The notes under the pieces: model-generated
What the model saw: the letters and a program-made list of their open reading frames with translations, nothing else
Told to the model about the DNA's origin: nothing
Database searches by the model: none
From: Mucilaginibacter sp.
GTDB lineage: Bacteria; Bacteroidota; Bacteroidia; Sphingobacteriales; Sphingobacteriaceae
Direction: 5' to 3'
Length of the DNA stretch: 54,614 bases
Assembly: GCA_028287975.1 (NCBI GenBank)
Contig: JAQBOP010000270.1
Span: 1 to 54,614, forward strand
In this document: one piece after another, positions 1 to 54,614 of the stretch
Position numbering within the stretch: position 1 is the first letter of the stretch
Layout of the letters: each line of letters starts with the position of its first letter
Made by a program: the position numbers and the translations under genes

Positions 1-1
1 A

Positions 2-181
2 GGTATGCTGATCGGTTTTTATATAGCAGGGTTAATATCTGATGCCTATAATTCGCCAACTGCAGGGCACGACTGGCACATGATCTGGCTGATCCCTGCC
101 GGTATTGCTGCTGTAGTAATGGTGTTGTTCCTGGTGTTCTTTAATGATAAAAGTAAAACCGAAGCACCGGTAAAAGCTTAA
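2..181 (+). CDS. C-terminal fragment of an MFS transporter (nucleoside permease-like), truncated by the window edge
   Basis: Open frame from base 2 (GMLIGFYIAGLISDAYNSPTAGHDWHMIWLIPAGIAAVVMVLFLVFFNDKSKTEAPVKA*), hydrophobic TM-like C-terminus. Confidence 0.6.
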   Translation, partial: GMLIGFYIAGLISDAYNSPTAGHDWHMIWLIPAGIAAVVMVLFLVFFNDKSKTEAPVKA

Positions 182-200
182 CAGGCCTAAATAGCAATTA

Positions 201-233
201 AAAGCGATGTGTTTTAAACTCATCGCTTTTTTT
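201..233 (+). terminator. Rho-independent terminator after the MFS gene
   Basis: AAAGCGATG...CATCGCTTT stem followed by a T run. Confidence 0.75.
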
Positions 234-301
234 ATGTCTATACCGTACAATCAATCATAGATATTACTAATTTTAGCCAACTAAATACAAACACTAATTT
301 C

Positions 302-1177
302 ATGACAAATAGAAGAACGTTCTTAACACAGGCAGGTTTACTGTCGGCAGGGGTAATCATTGCGCCAAACTTATTATCGGCCAAACCTGTTAAAAATGTA
401 GGTCTACAGCTATATAGCTTACGCGACCAATTACCTAAAGACGTAAGCGGCGTTATTGCCAAAGTAGCGGCAGCAGGATACAAAGAAGTTGAGCCTTTTG
501 GTTACAGCAAAAGAGCTGGTTTCTGGGGTCTTGATGCTAAGGCTTTCAGCAGTTTGTTAAAAGCAAACGGTCTGACTACCCCAAGCGCGCACTATGATAT
601 GAACGAGTTTTTAGGTTCGGGCAAAATGGATAATTTTAACGATTATATCGAGGCGGCAAATGCTACCGGTCAAAGCCATATCATTATCCCATCAATAAAT
701 GGCGAGTACATTAAAACTGTAGACGAGTGTAAAGCTGTTGCTGACAAAATGAACAAAGCTGCCGAGATCTGCCAGAAATCGGGCTTAAAATTAGGCTACC
801 ATAACCATAATTTTGAGTGGAAGCCAATTGGCGATACTACTTTTTACGATACCGTTATTGATAACACTGATCCTAAGTTGGTAGCTATGGAGATGGATAT
901 TTATTGGGTGGTACGTTCGGGCAAAGATCCGTTAGAGCTGATGGCTAAGCACCCGGGCCGTTTTGAATTTGTACACATTAAAGATATGGACAAAACCAAC
1001 AACGGCTTAAATACCGAAATTGGTACTGGTACCATTGATTTTGTCAAGATCCTTGCCCAGGCAAAACAGGGCGGCGTAAAACATTTTATTGTTGAGCAGG
1101 AAAACTATACAAACATTGATCCTTATGTAAGTATTACGCAAAGTGCTAAGTATATAAAGGATAAGATAAGCATATAA
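302..1177 (+). CDS. Sugar phosphate isomerase/epimerase-like TIM barrel protein with Tat-type leader
   Basis: ORF 291 aa; N-terminus MTNRRTFLTQAGLLSAG; GYHNHNFEW and FVHIKDMD motifs of the xylose isomerase-like TIM barrel family. Confidence 0.85.
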   Translation: MTNRRTFLTQAGLLSAGVIIAPNLLSAKPVKNVGLQLYSLRDQLPKDVSGVIAKVAAAGYKEVEPFGYSKRAGFWGLDAKAFSSLLKANGLTTPSAHYDMNEFLGSGKMDNFNDYIEAANATGQSHIIIPSINGEYIKTVDECKAVADKMNKAAEICQKSGLKLGYHNHNFEWKPIGDTTFYDTVIDNTDPKLVAMEMDIYWVVRSGKDPLELMAKHPGRFEFVHIKDMDKTNNGLNTEIGTGTIDFVKILAQAKQGGVKHFIVEQENYTNIDPYVSITQSAKYIKDKISI

Positions 1178-1189
1178 GCTAAAATAGGT

Positions 1190-1380
1190 GTCATGGTGAG
1201 CTCGTCGAACCATGGCGGGCAAAGGCCTTTACGCTCGTCCTTCGACAAGCTCAGGATGACAGCCCTAACAGCGTCATTGCGAGGAGCGAAGCGACGTGGC
1301 AATCTTTGCACGGCAGGCGGATAACTATCATTCGCTTAACTATCGCGCAGAGATTGCCACGCTACGCCCGCAATGACGTT
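1190..1380. repeat. Dispersed palindromic intergenic repeats (two adjacent units)
   Basis: TGTCATGGTGAGCTCGTCGAA...TTCGACAAGCTCAGGATGACA and GTCATTGCGAGGAGCGAAGCGACGTGGCAATCT...AGATTGCCACGCTACGCCCGCAATGAC inverted repeats. Confidence 0.8.
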
Positions 1381-1411
1381 TTGTTTTAATAGGTTTTGAT
1401 AATGATATCAA

Positions 1412-2161
1412 ATGATCACCATAGCAAACATTCATAAGGTTTTTAACAGGGGTAAGGCCAACCAGGTAAACGCGGTTAACGGGCTTGACCTGGTTATTAA
1501 TAATGAAGAGTTTGTGGTTATTGTAGGGTCGAACGGATCTGGCAAAACCACGTTGCTAAATCTGATCTCGGGCAGTCTTCTTCCTTCATCGGGCGCTATT
1601 ACTATTAATGGTGACGACGTAACTAAACTGGCCGATTACCAGCGCAGTAAATGGATAGCCCGTGTTTTTCAAAACCCTATGAGCGGTACGGCGTCCGAAC
1701 TGAGTATCCTGGATAATTTTAGGCTGGCGGCTATTCGTACTAAGGTTAAGGGTTTAACTATCGGTATTAATGAGACTTTTAAACAGCAGGTCAAACAAAA
1801 GATAGCCACGCTGGGCATGGGCCTTGAAAATAAGATAGAGCAACCTATGGGCACTTTATCAGGGGGGCAGCGCCAGGCATTAACCCTGTTAATGAGCGTG
1901 ATGGACGAGTGTAAGATCTTATTGCTTGACGAACCCACTGCGGCCCTCGACCCGCGATCGGCAGAAGTGGTGATGAGCACTGCCGATAAGTTGAGCAAAG
2001 AATTTAAACTGACCACAATATTAGTCACCCATAATTTAAAAGATGCCTACAATTATGGAACGCGTATTATCCAGATGGCAGAAGGCGCGATCATTAAAGA
2101 TATTGCCGCCAAACAAAAAGAACATTTAAAACAGAATGATCTGTTTGAGTGGTTTGGGTAA
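1412..2161 (+). CDS. ABC transporter ATP-binding protein
   Basis: Walker A GSNGSGKTT, signature LSGGQRQ, Walker B ILLLDEP, H-loop VTHN. Confidence 0.9.
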   Translation: MITIANIHKVFNRGKANQVNAVNGLDLVINNEEFVVIVGSNGSGKTTLLNLISGSLLPSSGAITINGDDVTKLADYQRSKWIARVFQNPMSGTASELSILDNFRLAAIRTKVKGLTIGINETFKQQVKQKIATLGMGLENKIEQPMGTLSGGQRQALTLLMSVMDECKILLLDEPTAALDPRSAEVVMSTADKLSKEFKLTTILVTHNLKDAYNYGTRIIQMAEGAIIKDIAAKQKEHLKQNDLFEWFG

Positions 2162-2297
2162 TATCCACAGTCATGCTGAACTTGTTTCAGCATCTTAAAT
2201 CGTAACATCGTTGATATAATTGTGCTTTAAGGTACTGAACAGGTTCACGACGCCTTAAGTTCTTTTTTGGCAGACTTATTGTATTCATCCAAACACT

Positions 2298-2540
2298 ATG
2301 ATGAACAACAATTTTCAAAACATATCTGATGCGTACCAACTGGTAAGTGGTGCTAAGATCAAAGGCAAAAAGCAAGACGAAATTTTCGAACTGGGCGAAT
2401 ACGATGCCAACAAAAGGGGATACACAGTATACCCGGTTGACAATGGTGTCAGATATGACGACTTTAGTGTAGTCGTAGCCGAAAAAGAACTAAAGAACAA
2501 TTTCCTGATAGAGGTAATAAAAACAAATATAGCTGCTTAA
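2298..2540 (+). CDS. Hypothetical protein (80 aa)
   Basis: Open frame between flanking genes, ending just before a palindromic repeat; no family recognised. Confidence 0.45.
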   Translation: MMNNNFQNISDAYQLVSGAKIKGKKQDEIFELGEYDANKRGYTVYPVDNGVRYDDFSVVVAEKELKNNFLIEVIKTNIAA

Positions 2541-2546
2541 AAAAAC

Positions 2547-2637
2547 TTTGTCATTTCGAGCATAGCGAGAAATCTATACATCTGCTATTTGCGCATGTAT
2601 AGATTTCTCACTCGTTCCTCGTTTCGAAATGACAAAG
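2547..2637. repeat. Palindromic intergenic repeat
   Basis: CTTTGTCATTTCGA...TCGAAATGACAAAG outer arms; GAGAAATCTATACAT/ATGTATAGATTTCTC inner arms. Confidence 0.8.
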
Positions 2638-2641
2638 GGAA

Positions 2642-3904
2642 TTATTTCTTATAAGTTATCTTAAAGATAGTGCCTTTATTGTCGTCGGTTACGTATAAAG
2701 ATCCGTCAGGGCCTTGTGCCAGTCCACACGGGCGGTGTACCGCGGCGCCTGAAGCCTTTTGTTCTGCAGTGCCGGCAAATCCATCAGCAAAAACTTCCCA
2801 TTTACCATCTGGTTTGCCATTTTTAAATGGCTGGAATACTACGCAGTAACCGTTTTGCGGTAATGGCGCGCGGTTCCATGAACCATGGAATGCGATAAAG
2901 GCTCCGTTTTTATATCTGGCAGGGAACTGGTTACCGGTGTAGAATAATAAGCCATCCGGAGCATAGTGGCCCGGATAGGCTGCCACAGGGTTGATATATT
3001 TAGGGTCTGCGCCTTTTATGCCGTCGCCGCCGTATTCAGGGCCCATCATGTTTTTGTGTTTTTGCCAGTCGTAATAAACATATGGCCAGCCTGCATTGTC
3101 TCCTTTTTTAAGCGCGAACATACATTCGGCAGGCAATTCGGCAGATTGTTGTTGGGTATATAGTTTAGGGAAAAGATCATGCAAAGCGTCGCGGCCATGC
3201 TGCATTACAAATAGTTGGTTGTCTTGCTGGTTCCAGGCAATGCCCACCACGTTTCTTAATCCCCAGGCATAATGAATGCCGTTGCCATAACTTTGGTCAG
3301 GTTTATTAGCTTTAAACTCCCAAATTCCGGCAGCCGAATCTAAAATAGAACAACCTGTCCTTTTTTTATCATACTCCTCGCAAATATTGCTGGGCGCGCC
3401 AATGTTTACATAAACGTTGCCATCATTATCAAGCGTAAGCGCTTTTGGCTGATGGTGGTCTATCTCGATCAGCCCGGTAACGATCCTTTCGGGCGCATCA
3501 GGATTGATCACTTCGTTTTTATCATTCAGTTTATAACGGTACACCGAATTTTTTGACGACGCATACAAATAACCATCTTTAACGGCGATGCCTGTACCGC
3601 CGTAATCGCCGAAACTGGTTTTTACAGTAGCCTTGCCACCTTCTTCGTGCAATACAATAATGCCTTTGCTTTTGCGGGTGCTGGCCATGTGCACATAAAT
3701 ATCATTTTGCGGCGTTACTACCAGGTGCCTTGCACTGCCCAGGTTATCAGCTATTACGGATACATTAAATCCGGCAGGTAAGGTAAGGCCAGCTTCGGCA
3801 GGTTTGTTTTTTACCGGCGGATCATTCTTTAAAGCATTCAATGATAAAAATCCACCTACTGCAACCAGCGGCAGTAGCAGTGAGAATATTGTTTTATTTT
3901 TCAT
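2642..3904 (-). CDS. PQQ-dependent sugar dehydrogenase / sorbosone dehydrogenase-like beta-propeller protein
   Basis: ORF 431 aa; start moved to MKNKTIFSLLLPLVAVGG (signal peptide); FHGSWNR, HRPCGLAQGPDGSLYVTDD motifs. Confidence 0.8.
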   Translation of the reverse strand: MKNKTIFSLLLPLVAVGGFLSLNALKNDPPVKNKPAEAGLTLPAGFNVSVIADNLGSARHLVVTPQNDIYVHMASTRKSKGIIVLHEEGGKATVKTSFGDYGGTGIAVKDGYLYASSKNSVYRYKLNDKNEVINPDAPERIVTGLIEIDHHQPKALTLDNDGNVYVNIGAPSNICEEYDKKRTGCSILDSAAGIWEFKANKPDQSYGNGIHYAWGLRNVVGIAWNQQDNQLFVMQHGRDALHDLFPKLYTQQQSAELPAECMFALKKGDNAGWPYVYYDWQKHKNMMGPEYGGDGIKGADPKYINPVAAYPGHYAPDGLLFYTGNQFPARYKNGAFIAFHGSWNRAPLPQNGYCVVFQPFKNGKPDGKWEVFADGFAGTAEQKASGAAVHRPCGLAQGPDGSLYVTDDNKGTIFKITYKK

Positions 3905-4140
3905 GGCTATAAGTTTATCTATCAAAATTAAGCACAAATAATTCTAAAGCAACAACCATATAAAATATTATCAAAGCTTTTACAATCCGTTCGAAAATTT
4001 TGGTAAACGGAATTTAGTTTCTTTAATAATATTATATTCAGAATTTAATTCTTAATAATCAATAACATGCAATTTGATTAAAATGTCGTGATTAAACCAT
4101 GATAATTATTTAACGTCATAGAGGTATAAAAATTAAGAAT

Positions 4141-4881
4141 ATGAAAAAGATAGCTTTAATATCAGCAATAGCATTAAGTGGTTTACTTTTCAATACTGCA
4201 AATGCACAAATACACATAGGTTTTGGTATCCATATCAATACTCCGGCAGTTAGGGTTGTAGCGGCAACACCGGTTTATACCGATTACACTCCCGCAGATG
4301 ATTACTATTACCTGCCGGATGTGGACGCCTACTACAGCATGCCCGAAAAATGTTATTATTATAATAATGGCGATAACTGGGTAACCGCGGCTTACCTGCC
4401 CGGCGAATACCGCGACTACGATTGGAGAAGCGCCCGTCACTACGAAGTTCGGGCACGTCGCCCATATTTAAATGCCGATGTATACAGGGCAAGATATAGA
4501 GGGAACGCTTATAATTGGGGCCGTTACAATAATGATCGCAGGTATTATGCCCGTGACGATCGCAGGGATAATAATTTCAGGATTGACAGGCGGGATGACC
4601 ACCGTGGTGTAGCACATTCAGATGACCGTTTCCAACGCAACTTTGACCGTCGTCAACAAGACTGGTCAGCACCGAAAGGTAGAAATGATAACCGTCAACA
4701 AAACTGGAATAACGGTGATCAAGGCAGAAACGATAACCGTCAACAAAACCGGGATAACGGTAACCAGGGCAGAAATGATGATCATCAAGGTAGAAACGAT
4801 AACCGCGGGAGAGGCAATGACTCAAACGATCACTTCGCCGACTACCATGGTCAAAGCGGCCATAACAGGTTCAGGTCTTAA
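4141..4881 (+). CDS. Secreted protein with C-terminal RNDNRQQN-type tandem repeats
   Basis: Signal peptide MKKIALISAIALSGLLFNTANAQ; Tyr/Asp/Arg/Asn-rich body; repeated GRNDNRQQN(W/R). Confidence 0.7.
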   Translation: MKKIALISAIALSGLLFNTANAQIHIGFGIHINTPAVRVVAATPVYTDYTPADDYYYLPDVDAYYSMPEKCYYYNNGDNWVTAAYLPGEYRDYDWRSARHYEVRARRPYLNADVYRARYRGNAYNWGRYNNDRRYYARDDRRDNNFRIDRRDDHRGVAHSDDRFQRNFDRRQQDWSAPKGRNDNRQQNWNNGDQGRNDNRQQNRDNGNQGRNDDHQGRNDNRGRGNDSNDHFADYHGQSGHNRFRS

Positions 4882-4906
4882 TATAATTTCCTCCATCATA
4901 TATCAT

Positions 4907-4940
4907 AGCGAAGCTACCGTAAGGTAGCTTCGCTTTCTTT
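4907..4940 (+). terminator. Rho-independent terminator
   Basis: AGCGAAGCTACC-GTAA-GGTAGCTTCGCT followed by T-rich tract. Confidence 0.8.
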
Positions 4941-4961
4941 GTACATAATTGGGATAAGCTG

Positions 4962-5909
4962 TTAATACTGGCTTGCCTCGTTTAACAAGGCTATCGCTTC
5001 GGTATCTAAACTTAACTGTACCGCTTGTGTGGTATCATGCAATTGGCTAACAGATGTTGCGCTGGCAATAGGAGCGGTTATACCCGGGCGGGCAATTACC
5101 CAGGCAATAGCCACACTTGCCGGTGTGGTTTTATATTGAGCCGCTACCTTATCCAGCGCAACCAGTATCCTGGAGCCGCGTACATCAAAATATTTCTTCA
5201 CACTGCCGCCGCGCGGGCTTTTTGAAAGATCAGCATCCGACCGGTATTTGCCGGTAAGGAATCCGCTGGCTAACGAGAAAAAGGTAATTACGCCTATGTT
5301 GTTTTCAATGCAAAGCGGTTCCAGTTCTTCTTCATACCCTTTACGGTCATATAAATTATATTCGGGCTGCAGGGTTTCGTAACGGGTCAGGCCGTTTGCT
5401 TTGCTTACATCAAGCGCTTCTTTAAAACGTGCTGCACTGTAGTTGGATGCCCCAACTGCTCTAACTTTCCCCTGTTTGATCAGGTCAGTATAGGTTGAAA
5501 GGGTTTCTTCAAATGGCGTATTCTTATCATCGTCATGCGATTGATAAAGATCTATATAATCAGTTTGCAAACGCTTTAATGAATCTTCTACGGCCTTGGT
5601 AATATAGGATCTCGAAAGGCCTTTACCATCGCTCATTGGCTTACCCACTTTAGTGGCGATAATGACCTGGTCGCGCTTACCTGATCGTTTAAGCCAGTTG
5701 CCTATGATAGTTTCTGATTCGCCGCCTACGTTGCCCGATTTCCATTTAGAGTAAACATCAGCAGTATCAATAAATTCAAGCCCCGAATCAACATAAGCGT
5801 CCAATATTTCAAAGGATTGCTTTTCATCAATAGTCCAGCCAAACACATTGCCACCCAAACAAAACGGGCTAACCATAATGCCCGATTTGCCTAATTCTCT
5901 TTTTTCCAT
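4962..5909 (-). CDS. Aldo/keto reductase
   Basis: MEKRELGKSGIMVSPFCLGGNVFGWT; DTADVYS; YIDLYQSHDDD; AVGASNYSAARF. Confidence 0.92.
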   Translation of the reverse strand: MEKRELGKSGIMVSPFCLGGNVFGWTIDEKQSFEILDAYVDSGLEFIDTADVYSKWKSGNVGGESETIIGNWLKRSGKRDQVIIATKVGKPMSDGKGLSRSYITKAVEDSLKRLQTDYIDLYQSHDDDKNTPFEETLSTYTDLIKQGKVRAVGASNYSAARFKEALDVSKANGLTRYETLQPEYNLYDRKGYEEELEPLCIENNIGVITFFSLASGFLTGKYRSDADLSKSPRGGSVKKYFDVRGSRILVALDKVAAQYKTTPASVAIAWVIARPGITAPIASATSVSQLHDTTQAVQLSLDTEAIALLNEASQY

Positions 5910-5928
5910 AGTGATAAGTAAAAAAGCT

Positions 5929-6168
5929 TTAAGCGTGAAATTTCATTATTTGTTCAACCATTTCGTCAACCCAGCCAAACAGGTAAGGTTCTGTACCGGC
6001 AATTTTTTGCCAGTTACCATTTTCATCGGGTGCTATTACCAAATGCAGGGTATCGTCTATCGCGTCAAATTGATAAGCTCTTTTAAAGCTGCCGTAGGTT
6101 ATGTGTTTAATAATTCCGCTAATCGGCCCGTCTGTTCCAGTTAGGGTAGCGCTAAATTGTGGTTCCAT
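5929..6168 (-). CDS. Hypothetical small protein (79 aa)
   Basis: Open frame directly upstream of the aldo/keto reductase, same strand. Confidence 0.55.
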   Translation of the reverse strand: MEPQFSATLTGTDGPISGIIKHITYGSFKRAYQFDAIDDTLHLVIAPDENGNWQKIAGTEPYLFGWVDEMVEQIMKFHA

Positions 6169-6352
6169 AGTTTGTTTATAACAGCTTTTTTACCACTTGT
6201 GTTTTACTAAATCTTTAGGTATTTAACTGTATTAAAAGGTGCGTAATAAACTCTTTACACGTTAGTAAAGAACACGTTCAAACTTTTTACGTTAAATTGG
6301 TATTACTAACCAAATTAAAATTCAATAGCATAGTCTAAAACAAACTATCACA

Positions 6353-7696
6353 ATGCTGCTAAAGACAAGGTTCATCATTATACTGCTACTGCTATCAGGT
6401 TATACTAAGCTTTATGCGCAGGATAGTACATTGGTTGGTAAAACCATTAAATGGGACCTGACCCAATGTATTGAATACGCCAAGAAAAATAATATCCAGA
6501 TCAATTCATTGCGCCTGTCGAAGCAATTAAGCCAGCAGGAATTTGAATTGGCCAAAGCGGCTAAACTGCCTGATCTTTCAGGCTCGGCAACCCAAAACTT
6601 CGCGCATTACAATAACGGCAACAACGGAAGTAACGGTACAAGCTCGGGCTTTAGTGCATCGGGTAATTATGGGTTGAGTTCGTCGGTTATGCTGTATAAC
6701 GGCAACTATTTAAATAACAATATCTCACAGAAAAATTTGAGTGTACAGGCTGCCAACCTTAATATTCTGCAACAGGAAAACGATATCACCCTGCAAATAA
6801 CCCAGGCATATTTAGCCATACTGCTCGATAAAGAAAATATCATTTACGATACAGACCTGGTAAATACGGCCATTGCACAGGTAAAGCTTGAGCAACAACG
6901 CTACACCGTAGGCAGCGTGGCTCGTAAGGACCTGATACAACTGCAGGCACAGCAGGCATCCGACCAATATACGTTGGTGAACGTACAAAACTTGCAGCGC
7001 GGCGATCTGCTGACATTAAAACAATTATTGCTTTTACCGTCCGCTGTTTCGTTTGATATTGTCAGGCCGGATACCCTTATAACTGCCGGACAAAACGTTG
7101 CGCCATTGCGCGATGCACAAGACGTGGCCCTTAAAACCCGCCCCGAAGTACAAAGCGGCCAATTAGGTGTGCAGATAGCGCAATATGATGTTGTTAAAGC
7201 GACAGCAGGGTATAAGCCATCGTTAACAGCAGGTGGCTCAATTGGCTCAGGATATAATACCGGTGCCGGTAACGGCTATTTTGGCCAGTTTAACAATAAT
7301 TTAAATGAACAAATAGGCCTTACGTTGTCTGTGCCCATATTTACCAAACGCGTGGTTAAGACACAGGTTGAGGAAGCGAAGATCAACGTGGATCAGTCAA
7401 AACTTAACCTGCAAAATACAAAGTTTGTACTTTCTGAAAACGTAGAGCGTGCCTTTATAAACGTGCAGAACTCGCAAGGGCAATATGATGCCGCGTCCGA
7501 GCAATATAAATACAACCAGGAAAGCTATCGCATAGCAAACGAACAACTAAAAGTTGGCGTGGCTAATACCGTGGATTTTTTATTGCAAAAAAACCTTTTT
7601 GTGCAGGCGCAACAGGCTTTTGTTCAGGCAAAATACAATGTCATTTTAAGCTTAAAGATATATGATTTCTACAGGGGCGTACCCATTAAATTATAA
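6353..7696 (+). CDS. TolC-family outer membrane efflux protein
   Basis: 447 aa, signal peptide, long heptad-like helices; first gene of a MacAB operon. Confidence 0.9.
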   Translation: MLLKTRFIIILLLLSGYTKLYAQDSTLVGKTIKWDLTQCIEYAKKNNIQINSLRLSKQLSQQEFELAKAAKLPDLSGSATQNFAHYNNGNNGSNGTSSGFSASGNYGLSSSVMLYNGNYLNNNISQKNLSVQAANLNILQQENDITLQITQAYLAILLDKENIIYDTDLVNTAIAQVKLEQQRYTVGSVARKDLIQLQAQQASDQYTLVNVQNLQRGDLLTLKQLLLLPSAVSFDIVRPDTLITAGQNVAPLRDAQDVALKTRPEVQSGQLGVQIAQYDVVKATAGYKPSLTAGGSIGSGYNTGAGNGYFGQFNNNLNEQIGLTLSVPIFTKRVVKTQVEEAKINVDQSKLNLQNTKFVLSENVERAFINVQNSQGQYDAASEQYKYNQESYRIANEQLKVGVANTVDFLLQKNLFVQAQQAFVQAKYNVILSLKIYDFYRGVPIKL

Positions 7697-7704
7697 CACC
7701 GGTT

Positions 7705-9003
7705 ATGAAAACAAGTTATAAAAGGATCTTAATTATTTTAGCAATAGTAATTGCGCTGGTGTTGATATGGTATTTCTTTATCAGGAAACCCGTAGCCCCT
7801 ATAGTTTTACAAACCGAAAAACCGACCACCGGCTATATAGCACAAAGCGTAACAGCTACCGGCAGGATAGAGCCTGAGGATACCGTTACAGTTGGTAGCC
7901 AGGTATCAGGCATTATCAAGAACATATATGCCGATTTTAACTCTCAAGTTAAGAAAGGCCAGCTCATAGCCGAGCTGGATAAATCGTTACTGCAGGCTAC
8001 GGTTGACCAATATATCGGCCAGTTGCAAAATGCGCAGAGCCAGTTAATATACGCTAAAAATAATTTTGACAGGCAATCGCTTTTGTATAAAACCGACGCG
8101 ATAAGTAAATCAGATTATGATGCGGCAGTTAACAGTTACTCAGCCGCCAAGGCATCGGTAAGCAGTGCTGAGGCTCAGGTGCGATCAGCTAAGAAAAATT
8201 TATCTTATGCTGATATCTATTCGCCAATTGATGGTGTGGTACTAAACCGCAGTATCAGTGCGGGCCAAACAGTGGCGGCAAGCTTCAATACGCCTACCTT
8301 ATTTGTAATAGCCAAGGATATCAAAAAAATGCAGGTACAGGCCAATGTTGATGAGGCTGATATAGGCGCCGTAAGGACAGACAACCGGGTTGCTTTTACA
8401 GTTGATGCTTTTATTACCGATCAGTTTAAGGGGATAGTAAAGGACATCAGACTGCACCCGTCGGTGTCTGCAAATGTGGTAACTTACACTACCATTATCA
8501 GTACACCTAATGATGATATGAAACTAAAGCCGGGTATGACAGCCAATATTGTTATCTATACCAAAGAGGTAGATAATGCCATGCTAATCCCTGCAAAGGC
8601 TTTATCTTATGAACCTGATTCGGCTTTAACAAAGGATTATCAGATAGTTGGAAAGATTGCACGTAAACATAAAAAAGCGGCAGGCACGGCGGGCGGTTCC
8701 GGCGGCGATGCTACGGCAAAGGCACATGCATTAACCAGCCGCAGCGATAGCAGCGGTATTATAAAACAAACGTCTTATGTATGGCTGTTAAAAGGTAAGC
8801 AGATAGTGCGTACCCGCATAAAAACCGGTCTTAATGATAATACACAGGTTGAAGTTTTATCCGGCTTAACAGCTAATGATGTGGTAATAACCGGGGCTAC
8901 AGGCGGCGTAATGTCCGCAGCAGGCGGAACGGCAGCAGGGGGCAGCCCATTTATGCCTCAGCGACGCGGCGGTGGCAGCGGTGGAGGGGGCCGCGCCCGA
9001 TGA
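7705..9003 (+). CDS. macA: Efflux periplasmic adaptor (MacA/HlyD-like)
   Basis: N-terminal TM, GRIEPEDTVTVGSQVSGIIKNIYADFNSQVKKGQLIAELD lipoyl-like motif; overlaps the downstream ATPase start. Confidence 0.88.
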   Translation: MKTSYKRILIILAIVIALVLIWYFFIRKPVAPIVLQTEKPTTGYIAQSVTATGRIEPEDTVTVGSQVSGIIKNIYADFNSQVKKGQLIAELDKSLLQATVDQYIGQLQNAQSQLIYAKNNFDRQSLLYKTDAISKSDYDAAVNSYSAAKASVSSAEAQVRSAKKNLSYADIYSPIDGVVLNRSISAGQTVAASFNTPTLFVIAKDIKKMQVQANVDEADIGAVRTDNRVAFTVDAFITDQFKGIVKDIRLHPSVSANVVTYTTIISTPNDDMKLKPGMTANIVIYTKEVDNAMLIPAKALSYEPDSALTKDYQIVGKIARKHKKAAGTAGGSGGDATAKAHALTSRSDSSGIIKQTSYVWLLKGKQIVRTRIKTGLNDNTQVEVLSGLTANDVVITGATGGVMSAAGGTAAGGSPFMPQRRGGGSGGGGRAR

Positions 9004-9755
9004 GCAAAAAAGCGTTAGAAATAAAAGAGCTTAAACGCGAGTTTAAGATGGGCAGCGAAACCGTACGTGCCCTAAAAGGGATAACTTTTGATGTTGAACC
9101 GGGTGAGTTTGTAACCATTATGGGCAGCAGCGGATCGGGCAAGACCACGCTTTTAAATATTTTGGGTTGCCTGGATAAACCAACTATTGGGGACTACTTT
9201 TTAGATGGTGTAGATATCAAAAAACTGAACCGGGATGAGCTGGCGCAGTTACGTAACCATAAAATTGGTTTCGTGTTCCAGTCTTATAATTTGCTGGCGC
9301 GGACATCAGCTTTAGAAAACGTGGAGCTGCCTTTGTTGTACAATAAGGGTATCAGCGTTAGCGAGCGCCGCGAACGTGCCATGCACGCGCTTGAGGCGGT
9401 TAAGCTGGAGAACAGGTTTGACCACATGCCTAACCAATTATCAGGCGGGCAGCAGCAGCGTGTGGCTATTGCCAGGGCATTGGTTAACCAGCCGGTAATG
9501 ATTTTGGCCGATGAGGCTACCGGTAACCTGGATAGCCGTACATCGTACGAGATCATGGCATTAATGCAGGAGCTAAACAGTACGCAAGGTAAAACCATTG
9601 TATTTGTTACGCATGAGCCAGACATAGCTGCATTCAGCAGTCGTACCATACAGCTGCGCGACGGCATTGTCCAAAAAGATACTAAGAATGAAAATCCGAA
9701 GTCGGCAAAAGAAATGCTGGCAGCGTTACCAGTAACAGACGATTATAAGATATGA
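9000..9755 (+). CDS. MacB-type ABC ATPase
   Basis: GSSGSGKTTLLNILGCLD, LSGGQQQRVAIARAL, ILADEATGNLD. Confidence 0.95.
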   Translation: MSKKALEIKELKREFKMGSETVRALKGITFDVEPGEFVTIMGSSGSGKTTLLNILGCLDKPTIGDYFLDGVDIKKLNRDELAQLRNHKIGFVFQSYNLLARTSALENVELPLLYNKGISVSERRERAMHALEAVKLENRFDHMPNQLSGGQQQRVAIARALVNQPVMILADEATGNLDSRTSYEIMALMQELNSTQGKTIVFVTHEPDIAAFSSRTIQLRDGIVQKDTKNENPKSAKEMLAALPVTDDYKI

Positions 9756-10972
9756 ATTTTTCAAACCTGTTCCGTATAGCGTACCGCGCCCTGCTTAGAA
9801 ATAAGCTGAGGGCCTTTTTAACCATGCTCGGTATCATTATCGGTGTGGCATCGGTTATCGCGATGGTGGCGATCGGGCAGGGGTCAAAGCAAAGCATTCA
9901 TGATCAGCTTTCAAGCATGGGTACCAATATGTTGACTGTACAACCGGCAAGTAACTTAAATGGCGGTGTGCGTATCGCAGGTACAAGTTTTCAGACCCTG
10001 ACCAGCAAGGATATTGATGCGTTAAAAAATCACCCACAATATATTACAGAGTTATCACCGTCGGTAAGCTCAAAAGGGCAGGCTATTAATGGCGCGCTAA
10101 ATTGGCCTACCACCATGACGGGTGTAAGCCCCGAATATTTGGATATCAGGAAACTATCGGTTAAAGACGGAATCCCCTTTACGCAGAACGATGTTTTAAC
10201 ATCGGCCAAAGTATGTTTAATAGGCCAAACTGTTATTGACAATATCTTCCCGAATGGCGAAAACCCTATCGGCAAGATCATACGTTTCGGGCATATCCCA
10301 TTCCAGATCATAGGCGTATTGAGCCCTAAGGGGTTTAATACTTTCGGACAGGATCAGGACGATATCCTGATCGCGCCGTATACTACCGTGCAAAAACGGA
10401 TCCTTGCTACTATCTATTATTCAAATATCTATGCTTCGGCAGCCAGCGAGGATGTTACCGACCTTGCTGTTACCGAAATGACTAACAAACTGCGCGCATC
10501 ACACCGTTTACGTGATAGTGAGGATAATGATTTTACCGTACGTACCCAGCAGGAACTGATAGCGACCTTAAGTTCAACCAGCGGGTTGTTAACCGTTTTA
10601 CTAACTGTTGTGGCCAGCATATCCTTAGTAATTGGGGGTATAGGTATCATGAATATCATGTATGTTTCTGTGACCGAGCGTACAAAAGAAATCGGCCTGC
10701 GTATGTCTATAGGTGCGCGGGGCAAGGATATTTTATTACAGTTTTTAATGGAAGCTATTTTGATAAGTATTACCGGCGGGGTTATTGGGGTGCTGCTGGG
10801 TTTCTTATCTACCCAAATAGTTACCATGACGCTGGGCTGGCCTACCATCATATCGCAATCGTCGGTTGTGCTGTCATTTGTGGTTTGCGCGGTGACAGGG
10901 ATCTTCTTCGGTTACTACCCGGCGCAAAAAGCATCAAGGCTCGACCCGATAGAGGCGTTACGGTACGAATAA
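9752..10972 (+). CDS. MacB-type ABC permease
   Basis: FLTMLGIIIGVASVIAMVAIGQGSK; C-terminal FtsX-like GIMNIMYVSVTERTKEIGLRMSIGA, PIEALRYE. Confidence 0.95.
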   Translation: MNFSNLFRIAYRALLRNKLRAFLTMLGIIIGVASVIAMVAIGQGSKQSIHDQLSSMGTNMLTVQPASNLNGGVRIAGTSFQTLTSKDIDALKNHPQYITELSPSVSSKGQAINGALNWPTTMTGVSPEYLDIRKLSVKDGIPFTQNDVLTSAKVCLIGQTVIDNIFPNGENPIGKIIRFGHIPFQIIGVLSPKGFNTFGQDQDDILIAPYTTVQKRILATIYYSNIYASAASEDVTDLAVTEMTNKLRASHRLRDSEDNDFTVRTQQELIATLSSTSGLLTVLLTVVASISLVIGGIGIMNIMYVSVTERTKEIGLRMSIGARGKDILLQFLMEAILISITGGVIGVLLGFLSTQIVTMTLGWPTIISQSSVVLSFVVCAVTGIFFGYYPAQKASRLDPIEALRYE

Positions 10973-11010
10973 AAGAAGCAAAATAGATTGGCAAATTCTA
11001 TCTTTACTTC

Positions 11011-11256
11011 ATGGAGCAGGTAAAGCCCGATTCGAAAATACTTATTGATATCATTCAGACCAAAATGCCGTTTGGTAAATATAAAGGCACTTTTATAAGT
11101 GAGCTGCCGGTATATTACCTGGAATGGTTTAAAAATAAGGGTTTCCCGCCGGGGAAATTGGGCATGATGTTATCCAGCGTTTACGAGATAAAAATAAACG
11201 GGTTAAATAGCATACTTACACTGGTAAAGAATATGTTAAAAACGCAGGGTAAATGA
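11011..11256 (+). CDS. DUF3820-like small protein
   Basis: MPFGKYKGTFISELPVYYLEWFKNKGFPPGKLG motif. Confidence 0.75.
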   Translation: MEQVKPDSKILIDIIQTKMPFGKYKGTFISELPVYYLEWFKNKGFPPGKLGMMLSSVYEIKINGLNSILTLVKNMLKTQGK

Positions 11257-11315
11257 CCGCGGTATGACCAACCATAGAACAATTGCTTGCGTATATCTGT
11301 TAAACTTATAAAATT

Positions 11316-11972
11316 ATGAAAAATTCATTGCTATATATTTTGTTTAGCCTGCTGATATTTGGCTGTGCCAACGGGCAGGATAAGCCCGGCGATATGGATA
11401 TTGCCAGGGTACCCAAACCTAAGGCTAACCAGGCCGTTGCCACATTTGGCGGCGGTTGTTTTTGGGCGATGGGCGAGGCGTTGTCTGAGCTTAAAGGTGT
11501 TGACCAGGTAGTTGCCGGCTTTGCAGGCGGTACTAAAAAAAATCCGACCTACGAGGAAGTTTGTACCCGCACAACCGGCCATGCCGAAACCGTACAGGTT
11601 TATTATGACCCTAAAGTTATCAGCTATGAAAAACTGGCGGAGGCTTTCTTTTACGCGCACAACCCGACCGAACTTAATTACCAGGGGCCTGACGAAGGCA
11701 CTGATTATCGCTCGGTAGCGTTTTACCGCACTCCCGAGGAAAAAGCAACTTTACAGGCATTGATAAAAAAGATCAATGAAGCAAAGCATTACAATGCGCC
11801 TATAGTAACACAGGTTGTTCCGTTTACTGCCTTTTACGCTGCCGAAAATTACCACCAGGGGTATTATAAATTGCACCCGTCAAGCGGCTATATACAATCG
11901 GTGTCTGTACCTAAAGTGATGAAAATGCGCGCTGCTGAAAAAGATCTTTTGAAACCTGAGTTTCAGAAATAA
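11316..11972 (+). CDS. msrA: Peptide-methionine (S)-S-oxide reductase
   Basis: ATFGGGCFWAMGEALSELKGV, GHAETVQVYYDP, lipoprotein-like leader (IFGCANG). Confidence 0.93.
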   Translation: MKNSLLYILFSLLIFGCANGQDKPGDMDIARVPKPKANQAVATFGGGCFWAMGEALSELKGVDQVVAGFAGGTKKNPTYEEVCTRTTGHAETVQVYYDPKVISYEKLAEAFFYAHNPTELNYQGPDEGTDYRSVAFYRTPEEKATLQALIKKINEAKHYNAPIVTQVVPFTAFYAAENYHQGYYKLHPSSGYIQSVSVPKVMKMRAAEKDLLKPEFQK

Positions 11973-11984
11973 TATTTCGCAAAA

Positions 11985-12034
11985 AATCATAAAAGCCGCT
12001 GTGTAAGTTCAATACACAGCGGCTTTTTATGATT
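11985..12034. terminator. Bidirectional terminator between convergent msrA and corA
   Basis: AATCATAAAAGCCGCTGTGTA...TACACAGCGGCTTTTTATGATT. Confidence 0.85.
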
Positions 12035-12060
12035 TTAATTAGGCAATCCTTCGCTTTCAG

Positions 12061-13179
12061 CTACAATTTAGTGAACCAACCCTTTTTCCAGAATACAATT
12101 ACCTGTATTACTGCTATAAGCCCCATGCCTATCAGCGCGTAATAATACCCATGCGGAGAGTATAGTTCGGGCATATTACCCGGCATTTGCTTGTTAGTAA
12201 CCGGGTCTACACGGGCAAAATTCATTCCGTAAATACCCGCGATAAAAGTCAGCGGGATAAAGATCACCGAAATAATTGTAAGCACTTTCATGATCTCGTT
12301 CATGCGGTTACTTACCATGGACAGGTATAGGTCAATGATACTGTTGGTTATTTCCTTGTAGTTTTCTATCAGGTCCATTACCTGGATGCAATGGTCATAA
12401 GCATCGCGCAAAAATAATTTAACCTCGTTGGTTACCAACGGGTTGTCGGTGCGCAAAATGTCGTTTATCTTGTCGCGCTCGGGCCAGGTAATGCGTCGAA
12501 GTATAATGAGTGTTCTTTTTAGCTGCTGGGTATCATACATTATGGTCTTATCAGCGTCGGTATACAAACGATCTTCTATCCGGTCAAGTTCATCGCCAAT
12601 TTTTGCCAGTAATACAAAATAGGTGTCTATAATTGTATCAGACAGCGCGTAGCACATATAGCCCGGCCCCGCTGTGCGGATAGCGCCTTTGCTTCCCGCC
12701 AAACGCGCTTTAACAGCCGCAAAATGTTCGCCATGCGTTTCTTCAAAACTGATAATAAGGTCTGATTTAACTATGGTTGAGAACTGGTGGTTACACAATT
12801 CGTTCTCTTCGTTAAAATAGATCTGGCGGCTTACACTAAAAACATAATCGTCGTACTCGTCAAATTTTGGCCGCTGGTGTGTATTGGTAATATCCTCTAA
12901 AACCAAAGGGTTTATTTTTAAATAGGTGCCGATATCTTCCATCAGCTTAATATCGTCAAGCCCTTTTATCTGGATCCAATGGGTATGATCCGTGCATTTT
13001 TTAAACTGCTCGAGTATGATCTTCAGGTCATGCCCCTCTGCTGTTACCAGTTCTTTCTCGTTGTAGGAATATACGGTTATGATAGGCTTTAGCGCATCCT
13101 CAGGGATAATAATGGCTCCCGGTTGGTCGCCTACCTCATGTTTCCGGGTTTTGTACCGTACTCTTTTAATATGGCTCAT
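12061..13179 (-). CDS. corA: CorA-family magnesium/cobalt transporter
   Basis: C-terminal TM pair with FIAGIYGMNF motif. Confidence 0.93.
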   Translation of the reverse strand: MSHIKRVRYKTRKHEVGDQPGAIIIPEDALKPIITVYSYNEKELVTAEGHDLKIILEQFKKCTDHTHWIQIKGLDDIKLMEDIGTYLKINPLVLEDITNTHQRPKFDEYDDYVFSVSRQIYFNEENELCNHQFSTIVKSDLIISFEETHGEHFAAVKARLAGSKGAIRTAGPGYMCYALSDTIIDTYFVLLAKIGDELDRIEDRLYTDADKTIMYDTQQLKRTLIILRRITWPERDKINDILRTDNPLVTNEVKLFLRDAYDHCIQVMDLIENYKEITNSIIDLYLSMVSNRMNEIMKVLTIISVIFIPLTFIAGIYGMNFARVDPVTNKQMPGNMPELYSPHGYYYALIGMGLIAVIQVIVFWKKGWFTKL

Positions 13180-13790
13180 TACAAATAGTTAATGGTTTGT
13201 GGTCCCTGGCTAAATAGCAGGTCTACAATGCTTAAATTTTTCATAAATCCATTCCGTTCCTCAAACACCTGGAAGTAAGGTTTTTGTTCAAAATTATATT
13301 CTTTTTTCGGGCTGATGGCATCGCGGTAGTCATTCAGTTCAGGATATTCGGCTTCGTATGTCTCGGTGTACTGTAAAGGTAGCTGTATCTTTATAAATTG
13401 CAGCAGTAATTGTAAAAGCTGTTGGTTGTAATCAAACAGGTAAGTAAACTGCTTTTGATAGAACGGTGCAAGATCATCCTCATAATATTCAAAGTAGGCC
13501 GACCGGCGATAACAGGTCTCTAAACCCATCCAATGCTGGCGCTGCCATTTAAAATCATAGCTTATCTTTACATCTTTAACCTTAGTATGCAATTTTGATC
13601 CCTTTACAACAGGTACCGTAAGCGAAAGCATGCCATCGGGCGAACAAATATTTGCACGGTTACGGTAAGTTTGCTTAGGGAAATGCTCCTGGCTTTCTAT
13701 CAGAATATCAGGCTTGTAAGTAATTAATTTACTAAAATACGCAACAGGCGGAAGATAAAATAAAGGTAACACAGCGCCTTTTTCAATCAT
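13179..13790 (-). CDS. WbqC-like family protein
   Basis: FYLPPVAYFSKL, NRANICSPDGMLSLTVPV motifs. Confidence 0.8.
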   Translation of the reverse strand: MIEKGAVLPLFYLPPVAYFSKLITYKPDILIESQEHFPKQTYRNRANICSPDGMLSLTVPVVKGSKLHTKVKDVKISYDFKWQRQHWMGLETCYRRSAYFEYYEDDLAPFYQKQFTYLFDYNQQLLQLLLQFIKIQLPLQYTETYEAEYPELNDYRDAISPKKEYNFEQKPYFQVFEERNGFMKNLSIVDLLFSQGPQTINYL

Positions 13791-13798
13791 AATATTTT

Positions 13799-14692
13799 AT
13801 GTTTGTAGATAAACCAACGAAATTAATGATAAATAAGGGGCTTTCAAGGTTGGGTATATTCTTTTTATACCTGGTTTCCCTGTTACCTTTTTGGGCCCTT
13901 TACCTGGTGTCTGATTGTTTGTTTGTCGTGCTTTACTACGTGATAGGCTACAGGCGCGAGGTTGTGCAGGAAAACCTGTTAAATGCCTTTCCCGAAAAGA
14001 CCATAGCCGAGCGTAACGATATCGAAAAGAAGTATTTTAAATTCCTTGCCGACCTGATCATGGAAACCATAAAAATGGTTTCGATATCAGAAAAAGAAAT
14101 GCTGCGACGGGTAGTCTGCACCAATCCCGAAATTGTACAAAATTATGAGGCAATTGGAAAAAGCGTTACCGCCGTTGCCGGCCATTATTGTAACTGGGAG
14201 TGGGCCGGACTGGGTTTTAGTATTAACACCCGGTTGTTTGTTATTTATAAACCATTAACAAGCGATGTATTTGACGGCTTTTTTATCAAGGTACGATCAC
14301 GCTTTGGCGCTATCGCGGTGGCTATGAAGCAAACGTTACGTACCATGGTTGCCCATAAAAACGAGTTTACCGTAACCGTCTTCGCCGGCGACCAAACACC
14401 GGTACGCGAGCAAACCAACTATTTTACAGAATTTTTAAACCAACCAACCGCTGTGTTTTTAGGGATTGAAAAGATCGCGAAACTGATAGATTCGGCAGTG
14501 ATATTTTATGACATGAAGCGGGTTAAAAGGGGATATTATACTTATACGATAGTCCCGCTTGTTGAAAACTCGAAAAATAGCGCCCCGCATGAAATTACCG
14601 AGGCGCACGTTAAATACCTGGATTCGATGATCCGGCGCGAACCCGAATACTGGCTATGGTCGCACCGCAGGTGGAAATTTAAGCCTGAATAG
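13799..14692 (+). CDS. Lysophospholipid/lipid A acyltransferase (LpxL/HtrB family)
   Basis: TAVAGHYCNWEWAGLG (HxxxxE-type motif), FAGDQTP, terminal YWLWSHRRWKFKPE. Confidence 0.9.
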   Translation: MFVDKPTKLMINKGLSRLGIFFLYLVSLLPFWALYLVSDCLFVVLYYVIGYRREVVQENLLNAFPEKTIAERNDIEKKYFKFLADLIMETIKMVSISEKEMLRRVVCTNPEIVQNYEAIGKSVTAVAGHYCNWEWAGLGFSINTRLFVIYKPLTSDVFDGFFIKVRSRFGAIAVAMKQTLRTMVAHKNEFTVTVFAGDQTPVREQTNYFTEFLNQPTAVFLGIEKIAKLIDSAVIFYDMKRVKRGYYTYTIVPLVENSKNSAPHEITEAHVKYLDSMIRREPEYWLWSHRRWKFKPE

Positions 14693-14800
14693 CCCCGTCT
14701 AAACCAGCCTGTCGGCAGGCAGGTCTCGCCCGGCAGAGAATTTTTTTAACCTTATCATTAAATGAATTTAAAAATATTTGACAATTGTTGATAAACATTA

Positions 14801-14846
14801 GGCCGTTTTTACGCTGATATTTTAGTTTTGCAAAAAAAAAACGGCC
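14801..14846. repeat. 10-bp perfect inverted repeat
   Basis: GGCCGTTTTT (14801-14810) / AAAAACGGCC (14837-14846). Confidence 0.7.
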
Positions 14847-14907
14847 AGCGGCAGGGATAAAAAATGGACTATTAAGATCAGCTATATTTTCATTATACCT
14901 TTTCTCG

Positions 14908-15129
14908 TTGCTACCGGACAGTATTGTAGTTTATTACGATATGAAACGCATAAAAAGAGGGTATTATAGCTATACATTAATACCTTTGTTTGAGGAACCG
15001 AAAAAAACGGCACCGTTAGAAATTACAAAAGCACACGTGAAACACCTTGAAGATATCATAAAAAGAGAGCAGCGATACTGGCTATCGTCTCACCGAAGAT
15101 GGAAGTTTAAACCGGAGGATATGAATTAA
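14908..15129 (+). pseudogene. Truncated C-terminal remnant of a second LpxL/HtrB-like acyltransferase
   Basis: IVVYYDMKRIKRGYYSYTLIPLFEEPKKTAPLEITKAHVKHLEDIIKREQRYWLSSHRRWKFKPE aligns with the C-terminus of the 13799-14692 product; N-terminal catalytic part absent. Confidence 0.85.
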
Positions 15130-16169
15130 TGAGTGATTACCCAAAGGTTGCAATTGTAATTTTAAACTGGAACGGCTTAAAGCATTTGCGCCGGTTCCTA
15201 CCCTCAGTTGTATCGTCTGAATGGCCCAATTTGGATATTGTGGTTGGCGATAACGCCTCCACAGATGGTTCGGTTGAATTTATAAGAGACGAATACCCGA
15301 CAATAAGGCTCATCCAAAACGATGCGAATTACGGCTTTACCGGTGGTTATAACCGGGTGCTTGCCCAGGTTGAGGCTGATTATTATATTCTTTTAAACTC
15401 GGACGTTGAAGTAAGCCCTGGCTGGATAGCGCCGGTTATCACCCTGATGGAAAGCGACCCGCTTATCGCGGTTGCCGCACCTAAAATAAAAGCGTTTAAC
15501 CAACAGGATAGCTTTGAACATGCGGGCGCCGCCGGTGGGTTTATTGATAGTTTTGGTTACCCGTTTTGCCGCGGTCGCATAGTAAACGAGACCGAACAGG
15601 ACACAGGCCAATACGAGCAATCAGGCGAGGTGTTTTGGGCATCGGGCGCATCCATGTTCATCAAGAAGAAATATTGGGATGAAGCCGAGGGATTTGACGA
15701 GCAGTTTTTTGCCCACATGGAAGAGATCGATCTTTGCTGGCGGTTAAAAAACAACGGATACAAAGTAATGTACTGCGCGCAATCAGAGATCTTTCACTTA
15801 GGCGGCGGAACGCTGACCGCTGAAAATCCTTTTAAAACCTATCTTAACTTCAGAAACAATCTTTTGCTGATCAAAAAGAACCTGCCTTTCTGGAAAGGGT
15901 TTATTGTAATAATCGCACGCTATATACTTGACCTTGCTGCGCTGCTACGCTTTTTAACCGAAGGTAAACGTAAGGACGCCTGGGCTGTTAGCCGTGCGCA
16001 CCAATATTTTATCAGGCACGTTTTTGAGCGGGGCGATCATGCCTCAAGTACTCACCTTAAAAAATATAACAGCAAGCTAACCGGTATGTACCATGGCAGC
16101 ATTATGTGGGCCTTCTTTGTAAAAAAACTAAGAAAGTTTACCGATTTGGATCAGAAACGGTTTTACTAA
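15129..16169 (+). CDS. Family 2 glycosyltransferase (rhamnosyltransferase-like)
   Basis: VAIVILNWNGLKHLRRFLPSV, DNASTDGS, LLNSDVEV. Confidence 0.92.
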   Translation: MSDYPKVAIVILNWNGLKHLRRFLPSVVSSEWPNLDIVVGDNASTDGSVEFIRDEYPTIRLIQNDANYGFTGGYNRVLAQVEADYYILLNSDVEVSPGWIAPVITLMESDPLIAVAAPKIKAFNQQDSFEHAGAAGGFIDSFGYPFCRGRIVNETEQDTGQYEQSGEVFWASGASMFIKKKYWDEAEGFDEQFFAHMEEIDLCWRLKNNGYKVMYCAQSEIFHLGGGTLTAENPFKTYLNFRNNLLLIKKNLPFWKGFIVIIARYILDLAALLRFLTEGKRKDAWAVSRAHQYFIRHVFERGDHASSTHLKKYNSKLTGMYHGSIMWAFFVKKLRKFTDLDQKRFY

Positions 16170-16178
16170 AACTATATG

Positions 16179-18671
16179 CTAAATTTTTTCAGGAGGATTT
16201 GAAGGCGGTACAATATCATTGATATTTAATGTCTTTCCATCGGGTAAATTTAATTTCAGGTCCTGGATAGAATGCGGTAATTCAATACCTTCTTTATTAA
16301 ACAGGGTATAAATATCACTCAATACATTGCTTTTTAACCTTACCCACTTGTTAATATCCGCGGCCCAAAATAAAAGCCTGAAATCAACCGCGTTTTCGTT
16401 CACCGTATTTATAAAGAGCAACGGTTCAGGGTCGGTCATGATGTCATCGCGGTTGCTCAGTATGGATTTTAACAGGTCTTCTACCTTTTTAATGTCAGAG
16501 CCATAGGCAACGCTTACAATTAATTCTACACGCCGGTTATTATTGCTCAGCGTCCAGTTAATTACGTGATGCGATATCAGGTCGCCGTTAGGGATAATCA
16601 CCTCAGCACCATCGGCGGTTGCAATTTTACTTGCCCGGATGCCTATTTCTTTTATGGTACCCGAGCGGCTGTCTATCTCGATAATATCGCCTATCTGAAT
16701 CGGTTTCTCAAAAGCCAATATTAAGCCTGATACCAGGTTGTTTACAATGTTTTGCAAACCAAAACCTATGCCTATACCAAATGCGCTGATAATGATGGTT
16801 ATTTTATCTAATGGGAAATTAGAAGCAAACACCGCCAGGAAAAAGCCGATTGTAAATACACCAATCCTGATCAAAAGGGTAGAGGTGCGGTTCTTCTTTT
16901 TTAGTTTATCTATACTGGTGGCGTGCTGAACCGAAATATCATAAAAGTAACTTATGATCTTTGACATTACAGACGACAGCCAGATCACGAATATAAAAAT
17001 TACAAAACCCCGAAACGTAAACGATGCCCCGGCCACCGTGTGCGACTGCCCAAGAATATCAGTGACATAATCAAGTACGAAATCATCGATGTTTAAATTC
17101 TGGAATAGGAAGAAAAGCCATAGCAATGCGGCGCCTACATTTAAGATATACCTGAATTTTTTCAGCAACAGGGTATGGTCTATCCAACTAATAATACTGT
17201 CCGGATTTTTAGGATTTTTAAATTGAAGTAATAATCCCTGGCTTATTATCTCTACAACAAAATGCAGGCTTATTAATAACCACAAATTATAAACAGCGGT
17301 AATGCCCACTATTTTTGACAGGCTAAACCTGCCGGAAATATCCAACACCAGCGACAGCAGCTGAAGCACGATGAATATTTTTATAATGATGCCCGTATTT
17401 TTAGGATAATCTGTTGGCGTAGCATTTACTTTTTTATTGAATTTGTAGGCAATAAAAACTGATATGATGCCTAAAATTAAAATGGCAAAGCGGTCGGCAT
17501 TGGTTATTTGAATCAGTAAATTACTAATACTATAAAATATGGTTACATAAAATAAACTTAGCAGCGCCTTAAAAATACCGGGATGAAATGCTTTTTTAAC
17601 CAGCACCAATATCAATACCAGGGATACAATAAAAAGGATCTCTAAAAAGGCTACCGGCGGGTGGTCATAAAAATAAGGTACAATAGCAACGCCTACTAAT
17701 AACGATGATACAACAGGTAGCTTGTCAATGTAATTAGCCTCGCTGAAAATCAATTCTGCAGTTTCTGCGTTACGTTTTGTTTTAACTCGATTATAAAATA
17801 TCCAGCCAAAGGCCAGTACCATAAATACTATAGCTATTAAATGCGTCGCGGTTTCTTTTTTAATAAAATAATAAAGCTGCGAGTTGTTTAAGTCGATGGT
17901 GCCTTTTACCGAAGTGCCAAAATTATTGTACGCCTTATCTATTTCCCATATATAACCAAATTCGCCATCAAATGCTCTTGAAGCAAAGTTGCCCACTTTA
18001 TCATCTATCTGGTCAGTTTCATCTAAAATATTGGCATAGGCTGTACCCACCCGGTTTTGTAGGATATTTATCTTAAACAGGTTTTTACGATTACCAGAAT
18101 CTGTTTTCAGGAAGAGGTTAAAAGCTTCTAACCGTTGTGCAAAAAACGTATTTCTTAATACACTATCCGTAGGGATGGTCATTAGCAATAATGAATCCTT
18201 TGGAAACTTGACGATATCTGATTGATTTTGAACCAGTTTGTCATCAATGGCGTCCAGTGTTGATTGCCAACCTTCTAATACGTTCTGTACATGGTCAAGA
18301 TTATCCCTTAAAACAAACAGGTACCTGAGCGTGCTCGCCTTGTGAGTATTGGCTTGGTCCCTTATTTTATTGATCCGTTTTAAGGTAGACGGTAGCTTTT
18401 GGCTGATGTCCGCGGTATCCAGCCCGCCTGCCAGGTTGTTATTTACTTGCTTAAAAGTGGTGGTATATGTCTCCAGCCTTTGCAGCAGGTTATTTATTGA
18501 TGTGTCTGATTTATTAAAGGTGCGATATATCGAATCGCGGGTATGTACTGCTTTTCTTTCCTTTTTGCGCTGACTTTTTGATTTAGACGCATTATTCTGT
18601 GCATAACCATTTTGCAGCGAAACAGAAAATAAGACTATAATTAATACGGTAAACTTTAATATTTTTTGCAT
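16179..18671 (-). CDS. MscS-family mechanosensitive ion channel, large N-terminal membrane region
   Basis: FGIGIGFGLQNIVNNLVSGLILAFEKPIQIGDIIEI motif; start corrected to MQKILKFTVLIIVLFSVSLQNGYAQ because upstream codons lie in a dispersed repeat. Confidence 0.9.
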   Translation of the reverse strand: MQKILKFTVLIIVLFSVSLQNGYAQNNASKSKSQRKKERKAVHTRDSIYRTFNKSDTSINNLLQRLETYTTTFKQVNNNLAGGLDTADISQKLPSTLKRINKIRDQANTHKASTLRYLFVLRDNLDHVQNVLEGWQSTLDAIDDKLVQNQSDIVKFPKDSLLLMTIPTDSVLRNTFFAQRLEAFNLFLKTDSGNRKNLFKINILQNRVGTAYANILDETDQIDDKVGNFASRAFDGEFGYIWEIDKAYNNFGTSVKGTIDLNNSQLYYFIKKETATHLIAIVFMVLAFGWIFYNRVKTKRNAETAELIFSEANYIDKLPVVSSLLVGVAIVPYFYDHPPVAFLEILFIVSLVLILVLVKKAFHPGIFKALLSLFYVTIFYSISNLLIQITNADRFAILILGIISVFIAYKFNKKVNATPTDYPKNTGIIIKIFIVLQLLSLVLDISGRFSLSKIVGITAVYNLWLLISLHFVVEIISQGLLLQFKNPKNPDSIISWIDHTLLLKKFRYILNVGAALLWLFFLFQNLNIDDFVLDYVTDILGQSHTVAGASFTFRGFVIFIFVIWLSSVMSKIISYFYDISVQHATSIDKLKKKNRTSTLLIRIGVFTIGFFLAVFASNFPLDKITIIISAFGIGIGFGLQNIVNNLVSGLILAFEKPIQIGDIIEIDSRSGTIKEIGIRASKIATADGAEVIIPNGDLISHHVINWTLSNNNRRVELIVSVAYGSDIKKVEDLLKSILSNRDDIMTDPEPLLFINTVNENAVDFRLLFWAADINKWVRLKSNVLSDIYTLFNKEGIELPHSIQDLKLNLPDGKTLNINDIVPPSNPPEKI

Positions 18672-18722
18672 CGGCCAGGGGTAAATCAATACATTTTGTC
18701 TTTTAGGTGTGGCTACGTAAAA

Positions 18723-18798
18723 AGCCCCCTCTAAATCTCCCCCGGTAGGGGAGACTTTAAACAAGCCCTCCCTACCGGGGAGGGTTGGGTGGGGCTCC
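18723..18798. repeat. Palindromic CCCCTACCGGGG-type repeat
   Basis: AGCCCCCTCTAAATCTCCCCCGGTAGGGGAGACTT shared exactly with 36408-36442, followed by CCCTCCCTACCGGGGAGGGTTGGGTGGGGCT. Confidence 0.85.
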
Positions 18799-18814
18799 GG
18801 GAAAAACGGCAATT

Positions 18815-19237
18815 TTATTTGCATTCTATCAAATTTTCAATTGCTAAACGGTAGCTATCTAATCCAAATCCGGCAATTACACCTTTGCAACTGGCTGCCA
18901 GCATGCTGTGGTGCCTGAATTCTTCGCGTTTATAAACATTGGATATATGTACTTCAATAACAGGTGCTTTGATACCAGCGATGGCATCGGCAATAGCTAC
19001 AGAAGTATGCGTATATGCGCCTGCATTCAGCACAATGCCATCAAAACTAAAACCAATTTCATGCAGTTTATTTATAATTTCGCCCTCTACATTACTTTGG
19101 TAGTAGGTTAACGTATGGTTTGGATAGCGTGCCTGCAGTTCGGTAAAATAGGTTTCAAAGCTGCTGTCGCCGTAAATAGATTTTTCGCGTACGCCCAGTA
19201 AATTTAAATTTGGGCCGTTAATAATTTGTATATTCAT
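18815..19237 (-). CDS. aroQ: 3-dehydroquinate dehydratase type II
   Basis: IINGPNLNLLGVREKSIYG, NAGAYTHTSVAIADA, EVHISNVYKREEFRHHS. Confidence 0.96.
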   Translation of the reverse strand: MNIQIINGPNLNLLGVREKSIYGDSSFETYFTELQARYPNHTLTYYQSNVEGEIINKLHEIGFSFDGIVLNAGAYTHTSVAIADAIAGIKAPVIEVHISNVYKREEFRHHSMLAASCKGVIAGFGLDSYRLAIENLIECK

Positions 19238-19277
19238 TAGTTCAAACTTAACTATAAAACATTAAAACTAAAATCAA

Positions 19278-20177
19278 TTGGACTGGCGATCGGCAATAAA
19301 AGGGTTTCAAGCATATTTAAAACTGGAAAAATCCCTTTCGGCCAATTCCATCGAGGCTTATACCCGCGATATAGGAAGGCTGTACGAATACACCGAAACG
19401 CAGAACCCCAAAATCAATCCCGAGAACGTAGTATTGGCCGACCTGCGGAATTTTATTACCTGGGTTAATAATTTGGGCATGATCCCTTCAACGCAGGCGC
19501 GCATCCTCTCAGGTATTAAGGCATTTTATAAATACCTGTTGATGGAGGACCTGATAAAAAGCGATCCATCCGAATTGCTCGAATCGCCCAAAATTACCCG
19601 TAAATTACCTGATACGTTAAGTTATACGGATATTAATAAGCTGATAGATGCCATTGATCTTTCAAAACCCGAAGGCGCGCGCAATAAGGCCATTATGGAA
19701 ACATTGTACGGCTGCGGTTTACGGGTGTCAGAGTTGACAGAATTGAAACTATCAAATTTATATCTCGACATTGAATTTATAAAGGTATTTGGCAAAGGCA
19801 GTAAAGAACGGTTGGTGCCCATTGGCGGACCGGCAATAAAAGCTTTAAAGATCTGGATAGAGCAGGTGAGGGTGCATACCCCCATAAAAAAAGGCGAGGA
19901 AGATTATGTTTTTTTAAACCGGCGCGGATCAAGATTAAGTCGTGTATATATTTTTATGCTGATAAAAGACCTTGCGTTGGTGACAGGGTTAAAGAAGTCC
20001 ATCAGTCCGCATACTTTCCGGCATTCGTTTGCTACTCATTTAGTTGAGGGGGGGGCCGACCTGCGCGCCGTACAGGAAATGCTGGGGCATGAAAGTATAA
20101 CCACCACAGAGATCTATACACATTTAGACAGGGAATATTTAAAAGGGACGATTATTCAGTTTCACCCAAGGAATTGA
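19278..20177 (+). CDS. Tyrosine recombinase XerC/XerD
   Basis: LYGCGLRVSELTELKL, HTFRHSFATHLVEGGADLRAVQEMLGHESITTTEIYTH. Confidence 0.93.
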   Translation: MDWRSAIKGFQAYLKLEKSLSANSIEAYTRDIGRLYEYTETQNPKINPENVVLADLRNFITWVNNLGMIPSTQARILSGIKAFYKYLLMEDLIKSDPSELLESPKITRKLPDTLSYTDINKLIDAIDLSKPEGARNKAIMETLYGCGLRVSELTELKLSNLYLDIEFIKVFGKGSKERLVPIGGPAIKALKIWIEQVRVHTPIKKGEEDYVFLNRRGSRLSRVYIFMLIKDLALVTGLKKSISPHTFRHSFATHLVEGGADLRAVQEMLGHESITTTEIYTHLDREYLKGTIIQFHPRN

Positions 20178-20352
20178 CAGCTTTGGGTTTCTTAAAAGCC
20201 AGTAAAACGCAGCATAAACTTAAAATGAGTAAAGCCCATACCAATAGGTCATCCGTATTTTTTGAGCAACAAAAATAGGTGGCAATGCAACTTAAAATAG
20301 CGCCTACATACAAAAGCGGCTGTTTGTAGATCTTTAATTCATTAAGATTCAT
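20152..20352 (-). CDS. Small membrane protein, hypothetical
   Basis: 66 aa with two hydrophobic segments; overlaps the xer 3' end by 26 nt. Confidence 0.45.
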   Translation of the reverse strand: MNLNELKIYKQPLLYVGAILSCIATYFCCSKNTDDLLVWALLILSLCCVLLAFKKPKAVNSLGETE

Positions 20353-20586
20353 TTTTTTTCAAGGCACAATTGATAGAATAAAGTTAGTAATTACTTTAAA
20401 CATAACAAGTAAATAAAAAGAGGACGTAATTGTTTGTTTTTATAATTATTTCTGTGCCTTTATCATCCACTCAGGGTCACTCGTATCGGACCCTGAGGAG
20501 TACGAATAGCATTATAGTACAGTTTCATCCGGGGAATTAAAATGTATTTCTTACTTTTAATCACCATTTACTAAACCTACACCGTT

Positions 20587-21345
20587 ATGAAGAAGATAGT
20601 TATGATTGTTTGCGCCACGTGTGCATCGTTTTTAACACATGCCCAGATAACTCCCGAAAAATTATTAGGCACCTGGACATTGATAAAATACGATTATGGG
20701 AATGGCAATAGCGGCGACCAAACCAAAGCCAGTTTTAAAAAAAAGTTAATAATAACCCCCGGATATTTTACAGAGCTTAATTATGACACATCCAGGTCTA
20801 TTATAAAAACAGTTGTCTACGTGAGTTATAAGGTCAACTATTTTTGTTGCATAGGGCCATATCCTAACAAGGTGCCCGGAAAAAGTATAATTGAACAGAC
20901 TATTTTGAATACAACCGGCGATTCTGCACATTTAATATCGAAAAAGAAATACGCCAACTTGGAATTGGATAAAGAAGGTTTTTTGCATGTGAATGACTTT
21001 AATAAAAAGACTTCAGAAGTTTGGATGCCTGTCAAAGAGATTTCTTTTCCCCGGACCAACTCCAAAAAGCCGTTTGACATTGAGGAAAACCTGAAATTTG
21101 ATACCCGGGCTTTACTGGTTTTGAAAAAGGGTGATGAGAAGATTATTCTGAAACGAAATAAAGATTATCCAAAACCTTTCCATTTTTTAAAAGATGTTCA
21201 AGTAGAAGAGGTTGAAGTATTTGCTGATGAAGAGGCTATCCAGCTTTATGGGATGGATGGACGTTTTGGAGTTTTAACTGTAAAAATTGAAGAAAAATAT
21301 TTGCCGACTGTTATCGAACAACTAAAAAAGCAAAAGAATATTTAA
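20587..21345 (+). CDS. Hypothetical secreted protein
   Basis: Signal peptide MKKIVMIVCATCASFLTHAQ; 252 aa. Confidence 0.7.
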   Translation: MKKIVMIVCATCASFLTHAQITPEKLLGTWTLIKYDYGNGNSGDQTKASFKKKLIITPGYFTELNYDTSRSIIKTVVYVSYKVNYFCCIGPYPNKVPGKSIIEQTILNTTGDSAHLISKKKYANLELDKEGFLHVNDFNKKTSEVWMPVKEISFPRTNSKKPFDIEENLKFDTRALLVLKKGDEKIILKRNKDYPKPFHFLKDVQVEEVEVFADEEAIQLYGMDGRFGVLTVKIEEKYLPTVIEQLKKQKNI

Positions 21346-21477
21346 TATCCTGTCCCCCGCATAGGGCCGGAGAGGACGATGCAATAATGATGGGTACGGA
21401 AAAATACATCGAATAATGTTTGTCAGTGCTTTGCCAAAAGCAAGCAGTATTTGTACTTTTACTTATATTTATTTTTT

Positions 21478-21780
21478 ATGCAAAATATTATCAAAGCCGA
21501 TATCTCAACGATACAGCAAATTATGCGTGAGCATAGTGTTGTTTCCGCATTTGCTTTTGGTAGCGTATTGAGTGACAAAATGCATCCTGAAAGCGATATC
21601 GATTTTTTAATAACCTTTAAGCAGGGAATGGATTACCAGGAGTATGGTAATAATTACTTTAAGCTGATGTATGCATTGCAGGACTTTTTTAAACGTGATG
21701 TAGACCTTGTTGCGGCAGAAACAGTTACAAATCCATATCTGTTACAAAGTATTGACAATAATAAGTTTCAGGTATTATAA
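21478..21780 (+). CDS. MntA-like minimal nucleotidyltransferase (putative antitoxin)
   Basis: FGSVLSDKMHPESDIDFLI (GSx10DxD-type motif); overlaps the start of a HEPN gene; start moved to MQNIIKADIS. Confidence 0.85.
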   Translation: MQNIIKADISTIQQIMREHSVVSAFAFGSVLSDKMHPESDIDFLITFKQGMDYQEYGNNYFKLMYALQDFFKRDVDLVAAETVTNPYLLQSIDNNKFQVL

Positions 21781-22115
21781 TGAGTATCGAAGAAAAAAAA
21801 CTTCTTACTGATATTGCCGAAGCTATATTGTCTATTGATGAACACCTGGAAAGTGAGCGCGTGTTTGTCAAGTATAAGGCCAATAAAACAAAAAGAAGAG
21901 CTGTAGAACGAGAGCTTGAAATAATAGGCGAAGCTGTAAACAAGTTATTAAAAATTTCGCCTGATGTTAATATTTCCTATGCACGGTTAATAGTCGACCT
22001 TCGTAACAAAGTTATTCATGCTTATGATAACGTAAACGACATGGTGATCTGGAATGTTATCATCAATCATATCCCTCTATTAAAGACTGAAGTTGATTTG
22101 CTTTTAGACCAATAA
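21780..22115 (+). CDS. HepT-like HEPN-domain protein (DUF86, putative toxin)
   Basis: RNKVIHAYD matches the RX4HXY motif; start overlaps the upstream stop (TAATG). Confidence 0.87.
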   Translation: MSIEEKKLLTDIAEAILSIDEHLESERVFVKYKANKTKRRAVERELEIIGEAVNKLLKISPDVNISYARLIVDLRNKVIHAYDNVNDMVIWNVIINHIPLLKTEVDLLLDQ

Positions 22116-22160
22116 AAATAGACAGTGACAAATAAATTATGAATGTCTTCCGAAAAATTG

Positions 22161-23021
22161 CTATTTCTCAGCTCTTATCATCCTGTCCCTACCGCTCAGA
22201 TCCTGCCTCAATTCTATATCTTTAAAACCTTTATCTGCTAACAACTCCATTGTTTCTTTACCTAAACTCTCATTGATCTCAAAAAACAATAAGCCGTTTT
22301 CTGAAAGATTGGTCAATGCAAAATCAGCAATTGCCCTGTAAAAAAGTAAAGGATCATCCTCCGGTACGAAAAGCGCCGTATGCGGTTCAAAGTCGGTTAC
22401 GTTGGTATGCATTTGTTTTTTATCATCCAAAGTAACGTAGGGGGGGTTAGAAACTATAATTTCAAATTTCGAAATTTCGATTTCGGATTTTAAATTCAAA
22501 ATATCCGCCTGGATAAAACTAACCTTAACATCGTTCAACAAAGCGTTTTCTTTGGCTATGTTTAAAGCTTCCGGCGATATATCAATTGCCGAAACCTGAG
22601 TTGCCGGCAAATTCTTTTTTAAGCTGATGGCAATACATCCGCTACCTGTACCGATATCTAAAACATTGCTAACTGCCCATTGCCTACTGCTAACTGACTT
22701 GATCAACCATTCCACTAATTCCTCCGTCTCCGGCCGGGGAATGAGGGTGGCAGGGGTTACCATAAACTTTAGGCCATAAAATTCAGCATAGCCTAAAGCA
22801 TATTGTAAAGGCTTGCCCGTTTTTAGCTGGGTAAGTATACTGTCCATTCCTTCCTGTTGAGTCAAAGTTAGCTCGTTTTCAGGAAATGCTTTAATGGTGG
22901 CCTTTGATGACTTAAGTATTTCTGTTAATACCATTAAAGTGATGGCTTCGGTTTCCTGCGCGTCATAGATTCCGGCAAGACCCTGCTTAAAAGTTGTAAA
23001 TACATCTTTAATGGTTTTCAT
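22161..23021 (-). CDS. prmC: Peptide chain release factor N5-glutamine methyltransferase
   Basis: LDIGTGSGCIAISL, IVSNPPYV. Confidence 0.95.
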   Translation of the reverse strand: MKTIKDVFTTFKQGLAGIYDAQETEAITLMVLTEILKSSKATIKAFPENELTLTQQEGMDSILTQLKTGKPLQYALGYAEFYGLKFMVTPATLIPRPETEELVEWLIKSVSSRQWAVSNVLDIGTGSGCIAISLKKNLPATQVSAIDISPEALNIAKENALLNDVKVSFIQADILNLKSEIEISKFEIIVSNPPYVTLDDKKQMHTNVTDFEPHTALFVPEDDPLLFYRAIADFALTNLSENGLLFFEINESLGKETMELLADKGFKDIELRQDLSGRDRMIRAEK

Positions 23022-23080
23022 TGCACGAAGTTAGGATTTTGAACACTAATCTCTAATACACTAATCGCTATCTTTGTAGC

Positions 23081-24130
23081 ATGCCCGGTCATGAACTTTA
23101 TATGCAACGCTGTCTTGATCTTGCCGCTTTAGGCATGGGCAGTGTAAGCCCGAACCCAATGGTCGGCGCTGTAATTGTGCACGATGATAAAATAATAGGC
23201 GAGGGCTATCACCAGCAATATGGCCGGGCGCATGCCGAAGTAAACGCTGTAAACCAGGTTTTGGCAAATTTTACCAATGCAGCAGAGCTGCTAAGGCAAT
23301 CAACCATCTACGTATCGCTTGAGCCTTGTGCCCACTATGGCAAAACACCGCCATGTGCTGATCTGATCATAAAACATGGCATCCCAAAAGCAGTGATAGG
23401 CTGCCGCGACCCGTTTGACCAGGTGGACGGCAAAGGCATTGAAAAGCTATTGTCTGCCGGGGTTGAAGTTGTAACAGGTGTTTTAGAAGATAAATGTAAA
23501 TGGCTTAACCGCCGGTTCTTTACGCGGGTACAAAAACAACGACCGTATGTGATACTAAAATGGGCACAAACAGCCAACGGCTTTTTTGCACCGGATGACA
23601 ATACACAGTTTTGGATAACCGGCCCCGAATCGCGCAAGCTGGTGCACCAATGGCGTGGTGAAGAAGACGCCATCCTGATCGGGAAGAACACGGCAGCTAT
23701 TGATAATCCGCAATTAAATGTGCGGTATGGCGGTGGCAGATCGCCCAGGCGTGTTGTTATTGACCGGCGGCTGGAATTAAAAGCTGATCTGAACGTGTTT
23801 GATCAATCGGTTGAGACGTTGATATTTAATGAGCTAAAAACGGATATCGACGGAAAAAATAAATACATAGCGCTCGAGGATTTTGACCGTTATGTACCGC
23901 AATATATTTTATACCAGCTTTATCTACAGGATATCCAATCGGTAATTATTGAAGGTGGCGCGCATACCCTTAATACTTTTATTGAAGCCGGGGTATGGGA
24001 TGAAGCGAGGATATTTACAGGAGAGGTAACTTTAAAAACAGGCATTAAAGCACCAAAAATAAACGGTATAATTGTCGAAGAGATTTCATCAGGAACTGAC
24101 CAGTTAAAAATTCTATACAATAAAAATTAA
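23081..24130 (+). CDS. ribD: Bifunctional riboflavin deaminase/reductase
   Basis: MQRCLDLAALGMGSVSPNPMVGAVIV, HAEVNAV, VSLEPCAHYGKTPPC. Confidence 0.96.
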   Translation: MPGHELYMQRCLDLAALGMGSVSPNPMVGAVIVHDDKIIGEGYHQQYGRAHAEVNAVNQVLANFTNAAELLRQSTIYVSLEPCAHYGKTPPCADLIIKHGIPKAVIGCRDPFDQVDGKGIEKLLSAGVEVVTGVLEDKCKWLNRRFFTRVQKQRPYVILKWAQTANGFFAPDDNTQFWITGPESRKLVHQWRGEEDAILIGKNTAAIDNPQLNVRYGGGRSPRRVVIDRRLELKADLNVFDQSVETLIFNELKTDIDGKNKYIALEDFDRYVPQYILYQLYLQDIQSVIIEGGAHTLNTFIEAGVWDEARIFTGEVTLKTGIKAPKINGIIVEEISSGTDQLKILYNKN

Positions 24131-24136
24131 TAGCCG

Positions 24137-24997
24137 ATGCTATACGTATTACTAAGTGTTTGCTGCAGTGTAATTGTATCTGTTATGCTAAAGCTTGCCA
24201 GGCGTTATCATGTTGATATGCTGCAAGCCATCACCTGGAATTATTCGGTGGCTATTGTATTGACCTGGGTAATATTCAGGCCGCATTGGGTTAGCTTGCA
24301 AGCTGCTCCGTTTGCCAATTACGCTGCTTTGGGTATCCTGCTGCCATCTTTATTTGTAATCTTGGCCAGGTCAGTAAGACTCACCGGTATTGTGCGTACA
24401 GACATTGCGCAGCGATTATCCTTATTTATACCTATTATAGCGGCTTACTGGATCTTTGGCGACCAACCCGGGCTGTTAAAGATCACCGGAATTTTCATAG
24501 GCTTTGCGGCTATTTTCTGTTCTATCCCCTGGGGTAAAAGTGGCGGCTCAAAATCTGGTTTTGGCGCATGGCTTTACCTGATAATAATTTTTGTGGGGAT
24601 GGGTTTTATAGACATCTTATTTAAAAATGTAGCGGCCTACAAAACAATACCTTATACAACCTCACTTTTTATAGTATTCATACTTGCGTTTATCGGCTCA
24701 TTTATTTTGTTGGCTATCAAAATTGCCAGTGGCAAAACTAAATTCTCCTTTCCGCATATTTTGATCGGCTGGTCGTTGGGTATAGCCAATTTTGGTAATA
24801 TCCTGTTCTATATAAAAGCGCACCGGGCGTTGGCAAAACAGCCATCAACTGTTTTCTCTGCCATGAATATGGGGGTTATCGTACTGGGCACGCTGATAGG
24901 CTTATTTGTCTTTAAAGAAAAGCTGAGTACACTTAACAAGGTAGGTGTGTTCTTGGCGCTGGTATCAATAGTAGTAATTACCTATTCGTCCTATTAA
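24137..24997 (+). CDS. EamA/DMT-superfamily transporter
   Basis: About 10 hydrophobic segments, terminal LGTLIGLFVFKEKLSTLNKVGVFLALVSI. Confidence 0.85.
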   Translation: MLYVLLSVCCSVIVSVMLKLARRYHVDMLQAITWNYSVAIVLTWVIFRPHWVSLQAAPFANYAALGILLPSLFVILARSVRLTGIVRTDIAQRLSLFIPIIAAYWIFGDQPGLLKITGIFIGFAAIFCSIPWGKSGGSKSGFGAWLYLIIIFVGMGFIDILFKNVAAYKTIPYTTSLFIVFILAFIGSFILLAIKIASGKTKFSFPHILIGWSLGIANFGNILFYIKAHRALAKQPSTVFSAMNMGVIVLGTLIGLFVFKEKLSTLNKVGVFLALVSIVVITYSSY

Positions 24998-25046
24998 TGC
25001 ATATTTCTGCTTTTTATTGTTTTTCTCTGCATTTAATTGCTTTTTA

Positions 25047-25661
25047 ATGCTTTTTGAGGATACGTACAGAACGATTGAAAACCCGTCTGAAGGCATTTTT
25101 CGCGACAGGGGAAGTAAGTTTTTGGGCTATGCCTATCCCATACAATCGGACAGCGAGGTCAGGGCTATAGTAGCTTCATTAAGATCAGAACATCCAAAGG
25201 CAAACCATCATTGCTGGGCCATGCGCTTAACCACTGACCGTTCAGTTTTTAAATTGAATGACGACGGCGAGCCACCCGGCACCGCAGGCAGACCAATTCT
25301 TAACACGTTGATATCTAAAGATCTTACTAATATTTTAGTGGTTGTGGTACGCTATTTTGGGGGTACATTGCTGGGCGTCCCCGGCCTGATCAACGCCTAT
25401 AAAATGGCGACAGAAGAAGCGCTTGCACATGCCGTAATTGTCGAGAAAACGGTGAATGATATTTATACCATCAGCTTTAACTACCTGCAAATGAATAACA
25501 TAATGCGCCTGATCAAAGATGCCGATCTGGCTATCCTCAATCAGCAGTTTGACAATGATTGCAGCATACAGGTGGCCATCCGTAAAATGCAGGTAAATAT
25601 GGTTTTAGATAAATTGCACAAGATTGAAGGTGTTAACGTAAGGTACGATCATAGTATTTAG
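25047..25661 (+). CDS. YigZ/IMPACT family protein
   Basis: SKFLGYAYPI, GEPPGTAGRPIL, VVVVRYFGGTLLGVPGLINAY. Confidence 0.93.
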   Translation: MLFEDTYRTIENPSEGIFRDRGSKFLGYAYPIQSDSEVRAIVASLRSEHPKANHHCWAMRLTTDRSVFKLNDDGEPPGTAGRPILNTLISKDLTNILVVVVRYFGGTLLGVPGLINAYKMATEEALAHAVIVEKTVNDIYTISFNYLQMNNIMRLIKDADLAILNQQFDNDCSIQVAIRKMQVNMVLDKLHKIEGVNVRYDHSI

Positions 25662-25666
25662 GAAAA

Positions 25667-25695
25667 AAATCACTTTAGAGGTGATTTACTCATTT
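25667..25695 (+). terminator. Possible weak terminator after the yigZ-like gene
   Basis: AAATCAC-TTTAGAG-GTGATTT hairpin followed by ACTCATTTT. Confidence 0.45.
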
Positions 25696-25742
25696 TGTTA
25701 AGTTGTTTATTTTTAATGTGTTAAGTCAAAATGGTGATTCAA

Positions 25743-25768
25743 GTGATTCACTTTATAAAGTGAATCAC
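25743..25768. promoter_or_regulatory. 26-bp perfect palindrome upstream of mgtE
   Basis: GTGATTCACTTTATAAAGTGAATCAC. Confidence 0.55.
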
Positions 25769-25877
25769 CTACACTTTATAAAAGGTTGTAAGCTAAGGGG
25801 GCGCCGCTAAATTAAGGCTGAACAATCTCCCATTTTATTCCGTGTTTACAGCCATAAATGTTTAATTTAGTCGGGTT

Positions 25878-27236
25878 ATGCAATCTTTTGAAATAGATAA
25901 AACCGACCTGCTTCGCATTAAAACTGCGCTTGAAGGCGATGATGCTGAATTAGAGTTAGTTCTGAAAGAATATCATGCGTCTGAGATTGCCATATTGTTT
26001 GAAAGGCTTGAGCAGGAAGACAAGGAACGGATCATAAATATCCTGCCTACCGACGTAGCATCGGATGTATTTGCCGAAATGGACGAAGAGCATCGGCCGG
26101 GCGAGTTGTTGATTACCCTGGATCCTGAAAAACGGTCTGAAATAGTTGAAGAACTGGACTATGACGATGCGACCGACATTATCTCACAACTTGAAGAGCA
26201 CGAGCAGCAGGAGATTCTTGAAGATATTGACGAGGAAGATGCAAGTAGTATCCGCGCGCTTTTAAGTTACGATGAAAACACGGCAGGCGGTTTGATGAAC
26301 TCTGACCTGATCTGTGTAAATATAAATTCGGATAAGAAAGAAGCATTAGACGAGATCATCCGCCAGTCGGAAGAGATGGAGGAATTTTATACTATTTATG
26401 TGGTAGATGATGATAGTATTTTAAAAGGAGTAGTATCCATTAAAAACATTATAAAAGCACATGCCGACGTCAAGATCAAAGACATTTTCCAGGATGAGCC
26501 CGTATTTGTAAAGGCCGATCTTGACCAGGAAGAGGTAGCCAAACTGATCTCGCAATATAACTTAACGACGATACCCGTTGTAGACGATAATATGAAGTTG
26601 CTGGGTCGCATTACAGTTGATGATATTATTGACGTAATGGAGCAGGAGAGCACCGAGGATATGTTAAAGATCTCGGGTGTATCAGAGGACGAAGAACTGA
26701 GCGGTAACTGGAAAGAAGCGGTAAAAAGCCGTTTGCCATGGCTCATCATCAACTTAGCTACCGCTTACTTAGCTGCATCTATCATCAGGCATTTTGACTC
26801 GACCGTAGCGCAATTGCCACGCATTGCAGCTTATATGACCATTATTGCAGGTATGGGCGGCAACGCGGCCACGCAGGCATTAGCGGTAACAGTAAGGCGG
26901 ATCTCGTTAAGCGACCTGACAGACAGCCAGGCTTATAATACCGTTTTAAAAGAATTTTTGGTAGGCCTGTTAAACGGAGCAGCAAACGGGCTGGTGGTTT
27001 TTGGCATCGCGCTATTTTATGATGCAGACCCATTACTTGGGCTGGTTCTGTTTTTAGCTATGACCGGTAACCTGATTATCGCGGGGTTGACCGGCGCGAC
27101 TATTCCACTGATATTAAAGCGGGTAGGGATAGATCCTGCGGTCGCATCGTCGATCATAATAACAACGTTTACAGACTGCGCCGGCTTTTTATTGCCACTT
27201 TGGCTGGCAACCAATCTTTTATTACATCATCATTAA
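25878..27236 (+). CDS. mgtE: Magnesium transporter MgtE
   Basis: N-domain repeats, CBS domains, GMGGNAATQALAVTVR and DCAGFLLPLWLA motifs. Confidence 0.96.
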   Translation: MQSFEIDKTDLLRIKTALEGDDAELELVLKEYHASEIAILFERLEQEDKERIINILPTDVASDVFAEMDEEHRPGELLITLDPEKRSEIVEELDYDDATDIISQLEEHEQQEILEDIDEEDASSIRALLSYDENTAGGLMNSDLICVNINSDKKEALDEIIRQSEEMEEFYTIYVVDDDSILKGVVSIKNIIKAHADVKIKDIFQDEPVFVKADLDQEEVAKLISQYNLTTIPVVDDNMKLLGRITVDDIIDVMEQESTEDMLKISGVSEDEELSGNWKEAVKSRLPWLIINLATAYLAASIIRHFDSTVAQLPRIAAYMTIIAGMGGNAATQALAVTVRRISLSDLTDSQAYNTVLKEFLVGLLNGAANGLVVFGIALFYDADPLLGLVLFLAMTGNLIIAGLTGATIPLILKRVGIDPAVASSIIITTFTDCAGFLLPLWLATNLLLHHH

Positions 27237-27283
27237 TTGTACTAAGCTTTTATTATAAATTTGAACCTTCAAAACTGATCAAT

Positions 27284-28297
27284 ATGGCAGAAGTAAGATA
27301 CAACTGGACAAAAGAAGAAATTACCGATATATATAACACCCCGTTGCTTGACCTGGTTTATCAGGCGGCAAGCATTCATCGCGAAAATAAAGACTATGCC
27401 GAAGTGCAGATCAGCTCGCTGATCTCGATCAAAACCGGAGGATGCCCGGAGGATTGCGCTTATTGCCCGCAAGCCGCGCGTTACAATACCGGCGTTGATG
27501 TGCATGCCATTATGCCGAAGGAAGAAGTGATAGCTGTGGCCCAAAAAGCTAAAAACGGCGGCGCTTCACGGCTTTGTATGGGCGCCGCATGGCGCGAGGT
27601 CCGCGATAACCGCGATTTTGATAAAGTAATTGACATGGTAAAAGCTGTAAACGCCATGGATATGGAGGTTTGCTGTACTCTTGGTATGCTTACCGAAAGC
27701 CAGGCACAACGCTTAGCCGATGCCGGTTTATATGCTTACAACCACAACTTAGATACATCCGAAGACGACTATAAAAGAATTATTACTACCCGTACGTACG
27801 ACGATCGTTTGCAAACACTTGAGCATGTGCGTAAGGCAAAGATCTCTGTTTGCAGCGGTGGTATCATCGGTTTAGGTGAAACAACTGCCGACCGCATTTC
27901 GATGCTGAAAACCTTATCTAACTTACCGCAACATCCAGAGTCAGTTCCGATTAACGCTTTGGTGCCGGTTAAAGGTACTCCGCTGGCAGATCAGCCCCGT
28001 GTTTCTGTTTGGGATATGGTAAGGATGATAGCTACAACGCGTATCATCATGCCGAAAACTGTTGTGCGGTTATCAGCAGGCCGCACAGAAATGAGCGTTG
28101 TGGAGCAGGCATTTTGCTTTATGGCAGGTGCTAACTCCATCTTCGCCGGCGAGAAACTGTTAACCACACCAAACCCATCATTTGATGATGATATGGCCAT
28201 GTTTGAGCTGCTGGGCCTAACTCCACGCAAAGCCTTTAAAAATGGACGCCCTGAAATAAAGGAGATAAAAGAAATGAGTATTAATGAGGTGATTTAA
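27284..28297 (+). CDS. bioB: Biotin synthase
   Basis: GGCPEDCAYCPQA radical SAM cluster; start moved to MAEVRYNWTKEE. Confidence 0.97.
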   Translation: MAEVRYNWTKEEITDIYNTPLLDLVYQAASIHRENKDYAEVQISSLISIKTGGCPEDCAYCPQAARYNTGVDVHAIMPKEEVIAVAQKAKNGGASRLCMGAAWREVRDNRDFDKVIDMVKAVNAMDMEVCCTLGMLTESQAQRLADAGLYAYNHNLDTSEDDYKRIITTRTYDDRLQTLEHVRKAKISVCSGGIIGLGETTADRISMLKTLSNLPQHPESVPINALVPVKGTPLADQPRVSVWDMVRMIATTRIIMPKTVVRLSAGRTEMSVVEQAFCFMAGANSIFAGEKLLTTPNPSFDDDMAMFELLGLTPRKAFKNGRPEIKEIKEMSINEVI

Positions 28298-28307
28298 TCA
28301 TCATATT

Positions 28308-28496
28308 ATGAAGAGGATTAAAATAAATACTACTTGGGAAGAGGATGAGGAAGAAAGACGGCAATTTTTTGCCGGGCTTTCTTATTCGGAACGGTTGAGG
28401 TATTTTTTTAAGTTAAGAAATATGACCAATTTTCATAAAAAGGTGTATCCTAAAGGGAAAGTATTTAAAATATATCACTCACATAATGTCGCTTGA
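28308..28496 (+). CDS. Small charged protein, partner of the downstream nucleotidyltransferase-like gene
   Basis: 62 aa MKRIKINTTWEEDEEERRQFFAGLSYSERLRYFFKLRN; overlaps the next ORF. Confidence 0.6.
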   Translation: MKRIKINTTWEEDEEERRQFFAGLSYSERLRYFFKLRNMTNFHKKVYPKGKVFKIYHSHNVA

Positions 28497-28965
28497 TATT
28501 GCCGATGAGTTTTTTTTAGCATTTATTTCTGCACTACAGCGGCATGAAGTAAGATATATGCTTATCGGAGGAATGGCTGTGAATTTTCATGGAGTAATTC
28601 GCAATACTCAGGATATGGATATTTGGCTTGCGCCGACAAATAATAATAGAGATCGGTTCTATTATGTGTTGCTTGATTTGGGTTATACCGAAAAAGAAGT
28701 ATCGGATTACAAAAACGAAGATTTTACCACCTTTTTCAAATGTTCCATTGGTGAGCAACCTCATACCATCGATTGTTTGACCTTTGTGCATCACAACGTA
28801 GATTTTGATCAGGCAGAAAAGTGCATGATAATTCATGATATAGGAGAGGGCATCATACTTAATGTTGTCAACTACGATTTCTTGCGCAAAATGAAAATAT
28901 TGACTCATCGCCCACAAGATTGGGCTGACGTGGCTCGCTTGGACGAATTAAATAAGAAAAGTTAA
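28486..28965 (+). CDS. Nucleotidyltransferase-like protein (DUF6036/AbiEii-like)
   Basis: YMLIGGMAVNFHGVIRNTQDMDIWL motif. Confidence 0.75.
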   Translation: MSLDIADEFFLAFISALQRHEVRYMLIGGMAVNFHGVIRNTQDMDIWLAPTNNNRDRFYYVLLDLGYTEKEVSDYKNEDFTTFFKCSIGEQPHTIDCLTFVHHNVDFDQAEKCMIIHDIGEGIILNVVNYDFLRKMKILTHRPQDWADVARLDELNKKS

Positions 28966-28967
28966 GC

Positions 28968-29846
28968 TTATACCTTCGCCCCCAACCAAAACCGCCAAGC
29001 CCAGCGGGTTAAAGTGTTGAAACCTTTCCAACTCTCAACAAACTCAATAATATCGTCAAGACATTTATCGGCAAATTTTTGCTTGAAGTTTTTTGAAGCG
29101 AGTTTGTAGGCTTCATTGGGATTTTCAAGGCCGATGCGCTCATATATTTCGCGCTTTACATACATGGTACGAACAAACAGGATATTGAACAGGATAACAT
29201 AGCTATATAGTGTCCGCTTGACATATCCTGCCTTTGCAGAATAGGTTTTTAACAAACTTTTGGTAAATAGTATATGCCGGCCTTCTTCAATATTATGTAG
29301 GTCGAACATTTTTTTGAGTACCGGGTAAATATTAGGCGATTTGCGGGCGTGGTTGCCATAAACGTCTGTCACCAACTCTACAGATACACTCCCCATAAAC
29401 AGGTAATCGGCAGGTAAATATTTGTTGCTAAACTCGCCGAAAAACTTATGCGCGCGGCTTTGTTTGATGGGCTTGCCGCCTAATTTTGCAATTGCCTGCG
29501 CAAACATTTCCTGGTGCCTGAATTCCTCTATCAGCTCGCGCAACAAAAACTGATGTTCCACATTATCAGCCGGTAAGGTAATGAGGTGGCGGGTCATGAA
29601 TACACAAAACAGGCATTCTCCCCATGCGTAGGATGCAATAACCTGCACCAATTCGTGCCTGCCCAGTTCAAGCTTTTGGGTTTGGGTGAGCGTGTCGTAA
29701 ATCTCAAGGCCCTGCAGGGATGTTAATATTTCGGGCAAAAAGATATCATCTGGTTCAGGTTCCAATTGCCAGGGGATGTACGTCTCAGGCATCAGAGGGC
29801 GTTCCCTGCTGATCTTTATTAACCGCTCTATTTCCTTAACATCCAT
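28968..29846 (-). CDS. AurF-like diiron oxygenase family protein
   Basis: Spaced helical E/H motifs: ASYAWGECLF, LLRELIEEFRHQEMFAQAI, VSVELVTDVYGNHA, HNIEEGRHILF. Confidence 0.75.
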   Translation of the reverse strand: MDVKEIERLIKISRERPLMPETYIPWQLEPEPDDIFLPEILTSLQGLEIYDTLTQTQKLELGRHELVQVIASYAWGECLFCVFMTRHLITLPADNVEHQFLLRELIEEFRHQEMFAQAIAKLGGKPIKQSRAHKFFGEFSNKYLPADYLFMGSVSVELVTDVYGNHARKSPNIYPVLKKMFDLHNIEEGRHILFTKSLLKTYSAKAGYVKRTLYSYVILFNILFVRTMYVKREIYERIGLENPNEAYKLASKNFKQKFADKCLDDIIEFVESWKGFNTLTRWAWRFWLGAKV

Positions 29847-29946
29847 ACAATAAAGATACGTGGTATTTGGGCAAAACGTTGCTCGTTTGTTGTTGATTAT
29901 TGCAGAAACGCGTCACTTTCCGTCAGTTTTTTGCACATAAATGCAG

Positions 29947-30360
29947 TTATTCTGCAATGATCTTCACATCAATATTACCACGTGTTGCTTTCGAGTACGG
30001 ACAACCCTTGTGCGCTGCATCTGCAATTTTTTGCGCTTGCGCTATCGGTATGCCGGGTATGTGTACATGCAACTCTGCGGATAGCGCATAACTGGTTTCG
30101 CTTTCCTGGTTGAAGCCGATATGCACGTCGACGGTCGCTTCGCTGACATCAACGCCGTCTCTTTTACCAACGGAGCCGATAGCGCTTAAATAACAACTTC
30201 CCCAGGCACCGGCAAATAACAGTTCGGGATTGGCATAGCCATCCACGCCGCCCATAGCTTTAGGAGCGCGCAGATCCATGTCTATAATTCCTTCTGATGA
30301 TTTGATATGACCATCGCGGCCGCCCTTTGCGGTAACAATGGCGGTATATAATTTTTTCAT
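29947..30360 (-). CDS. OsmC/Ohr family organic hydroperoxide resistance protein
   Basis: NPELLFAGAWGSCYLSAI and GCPYSKATRGNIDVKI two-Cys motifs. Confidence 0.92.
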   Translation of the reverse strand: MKKLYTAIVTAKGGRDGHIKSSEGIIDMDLRAPKAMGGVDGYANPELLFAGAWGSCYLSAIGSVGKRDGVDVSEATVDVHIGFNQESETSYALSAELHVHIPGIPIAQAQKIADAAHKGCPYSKATRGNIDVKIIAE

Positions 30361-30766
30361 GGTTGATAGTTTGTCTTTTTATAACCCTGCATATAAAATA
30401 ATGTTTGGTAGAATGCTTGTAGCCGGGTTTGATACGCTCAATAATTTTGATGAGACGAGCTAAACAATTTTTTAATCCCCGCAGGAATAAATTATATTTA
30501 TGCAGATGGAATAACAGAGAAAATTTAGCAAAAAGTAAATTTTACGCTTTTTTTGACTTTTACTTTTTTTAAAAATTAACTGTCTGTGTTGAGAAGTACA
30601 AATGTTAATAAGTACGATCAAAAGAATAGGCAGCATAATAAAAGTAATTGAAGAATGAATGTAAACTTCTGTTTATGTGTTATAAAGCATTTGTGGGCCT
30701 TATGAAATAAAATGTTAATAACTATTGATTTAATGTTAACAAACCGTTAATAAAAACCAGCAAAAA

Positions 30767-30773
30767 TATTTTG
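30767..30773 (+). promoter_or_regulatory. Promoter-like -7 box of ncRNA copy 1
   Basis: GTTAATAAAAACCAGCAAAAATATTTTG conserved with copy 2; TATTTTG resembles the Bacteroidota -7 element. Confidence 0.55.
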
Positions 30774-30779
30774 GAAATC

Positions 30780-31151
30780 GGCATGATGTCCCGATATTGA
30801 AATCATCAAGAACGACGTACTTTGACAGCCTTACAGGAATAACAAAAATTGAATCGGGCAAATCTTCGGAAGCGCTAAAGATCAAGGGAAAGCCTGAATT
30901 GCACAAAACAGAAACAGCGCAAGCAACAGAAACGCAGTGTTAATTAAACGGGCATTATCAGAAACTGTTAATTTTTACGGAGAGCGACAGCAGAACATAA
31001 TGACTTTGAAGTAACCGGAACCCGCGAGGAGGAAGGCAAGATCGAGTCGGTCATTTTACACAAAACTTGATGCTTTACGCCAGACTACGGTCAGGCATAG
31101 AGTTGAAAACGGGAGATCAAATCGAAAGACGCGGCTCCCGTTTTTGTTTTT
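30780..31151 (+). ncRNA. Structured ncRNA candidate, copy 1
   Basis: No credible long ORF; homologous to 32832-33207; CCCGAT/ATCGGG, AATGAC/GTCATT and TTACGCC/GGCATAG helices; ends in AACGGGAG...CTCCCGTTTTTGTTTTT. Confidence 0.8.
31108..31151 (+). terminator. Rho-independent terminator of ncRNA copy 1
   Basis: AACGGGAG (31108-31115) / CTCCCGTT (31135-31142) followed by U tract. Confidence 0.9.
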
Positions 31152-31315
31152 ACTACTCATGCCGAATTTATGCCGGCATCCCACACGCTTAGTAAATTCC
31201 GCTAAAAAGCGATACTAATATTTTCCTGTTTGATACTATCCCGGTTAGACACCAATGCATTTTTTTTATAATTTGCGCCGCATTTAATGCATAGTCTGTA
31301 TATCCAATTTTATTA

Positions 31316-32422
31316 ATGAATAATAATGAGCTGGCCACCAAGCCGCACTACCCCATATTAGACGGCCTTCGCGGTGTCGCGGCCATCATCGTTGTAACAT
31401 TTCACCTGTGCGAGCCATTGTCAACCAGTAATTTAGATAAACTTGTTAATCACGGTTACCTGGCTGTCGACTTTTTCTTTTTATTATCAGGTTTTGTGAT
31501 GGGCTATGCTTATGACGACCGCTGGCATAAAATGACAGTCGGCAGTTTTTTCAGACGCCGTATTGAACGTCTTCAACCAATGGTGGTTTTAGGGATGACC
31601 ATGGGCGCTATCGGGTTCTATTTTACGGATTCTACGCTATGGCCGCTCATTCATACTATCCCTGCCTGGAAGATGCTGCTGGTGCTGCTGATCGGTTATA
31701 CTATCCTGCCTGTGCCATTATCGCTTGATATACGTGGCTGGGAAGAGATGCACCCCCTGAATAGCGTGGGGTGGTCATTGTTCTTTGAGTACATTGCCAA
31801 TATTCTTTATGCTGTCTGGATCAGGAAATTTTCCAAAACGGCATTGTGTATCTTAGTCGGCATCGCTGCTATCGTGCTGGCACACCTGGCAATCACAAAC
31901 GGCGACGTTAGTGGTGGCTGGACACTGAATGTGCCACAGGTACGCATTGGGCTCACCCGTGTAATGTACCCTTTTTTTGCAGGCCTGTTACTGTCGCGTT
32001 TAGCAAAGCCGACCCAAATTAAAAACGCCTTTTTATGGTGCAGCCTTTTAATAGTTATTATACTTTATATGCCGCGGATTGGCGGTGCCGGGCATCTTTG
32101 GATGAACGGCATCTATGAATCTGTTTGTATCATCATCGTTTTCCCACTTATCGTCTACATCGGCGCAAGCGGCGTAATGAAAACGCAAAGAGAGAACAGG
32201 ATTTGCAAATTTTTAGGTGAGATATCCTATCCGCTTTACCTGGTACATTATCCGCTGGTTTATTTTTACGTCGCCTGGATCAGCAACCATAAAGGCGTAA
32301 CCATTGTGCAGGTGTGGCCTTACGCGTTACTTGTTTTCACAGGAGCCATTGTTTTGGCCTATGCCGCATTGAAATGGTATGATGAGCCGGTTAGGAAATG
32401 GTTGCGGAAAAAGCTCGGGTAG
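31316..32422 (+). CDS. Acyltransferase 3 family membrane protein
   Basis: YPILDGLRGVAAIIVVTFHL, YLAVDFFFLLSGFVMGYAY, ISYPLYLVHYPL. Confidence 0.93.
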   Translation: MNNNELATKPHYPILDGLRGVAAIIVVTFHLCEPLSTSNLDKLVNHGYLAVDFFFLLSGFVMGYAYDDRWHKMTVGSFFRRRIERLQPMVVLGMTMGAIGFYFTDSTLWPLIHTIPAWKMLLVLLIGYTILPVPLSLDIRGWEEMHPLNSVGWSLFFEYIANILYAVWIRKFSKTALCILVGIAAIVLAHLAITNGDVSGGWTLNVPQVRIGLTRVMYPFFAGLLLSRLAKPTQIKNAFLWCSLLIVIILYMPRIGGAGHLWMNGIYESVCIIIVFPLIVYIGASGVMKTQRENRICKFLGEISYPLYLVHYPLVYFYVAWISNHKGVTIVQVWPYALLVFTGAIVLAYAALKWYDEPVRKWLRKKLG

Positions 32423-32440
32423 GATCGGAATGAATTACTT

Positions 32441-32517
32441 GGGTGTCACCCTGAGGCACTCGAAGGGTGAGCGTAAGGCCTTTCCACGCATGCTTCGAGC
32501 GCCTCAGCATGACACCC
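32441..32517. repeat. Palindromic intergenic repeat
   Basis: GGGTGTCACCCTGAGGCACTCGAAG...CTTCGAGCGCCTCAGCATGACACCC with central AAGGCCTTT. Confidence 0.8.
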
Positions 32518-32818
32518 GTCACACTATCGATTTGGTTTGTAAATCAGCTAACAAACAGGCGCCAATTTTATAATAAATCCGTCCAAAACCATTTTCTACG
32601 CGTTTTCCACCCCGCAAAAATTCAAAAATAGCTTATCAACTGTGAATAAGCCGGTTGTGAATAACCCCAAAATCAGGATGAGTCATTAATCCATTGATTT
32701 ATAATGTCCTGTGTGAAATGGCATTTGTTTAAATAAAATCCCGACGATAAAGTCTAAATCAAAGTGTTTAAAACCATTCTTTTTCTGTTCAAAACAGGTT
32801 AATAAAAATCATTAAAAA

Positions 32819-32825
32819 TATTTTG
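32819..32825 (+). promoter_or_regulatory. Promoter-like -7 box of ncRNA copy 2
   Basis: GTTAATAAAAATCATTAAAAATATTTTG; same 17-base offset to the CCCGAT helix as copy 1. Confidence 0.55.
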
Positions 32826-32831
32826 CAAATC

Positions 32832-33207
32832 AGGCAGTTGTCCCGATATTGAAATCATCAAGAACGACGTACTTTGACAGCCTTACAGGAACAACAGAAA
32901 GTGAATCGGGCAAATCTTCGGAAGCGCTAAAGATCACGGGACTGCCTGAGTTACACCAAACAGAAACTGCGCAAGCGACGGAAACGCAGTGTTAACTAAA
33001 GATAGGGTATTACAGAAGCTGCTGATTTTTACGGAGAACAACAGCCTAACTAATGACTTTGACGCAACCACACCCCGCAAGGGACACGGCCAGGGCGAGT
33101 CGGTCATCTTACAGAAAGTTTGATGCTTTATGAAAAACTACGGTTGGTCATAAGGTAAGAAACGGGAGATCCAAATCGCAAGAAGAGGGCTCCCGTTTTT
33201 GTTTTTA
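32832..33207 (+). ncRNA. Structured ncRNA candidate, copy 2
   Basis: Homologous to 30780-31151; CCCGAT/ATCGGG, ACTGCG/CGCAGT, ATGAC/GTCAT, TTATGA/TCATAA helices; terminator AACGGGAG...CTCCCGTTTTTGTTTTT. Confidence 0.8.
33161..33207 (+). terminator. Rho-independent terminator of ncRNA copy 2
   Basis: AACGGGAG (33161-33168) / CTCCCGTT (33190-33197) plus U tract. Confidence 0.9.
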
Positions 33208-33329
33208 TCAGTGATGCACACTGGCTTTTAGAATAGGATAATCTCTTTATCTATCTAAAGTAATATTTTTTCATGCTTCATATCAATCAAAATTTTCCAG
33301 ATATTTGTTGTAACACATATTTTAATATC

Positions 33330-34343
33330 ATGGAAATCGGGATAGATAGTTTTGCCGCCGCTAATGTTAAAAATACTACCAATAATAGCGACGCCCTTGT
33401 GCAGTTGCTGGAGAGGATGGAACATGCGGACAAGGTTGGCCTGGATGTGTTCGGCATTGGCGAACATCATCGCAAAGAATTTTTAGATTCGGCACCAACC
33501 ATGATCCTTGCCGCCGCTGCTGCACGTACCAAACGCATCATTTTAACCAGCGCGGTTACCGTATTAAGTGCTGCCGACCCGGTGCGCGTATTTCAAAACT
33601 TCGCTACGCTTGACCTGATCTCGCAGGGCCGGGCAGAGATGGTAGTGGGCCGTGGTTCGTTTACAGAAGCATTCCCTTTATTCGGTCTTAACCTGCACCA
33701 TTATGACGAAGTGTTCTCTGAAAAGCTTGACCTTCTGCTCAATATCCGCGATAACGAATCTGTAACCTGGTCGGGCAAGTTCAGGCCGGCGCTAAATAAC
33801 CTGGCTATTTATCCGCGGCCGTTGCAAGATCCATTGCCTGTATGGATAGGCGTAGGTGGCACGCCTGCATCATTTGTACGCGCGGGCACACTTGGGTTGC
33901 CGCTGATGGTTGCTGTAATAGGTGGCGAAACGCATCGGTTCAGGTCATTGGTCGACCTTTACCGTAATGCCGGTGCAAAGGCGGGGCATTCGCCCGAAAA
34001 ATTAAAGGTAGGCCTGCATTCGCTTGGTTATATTGCCGAAACTACAGAAAAAGCTGTTGCTGATTTTTATCCCGGCTATGCCGAAATTTTTACCCGTATA
34101 GGCCGCGAACGTGGCTGGCCGCCGGTAACCCGCCCGCATTTTGACGCGCAAAACGGCCCGACGGGCGCATATTTAGTAGGCGGCCCCGAAGAAATAGCCG
34201 AAAAGATCTTGCATCATAGCGAAGCGCTTGGCGGCATATCAAGAATTACTTTCCAGATGGATAATGCCGGCTTGTCGCATGCGCAATTACTCAATGCCAT
34301 TGAGCTGCTGGGTACAAAAGTGGCACCGTTGGTAAACAAATAA
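33330..34343 (+). CDS. LLM-class flavin-dependent oxidoreductase
   Basis: MEIGIDSFAAAN, GIGEHHRKEFLDSAPTMILAAAAARTKRI, EMVVGRGSF. Confidence 0.9.
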   Translation: MEIGIDSFAAANVKNTTNNSDALVQLLERMEHADKVGLDVFGIGEHHRKEFLDSAPTMILAAAAARTKRIILTSAVTVLSAADPVRVFQNFATLDLISQGRAEMVVGRGSFTEAFPLFGLNLHHYDEVFSEKLDLLLNIRDNESVTWSGKFRPALNNLAIYPRPLQDPLPVWIGVGGTPASFVRAGTLGLPLMVAVIGGETHRFRSLVDLYRNAGAKAGHSPEKLKVGLHSLGYIAETTEKAVADFYPGYAEIFTRIGRERGWPPVTRPHFDAQNGPTGAYLVGGPEEIAEKILHHSEALGGISRITFQMDNAGLSHAQLLNAIELLGTKVAPLVNK

Positions 34344-34347
34344 ATAT

Positions 34348-34959
34348 TTAAAGGGCTTTTAAGCGATCCATAACAATGGTCAATTTCATTGGCGTAGTAT
34401 CTTTAGCAGATTTGAATAGATTAATATAACTTGTAATGTTATTATTGTCTTTGGTATTAAGTTTCTCAATCGTGGCAAAATCATACCGTTTTTTTACCAT
34501 TCTGTCAGCTTTGTAGTGAAATTTTATCGTGTCATGTTGAATTTCATAAGTGCCTTCCAACTTATCAATCCCAAAACAAATTTCTTGCAGATAAAATTTA
34601 TTGCGCGTTTTTAATTTCAGGGTAATGGTACAACTGGCCACGCCTTTTCTGTTGGCAATTAAAAGGTCTTTACCTTCCAATTTATCAAAATCAACTAATC
34701 CATATGGCCTGAAAACAATTAAACTTAATAAAACAGCCATAATTATTATGATATATAATCTTTCAGTGTTTTTTCGCTTTTCCTTTATAGCTAAATAAAT
34801 CTGAAATATCATGTGTATTGCAAGAGCTACAAAACATATGATCACTAAAGAAAAGGCTGGAATGGCCCAAATACCCAATTGGCCTTCCCAATAATAAGTA
34901 GTATTTAGAAGTATGAAAAGTAGGATGGTAATAAAAAGCGCAGGTTTTATTTTAGGCAT
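34348..34959 (-). CDS. Hypothetical membrane protein
   Basis: Three hydrophobic segments; start at MPKIKPALFITILLF preferred. Confidence 0.6.
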   Translation of the reverse strand: MPKIKPALFITILLFILLNTTYYWEGQLGIWAIPAFSLVIICFVALAIHMIFQIYLAIKEKRKNTERLYIIIIMAVLLSLIVFRPYGLVDFDKLEGKDLLIANRKGVASCTITLKLKTRNKFYLQEICFGIDKLEGTYEIQHDTIKFHYKADRMVKKRYDFATIEKLNTKDNNNITSYINLFKSAKDTTPMKLTIVMDRLKAL

Positions 34960-35046
34960 ACATTCAACAAGGTTTGTGCTAAATATAAACACTATGCGGC
35001 ACATTTCCCTTTTCTGCCATTTTTAAATTCCCTAATTTAGTGGCTT

Positions 35047-36396
35047 ATGCAAAAGGACGATAAAAGCAGGCCGAACGGGAGAAAGAAAATATTTGTTTTA
35101 GATACCTCAGTGATCTTGTATGATCATAACGCTTTTGAGAATTTCCAGGAGCACGATGTGGCCATACCTATACAAGTGCTCGAAGAGCTGGATAACATGA
35201 AAAGCGGTAACGATACCCGCAATTTTGAGGCACGCAGCTTTATCCGGCTGATCGATGATATTTCGCGCAAAAAGCTGGTGAACAAATGGCATCCGCTAAA
35301 TGGTAAGGACAAAGGCAGCTTTAAAGTTGTGATCGATACAAAAACCACGGGTGTTGACGCCGAAGCTATTTTTGGGTCGGACAAGGTGGATCACCGCATC
35401 CTGAACGCCGCTTTGGGTCTACAGGAAGAAAATCCGGATAAGAAGATAGTGCTGGTATCAAAAGATATCTGCCTGCGTTTAAAAGCAAAAGCATTGAGCT
35501 TACATGCCGAGGATTATGAAACCGGCAAGGTTAAAAACCTGGATGAGCTGTACAGCGGTAAAACCGTTTTAACCGTAACTGATAAACAAATTACCCAGCT
35601 AAATAAACAGGACACCTTACCTGCCGATGGGCTGGCGCTAAATGCAGACACAGCCAATCACTTTTATATTCTTGAAAGTAAAAAAAACACGGCATCAGGC
35701 TTTTACAACAGCCAGACCGGGCAGCTTGAAAGAATAACCGAGCAGCCTATATTTAATATCTATCCCAAAAATTTAGAACAGGCTTTTGCTATACACGCAT
35801 TGCTAAACCCGGATATTAAACTGGTGACCATACAGGGCAACGCCGGGACAGGTAAAACCTTACTGGCATTGGCTGGCGCGTTGGAACAGCGCAAATATTA
35901 CCGCCAGATCTACGTTACCCGCCCGATAGTGCCGCTGAGCAATAAAGATATTGGCTTTTTACCCGGTGATGTAAAATCAAAGATCGACCCGTACATGGCA
36001 CCGATATGGGACAACCTGAAATTTATTAAAGATCAGTTTGTCGATGACGAAAAAATGCAGGCCAAATTGGACGAACTGGTTACTAACGATAAGATCTCTA
36101 TCGCGCCGTTAGCTTTTATCCGTGGCCGTACGTTAAGCAAAATCTTTTTTATTGTGGACGAAGCACAGAATCTTACCCCGCATGAGATCAAAACTATCAT
36201 ATCCCGCGCAGGCGAAAACAGCAAGTTTGTTTTTACCGGCGATATTTACCAGATAGATACACCATATCTTGATGCCGAAAGTAACGGATTATCTTACCTG
36301 ATTGACAGGGCAAAGGGCCACCCGCTTTACGCGCACATTACCCTGCAAAAAGGTGAGCGGAGCGAGCTGGCTAACTTGGCTACAGAGTTGTTATAA
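35047..36396 (+). CDS. PIN-PhoH fusion ATPase
   Basis: N-terminal PIN (FVLDTSVILYDHNAF), GNAGTGKTLLALA, FIRGRTLSKIFFIVDEAQNLTPHEIKTIISRAGENSKFVFTGD. Confidence 0.95.
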   Translation: MQKDDKSRPNGRKKIFVLDTSVILYDHNAFENFQEHDVAIPIQVLEELDNMKSGNDTRNFEARSFIRLIDDISRKKLVNKWHPLNGKDKGSFKVVIDTKTTGVDAEAIFGSDKVDHRILNAALGLQEENPDKKIVLVSKDICLRLKAKALSLHAEDYETGKVKNLDELYSGKTVLTVTDKQITQLNKQDTLPADGLALNADTANHFYILESKKNTASGFYNSQTGQLERITEQPIFNIYPKNLEQAFAIHALLNPDIKLVTIQGNAGTGKTLLALAGALEQRKYYRQIYVTRPIVPLSNKDIGFLPGDVKSKIDPYMAPIWDNLKFIKDQFVDDEKMQAKLDELVTNDKISIAPLAFIRGRTLSKIFFIVDEAQNLTPHEIKTIISRAGENSKFVFTGDIYQIDTPYLDAESNGLSYLIDRAKGHPLYAHITLQKGERSELANLATELL

Positions 36397-36407
36397 AACA
36401 GCCGATC

Positions 36408-36514
36408 AGCCCCCTCTAAATCTCCCCCGGTAGGGGAGACTTAATGTTGAAGTTCAAGCCATTTAATGAACATATTAAAAAGTCTCCCCTACCGGGGGAG
36501 ATTTAGAGGGGGCT
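36408..36514. repeat. 35-bp perfect inverted repeat between convergent genes
   Basis: AGCCCCCTCTAAATCTCCCCCGGTAGGGGAGACTT (36408-36442) / exact reverse complement (36480-36514). Confidence 0.95.
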
Positions 36515-38640
36515 ACTACATCCACGATCTTAGCGATATCATTGCTGATCTTATTGATAAAGTCTAATTGTTCTTTTAGCAGGTTATCGGTAACGGTTAG
36601 TGTTGCCGCTTCGGTTGGTTCGGCTTTCTCGCCGGTAAATTCTATACGCTCGCCGCCCAGTTTTTTGCTGCTTTCGTTTAATACCGCAATGCTTTTCTTT
36701 ACCAGTTTAAGAATATCGGGCGTGGTTTTGTGCATGCCTTTTACCGCAACTTCTGACGCTATAGTCGCTGTGTAAGACGACAGGATATGGTTCAGCACCA
36801 CAAACTTGTGGATATCTTTAATGTTGCGTTGCTTGCTTTTGGGTTCAGACGTCATACGCTCAAAAGCGGCCGATAAGTTGGCCGATTTTACGTAAACATC
36901 CTTCCGCGCCAGCTTATACTCGGTGGTACTGATGGGTGTCCCGGTTATAGATTTGGCTATTTTTATGAGGTAGTTGACGTTTGAGTTGATCACCTCGGCC
37001 AGGCTTTCTTTTATCTGCTCAAACTCCCAGGTAGGGAAGATCAGATAGGTGGCTAAAAAGGCAATGGTTGATCCGATGATGGTGTCTACCACACGTTCCT
37101 CAACAATATCAAGATGACCTACGCCCAAAAATTTAAAGAGGATAAGTACGTAAGGCGTCATGCAAACTACACTCACCACATAATTAAGTCGTTGGAAACT
37201 ATAAGTGCCCAGCATCAATATCAGCATCAAAACAAACTGAACATCATTATTATGCACAAATACCAATATCAACACCCCAATAAACCCACCCGCGAGGGTA
37301 CCGGTTAAACGCTGGTAATTACGTTGTTTTGATAAGCTGAAGCCCGGCTTTAGTATTACAATAATGGTTAGCAAAACCCAATAGCTGTGATGGCCCAATG
37401 CAAAGAATTTGGCTACCGTAAAACCAATTAAACACACTAATGAAACCCTTAGCGCGTGTTTAAACGCGGCCGAGTCCAACGTGAAATTGTCGAAGAAAAC
37501 ATGCGGCTCGTAATCCTGATGGGTAACAAACTTAGAATATTCCACATCGTTATTATTCTCTAACAGCGTTTTTGACGACCGTGAGTTATAGTAGTTAAAA
37601 ATATTTTCGATCTCTTTATTCAAGTCGCGCAGGTTGATCAGTATTTTCTTGAGTACCAGGTTACTCGTTTCATTAGTGTTACCAATGGTGTCAATTTTAA
37701 GTTTAAGCTGCTCAAGCGCCGGGTTAAAATCAACCATATGTTTATACCGCGTGTTCGACAGGATGGCAAAACCGATATTCTCGAGCTCATTAGCCATTTG
37801 ATGAACCGTGTGCGCTATGTCTGTTAAAATACCGGTATCCTTAAATTTTTCGTGGATGTAAGTATAATCATAATGGGTAGCCATGATCTGCTCAAACATA
37901 TCTACCAGGTCCACAAAAGTGAGTACCAATATCCGGCTGGCATTGGTTGATTCGCGCACCATTAACCTGCTTTTAAACAACAGTTCCCTAACCTCGTCCT
38001 GGTGCTGGCTCACCTGTATTTGCTGCGACACCAGCTTATGGTAATTGTCGTCTATATCTGTTTCAGGTAAGTAAAAATCTGCCTTGATCCTTAAAAACTT
38101 AACAATGTCCTCAATGTTCTCGCCAAGGGCCTGCTGCGCGGCACGATAGGGGCGGATACCGAAAAAGACAAGGCTAAACAACATATACCATAACCCGCCG
38201 GCTAAGATCTCGGCGCTGTAAAGTATAATTTCGTTCGGCTTTATGCCCTTTTCTATCATAAATATCATGATGAGTAATGACGATGTACCGATAGACGCGG
38301 CACGATTACCATACACAATAAACATGGAGAACAAGAAAGAAAATGCAGTGACCTCTAATCCTAAAGTAAAGACATTTAAGCGGGCAAACCCTGTAGTAAC
38401 TGCTACAATAAACAGGCATAAATTGCCAATGCCCATTGCATTACGCTTGTGTAATACCGGGCCGGGCGAGTCAATAACAGAGATACACAACGCGCCTAAC
38501 GAAAGCGCGATGCCCAGGTCAAACTGGTTGAACTGTTGCAAGATAAGTGTGGGCAGTAAGATGCCCAGCGATATACGCAGTCCGTCAGAAAAGTACTGGC
38601 TGAAGAAAAAACTTTTTACCTCTTTGTTTTGAATGCTCAC
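36475..38640 (-). CDS. FUSC-family membrane protein (YccS-like)
   Basis: Two multi-TM blocks; YWVLLTIIVILKPGFSLSKQRNYQRLTGTLAGGFIG. Confidence 0.9.
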   Translation of the reverse strand: MSIQNKEVKSFFFSQYFSDGLRISLGILLPTLILQQFNQFDLGIALSLGALCISVIDSPGPVLHKRNAMGIGNLCLFIVAVTTGFARLNVFTLGLEVTAFSFLFSMFIVYGNRAASIGTSSLLIMIFMIEKGIKPNEIILYSAEILAGGLWYMLFSLVFFGIRPYRAAQQALGENIEDIVKFLRIKADFYLPETDIDDNYHKLVSQQIQVSQHQDEVRELLFKSRLMVRESTNASRILVLTFVDLVDMFEQIMATHYDYTYIHEKFKDTGILTDIAHTVHQMANELENIGFAILSNTRYKHMVDFNPALEQLKLKIDTIGNTNETSNLVLKKILINLRDLNKEIENIFNYYNSRSSKTLLENNNDVEYSKFVTHQDYEPHVFFDNFTLDSAAFKHALRVSLVCLIGFTVAKFFALGHHSYWVLLTIIVILKPGFSLSKQRNYQRLTGTLAGGFIGVLILVFVHNNDVQFVLMLILMLGTYSFQRLNYVVSVVCMTPYVLILFKFLGVGHLDIVEERVVDTIIGSTIAFLATYLIFPTWEFEQIKESLAEVINSNVNYLIKIAKSITGTPISTTEYKLARKDVYVKSANLSAAFERMTSEPKSKQRNIKDIHKFVVLNHILSSYTATIASEVAVKGMHKTTPDILKLVKKSIAVLNESSKKLGGERIEFTGEKAEPTEAATLTVTDNLLKEQLDFINKISNDIAKIVDVVAPSKSPPVGETF

Positions 38641-38840
38641 CCCACAAATTTCGGAAAAAAAGACAGATATAAGAATTTGCTAAAATTTTATCTGAGTGCG
38701 AATTTTATAATCAATATTAGTGTCAATTTGTATTATTTTTAATAATTATACAATTTTTAATGATTTTAGTTTAAATTCACACCGATTTAAAGTTTATTGT
38801 AAACCCAATCGTCTTTTTTAACCTTTTATAGCTACTTCGT

Positions 38841-41426
38841 ATGTCCTCAACGTTAAAACTCAGCCAAAGAGAAACAGCTTTTAATAATGAAGTTGTTACC
38901 CGCTTTGAGTTATATAACAGCCTGTTCCAGACCCTGCCATTTTACCAGGTAAAAGAGATAGGTATTTTATTGCCGTTTTTTAGTTCGCATTGCGATAAGG
39001 GGGCCATAAAGGAAGAATCGCCGACGGATATCATCGAATCATTTTTTCAAAAATACGTACCGGATATTGATCACCGCGAGCAGCTTAACCGCATGTTTCG
39101 TTTTATTCAATATATTGAACGCCAGGTGGTTTTGTTTGACGCGATAGAAGACTCGTCATTCAGTAAAATTGGCCGCGCGGACGATGTCGGTACACTAACA
39201 GGTTTACTACAGGCTGCTGCCACCAGCGACCAGGTGCGTGATAATATCAGCGAAAAGCTAAAGGATTTTTCATTGCGGCTGGTGCTGACCGCGCACCCAA
39301 CCCAGTTTTACCCGAGTACCGTATTGGGTATTATGAACGATCTGATCGAGGCATTAAAAACCAACGATATCAACAGTATTGATGTTTTATTGCAGCAATT
39401 GGGTAAGACGCCGTTCTTCAATAAAAAAGCGCCGACACCGGTTGACGAAGCCGTGAGTTTGGTTTGGTTTTTAGAAAATACCTTTTACCATGCCATATCA
39501 AGTATCCAAACAAAGCTGGAAGAAGAGTTTGATATTGACGAGAATCGCAAAAATCAGTTGCTTGAGCTGGGCTTTTGGCCGGGCGGCGACCGCGATGGCA
39601 ACCCTAATGTAAACACTAAAACTACTTATGATGTTGCCTGCTTGTTAAGGCAAATTATTTTCCGCTGTTACTATCGCGATTTCAGGATTTTGAAACGCAG
39701 GATCACTTTCAGGGGCATAGAAAGTACAATGACTACGCTTGAAGGTCTGCTTTATGAAAATGCTTTTAACAATCATCAGCATAATGCGAAGGATCTCCAG
39801 GGTGAGCTGCTTGTGTTACTTGGATCTGTACGCGAGACATTGATAGACAACCACGATAGCCTGTTCGTTAATATCGTTGACGACCTGATCCGCAAAGTAC
39901 GCCTGTTTGGTTGTTTCTTTGCTACGCTGGATATTCGCCAAGACAGTCGGATACTACGCAACGTATTTACATATTGTACCGATAAAGGTATAGCTACCGG
40001 TTTACCGGCCAACTACGATACTTTAGATGAAGACGAAAAGTTAAAAAGCGTCACCTTTAATGAGCTTAACTTTTTATGCCCTGAGGATGCCGATGATATG
40101 ACCAAAGACACGCTGAATACCATTATGCTGATGAAACACATTCAGCATACCAATGGCGAGAAAGCGTGCCAGCGTTTTATTATCAGCAACTGCCAGGAGG
40201 CATCAGATATTTTACAGCTGATAGACCTGTTTTTATGGAGCGGCTGGAAAGCCGAAGATCTGACTGTTGATTTTATGCCATTATTTGAAACCGTTAACGA
40301 TTTAAAAGTTGCGGCTGAAGTGATGGAGAAATTGTATACGCATCCGTTTTACGCGGCACATTTAAAGAGACGAGGTAACGCGCAAAGCATTATGCTTGGC
40401 TTCTCTGACAGTACCAAGGATGGCGGCTACCTGATGGCCAACTGGTCTATTTACAAAGCAAAGGTTGAATTGACAGCCATATCGCGTAAATACGATATTG
40501 ACCTGGCGTTTTTTGATGGCCGTGGCGGCCCGCCGGCACGTGGTGGTGGTAAAACCCACCGCTTTTATGCGTCAATGGGCAACGAGATCGCTAACGAGCA
40601 TATTCAGTTAACTATCCAGGGGCAAACGGTAAGTTCGCAATACGGATCGATAGAAACTGCTCGTTTTAATATGGAGCAGCTGATCAACGCGGGTGTTACA
40701 TCGGCCTTAAACCCGGATAGCAATGACCTGCTGAGCATTCAGCAAAAAGCATTGATCACAGATATGGCCGAAGCCAGCCACGAGTTGTTTATCAACCTGC
40801 GCCAGCACCCATTATTTGTAGAGTACCTGGAGAAATTCAGCCCTTTAAAACTTTTATCAAAAATCAATATCAGCAGCCGCCCTACCAAACGTAACGCCGG
40901 CGCGCCAATGAAGTTGGAAGATCTGCGGGCCATTAGCTTTGTTACCGCATGGAGCCAGTTAAAACAAAGTATCCCGGGATTTTATGGGGTAGGTACTTCT
41001 TTGAAGAAAATGAAGGAAGAAGGTAAGTGGGCAGAAGTTGAGCAGTTATACAATACATCGGGTTTCTTTAAAACCATGCTGGATAACTGTATCATGTCTA
41101 TGTCTAAGTCTGATTTCAGGGTAACTGCTTATTTAGAGAAGGATGCGAAATTTGGCGATTTCTGGAAAAAACTAAAAACTGAATTTGAACTTACCAAGTC
41201 GTTATTATTAGAATTAACCGGCTCAGAAGTGCTGATGCAGGATTCGCCGGTTGACCGTCGCTCGATAGGCATCCGCGAGAAAATTGTTTTGCCGTTGGTT
41301 ATCATGCAGCATTATGCATTAAATTGCCTTAGCAACACTACAGATAAAGAACTGATAGAGATCTATGATAAGCTGATCATCAGGACCGTATATGGTATTG
41401 TTAATGCGGGACGTAACCTGGCATAA
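38841..41426 (+). CDS. ppc: Phosphoenolpyruvate carboxylase
   Basis: LVLTAHPTQFYPSTV, GFWPGGDRDGNPNV, MLGFSDSTKDGGYLMANW, FDGRGGPPARGGGKTH, GQTVSSQYG. Confidence 0.92.
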   Translation: MSSTLKLSQRETAFNNEVVTRFELYNSLFQTLPFYQVKEIGILLPFFSSHCDKGAIKEESPTDIIESFFQKYVPDIDHREQLNRMFRFIQYIERQVVLFDAIEDSSFSKIGRADDVGTLTGLLQAAATSDQVRDNISEKLKDFSLRLVLTAHPTQFYPSTVLGIMNDLIEALKTNDINSIDVLLQQLGKTPFFNKKAPTPVDEAVSLVWFLENTFYHAISSIQTKLEEEFDIDENRKNQLLELGFWPGGDRDGNPNVNTKTTYDVACLLRQIIFRCYYRDFRILKRRITFRGIESTMTTLEGLLYENAFNNHQHNAKDLQGELLVLLGSVRETLIDNHDSLFVNIVDDLIRKVRLFGCFFATLDIRQDSRILRNVFTYCTDKGIATGLPANYDTLDEDEKLKSVTFNELNFLCPEDADDMTKDTLNTIMLMKHIQHTNGEKACQRFIISNCQEASDILQLIDLFLWSGWKAEDLTVDFMPLFETVNDLKVAAEVMEKLYTHPFYAAHLKRRGNAQSIMLGFSDSTKDGGYLMANWSIYKAKVELTAISRKYDIDLAFFDGRGGPPARGGGKTHRFYASMGNEIANEHIQLTIQGQTVSSQYGSIETARFNMEQLINAGVTSALNPDSNDLLSIQQKALITDMAEASHELFINLRQHPLFVEYLEKFSPLKLLSKINISSRPTKRNAGAPMKLEDLRAISFVTAWSQLKQSIPGFYGVGTSLKKMKEEGKWAEVEQLYNTSGFFKTMLDNCIMSMSKSDFRVTAYLEKDAKFGDFWKKLKTEFELTKSLLLELTGSEVLMQDSPVDRRSIGIREKIVLPLVIMQHYALNCLSNTTDKELIEIYDKLIIRTVYGIVNAGRNLA

Positions 41427-41438
41427 GAATATTCCACT

Positions 41439-41478
41439 TATAAAAAGAGAGGCGCAATTTTGCGCCTCTCTTTTTATA
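41439..41478. terminator. 40-bp perfect palindromic terminator after ppc
   Basis: TATAAAAAGAGAGGCGCAATTTTGCGCCTCTCTTTTTATA. Confidence 0.9.
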
Positions 41479-41560
41479 AATAAATTATACTATTAATTAA
41501 ATATTTTAAATCGATAGCATTATATTTGTTTACCAATTGGTATAACCTAATAGATTTAAA

Positions 41561-42085
41561 ATGAGAAAGGTAATTTACTTCTTATCAGGAGTAGTGTTGT
41601 TTGTTGTTGCATCATGTACTAATGACAAACCGGCAAAAAACTATAACCAATTGGTTGATGAAGGGACCTCATCCTTTATAAAGCAAGGTTTGGAAGCCGG
41701 GCAAACCGAAATAAAGGCATCAAAAATTGCCGAAACTAATTCTAAAAACCAACGTGTAATCAGTTTCGCAAAAATGATAATCGCCGATCATTCACAGGCT
41801 GGAGACGAGTTGGAAAAAATAGCCATTAACAACCGCGTGAGGGGAGAAGATTCTGTAAGCACCGCACACCAGCAAAACATAGCCGATCTTTCAAATATTT
41901 CAGGGAATAAGTTTGATAAAGCCTATATGCAAATGATGGTTGCGGATCATCAAGATGCCGTAAAACTATTTAAGGAAGCATCTAACAATCAAAACGAAGA
42001 CATCCTGAAATTCGCTAAAAAGACATTGCCCGTGTTGCAAACGCATTTAGATTCGGCTAATGTTATTTCTGCATCTTTAAAATAA
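41561..42085 (+). CDS. DUF4142 lipoprotein
   Basis: Lipobox VASCTN; NQRVISFAKMIIADHSQAGDEL and DHQDAVKLF motifs. Confidence 0.85.
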   Translation: MRKVIYFLSGVVLFVVASCTNDKPAKNYNQLVDEGTSSFIKQGLEAGQTEIKASKIAETNSKNQRVISFAKMIIADHSQAGDELEKIAINNRVRGEDSVSTAHQQNIADLSNISGNKFDKAYMQMMVADHQDAVKLFKEASNNQNEDILKFAKKTLPVLQTHLDSANVISASLK

Positions 42086-43279
42086 TTTCAGCTGTTGTTG
42101 TACAGGTGGCTTTGCTTTACCCATTACCGTGCGCCCGCCGTATTTCCAAGAGTTGTTTCGTTCTTCCTCGATTACTTTATCAAAATTGGCATTGGGGATA
42201 AAATCCTTTTCTGCCCGCTGGGCAATTTGGGTCAATCGCTTAATAGCTTCGTTCTTTTCGTTGTTACCTAATTTGGCTTTATGGATAGCTGTTTGCAATA
42301 CGCCAATCGTTTCGTCATAAACCTTGGTAGGGACAGGAAAGGGGTGCCCATCCTTACCGCCATGCGCGAACGAGAACCTCGCCGGATCCTTAAACCGCGA
42401 CGGTGTGCCATGAATAACTTCACTTACCAGCGTTAATGATTGAAGCGTACGCGGGCCCAATCCTTTTAATAATAACAGTTCCTCAAAATCTTCCGGTCGC
42501 TTTTCGTGCGCCAGCCATAGTACTGCGCCCAATCTTTTCAGGTCGACATTTTCGGCCCGTACATCGTGATGCGATGGCATGGTTAATTTGCCAATTTCTT
42601 TAAGCATGGTATCCGGATGCTCATTGGCAATTTGCATAACACCCGCCCTTGATGGCGCCGCTTGCTTGTCTGCCATATTTAAAATCAGGCCATGATTTTG
42701 TCCGTAAATAGATGTATGCGGATCATTAACAAAGCTGGTTAGTCCATCCGAATGCCAATGATACCGCCGCGCGGTACTTGAAGCGTCGCTCATGCCTTGC
42801 TGCACTACGCTCCATTTACCGCTATCGCTTAAAATAAAATTGTGGGTATAAAGTTGAAAGCCATCTTGTATGGCGGTGTTATCAACCTTGGCGCTAAGCT
42901 TGCTGCATTTAACCAGGTAATTACCGTCAAGGCCGGTGCGCTCGCTTATTTTTAGCAGTTCGTCGGGCGTTTGTTTCGAGTATTTGCCTTTGCCGCCACA
43001 AATGTAGATGCCCAACTCTTTACTATGCGGATTGATGGCCCGTTTTAACGCGCCCATAACCGAAGTTGTAATGCCCGACGAATGCCAGTCCATACCCATA
43101 ACAGCCCCAAGACTCTGGAACCAAAACGGATCACTTAGCCGGCGCAATACTTCGTCTTTGCCGTAATCCAGCACAATAGTTTCCACAACGGCTAATCCCA
43201 ACTTTGCCATCCGCTCTGCCAGCCATTGCGGCACATAACCATAATGTAACGGCAGATCCGCACTTCCCGAACGCTTCAT
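42077..43279 (-). CDS. DUF763 family protein
   Basis: MKRSGSADLPLHYGYVPQWLAERM, FWFQSLGAVMGMDWHSSGITTS; start corrected from the ORF track. Confidence 0.9.
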   Translation of the reverse strand: MKRSGSADLPLHYGYVPQWLAERMAKLGLAVVETIVLDYGKDEVLRRLSDPFWFQSLGAVMGMDWHSSGITTSVMGALKRAINPHSKELGIYICGGKGKYSKQTPDELLKISERTGLDGNYLVKCSKLSAKVDNTAIQDGFQLYTHNFILSDSGKWSVVQQGMSDASSTARRYHWHSDGLTSFVNDPHTSIYGQNHGLILNMADKQAAPSRAGVMQIANEHPDTMLKEIGKLTMPSHHDVRAENVDLKRLGAVLWLAHEKRPEDFEELLLLKGLGPRTLQSLTLVSEVIHGTPSRFKDPARFSFAHGGKDGHPFPVPTKVYDETIGVLQTAIHKAKLGNNEKNEAIKRLTQIAQRAEKDFIPNANFDKVIEEERNNSWKYGGRTVMGKAKPPVQQQLKLF

Positions 43280-43340
43280 GCTAACAAATTTAGCATTTCG
43301 GTATGAAATATACAAGCGAGAATTTAACGCGTGCCAGCGA

Positions 43341-43476
43341 ACTCACCCCGCGACTCTGCGAGCGCGGCCCTCTCTTCACCTTTGGTGGAAAGAGGGCTGT
43401 TTTTAAATAAACTTTTAGCCCTCTTTTCGCGTAGGGCGAAGAGAGGGTGGTCGAGCGAAGCAAAGACCGGGTGAGT
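43341..43476. repeat. Nested palindromic intergenic repeat
   Basis: ACTCACCCCG...CCGGGTGAGT, CCCTCTCTTC...GAAGAGAGGG, AAAGAGGGCT...AGCCCTCTTT. Confidence 0.75.
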
Positions 43477-43566
43477 CCTCGCGCGATGCTTTATTGTTAA
43501 AAAATTGCGAGGTTGAGAGTAATCTATCTTAAAAACTTTTACATTAGCTAAACCAATATAACCACC

Positions 43567-45057
43567 ATGAATAAACTATTACTTACCGTACTACTTTGCG
43601 GCTCCAGTTTTCTTGCTATCAGCCAGTCCGCGCCAAAACCATATGGACCTTTACCGGCCGCCAGGCAATTAAAGTGGCAGGAAACAGAAATGTATTCTTT
43701 GATCCATTTCGGCCCGGATACCTATACCGATAAGGAGTGGGGCAATGGTGACGAAGACCCGGCAATTGTTAACCCGACACAGTTTAGCGCCATGCAAATT
43801 GTCGGCGCTGCCAAAGCAGGCGGAATGAAGGGTATCATTGTAGTTGCCAAGCACCATGATGGCTTTTGCTTATGGCCAACCAAAACTACCGAACACAATA
43901 TCTCTAAAAGCCCGTACAAAAATGGCAAGGGCGATATATTAAGAGAGTATCGCGAAGCATGTGATAAATTAGGTATGAAGATGGGAGTGTACTGCTCGCC
44001 GTGGGACAGGAATAGCGCTTTGTATGGCAAACCCGAATACGTGACTGAAGTTTATCGTAAACAATTAAAAGAGCTTTACGCCAGTTACGGCCCGCTGTTT
44101 ATTGTTTGGCACGATGGCGCTAACGGCGGCGATGGCTATTATGGCGGCGCAAACGAAAAACGGACTATCGACCGGTCAACTTATTATGGCTGGGATGAAA
44201 CCTGGGGCATAGCACGTAAGCTGCAGCCCGGCGCTGTAATATTTGGTGATGTCGGCCCTGATGTGCGTTGGGTAGGAAACGAACGGGGCGTAGCCGGCGA
44301 GACCAGCTGGGCAACTTATACGCCGCATGCTCCCGAGGCCGGAAAACTGCCCGGTAATGGTTTTGTGCTGGATAAAGAAGGCGTTGAAGGCCACCGTGAC
44401 GGTAAATACTGGATCCCTGCCGAATGCGATGTAGCCCTGCGCCCGGGATGGTTTTATCATGCAGACCAGGATGGTAAAGAAAAATCGCCGGCTACCTTGC
44501 TTGATCTGTATTATAAGAGCGTTGGGCGTGGTGCATGTTTGGACCTGGGGTTGTCGCCTAACCGCTTAGGTTTACTGGCTGATGGGGATGTTAAATCGCT
44601 ATCCGCATTTGGAGCGATCGTAAGATCGACCTTTAAAAATAACCTGGCTAAAGGGGCAACGCTTAAAGCCAGTAATGTCCGTGGGGGAAATAAAGCTAAA
44701 TTCGGCCCTGCAAAGTTACTGGATGCCGATCGTTACAGCTATTGGGCTACAGATGATAAAGTTAAAACGCCGGAGCTGACCATCAACATGCATCAGCCAA
44801 AAACCTTTAACGTGATCCGTTTGCGCGAGAATATCAAGCTGGGTCAACGTATAGACGCCGTAGCTATCGACGCGTTTTTAAACGGCAAGTGGCAGCAGGT
44901 GGCAGCGGCTACCAGTATCGGCGGTAACCGGCTGATCCGTTTAGAAAATAATGTGACCGCAAGCAAGGTACGGTTAAGAATAACCAGCGCGCCGGTATGT
45001 ATTGCCCTAAGTGATTTCGGACTGTATAAAGAGGCTGCTATCCCCAACGTGAATTAA
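43567..45057 (+). CDS. GH29-type alpha-L-fucosidase with C-terminal discoidin-like region
   Basis: Signal peptide; MYSLIHFGPDTYTDKEWGNG, KHHDGFCLWPTKTTEHNISKSPYKNGKGD. Confidence 0.92.
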   Translation: MNKLLLTVLLCGSSFLAISQSAPKPYGPLPAARQLKWQETEMYSLIHFGPDTYTDKEWGNGDEDPAIVNPTQFSAMQIVGAAKAGGMKGIIVVAKHHDGFCLWPTKTTEHNISKSPYKNGKGDILREYREACDKLGMKMGVYCSPWDRNSALYGKPEYVTEVYRKQLKELYASYGPLFIVWHDGANGGDGYYGGANEKRTIDRSTYYGWDETWGIARKLQPGAVIFGDVGPDVRWVGNERGVAGETSWATYTPHAPEAGKLPGNGFVLDKEGVEGHRDGKYWIPAECDVALRPGWFYHADQDGKEKSPATLLDLYYKSVGRGACLDLGLSPNRLGLLADGDVKSLSAFGAIVRSTFKNNLAKGATLKASNVRGGNKAKFGPAKLLDADRYSYWATDDKVKTPELTINMHQPKTFNVIRLRENIKLGQRIDAVAIDAFLNGKWQQVAAATSIGGNRLIRLENNVTASKVRLRITSAPVCIALSDFGLYKEAAIPNVN

Positions 45058-45071
45058 ATATCAAGATAATA

Positions 45072-45968
45072 ATGACATCCCTAAAGAAAGCAATTACCCT
45101 ATCCGCATTTACAATTATAGCCATGACTGCAACCGCACAGCATACTTTATTTGACACGTTAACCAAACCGCAACTGATCTCAGATCAGTTTGCTTTTACC
45201 GAAGGGTGTTCTGTCGCTAAGAACGGCGATGTGTTTTTTACAGACCAGCCGAATGACAAGATCTGGAAGTATGATGTTGAAGCCGGAAAGCTCTCTGTAT
45301 TCCTGGATAAAACCGGCCGCGCCAACGGTACTTATTTTGATAAAAAAGGAAACCTGGTAACCTGTTCGGATGATAAGGGGCAGCTATGGTCTATTGACCC
45401 TAAGGGCAAGGTAACCGTTTTAATGAACGACCTTGAAGGTAAGCAAATGAACGGCCCGAATGACATCTGGATAGATGCCAAAGGCGGGATCTATATGACC
45501 GACCCATATTACCAACGCGACTATTGGACCCGCAAAAGATCAGAGCTTGACGGCGAGCATGTTTACTACCTGCCCAAAGGCAGCAAGACGCCTGTAAAAG
45601 TGATCGGCGATATGCGCCAGCCTAATGGTATTGTAGGTACGCCTGATGGTAAATACTTGTATGTGTCTGACCTGGGCGGTCAAAAAACATACAGATATAC
45701 TATTAATAAGGACGCCTCGCTAAGCGAAAAGACTTTGCTGTTTAATAAAGGATCGGACGGCATGACACTGGACGAAAAAGGCAATATTTATATTACCGGC
45801 AAAGGTGTAACCATTTACAGCCCCGAAGGGAAAAAGATAGCCAATATCCCCAACACAGATAACTGGACAGGCAACGTGGTATTTGGCGGCAAGAACAGGG
45901 ATATCCTGTTTATTACGGCCTCGAAATGCGTTTATATGTTGAAGATGAATGTGAAAGGGGTGGAGTAA
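45072..45968 (+). CDS. SMP-30/gluconolactonase family protein
   Basis: FTEGCSVAKNGDVFFTDQPNDKIW, NGPNDIWIDAKGGIYMTDPYY, QPNGIVGTPDGKYLYVSD. Confidence 0.93.
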   Translation: MTSLKKAITLSAFTIIAMTATAQHTLFDTLTKPQLISDQFAFTEGCSVAKNGDVFFTDQPNDKIWKYDVEAGKLSVFLDKTGRANGTYFDKKGNLVTCSDDKGQLWSIDPKGKVTVLMNDLEGKQMNGPNDIWIDAKGGIYMTDPYYQRDYWTRKRSELDGEHVYYLPKGSKTPVKVIGDMRQPNGIVGTPDGKYLYVSDLGGQKTYRYTINKDASLSEKTLLFNKGSDGMTLDEKGNIYITGKGVTIYSPEGKKIANIPNTDNWTGNVVFGGKNRDILFITASKCVYMLKMNVKGVE

Positions 45969-45999
45969 TTATTATATAACGATTATAGATAGCGATTTA

Positions 46000-46030
46000 T
46001 ATAGCGATGGGTTTTAAACCCATCGCTATA
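46000..46030. terminator. Bidirectional terminator between convergent genes
   Basis: TATAGCGATGGGTTTTAAACCCATCGCTATA. Confidence 0.75.
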
Positions 46031-46035
46031 TTGTT

Positions 46036-46824
46036 TTATATGACTACCTGGTACTCATACCCTAAAACCTTACCCACATTTATCCCCGATACCACTCTCC
46101 AGCTCTTTTTCTCATGAAAAAACTGCGGCGATGCTAACCCTGATCTTGAAGCCGCGCCGGTATAAAAGTCTGCACGGGTTGGGTGCGACGGTGATACCGC
46201 GTTGTAGGTATATCCAAATGCCTGTTTATCCAATATCGCGCAGCTGATGCCGATGCAATCTGTTAAATGGATCAAATTCACAGGCGCATCCCCGTTAGGG
46301 ATCTCCGTTTTGCCGGAAAAGAAGCGTCCCGGGTCGCGGCCGGGGCCAATCAATCCCGCGAAGCGGATAATGGTAGTGGTAAACGCGCCTTCTGTTTTTA
46401 ACAGATCCTCGGCGGCCAGGAGTATTTTGCCCGATTCGCTGTCCGGGTTAGGTTCATCAAGTTCTGTTACTTCTGTATTGTTATCGCCATATACCCCGGT
46501 CGAGCTGATGAGTACCACCTGTTTGATCTTATGTTTTTTGATGAGCATTACAAGGCGTTCAATTTTAACCAGGTATTCGGCGCCGTTGCCGGCCCTTGCT
46601 TTTGGCGGTATGCTGATCCACAGGACATCGCACTCAAAAAATGAGGGGTTGATCACTTCATTATCCGGCGACAGGTTGATGAGGTAAGGCTCGATCCCGT
46701 GTTCGGCAAAGAGCGGCAATTTTTCGGCTGATGTTGTCGAACCTTTAACTTTTATCCATTTTTTTACCAGGGATTTAGCCAGCTCTAACCCATACCACCC
46801 GCAGCCTAAAATACTTACCGTCAT
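46036..46824 (-). CDS. NAD(P)-dependent epimerase/dehydratase family protein
   Basis: MTVSILGCGWYGLELAKSL; VVLISSTGVYGD; IIRFAGLIGPGRDPGRF. Confidence 0.88.
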   Translation of the reverse strand: MTVSILGCGWYGLELAKSLVKKWIKVKGSTTSAEKLPLFAEHGIEPYLINLSPDNEVINPSFFECDVLWISIPPKARAGNGAEYLVKIERLVMLIKKHKIKQVVLISSTGVYGDNNTEVTELDEPNPDSESGKILLAAEDLLKTEGAFTTTIIRFAGLIGPGRDPGRFFSGKTEIPNGDAPVNLIHLTDCIGISCAILDKQAFGYTYNAVSPSHPTRADFYTGAASRSGLASPQFFHEKKSWRVVSGINVGKVLGYEYQVVI

Positions 46825-46890
46825 GTGTCAAATATCGGTCTTTTTTATTTAAACGATAAACTTTTAACAGGCGGTATTTGTTATGGTATT

Positions 46891-47454
46891 ATGAAAATGA
46901 AGAAAGAGATCATAGCTACGTCAGCCATATTGGGTGTTGCAGGTATAGCCGCTTTGGCGTTGCACGCGCATGATAAAACATTGCAAACCGTACAATATGT
47001 AGAGTTGGATAAGTACCTGGGAAAATGGTATGAAATAGCCGCTTTCCCGCAAAGCTTTGAAAAGGGCTGCAGTCATACCTATGCCGAATACTCGCTGAAT
47101 GACGACGGCTCTGTCCATGTAAAGAACACTTGTATAAAAAATGGCAAAGTTAAGGTTGCCGAAGGCAGGGCCACTGTGACCGATAAAAGCACCAACGCCA
47201 AGCTTGATGTGCAATTCTTTTGGCCGTTTAAGGGTAAGTATTGGATAATAGGGTTGGGGCATGACTACTCGTACGCGTTGGTTGGCCACCCTAACCGTAA
47301 ATACCTATGGATCCTGGGCCGCAAACCGGTAATGGATTCGCAGACTTATAATTACCTGGTTACGCTGGCTGCCAATAAAGGGTTTGACGTACGGAATTTA
47401 GTGAAAACCGAGCAGCGCCTTACCCCAACCCCTCTCCAAAGGAAAGGGGCTTAA
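46891..47454 (+). CDS. Lipocalin family protein (Blc-like)
   Basis: YLGKWYEIAAFPQSFEKGCSHTYAEYSL, YWIIGLGHDYSYALVGHPNRKYLWILGR. Confidence 0.93.
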   Translation: MKMKKEIIATSAILGVAGIAALALHAHDKTLQTVQYVELDKYLGKWYEIAAFPQSFEKGCSHTYAEYSLNDDGSVHVKNTCIKNGKVKVAEGRATVTDKSTNAKLDVQFFWPFKGKYWIIGLGHDYSYALVGHPNRKYLWILGRKPVMDSQTYNYLVTLAANKGFDVRNLVKTEQRLTPTPLQRKGA

Positions 47455-47697
47455 ACGCGAAATAGAAGTCCCTATATTTGGAGATGGATTTAGGGTGTTT
47501 TGTTTCACGAAAGTGTGAAACAGATGAAACAAATGAAACAAGATTTTTAGTTAACTATTTGATAGTTAATTTTTTGTGAAAAACCGGTGAAACAAAATGT
47601 AACAAAGCATAAGTCAGTAAATTTATAGCTAAAAAAGTTATAAATGTCTGTTTATAAGATGATTGTATTTTGTAATTTTTAAACCACTCACCATGCG

Positions 47698-47865
47698 TCA
47701 TTGCGAGCCTGCCTGCCGGCTGGCAGGGAACGAAGCAATCTCTACATAAGCTAAGCAAATTGGGATCATGTCGTAATTAAACCCGTCGTAGCGCTCAATT
47801 GCCGCTAAGGCTAGTCCTTTTTCCTTGATGAAAAATGCACCAAAAACTAAGCGTAGCGACCTCAT
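47698..47865 (-). repeat. Cryptic 55-codon frame inside a likely dispersed repeat or gene remnant
   Basis: MRSLRLVFGAFFIKEKGLALAAIERYDGFNYDMIPICLAYVEIASFPASRQAGSQ*; too short for the ORF track; 3' end runs into GTCATTGCGAG repeat sequence. Confidence 0.45.
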
Positions 47866-48174
47866 GAACACCTTTAAAAACTAACAACAGGTGAATAAAT
47901 CAAGTCAGCCGGTATGCTTCTTTGCCGCACCTGGCCATTGCGCTGCATCGCAGGTAAAACCTCGGGCTGCATAATTTGCGCCATATCCCAAAGGCCATTG
48001 CCCCGGCAAAAGACGCTATGCCCTTGCCATCGCACCGCCCGGCAGTTTTACCTGCGCTCACCCGAAGCTTTCTGCCTGACGGGCTGCTGATAAGATGCCT
48101 GATTTGATTTGTGCGTTCGCCTTTGTTGTGTGTGTTATCAACAAAATGAGTGAGTTAAGTATTTGACATTGATT

Positions 48175-51100
48175 TTAACGGAAACTATTAGACTCGTTAT
48201 CAACAACGAAGCGGATTTCATGGGCAGATAATGCCGCTTTAAATACCTTCACCTTATCCATTTCACCATGAAAGATCCGCTCAGACGGAAACTCTTCATT
48301 GCGACCCAAAGTCCACTTGTTAGATACGGAGAGATTAGCTTCCGAATCAGTTTCTGTACTGCCAACCAGCCTGCCATCAATGTACAGGTAAAGAATTTTA
48401 CCGTTACATACCCCCGCGATATGGTGCCATTTATTATTCCAGTCCAAAGGCAGTTTAACTGTACAATCACCTCTGCCCCAGCCACCGGCAAAAAAAGTAA
48501 GCGTCCTGTGATCGGTTACCTGTAAAACATGGTTGTCACCTTTGGTGATAATATCTACCAACCCCGGTTCATTACCGGCGGGGTAAACCCAGCCCATCAT
48601 CGTAATGGTCTGATCCAGTTGGTCGAGGCTGGCAGCATTAGCGACCTCGACAAAGGTGTTTTCATCAAATACTAATCTTCCGCTATATTCAGAACTTTTG
48701 GAAATAATAATATGCCCTGCATTTTGAAATCCGGAATTGTCATTTATTGATTTACCTACTGAATAGCTTATCGGTGACAGATCAAGTAATAAAGACTCCA
48801 GATTGTCTTTATAAACCTTATAAATCACGCGCCCATTACCTGCCGATATTCTTTGAAACCCAGCTAAAGGACTTGCAAATATATGTTTGATCGATCTATC
48901 CGCGCCAGGTGCAAGCGTAATTGTATCCGAAAATAGCAAGGTGTCATTTTTTGTTATGGGGATATTAAAGGTATGTTTAACACCCCCGGTATTTTTGATA
49001 TTATATGAAAATCGTTGCGGCTCATTTACCTTTATCGCGGGCGTAACAACCAGTGCTGTTATTTTAAACGATGAAACCGGTGCATTTGACTTTTGTTTTA
49101 CAACTACAGTAACAGGTTGCCGATTATCCAATGCCAATTGTGTTTTACCTAATGGATAAAGCCGGCATGTTATAGAATCGGTTTGGGTGGTCCCCGAAAT
49201 AACCATGCAGTTTTTGTAAGCATACAACTTGCCGTTTACCAACAGCTTCATAGTTTTAACACCAGTGGCACCTGTGTTATTCAGTGTAAAACGGACGGTA
49301 AAAAGCTCATCGGGTGTAACGGTATTTTTGGATACCGAATACCCGGTCACCTTAAAATTTGGTTCTTGTTTTGTTTCTGACAATACCAGCGGGTCCTTGT
49401 TTTTTGGCCAGCCGCTTTCTTTATCCCCCATATGAAATAACAAGCTGCCGCCTGTCGTCAACGTGTTATGGGATAACGTTAGCTGCTGCCAAGGTTTGTC
49501 ATTTAGGGTTACCCACTGTATATAGTTGTTTTGGGGCGACGAGCCGGCACTTGCTATAACAAACTTTTCTCCATTGGGTAAATGTAGGGTTACCGACTTG
49601 AAAACGGGCGATCCAATAGCGTAATAAGGCCGCCCGGGGCATACCGGGTAAATACCCGTTGCGCTAAAAACATACCAGCTGGATGTTGAACCCAGATCAT
49701 CGTTGCCGGGCAATCCGCCGGGACTATTGCTAAAACGATGGAACATGATTTCCCTTAACCACTTTTGGGTAAGCGCTGGTTTGCCCGCCTGGTTAAAAAG
49801 GTAAGGCACATGAAAAACAGTTTCGTTATCAAACAGGATTATATGATTGGTGAGCGCGGAATCAAGCCGGAACGCAAGCATATCGTTACCGCCCATAAGG
49901 TTAATCAGGTCTTTAGTGTTATGCGGCACAAAATAACTGTAAACCCACTGATCTCCCTCTTTATAGCCTGACATGCCGGGGTTTGCTTTAAACTCACTGC
50001 CATTCCTCGGCAACATGAACAGATCATTAGCATTAAAAAGGTTTCTGTAATTAAAACCGGCGTTTTGCAAAAAATCATAGTCTTTTGCGTTATGTATAAC
50101 GTTTTTGGCAAATTGCCCTAATGCCCAATCGTCATAAGCGTATTCAACCGTACGCGTAACAGATTCAGAGCGGGTAGAAGGTACATAACCCATTTCGTTA
50201 TAGATCTCTATATCGGCCTGAACAAAAGGCGGATCTAAAACACTTTTTTTCATAGCCGCGTAGGCCAGTTGTTTATCAAAACCGGTGATGCCCTTTAAAT
50301 AACTATCTACAATAATCGGCAGGGCATGATTACCCGTCATAGACTCTGTTGGCAAGTGCCCTGTTTGCTTGTAAATATCCAGCATGGATAAGATCACGTC
50401 CTGCTGTTTATCCGGGTAAAGTAAAGTAAGTAAAGGGTGTAATGATCGAAAAGTATCCCAGGGCGAAAATGCGCCGTATTGATGAACACCTGACTTTTGA
50501 TGAATTTGATTATCAGCGCCCCTGTACTTACCGTCAACATCGTCGATCACCCAGGGGATTAATAATGAGTGATAAAGTGCCGTATAAAAAATAATTTTAT
50601 TCTGCTCCTTGTCATCTTTTATATCAATTACAGCCAGCTTTTTAAGCCATTCGTTGCCGGTACGTTTTCGTAGCTGATCAAAAGATAAGGTATTGATATC
50701 CTGATCTATATTCTCTTGCGTGCTTGCATAACCCACAGATGAGGCACTCACTTTAAGCTCAATGCGCTTGTTGTTTTTTTCGGCCGGCGAAAAACTGAAG
50801 ATCCAGCCACCCTTAACCGGTTTTTTTTTAAGATAAGGTTCAGTGAAATTTATAACCGAATTGCCGTTTGAGGCATGCACCGTTTTATTTGATACAATAA
50901 TTAAATCCCCGGCATCGCCGATAAAGATCTGTGGGCTTGAACCAACTGCAAATGTAAAACGAAACACACCTGTCCGGGCAGTTGCGGTGGCTTCAACGGT
51001 GGTGTGATCATCTTCAAACATTACTTTATAATAAGCGGGAAAAGCGGTTTCATTTTTATGTGAAAACCTTCTACTATAACTGCCCGGGTCAAAGCCTTCA

Positions 51101-51429
51101 TTTACATCACCAACAGGCATTACATAAACCCTGCCCGATGATCCTTCGGGGAAACCGCTCATGTGCTTGAAACAGCTAAAATAACAAATCGTACTATCCG
51201 CGTAGTTGTACCCTTTTCCAAACCTGGTTTCGGGACTTAACTGGATAAAGCCTGATGGCGCAACTGCGCCGGGATAAGTACCGCCCTCGCTACCCCATTT
51301 AGTGAGTACATTGCTTTTGGCGGTGCCGATGAACGGATTCACATACCGCAAATGGTTTGCAGACTGGGAAAAGACTGTAAAATTGAGTAATATTAAAATA
51401 ACCACTAAAGAAAAAACAAACTTGCACAT
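48175..51429 (-). CDS. GH92 family alpha-1,2-mannosidase-like protein with CARDB-like and LamG-like C-terminal domains
   Basis: RYVNPFIGT, GGTYPGAVAPSGFIQLSPET, GNDDLGSTSSWYVFSATGIYPVCPG; C-terminal FAGGWGRGDCTVKLPLDWNNKWHHIAGVCNGKILYLYIDG. Confidence 0.92.
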   Translation of the reverse strand: MCKFVFSLVVILILLNFTVFSQSANHLRYVNPFIGTAKSNVLTKWGSEGGTYPGAVAPSGFIQLSPETRFGKGYNYADSTICYFSCFKHMSGFPEGSSGRVYVMPVGDVNEGFDPGSYSRRFSHKNETAFPAYYKVMFEDDHTTVEATATARTGVFRFTFAVGSSPQIFIGDAGDLIIVSNKTVHASNGNSVINFTEPYLKKKPVKGGWIFSFSPAEKNNKRIELKVSASSVGYASTQENIDQDINTLSFDQLRKRTGNEWLKKLAVIDIKDDKEQNKIIFYTALYHSLLIPWVIDDVDGKYRGADNQIHQKSGVHQYGAFSPWDTFRSLHPLLTLLYPDKQQDVILSMLDIYKQTGHLPTESMTGNHALPIIVDSYLKGITGFDKQLAYAAMKKSVLDPPFVQADIEIYNEMGYVPSTRSESVTRTVEYAYDDWALGQFAKNVIHNAKDYDFLQNAGFNYRNLFNANDLFMLPRNGSEFKANPGMSGYKEGDQWVYSYFVPHNTKDLINLMGGNDMLAFRLDSALTNHIILFDNETVFHVPYLFNQAGKPALTQKWLREIMFHRFSNSPGGLPGNDDLGSTSSWYVFSATGIYPVCPGRPYYAIGSPVFKSVTLHLPNGEKFVIASAGSSPQNNYIQWVTLNDKPWQQLTLSHNTLTTGGSLLFHMGDKESGWPKNKDPLVLSETKQEPNFKVTGYSVSKNTVTPDELFTVRFTLNNTGATGVKTMKLLVNGKLYAYKNCMVISGTTQTDSITCRLYPLGKTQLALDNRQPVTVVVKQKSNAPVSSFKITALVVTPAIKVNEPQRFSYNIKNTGGVKHTFNIPITKNDTLLFSDTITLAPGADRSIKHIFASPLAGFQRISAGNGRVIYKVYKDNLESLLLDLSPISYSVGKSINDNSGFQNAGHIIISKSSEYSGRLVFDENTFVEVANAASLDQLDQTITMMGWVYPAGNEPGLVDIITKGDNHVLQVTDHRTLTFFAGGWGRGDCTVKLPLDWNNKWHHIAGVCNGKILYLYIDGRLVGSTETDSEANLSVSNKWTLGRNEEFPSERIFHGEMDKVKVFKAALSAHEIRFVVDNESNSFR

Positions 51430-51583
51430 CGTTTTCGGTGGGTTAGCTATCTTATAGTTGATGGATGCCATTTATATATCTATATGTCTTCCTCTTTTAA
51501 TTAATGCAAGTATAATTCTTTCAAGGCTATGTTGTACTTTTAAACAAACTGGCCAATCTTAGGCAAGAAATTTTTTAACAAAC

Positions 51584-51692
51584 ACCGGCGCGCATATTGC
51601 GCACAAGAGACAAAAATATATTACGTATCAGCATCATGGTAATCTTCAAATCCTATAAATCATAGTTCAGACAAAAGGCCATGCGCGCCGGT
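51584..51692. repeat. Element bounded by a 12-bp perfect inverted repeat
   Basis: ACCGGCGCGCAT (51584-51595) / ATGCGCGCCGGT (51681-51692). Confidence 0.6.
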
Positions 51693-51851
51693 CGCGTTAG
51701 GGATGGAAATGGATACCGGCCCCGAGCCTAAGGCCTGCAGGCGTATGAATGAACAGCCCGGCCCCGGGGAACGCCATTTTAGTTATTAGAGATTAGTTAA
51801 TTAGAGATTAGGCCTGTCATAAGATAATATCTATAATTACTTACCCACACC

Positions 51852-51955
51852 ATTCACCACTCATTGCTCCGTAAACATTCACTCACTCACTACTCACCAA
51901 CTCACAATTCCCCACTCACCAAATTCACTTAATCACTCATTCAATAATACACTCA
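51852..51955. repeat. CACTCA-rich low-complexity tract
   Basis: CATTCACCACTCATTGC...CATTCACTCACTCACTACTCACCAACTCACAATTCCCCACTCACC...ATCACTCATTC...CACTCATT. Confidence 0.7.
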
Positions 51956-51964
51956 TTAAAAAAT

Positions 51965-52040
51965 TTAACACTGTTAAGTAAATGACAAATAAATGATACG
52001 GTGTATCAAAATCCGTATTACCTTTGCTTAACGCTGTTAA
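51965..52040. promoter_or_regulatory. Putative operator cluster upstream of tetR
   Basis: TTAACACTGTTAA (51965-51977), TGATACGGTGTATCA (51994-52008), TTAACGCTGTTAA (52028-52040). Confidence 0.7.
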
Positions 52041-52061
52041 ATAGATTAATGGCTATATAAA

Positions 52062-52661
52062 ATGGCAAGTAAAGACAGGATACTACGTTTAAAGGAAGAA
52101 ACCAGGTGCAACATACTGGATGCTTCACTTAAAATTGTAAAAGAGGGGGGATGGGACGCTTTAAGTATGCGTAAGATAGCAGACGAGATAGAATATACCG
52201 CGCCTATTATTTATGAATACTACTCAAATAAAGGGGCTATATTATTAGAACTTACCCGCAAGGGGTTTCTGTTATTAGCTAAGGACCTGCAGGCTGCAAA
52301 AGATAAACACCGCTTACCGGCCAAACAGCTGGAAGCCATGTGGCTGGCCTATTGGAACTTCGCCTTTGCCGAAAAAGAATTATACCAGGTGATGTACGGC
52401 GTTGAAACGAGTTGTTGTGAGATGGCTAAGAAAATGCCCGAATCTGAAATGCCGATGGACCTGATATGGGACGTAATTGTGGAGCTGATGCTGCCACATG
52501 TGGGCACCGAAGAAGAAATTTGCATTAAATACTACACGTTTTGGTCGGTTATTCACGGCCTGATATCTATCAACATGGTTAACCGCGGTAATACCGCCGA
52601 AACCAACCACGAAGTACTAAAGACCGCTATCAGCGGTATTATCAGATCCATAAAAGGATAA
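52062..52661 (+). CDS. TetR/AcrR family transcriptional regulator
   Basis: CNILDASLKIVKEGGWDALSMRKIADEIEYTAPIIYEYYSNKGAILLEL. Confidence 0.93.
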   Translation: MASKDRILRLKEETRCNILDASLKIVKEGGWDALSMRKIADEIEYTAPIIYEYYSNKGAILLELTRKGFLLLAKDLQAAKDKHRLPAKQLEAMWLAYWNFAFAEKELYQVMYGVETSCCEMAKKMPESEMPMDLIWDVIVELMLPHVGTEEEICIKYYTFWSVIHGLISINMVNRGNTAETNHEVLKTAISGIIRSIKG

Positions 52662-52680
52662 AATTTTTTATAGAATAAGA

Positions 52681-52791
52681 AACATTGTTAAATAATCTAA
52701 CACTGTTAAATTAATCAAAATTCAAAATCTACTTTAAAATAAATAAAACAATGACAACTCCAGCACTTCCCTATTCATTTAACACTGTTAA
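52681..52791. promoter_or_regulatory. Putative TetR operator sites upstream of and within the RND adaptor gene
   Basis: AACATTGTT (52681-52689), CTAACACTGTTAA (52697-52709), TTAACACTGTTAA (52779-52791). Confidence 0.65.
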
Positions 52792-53932
52792 GAAAATTAA
52801 CAGCTTAGTGGCCATTGCACTGGCATTGGCGTCACTCTTTTTATACAGTTGCTCGTCGTCACCGGCGGCAGCACCTGCACCACCGCCGCCATCATTGCCG
52901 GTACAAACTGTGCAAACCAGCTCTGTAACTACTTACCAGGAATACCCTGCATCAATTGAAGGTACTGTTAATGTAGAGATCCGCCCGCAGGTTAGCGGCT
53001 CGTTAGACAAAGTATTTGTTGACGAAGGCGCTTTCGTATCAGCCGGCGAACCGATCTTCAAGATCAATGATCAGCCTTACCGCGCGGCTTTAAATAACGC
53101 GTTGGCAAGCCAGCATGCGGCAGAGGCGGCAGCAGCCAATGCGCAGTTAGAAATTGATAAGTTAACCCCGCTGGTTGAAAACAAAGTGGTGTCAGACTAT
53201 CAGCTTAAAACTGCGAAAGCAACTTACCAGGTAGCAAAGGCTAATATAGAATCGGCTAAAGCAAATGTATCAACGGCACAAATTAACCTGGGTTATACTT
53301 TAATAAAAGCACCGGTTAGCGGTTACATAGGCCGCCTGTTAAAAAAACAAGGCAGCCTGGTTGCACCGCAGGATGTTGAGGCATTGACCCAACTATCTGA
53401 CGTGCATGATGTACACGTTTATTTCTCATTAGGCGAGAAAGATTTTGTGAGCTTTAAAGAGCAATATGCAGGTTCAACATTAAAGGATAAATTGAAAAAC
53501 CTGCCAGCCGTATCATTATTACTGGCTGATAACAGCGAGTATGCTACCAAAGGTAAAATTGATATGATAGACGGCCAGTTTGATAAAAACACCGGCGCCA
53601 TCACCGTAAGGGCAAGCTTCCCTAACGCGCAGGGCTTATTACGCTCGGGCAATACAGGTAAGATCCGTTTAAGCCTGGTGCATAACAATGCGTTAACCGT
53701 GCCTGAGTCGGCCACTATTGAAATGCAGGACAAAGTATTTGTGTTTACACTTGCGGACAGCAATAAGGTTAAAAAGACCGCAATTACCATTGAAGGTAAA
53801 GACGGTGACAATTATGTAATAAAAGAAGGTTTAAAAGCAGGCGACCAGATTGTACTAAGCGGTATTGACCACTTGCAGGAAGGCGCTAAAATAGCCCCGC
53901 AAAAAGCAGCAGAAAAGGTTGCTAAAAACTAA
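52751..53932 (+). CDS. RND efflux periplasmic adaptor (AcrA/MexE-like lipoprotein)
   Basis: Lipobox LYSCSS; EGTVNVEIRPQVSGSLDKVFVDEGAFVSAGEPIFKIND. Confidence 0.93.
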   Translation: MTTPALPYSFNTVKKINSLVAIALALASLFLYSCSSSPAAAPAPPPPSLPVQTVQTSSVTTYQEYPASIEGTVNVEIRPQVSGSLDKVFVDEGAFVSAGEPIFKINDQPYRAALNNALASQHAAEAAAANAQLEIDKLTPLVENKVVSDYQLKTAKATYQVAKANIESAKANVSTAQINLGYTLIKAPVSGYIGRLLKKQGSLVAPQDVEALTQLSDVHDVHVYFSLGEKDFVSFKEQYAGSTLKDKLKNLPAVSLLLADNSEYATKGKIDMIDGQFDKNTGAITVRASFPNAQGLLRSGNTGKIRLSLVHNNALTVPESATIEMQDKVFVFTLADSNKVKKTAITIEGKDGDNYVIKEGLKAGDQIVLSGIDHLQEGAKIAPQKAAEKVAKN

Positions 53933-53938
53933 TTAATA

Positions 53939-54031
53939 GAATCAAGAAACAAGAGTCAGGAATCAAGAGAATAAATTAAGATACCGCGGATATTGTTCCG
54001 TCTTGTCTCTTGATTCTTGCCTCTTGACTCT
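53939..54031. repeat. Palindromic AATCAAGA-type repeat inside the efflux operon
   Basis: AATCAAGAAACAAGAGTCAGGAATCAAGAGA...TCTCTTGATTCTTGCCTCTTGACTCT. Confidence 0.75.
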
Positions 54032-54046
54032 ACAACAAAAAACATC

Positions 54047-54614
54047 ATGTTTAAAATATTTATCAAAAGGCCGGTACTGGCAACTGTTATCTCCATACTG
54101 TTGGTGATAGTTGGTGCACTCGGCTTATCAAAATTGCCCTTAGAGCGATTCCCTAATATAGCCCCGCCGTCGGTATTAGTATCCGCTGTTTATCCGGGCG
54201 CTAACGCCGAGACTATATTACGTTCGGTAACACCGTCGTTAGAAGAAGCAATTAACGGGGTGGAAAACATGACCTACATGACATCCACTGCCAGTAATGA
54301 TGGTACATTAGGTATTACCGTTTACTTTAAACAAGGCACCAATCCGGATCAGGCGGCTGTGAACGTTCAAAACCGGGTTTCGCAGGCCACAAGCCAGTTA
54401 CCTGCCGAAGTTGTACAATATGGTATAACCACAACCAAGCAGCAAAACAGCTTTATTGGGGCTATGGGTATTTACACTGAGGATGCGAAAAAATACGATG
54501 TGACCTTTGTAAATAACTATGCACAGATCAATATTATTCCCGAGATCAAACGGATCCCGGGTGTAGGTTCTGCCAGTGTATTTGGTGGTATTAAGGATTA
54601 CTCGATGCGGGTTT
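54047..54614 (+). CDS. RND efflux permease (AcrB/HAE1-like), truncated by the window edge
   Basis: MFKIFIKRPVLATVISILLVIVGALGLSKLPLERFPNIAPPSVLVSAVYPGANAETILRSVTPSLEEAINGVENMTYMTS; open to the window end, so absent from the ORF track. Confidence 0.95.
   Translation, partial: MFKIFIKRPVLATVISILLVIVGALGLSKLPLERFPNIAPPSVLVSAVYPGANAETILRSVTPSLEEAINGVENMTYMTSTASNDGTLGITVYFKQGTNPDQAAVNVQNRVSQATSQLPAEVVQYGITTTKQQNSFIGAMGIYTEDAKKYDVTFVNNYAQINIIPEIKRIPGVGSASVFGGIKDYSMRV

Follow-up and report, generated by a model that had tools for sequence, protein, structure and literature searches.

The raiA motif RNA, or ModT, is a structured noncoding RNA encoded on the chromosomes of many species of Bacillota and Actinobacteriota, and it acts in trans (PMC11706538). 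The RNA described here is likewise structured, chromosomal and present in many species, but it comes from other phyla, differs in sequence and size, and gave no match in the Rfam scan. OLE, ROOL and GOLLD (PMC12286853) are large, highly branched noncoding RNAs with many stable tetraloops, features that our RNA shares; it differs from them in its smaller core, the lack of an Rfam match, and its absence from the phage and viral collections searched. The 6S and 6S-Flavo RNAs (RF00013 and RF01685) are also autonomous, but they are rods with a bubble, whereas the RNA here is branched. RNase P, tmRNA and SRP RNAs are chromosomal, structured and of a broadly similar size class, yet their models find no match. 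Pedo-repair, Flavo-1, Bacteroidales-1 and other motifs (Weinberg 2010, PMC2864571) have the same Bacteroidota range; the comparison covered those listed there with an Rfam accession, which were unmatched here, whereas Bacteroides-2 and GUCCY-hairpin have no accession.

We analyzed a 54,614-nucleotide stretch of a Mucilaginibacter sp. genome (GCA_028287975.1, contig JAQBOP010000270.1), hereafter the window. Judged by its genes, the host would belong to the Sphingobacteriaceae, near Mucilaginibacter. The window contains two homologous RNA copies, probably tandem paralogues that belong to a single undescribed structured RNA class in Bacteroidia. We consider it likely, from the comparisons given below, that this is a new class among the large autonomous structured bacterial RNAs (with OLE, ROOL, GOLLD and raiA/ModT), outside the known families. 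A first-pass annotation, made from the letters alone, had proposed an uncharacterised structured RNA class at this locus. The lack of an Rfam match, homologues far from the locus and covariation above controls support that proposal.

Two homologous RNAs in the window

The copies align with 83% identity over 391 nt (E = 1.2e-107, copy against copy), and every shared block listed by the first-pass annotation was located and aligned in both. The interval it assigned to the pair, 30780-33207, does contain two homologous RNA copies, but an acyltransferase gene is also inside.

30803..31151, + strand: RNA copy 1, about 349 nt, predicted 5′ end
31316..32422, + strand: acyltransferase gene (Pfam PF01757) between the copies, outside the RNA
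32855..33207, + strand: RNA copy 2, about 353 nt, predicted 5′ end

The longest open reading frame in the window copies has 48 codons, and those with an ATG start have 26 and 4. Across 162 relatives the mean longest frame is 39.6 codons, compared with 39.0 in shuffled sequence. The earlier view that neither copy carries a credible frame thus agrees with lengths at the level of shuffled sequence, and by this measure the RNA family is noncoding, with no conserved open reading frame.

Cmscan with all 4227 families of Rfam 15 at gathering scores gave no match in the window and none in 15 distant loci. In permissive mode, all hits in the window fell well below gathering scores, and a further permissive scan returned none. 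No Rfam family is therefore matched in credible form, even permissively, and the earlier statement that the pair is not RNase P, tmRNA, SRP or 6S RNA holds in that none of those models matches either copy. One Rfam hit alone had a low E value, to MIR6201 (32437-32521, both strands), and was rejected; it falls on a palindromic repeat outside the RNA. This 85-nt repeat sits right behind the acyltransferase gene, scores weakly with MIR6201 on both strands, and looks like a dispersed intergenic repeat that is separate from the RNA.

A description of the family was not found in the main texts of the open literature. Two surveys, covering 26 and 50 bacterial genomes, contain no Bacteroidota term in the main text, and phoH (see below) is unmentioned in the 2010 survey (Weinberg) and in a human-microbiome survey. 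It is unlikely that the family has already been described outside the open literature.

Promoters and terminators

Upstream of the RNA in about 90 relatives there is a TTGAC(A) -35 element followed, after about 17 nt, by a TAnnTTAG or TAnnTTTG -10 element. In Flavobacteriia the sigmaA -7 box is TAnnTTTG (PMC9723704). Based on the layout in the relatives, we assign TATTTTG in the window (30767-30773 for copy 1 and 32819-32825 for copy 2) as the -35 element and GATATTGA as the -10 element.

30767..30776, + strand: putative -35 element of copy 1 (TATTTTGGAA), containing the TATTTTG box of the first-pass annotation and aligned to the TTGACA of relatives
30793..30800, + strand: putative -10 element of copy 1 (GATATTGA; TAnnTTAG/TTTG in relatives), from comparison with relatives
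32819..32828, + strand: putative -35 element of copy 2 (TATTTTGCAA), from comparison with relatives
32845..32852, + strand: putative -10 element of copy 2 (GATATTGA), from comparison with relatives
31106..31151, + strand: predicted terminator hairpin of copy 1 with conserved UCGAAAGA inner loop, then T-run, from covariation and loop conservation
33160..33207, + strand: predicted terminator hairpin of copy 2 with UCGCAAGA inner loop, then T-run, from covariation and loop conservation

With TATTTTG as the -35 element, the RNA would start about 30 nt further on, so that the 5′ ends are predicted near 30803 and 32855. The start had earlier been put 17 nt after TATTTTG; we revise this, as the relatives place the -35 element there, and GATATTGA falls within what had been listed as the first conserved block of the RNA. 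The common terminator described earlier was confirmed, each copy ending in a AACGGGAG...CTCCCGTTTTT hairpin and a T-run. About 90 copies have their own promoter and terminator signals, as recognized from sequence.

Across families, about two thirds of the 162 copies keep the terminator loop (UCGAAAGA at 31120-31129 and UCGCAAGA at 33175-33184 in the window). Such conservation seems unusual for a plain terminator, and the loop may dock or bind something.

Secondary structure and covariation

We took the architecture from single-sequence folds of relatives. A helix, P1 (AUCAAG/CUUGAU), closes the molecule, and its pairing is kept across 200-640 nt. The relatives also fold a P2 (GUAC.UUUGAC with GGUUAAAAUAC and variants), one subgroup has a P3 (AGCCUG/CAGGC), and the central domain is branched, with hairpins capped by UACG and GNRA loops. 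Outside P1 there is a cUACGg-capped hairpin, then the terminator with its inner UC-GNRA-GA loop. The minimum-energy folds of both window copies contain P1, the 3′ hairpin and the terminator.

30804..30810, + strand: closing helix P1 of copy 1, 5′ strand CATCAAG, pairs with 31066-31072
31066..31072, + strand: closing helix P1 of copy 1, 3′ strand CTTGATG, pairs with 30804-30810
32856..32862, + strand: closing helix P1 of copy 2, 5′ strand CATCAAG, pairs with 33119-33125
33119..33125, + strand: closing helix P1 of copy 2, 3′ strand TTTGATG, pairs with 32856-32862
31073..31104, + strand: 3′ hairpin of copy 1 with cUACGg loop, from covariation
33126..33158, + strand: 3′ hairpin of copy 2 with cUACGg loop, from covariation and fold

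Folding energies of the single window copies are ordinary (z of -0.75 and -1.01), and it is therefore covariation that supports a structure. For the 3′ part, 40 sequences gave a covariation score of 0.391, compared with 0.238 for shuffled and at most 0.197 for slid controls. With 91 sequences from across families, in an alignment fitted to the model, the score was 0.666 (0.235 shuffled and at most 0.161 slid).

Copies from the host's family diverge too much in a full MAFFT alignment for covariation to be tested over all pairs, and the whole RNA was therefore analyzed by subgroup with a pair-restricted test; structures were predicted with no covariation bonus, and the null came from simulation on the tree. 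Pairs above the tree-based null numbered 11 of 82 in group M (28 sequences), 7 of 70 in group Q and 4 of 86 in group C, each with 0-1 in the slid control, and 2 of 44 in group D and 2 of 58 in group E, each with 0 when slid. Compensatory changes occur in 52 of 82 pairs in M, 47 of 70 in Q, 57 of 86 in C, 28 of 44 in D and 30 of 58 in E. The all-pairs test gave weak results, with 0-1 significant pair in each group, and significance comes from the tests confined to predicted pairs. Columns also change less often in the simulated null than in the real data, so we give most weight to the slid controls.

One P1 position is G-C in 51 sequences, A-U in 19 and U-A in 5, the pairing being kept despite the change of letters, and in distant loci P1 reads GCAGUU/AACUGC and CACCAAAC/GUUUGGUG, still paired. 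The best-conserved stretches are the junction beside P1 and the structured 3′ end. A conserved secondary structure is thus supported by compensatory changes in the aligned sequences, and the covariation called for in the first-pass annotation exceeds shuffled, slid and tree-based controls.

Distribution in Bacteroidia

By blastn the RNA was found in 35 of 151 genomes of the host's family. R1, a covariance model that covers the 3′ 90 nt and was built from this family only, detects it in 160 of 301 family genomes, including 63 of 69 in the host's genus, a recurrence that is more than chance. In a scan of the class, R1 found copies in other families that have the same architecture and a different 5′ signature, TAnnTTTG-nn-ATCAnCAAGTGAGRGATAAAAGG.

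We scanned 84,980 species, each represented by one genome, for exact occurrences of CAAGTGAGRGATAAAAGG and obtained 73 matches on 69 stretches, nearly all in Bacteroidota according to record titles. These include Cyclobacteriaceae (Algoriphagus, Aquiflexum, Cognataquiflexum, Mariniradius and Lunatibacter) and records of Bacteroidales, Flavobacteriales, Flammeovirgaceae and Lentimicrobiaceae. For 65 of the 73, R1 places the 3′ end on the same strand at a distance of 136-530 nt downstream, although the whole search was expected to give about one hit with E<=1. The pattern was chosen from a handful of R1 hits, which do not count as independent.

With R2, a broader model, confident hits extend to about nine families within the class, and 198 genomes of the phylum gave no hit above 43 bits outside the class. 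Weak hits of about 33-36 bits in the class and phylum scans, among them two extra ones in the host genome (C75 and C105), are near the noise level of terminator-like hairpins and were not counted. The homologues outside the locus that the first-pass annotation had called for thus extend far beyond it, into several families of Bacteroidia. In plasmid, phage and viral contig collections there was no match at the sensitivity used.

A recurrent PhoH2-type neighbor

A gene for a PIN-PhoH ATPase recurs next to the RNA in relatives.

35047..36396, + strand: PIN_4 and PhoH gene (PhoH2 type), the recurrent neighbor of the RNA in relatives, from Pfam and synteny

This gene starts 46-118 nt downstream of the RNA in 20 of 35 mapped loci of the host's family. 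In the window two genes separate it from copy 2, in another family it is head-to-head with the RNA, and in one host-family locus (L064) the RNA is divergent from it. In most families outside the host's, phoH is not adjacent to the RNA. Genes for MgtE and BioB, located upstream of the RNA in the window (25878-28297), are likewise found repeatedly next to the RNA and phoH in related genera.

Adjacency in differing orientations speaks against a simple leader and hints at a functional link between the RNA and phoH. Shared ancestry with local inversion would also explain it. On this genomic context we propose the PIN-PhoH ATPase as a tentative protein partner. It is doubtful, yet conceivable, that the RNA forms a particle with this predicted helicase-ribonuclease, in which it would serve as guide, regulator or substrate.

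Possible modes of action

We infer that the RNA is transcribed and acts in trans as a folded molecule, and other readings of the same features were weighed against this. One is that it controls the downstream phoH in cis, as a leader working through the terminator. The short spacing in 20 of the 35 host-family loci, where the RNA is directly upstream and in line with the gene, would fit. The window, the divergent loci and most other families lack this arrangement, and RNA and terminator are kept where phoH is divergent, two genes away (as in the window) or not nearby; tandem copies with a terminator in each also argue against a leader, which we regard as very unlikely. Regulation of mRNAs mainly by base pairing, with the body of the RNA providing stability, is unlikely: an autonomous promoter and terminator, a variable central domain and paralogues within one genome are all compatible with it, but conservation is strongest at the junction beside P1 and at the structured 3′ end.

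Bacillus has two 6S paralogues, 6S-1 and 6S-2, and the present RNA is also autonomous and occurs as two paralogues. It could be the functional counterpart of 6S in these lineages, binding the RNA polymerase holoenzyme. Neither 6S (RF00013) nor 6S-Flavo (RF01685) was matched in 21 relatives, where the 6S seat is perhaps vacant, but the 6S-Flavo control was silent everywhere, so that it does not establish the absence of 6S from the relatives. The 6S models also have no match to the RNA, including in the permissive mode of Rfam, and 6S consists of a single long hairpin interrupted by a central bubble, whereas the consensus folds here are branched, with the closing helix P1 and extra 3′ hairpins. 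The candidate identification as 6S itself was rejected, both models being without a match in relatives and no rod with a bubble being seen; a 6S-like function is quite unlikely. Tandem copies and a patchy range among families might suggest the RNA of a mobile or defense element, such as a retron, an omega RNA or an IS-associated RNA. This is highly improbable: the ten neighboring proteins in the window have no reverse transcriptase, transposase or Cas domain by Pfam, synteny is stable, and the RNA was found on no plasmid, phage or viral contig at the sensitivity used. A linked reverse transcriptase or TnpB/IscB gene was absent from the ten window neighbors (Pfam), and no shared neighbor of that kind was recognized at the other loci, viewed without a Pfam scan.

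In the trans-acting model that we prefer, each copy would be transcribed from its own housekeeping-type promoter and stop at its own intrinsic terminator. The chain would fold back so that both ends meet in P1, which would enclose an inner junction and then a branched central domain of a size that is highly variable between lineages. Outside P1, the predicted molecule has the UACG-loop hairpin and the terminator hairpin with its conserved GNRA-like loop. The RNA would most likely act as an RNA-protein particle, for which the neighboring PIN-PhoH ATPase, a predicted helicase plus ribonuclease, is the most specific candidate partner, though on balance an unlikely one.

Large structured bacterial RNAs that are long conserved have repeatedly been found to run unexpected machinery. 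The class proposed here has hundreds of detectable copies, is missing from Rfam, and includes members in the culturable genera Algoriphagus and Aquiflexum. Its PhoH2 neighborhood provides a concrete first hypothesis for a family of RNA-processing enzymes with largely unknown targets. PIN-PhoH proteins are widespread and poorly understood, and we know of no dedicated RNA partner for them; a PhoH2 particle, if real, would contain the first.

Larger copies and tandem types

Copies at eleven loci (L036, L038, L040, L044, L045, L046, L222, L223, L234, L245 and L247) are about 610-630 nt long and have an extra 240-280 nt between the 5′ and 3′ parts. In one family, three loci (L106, L109 and L110, at about 1025-1500 in each) have a central domain with at least three copies of one structural module that ends with GAGACGGGCAACCGCAGAA; it looks as though internal duplication had enlarged the RNA. 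Several species of one genus (L048, L050, L052, L055 and L057) have two tandem copies that differ at the 5′ end, ATAAGAACGAAGTA versus TTAAGTCGGAAGTA; these two types are apparently an old duplication of which both copies were retained.
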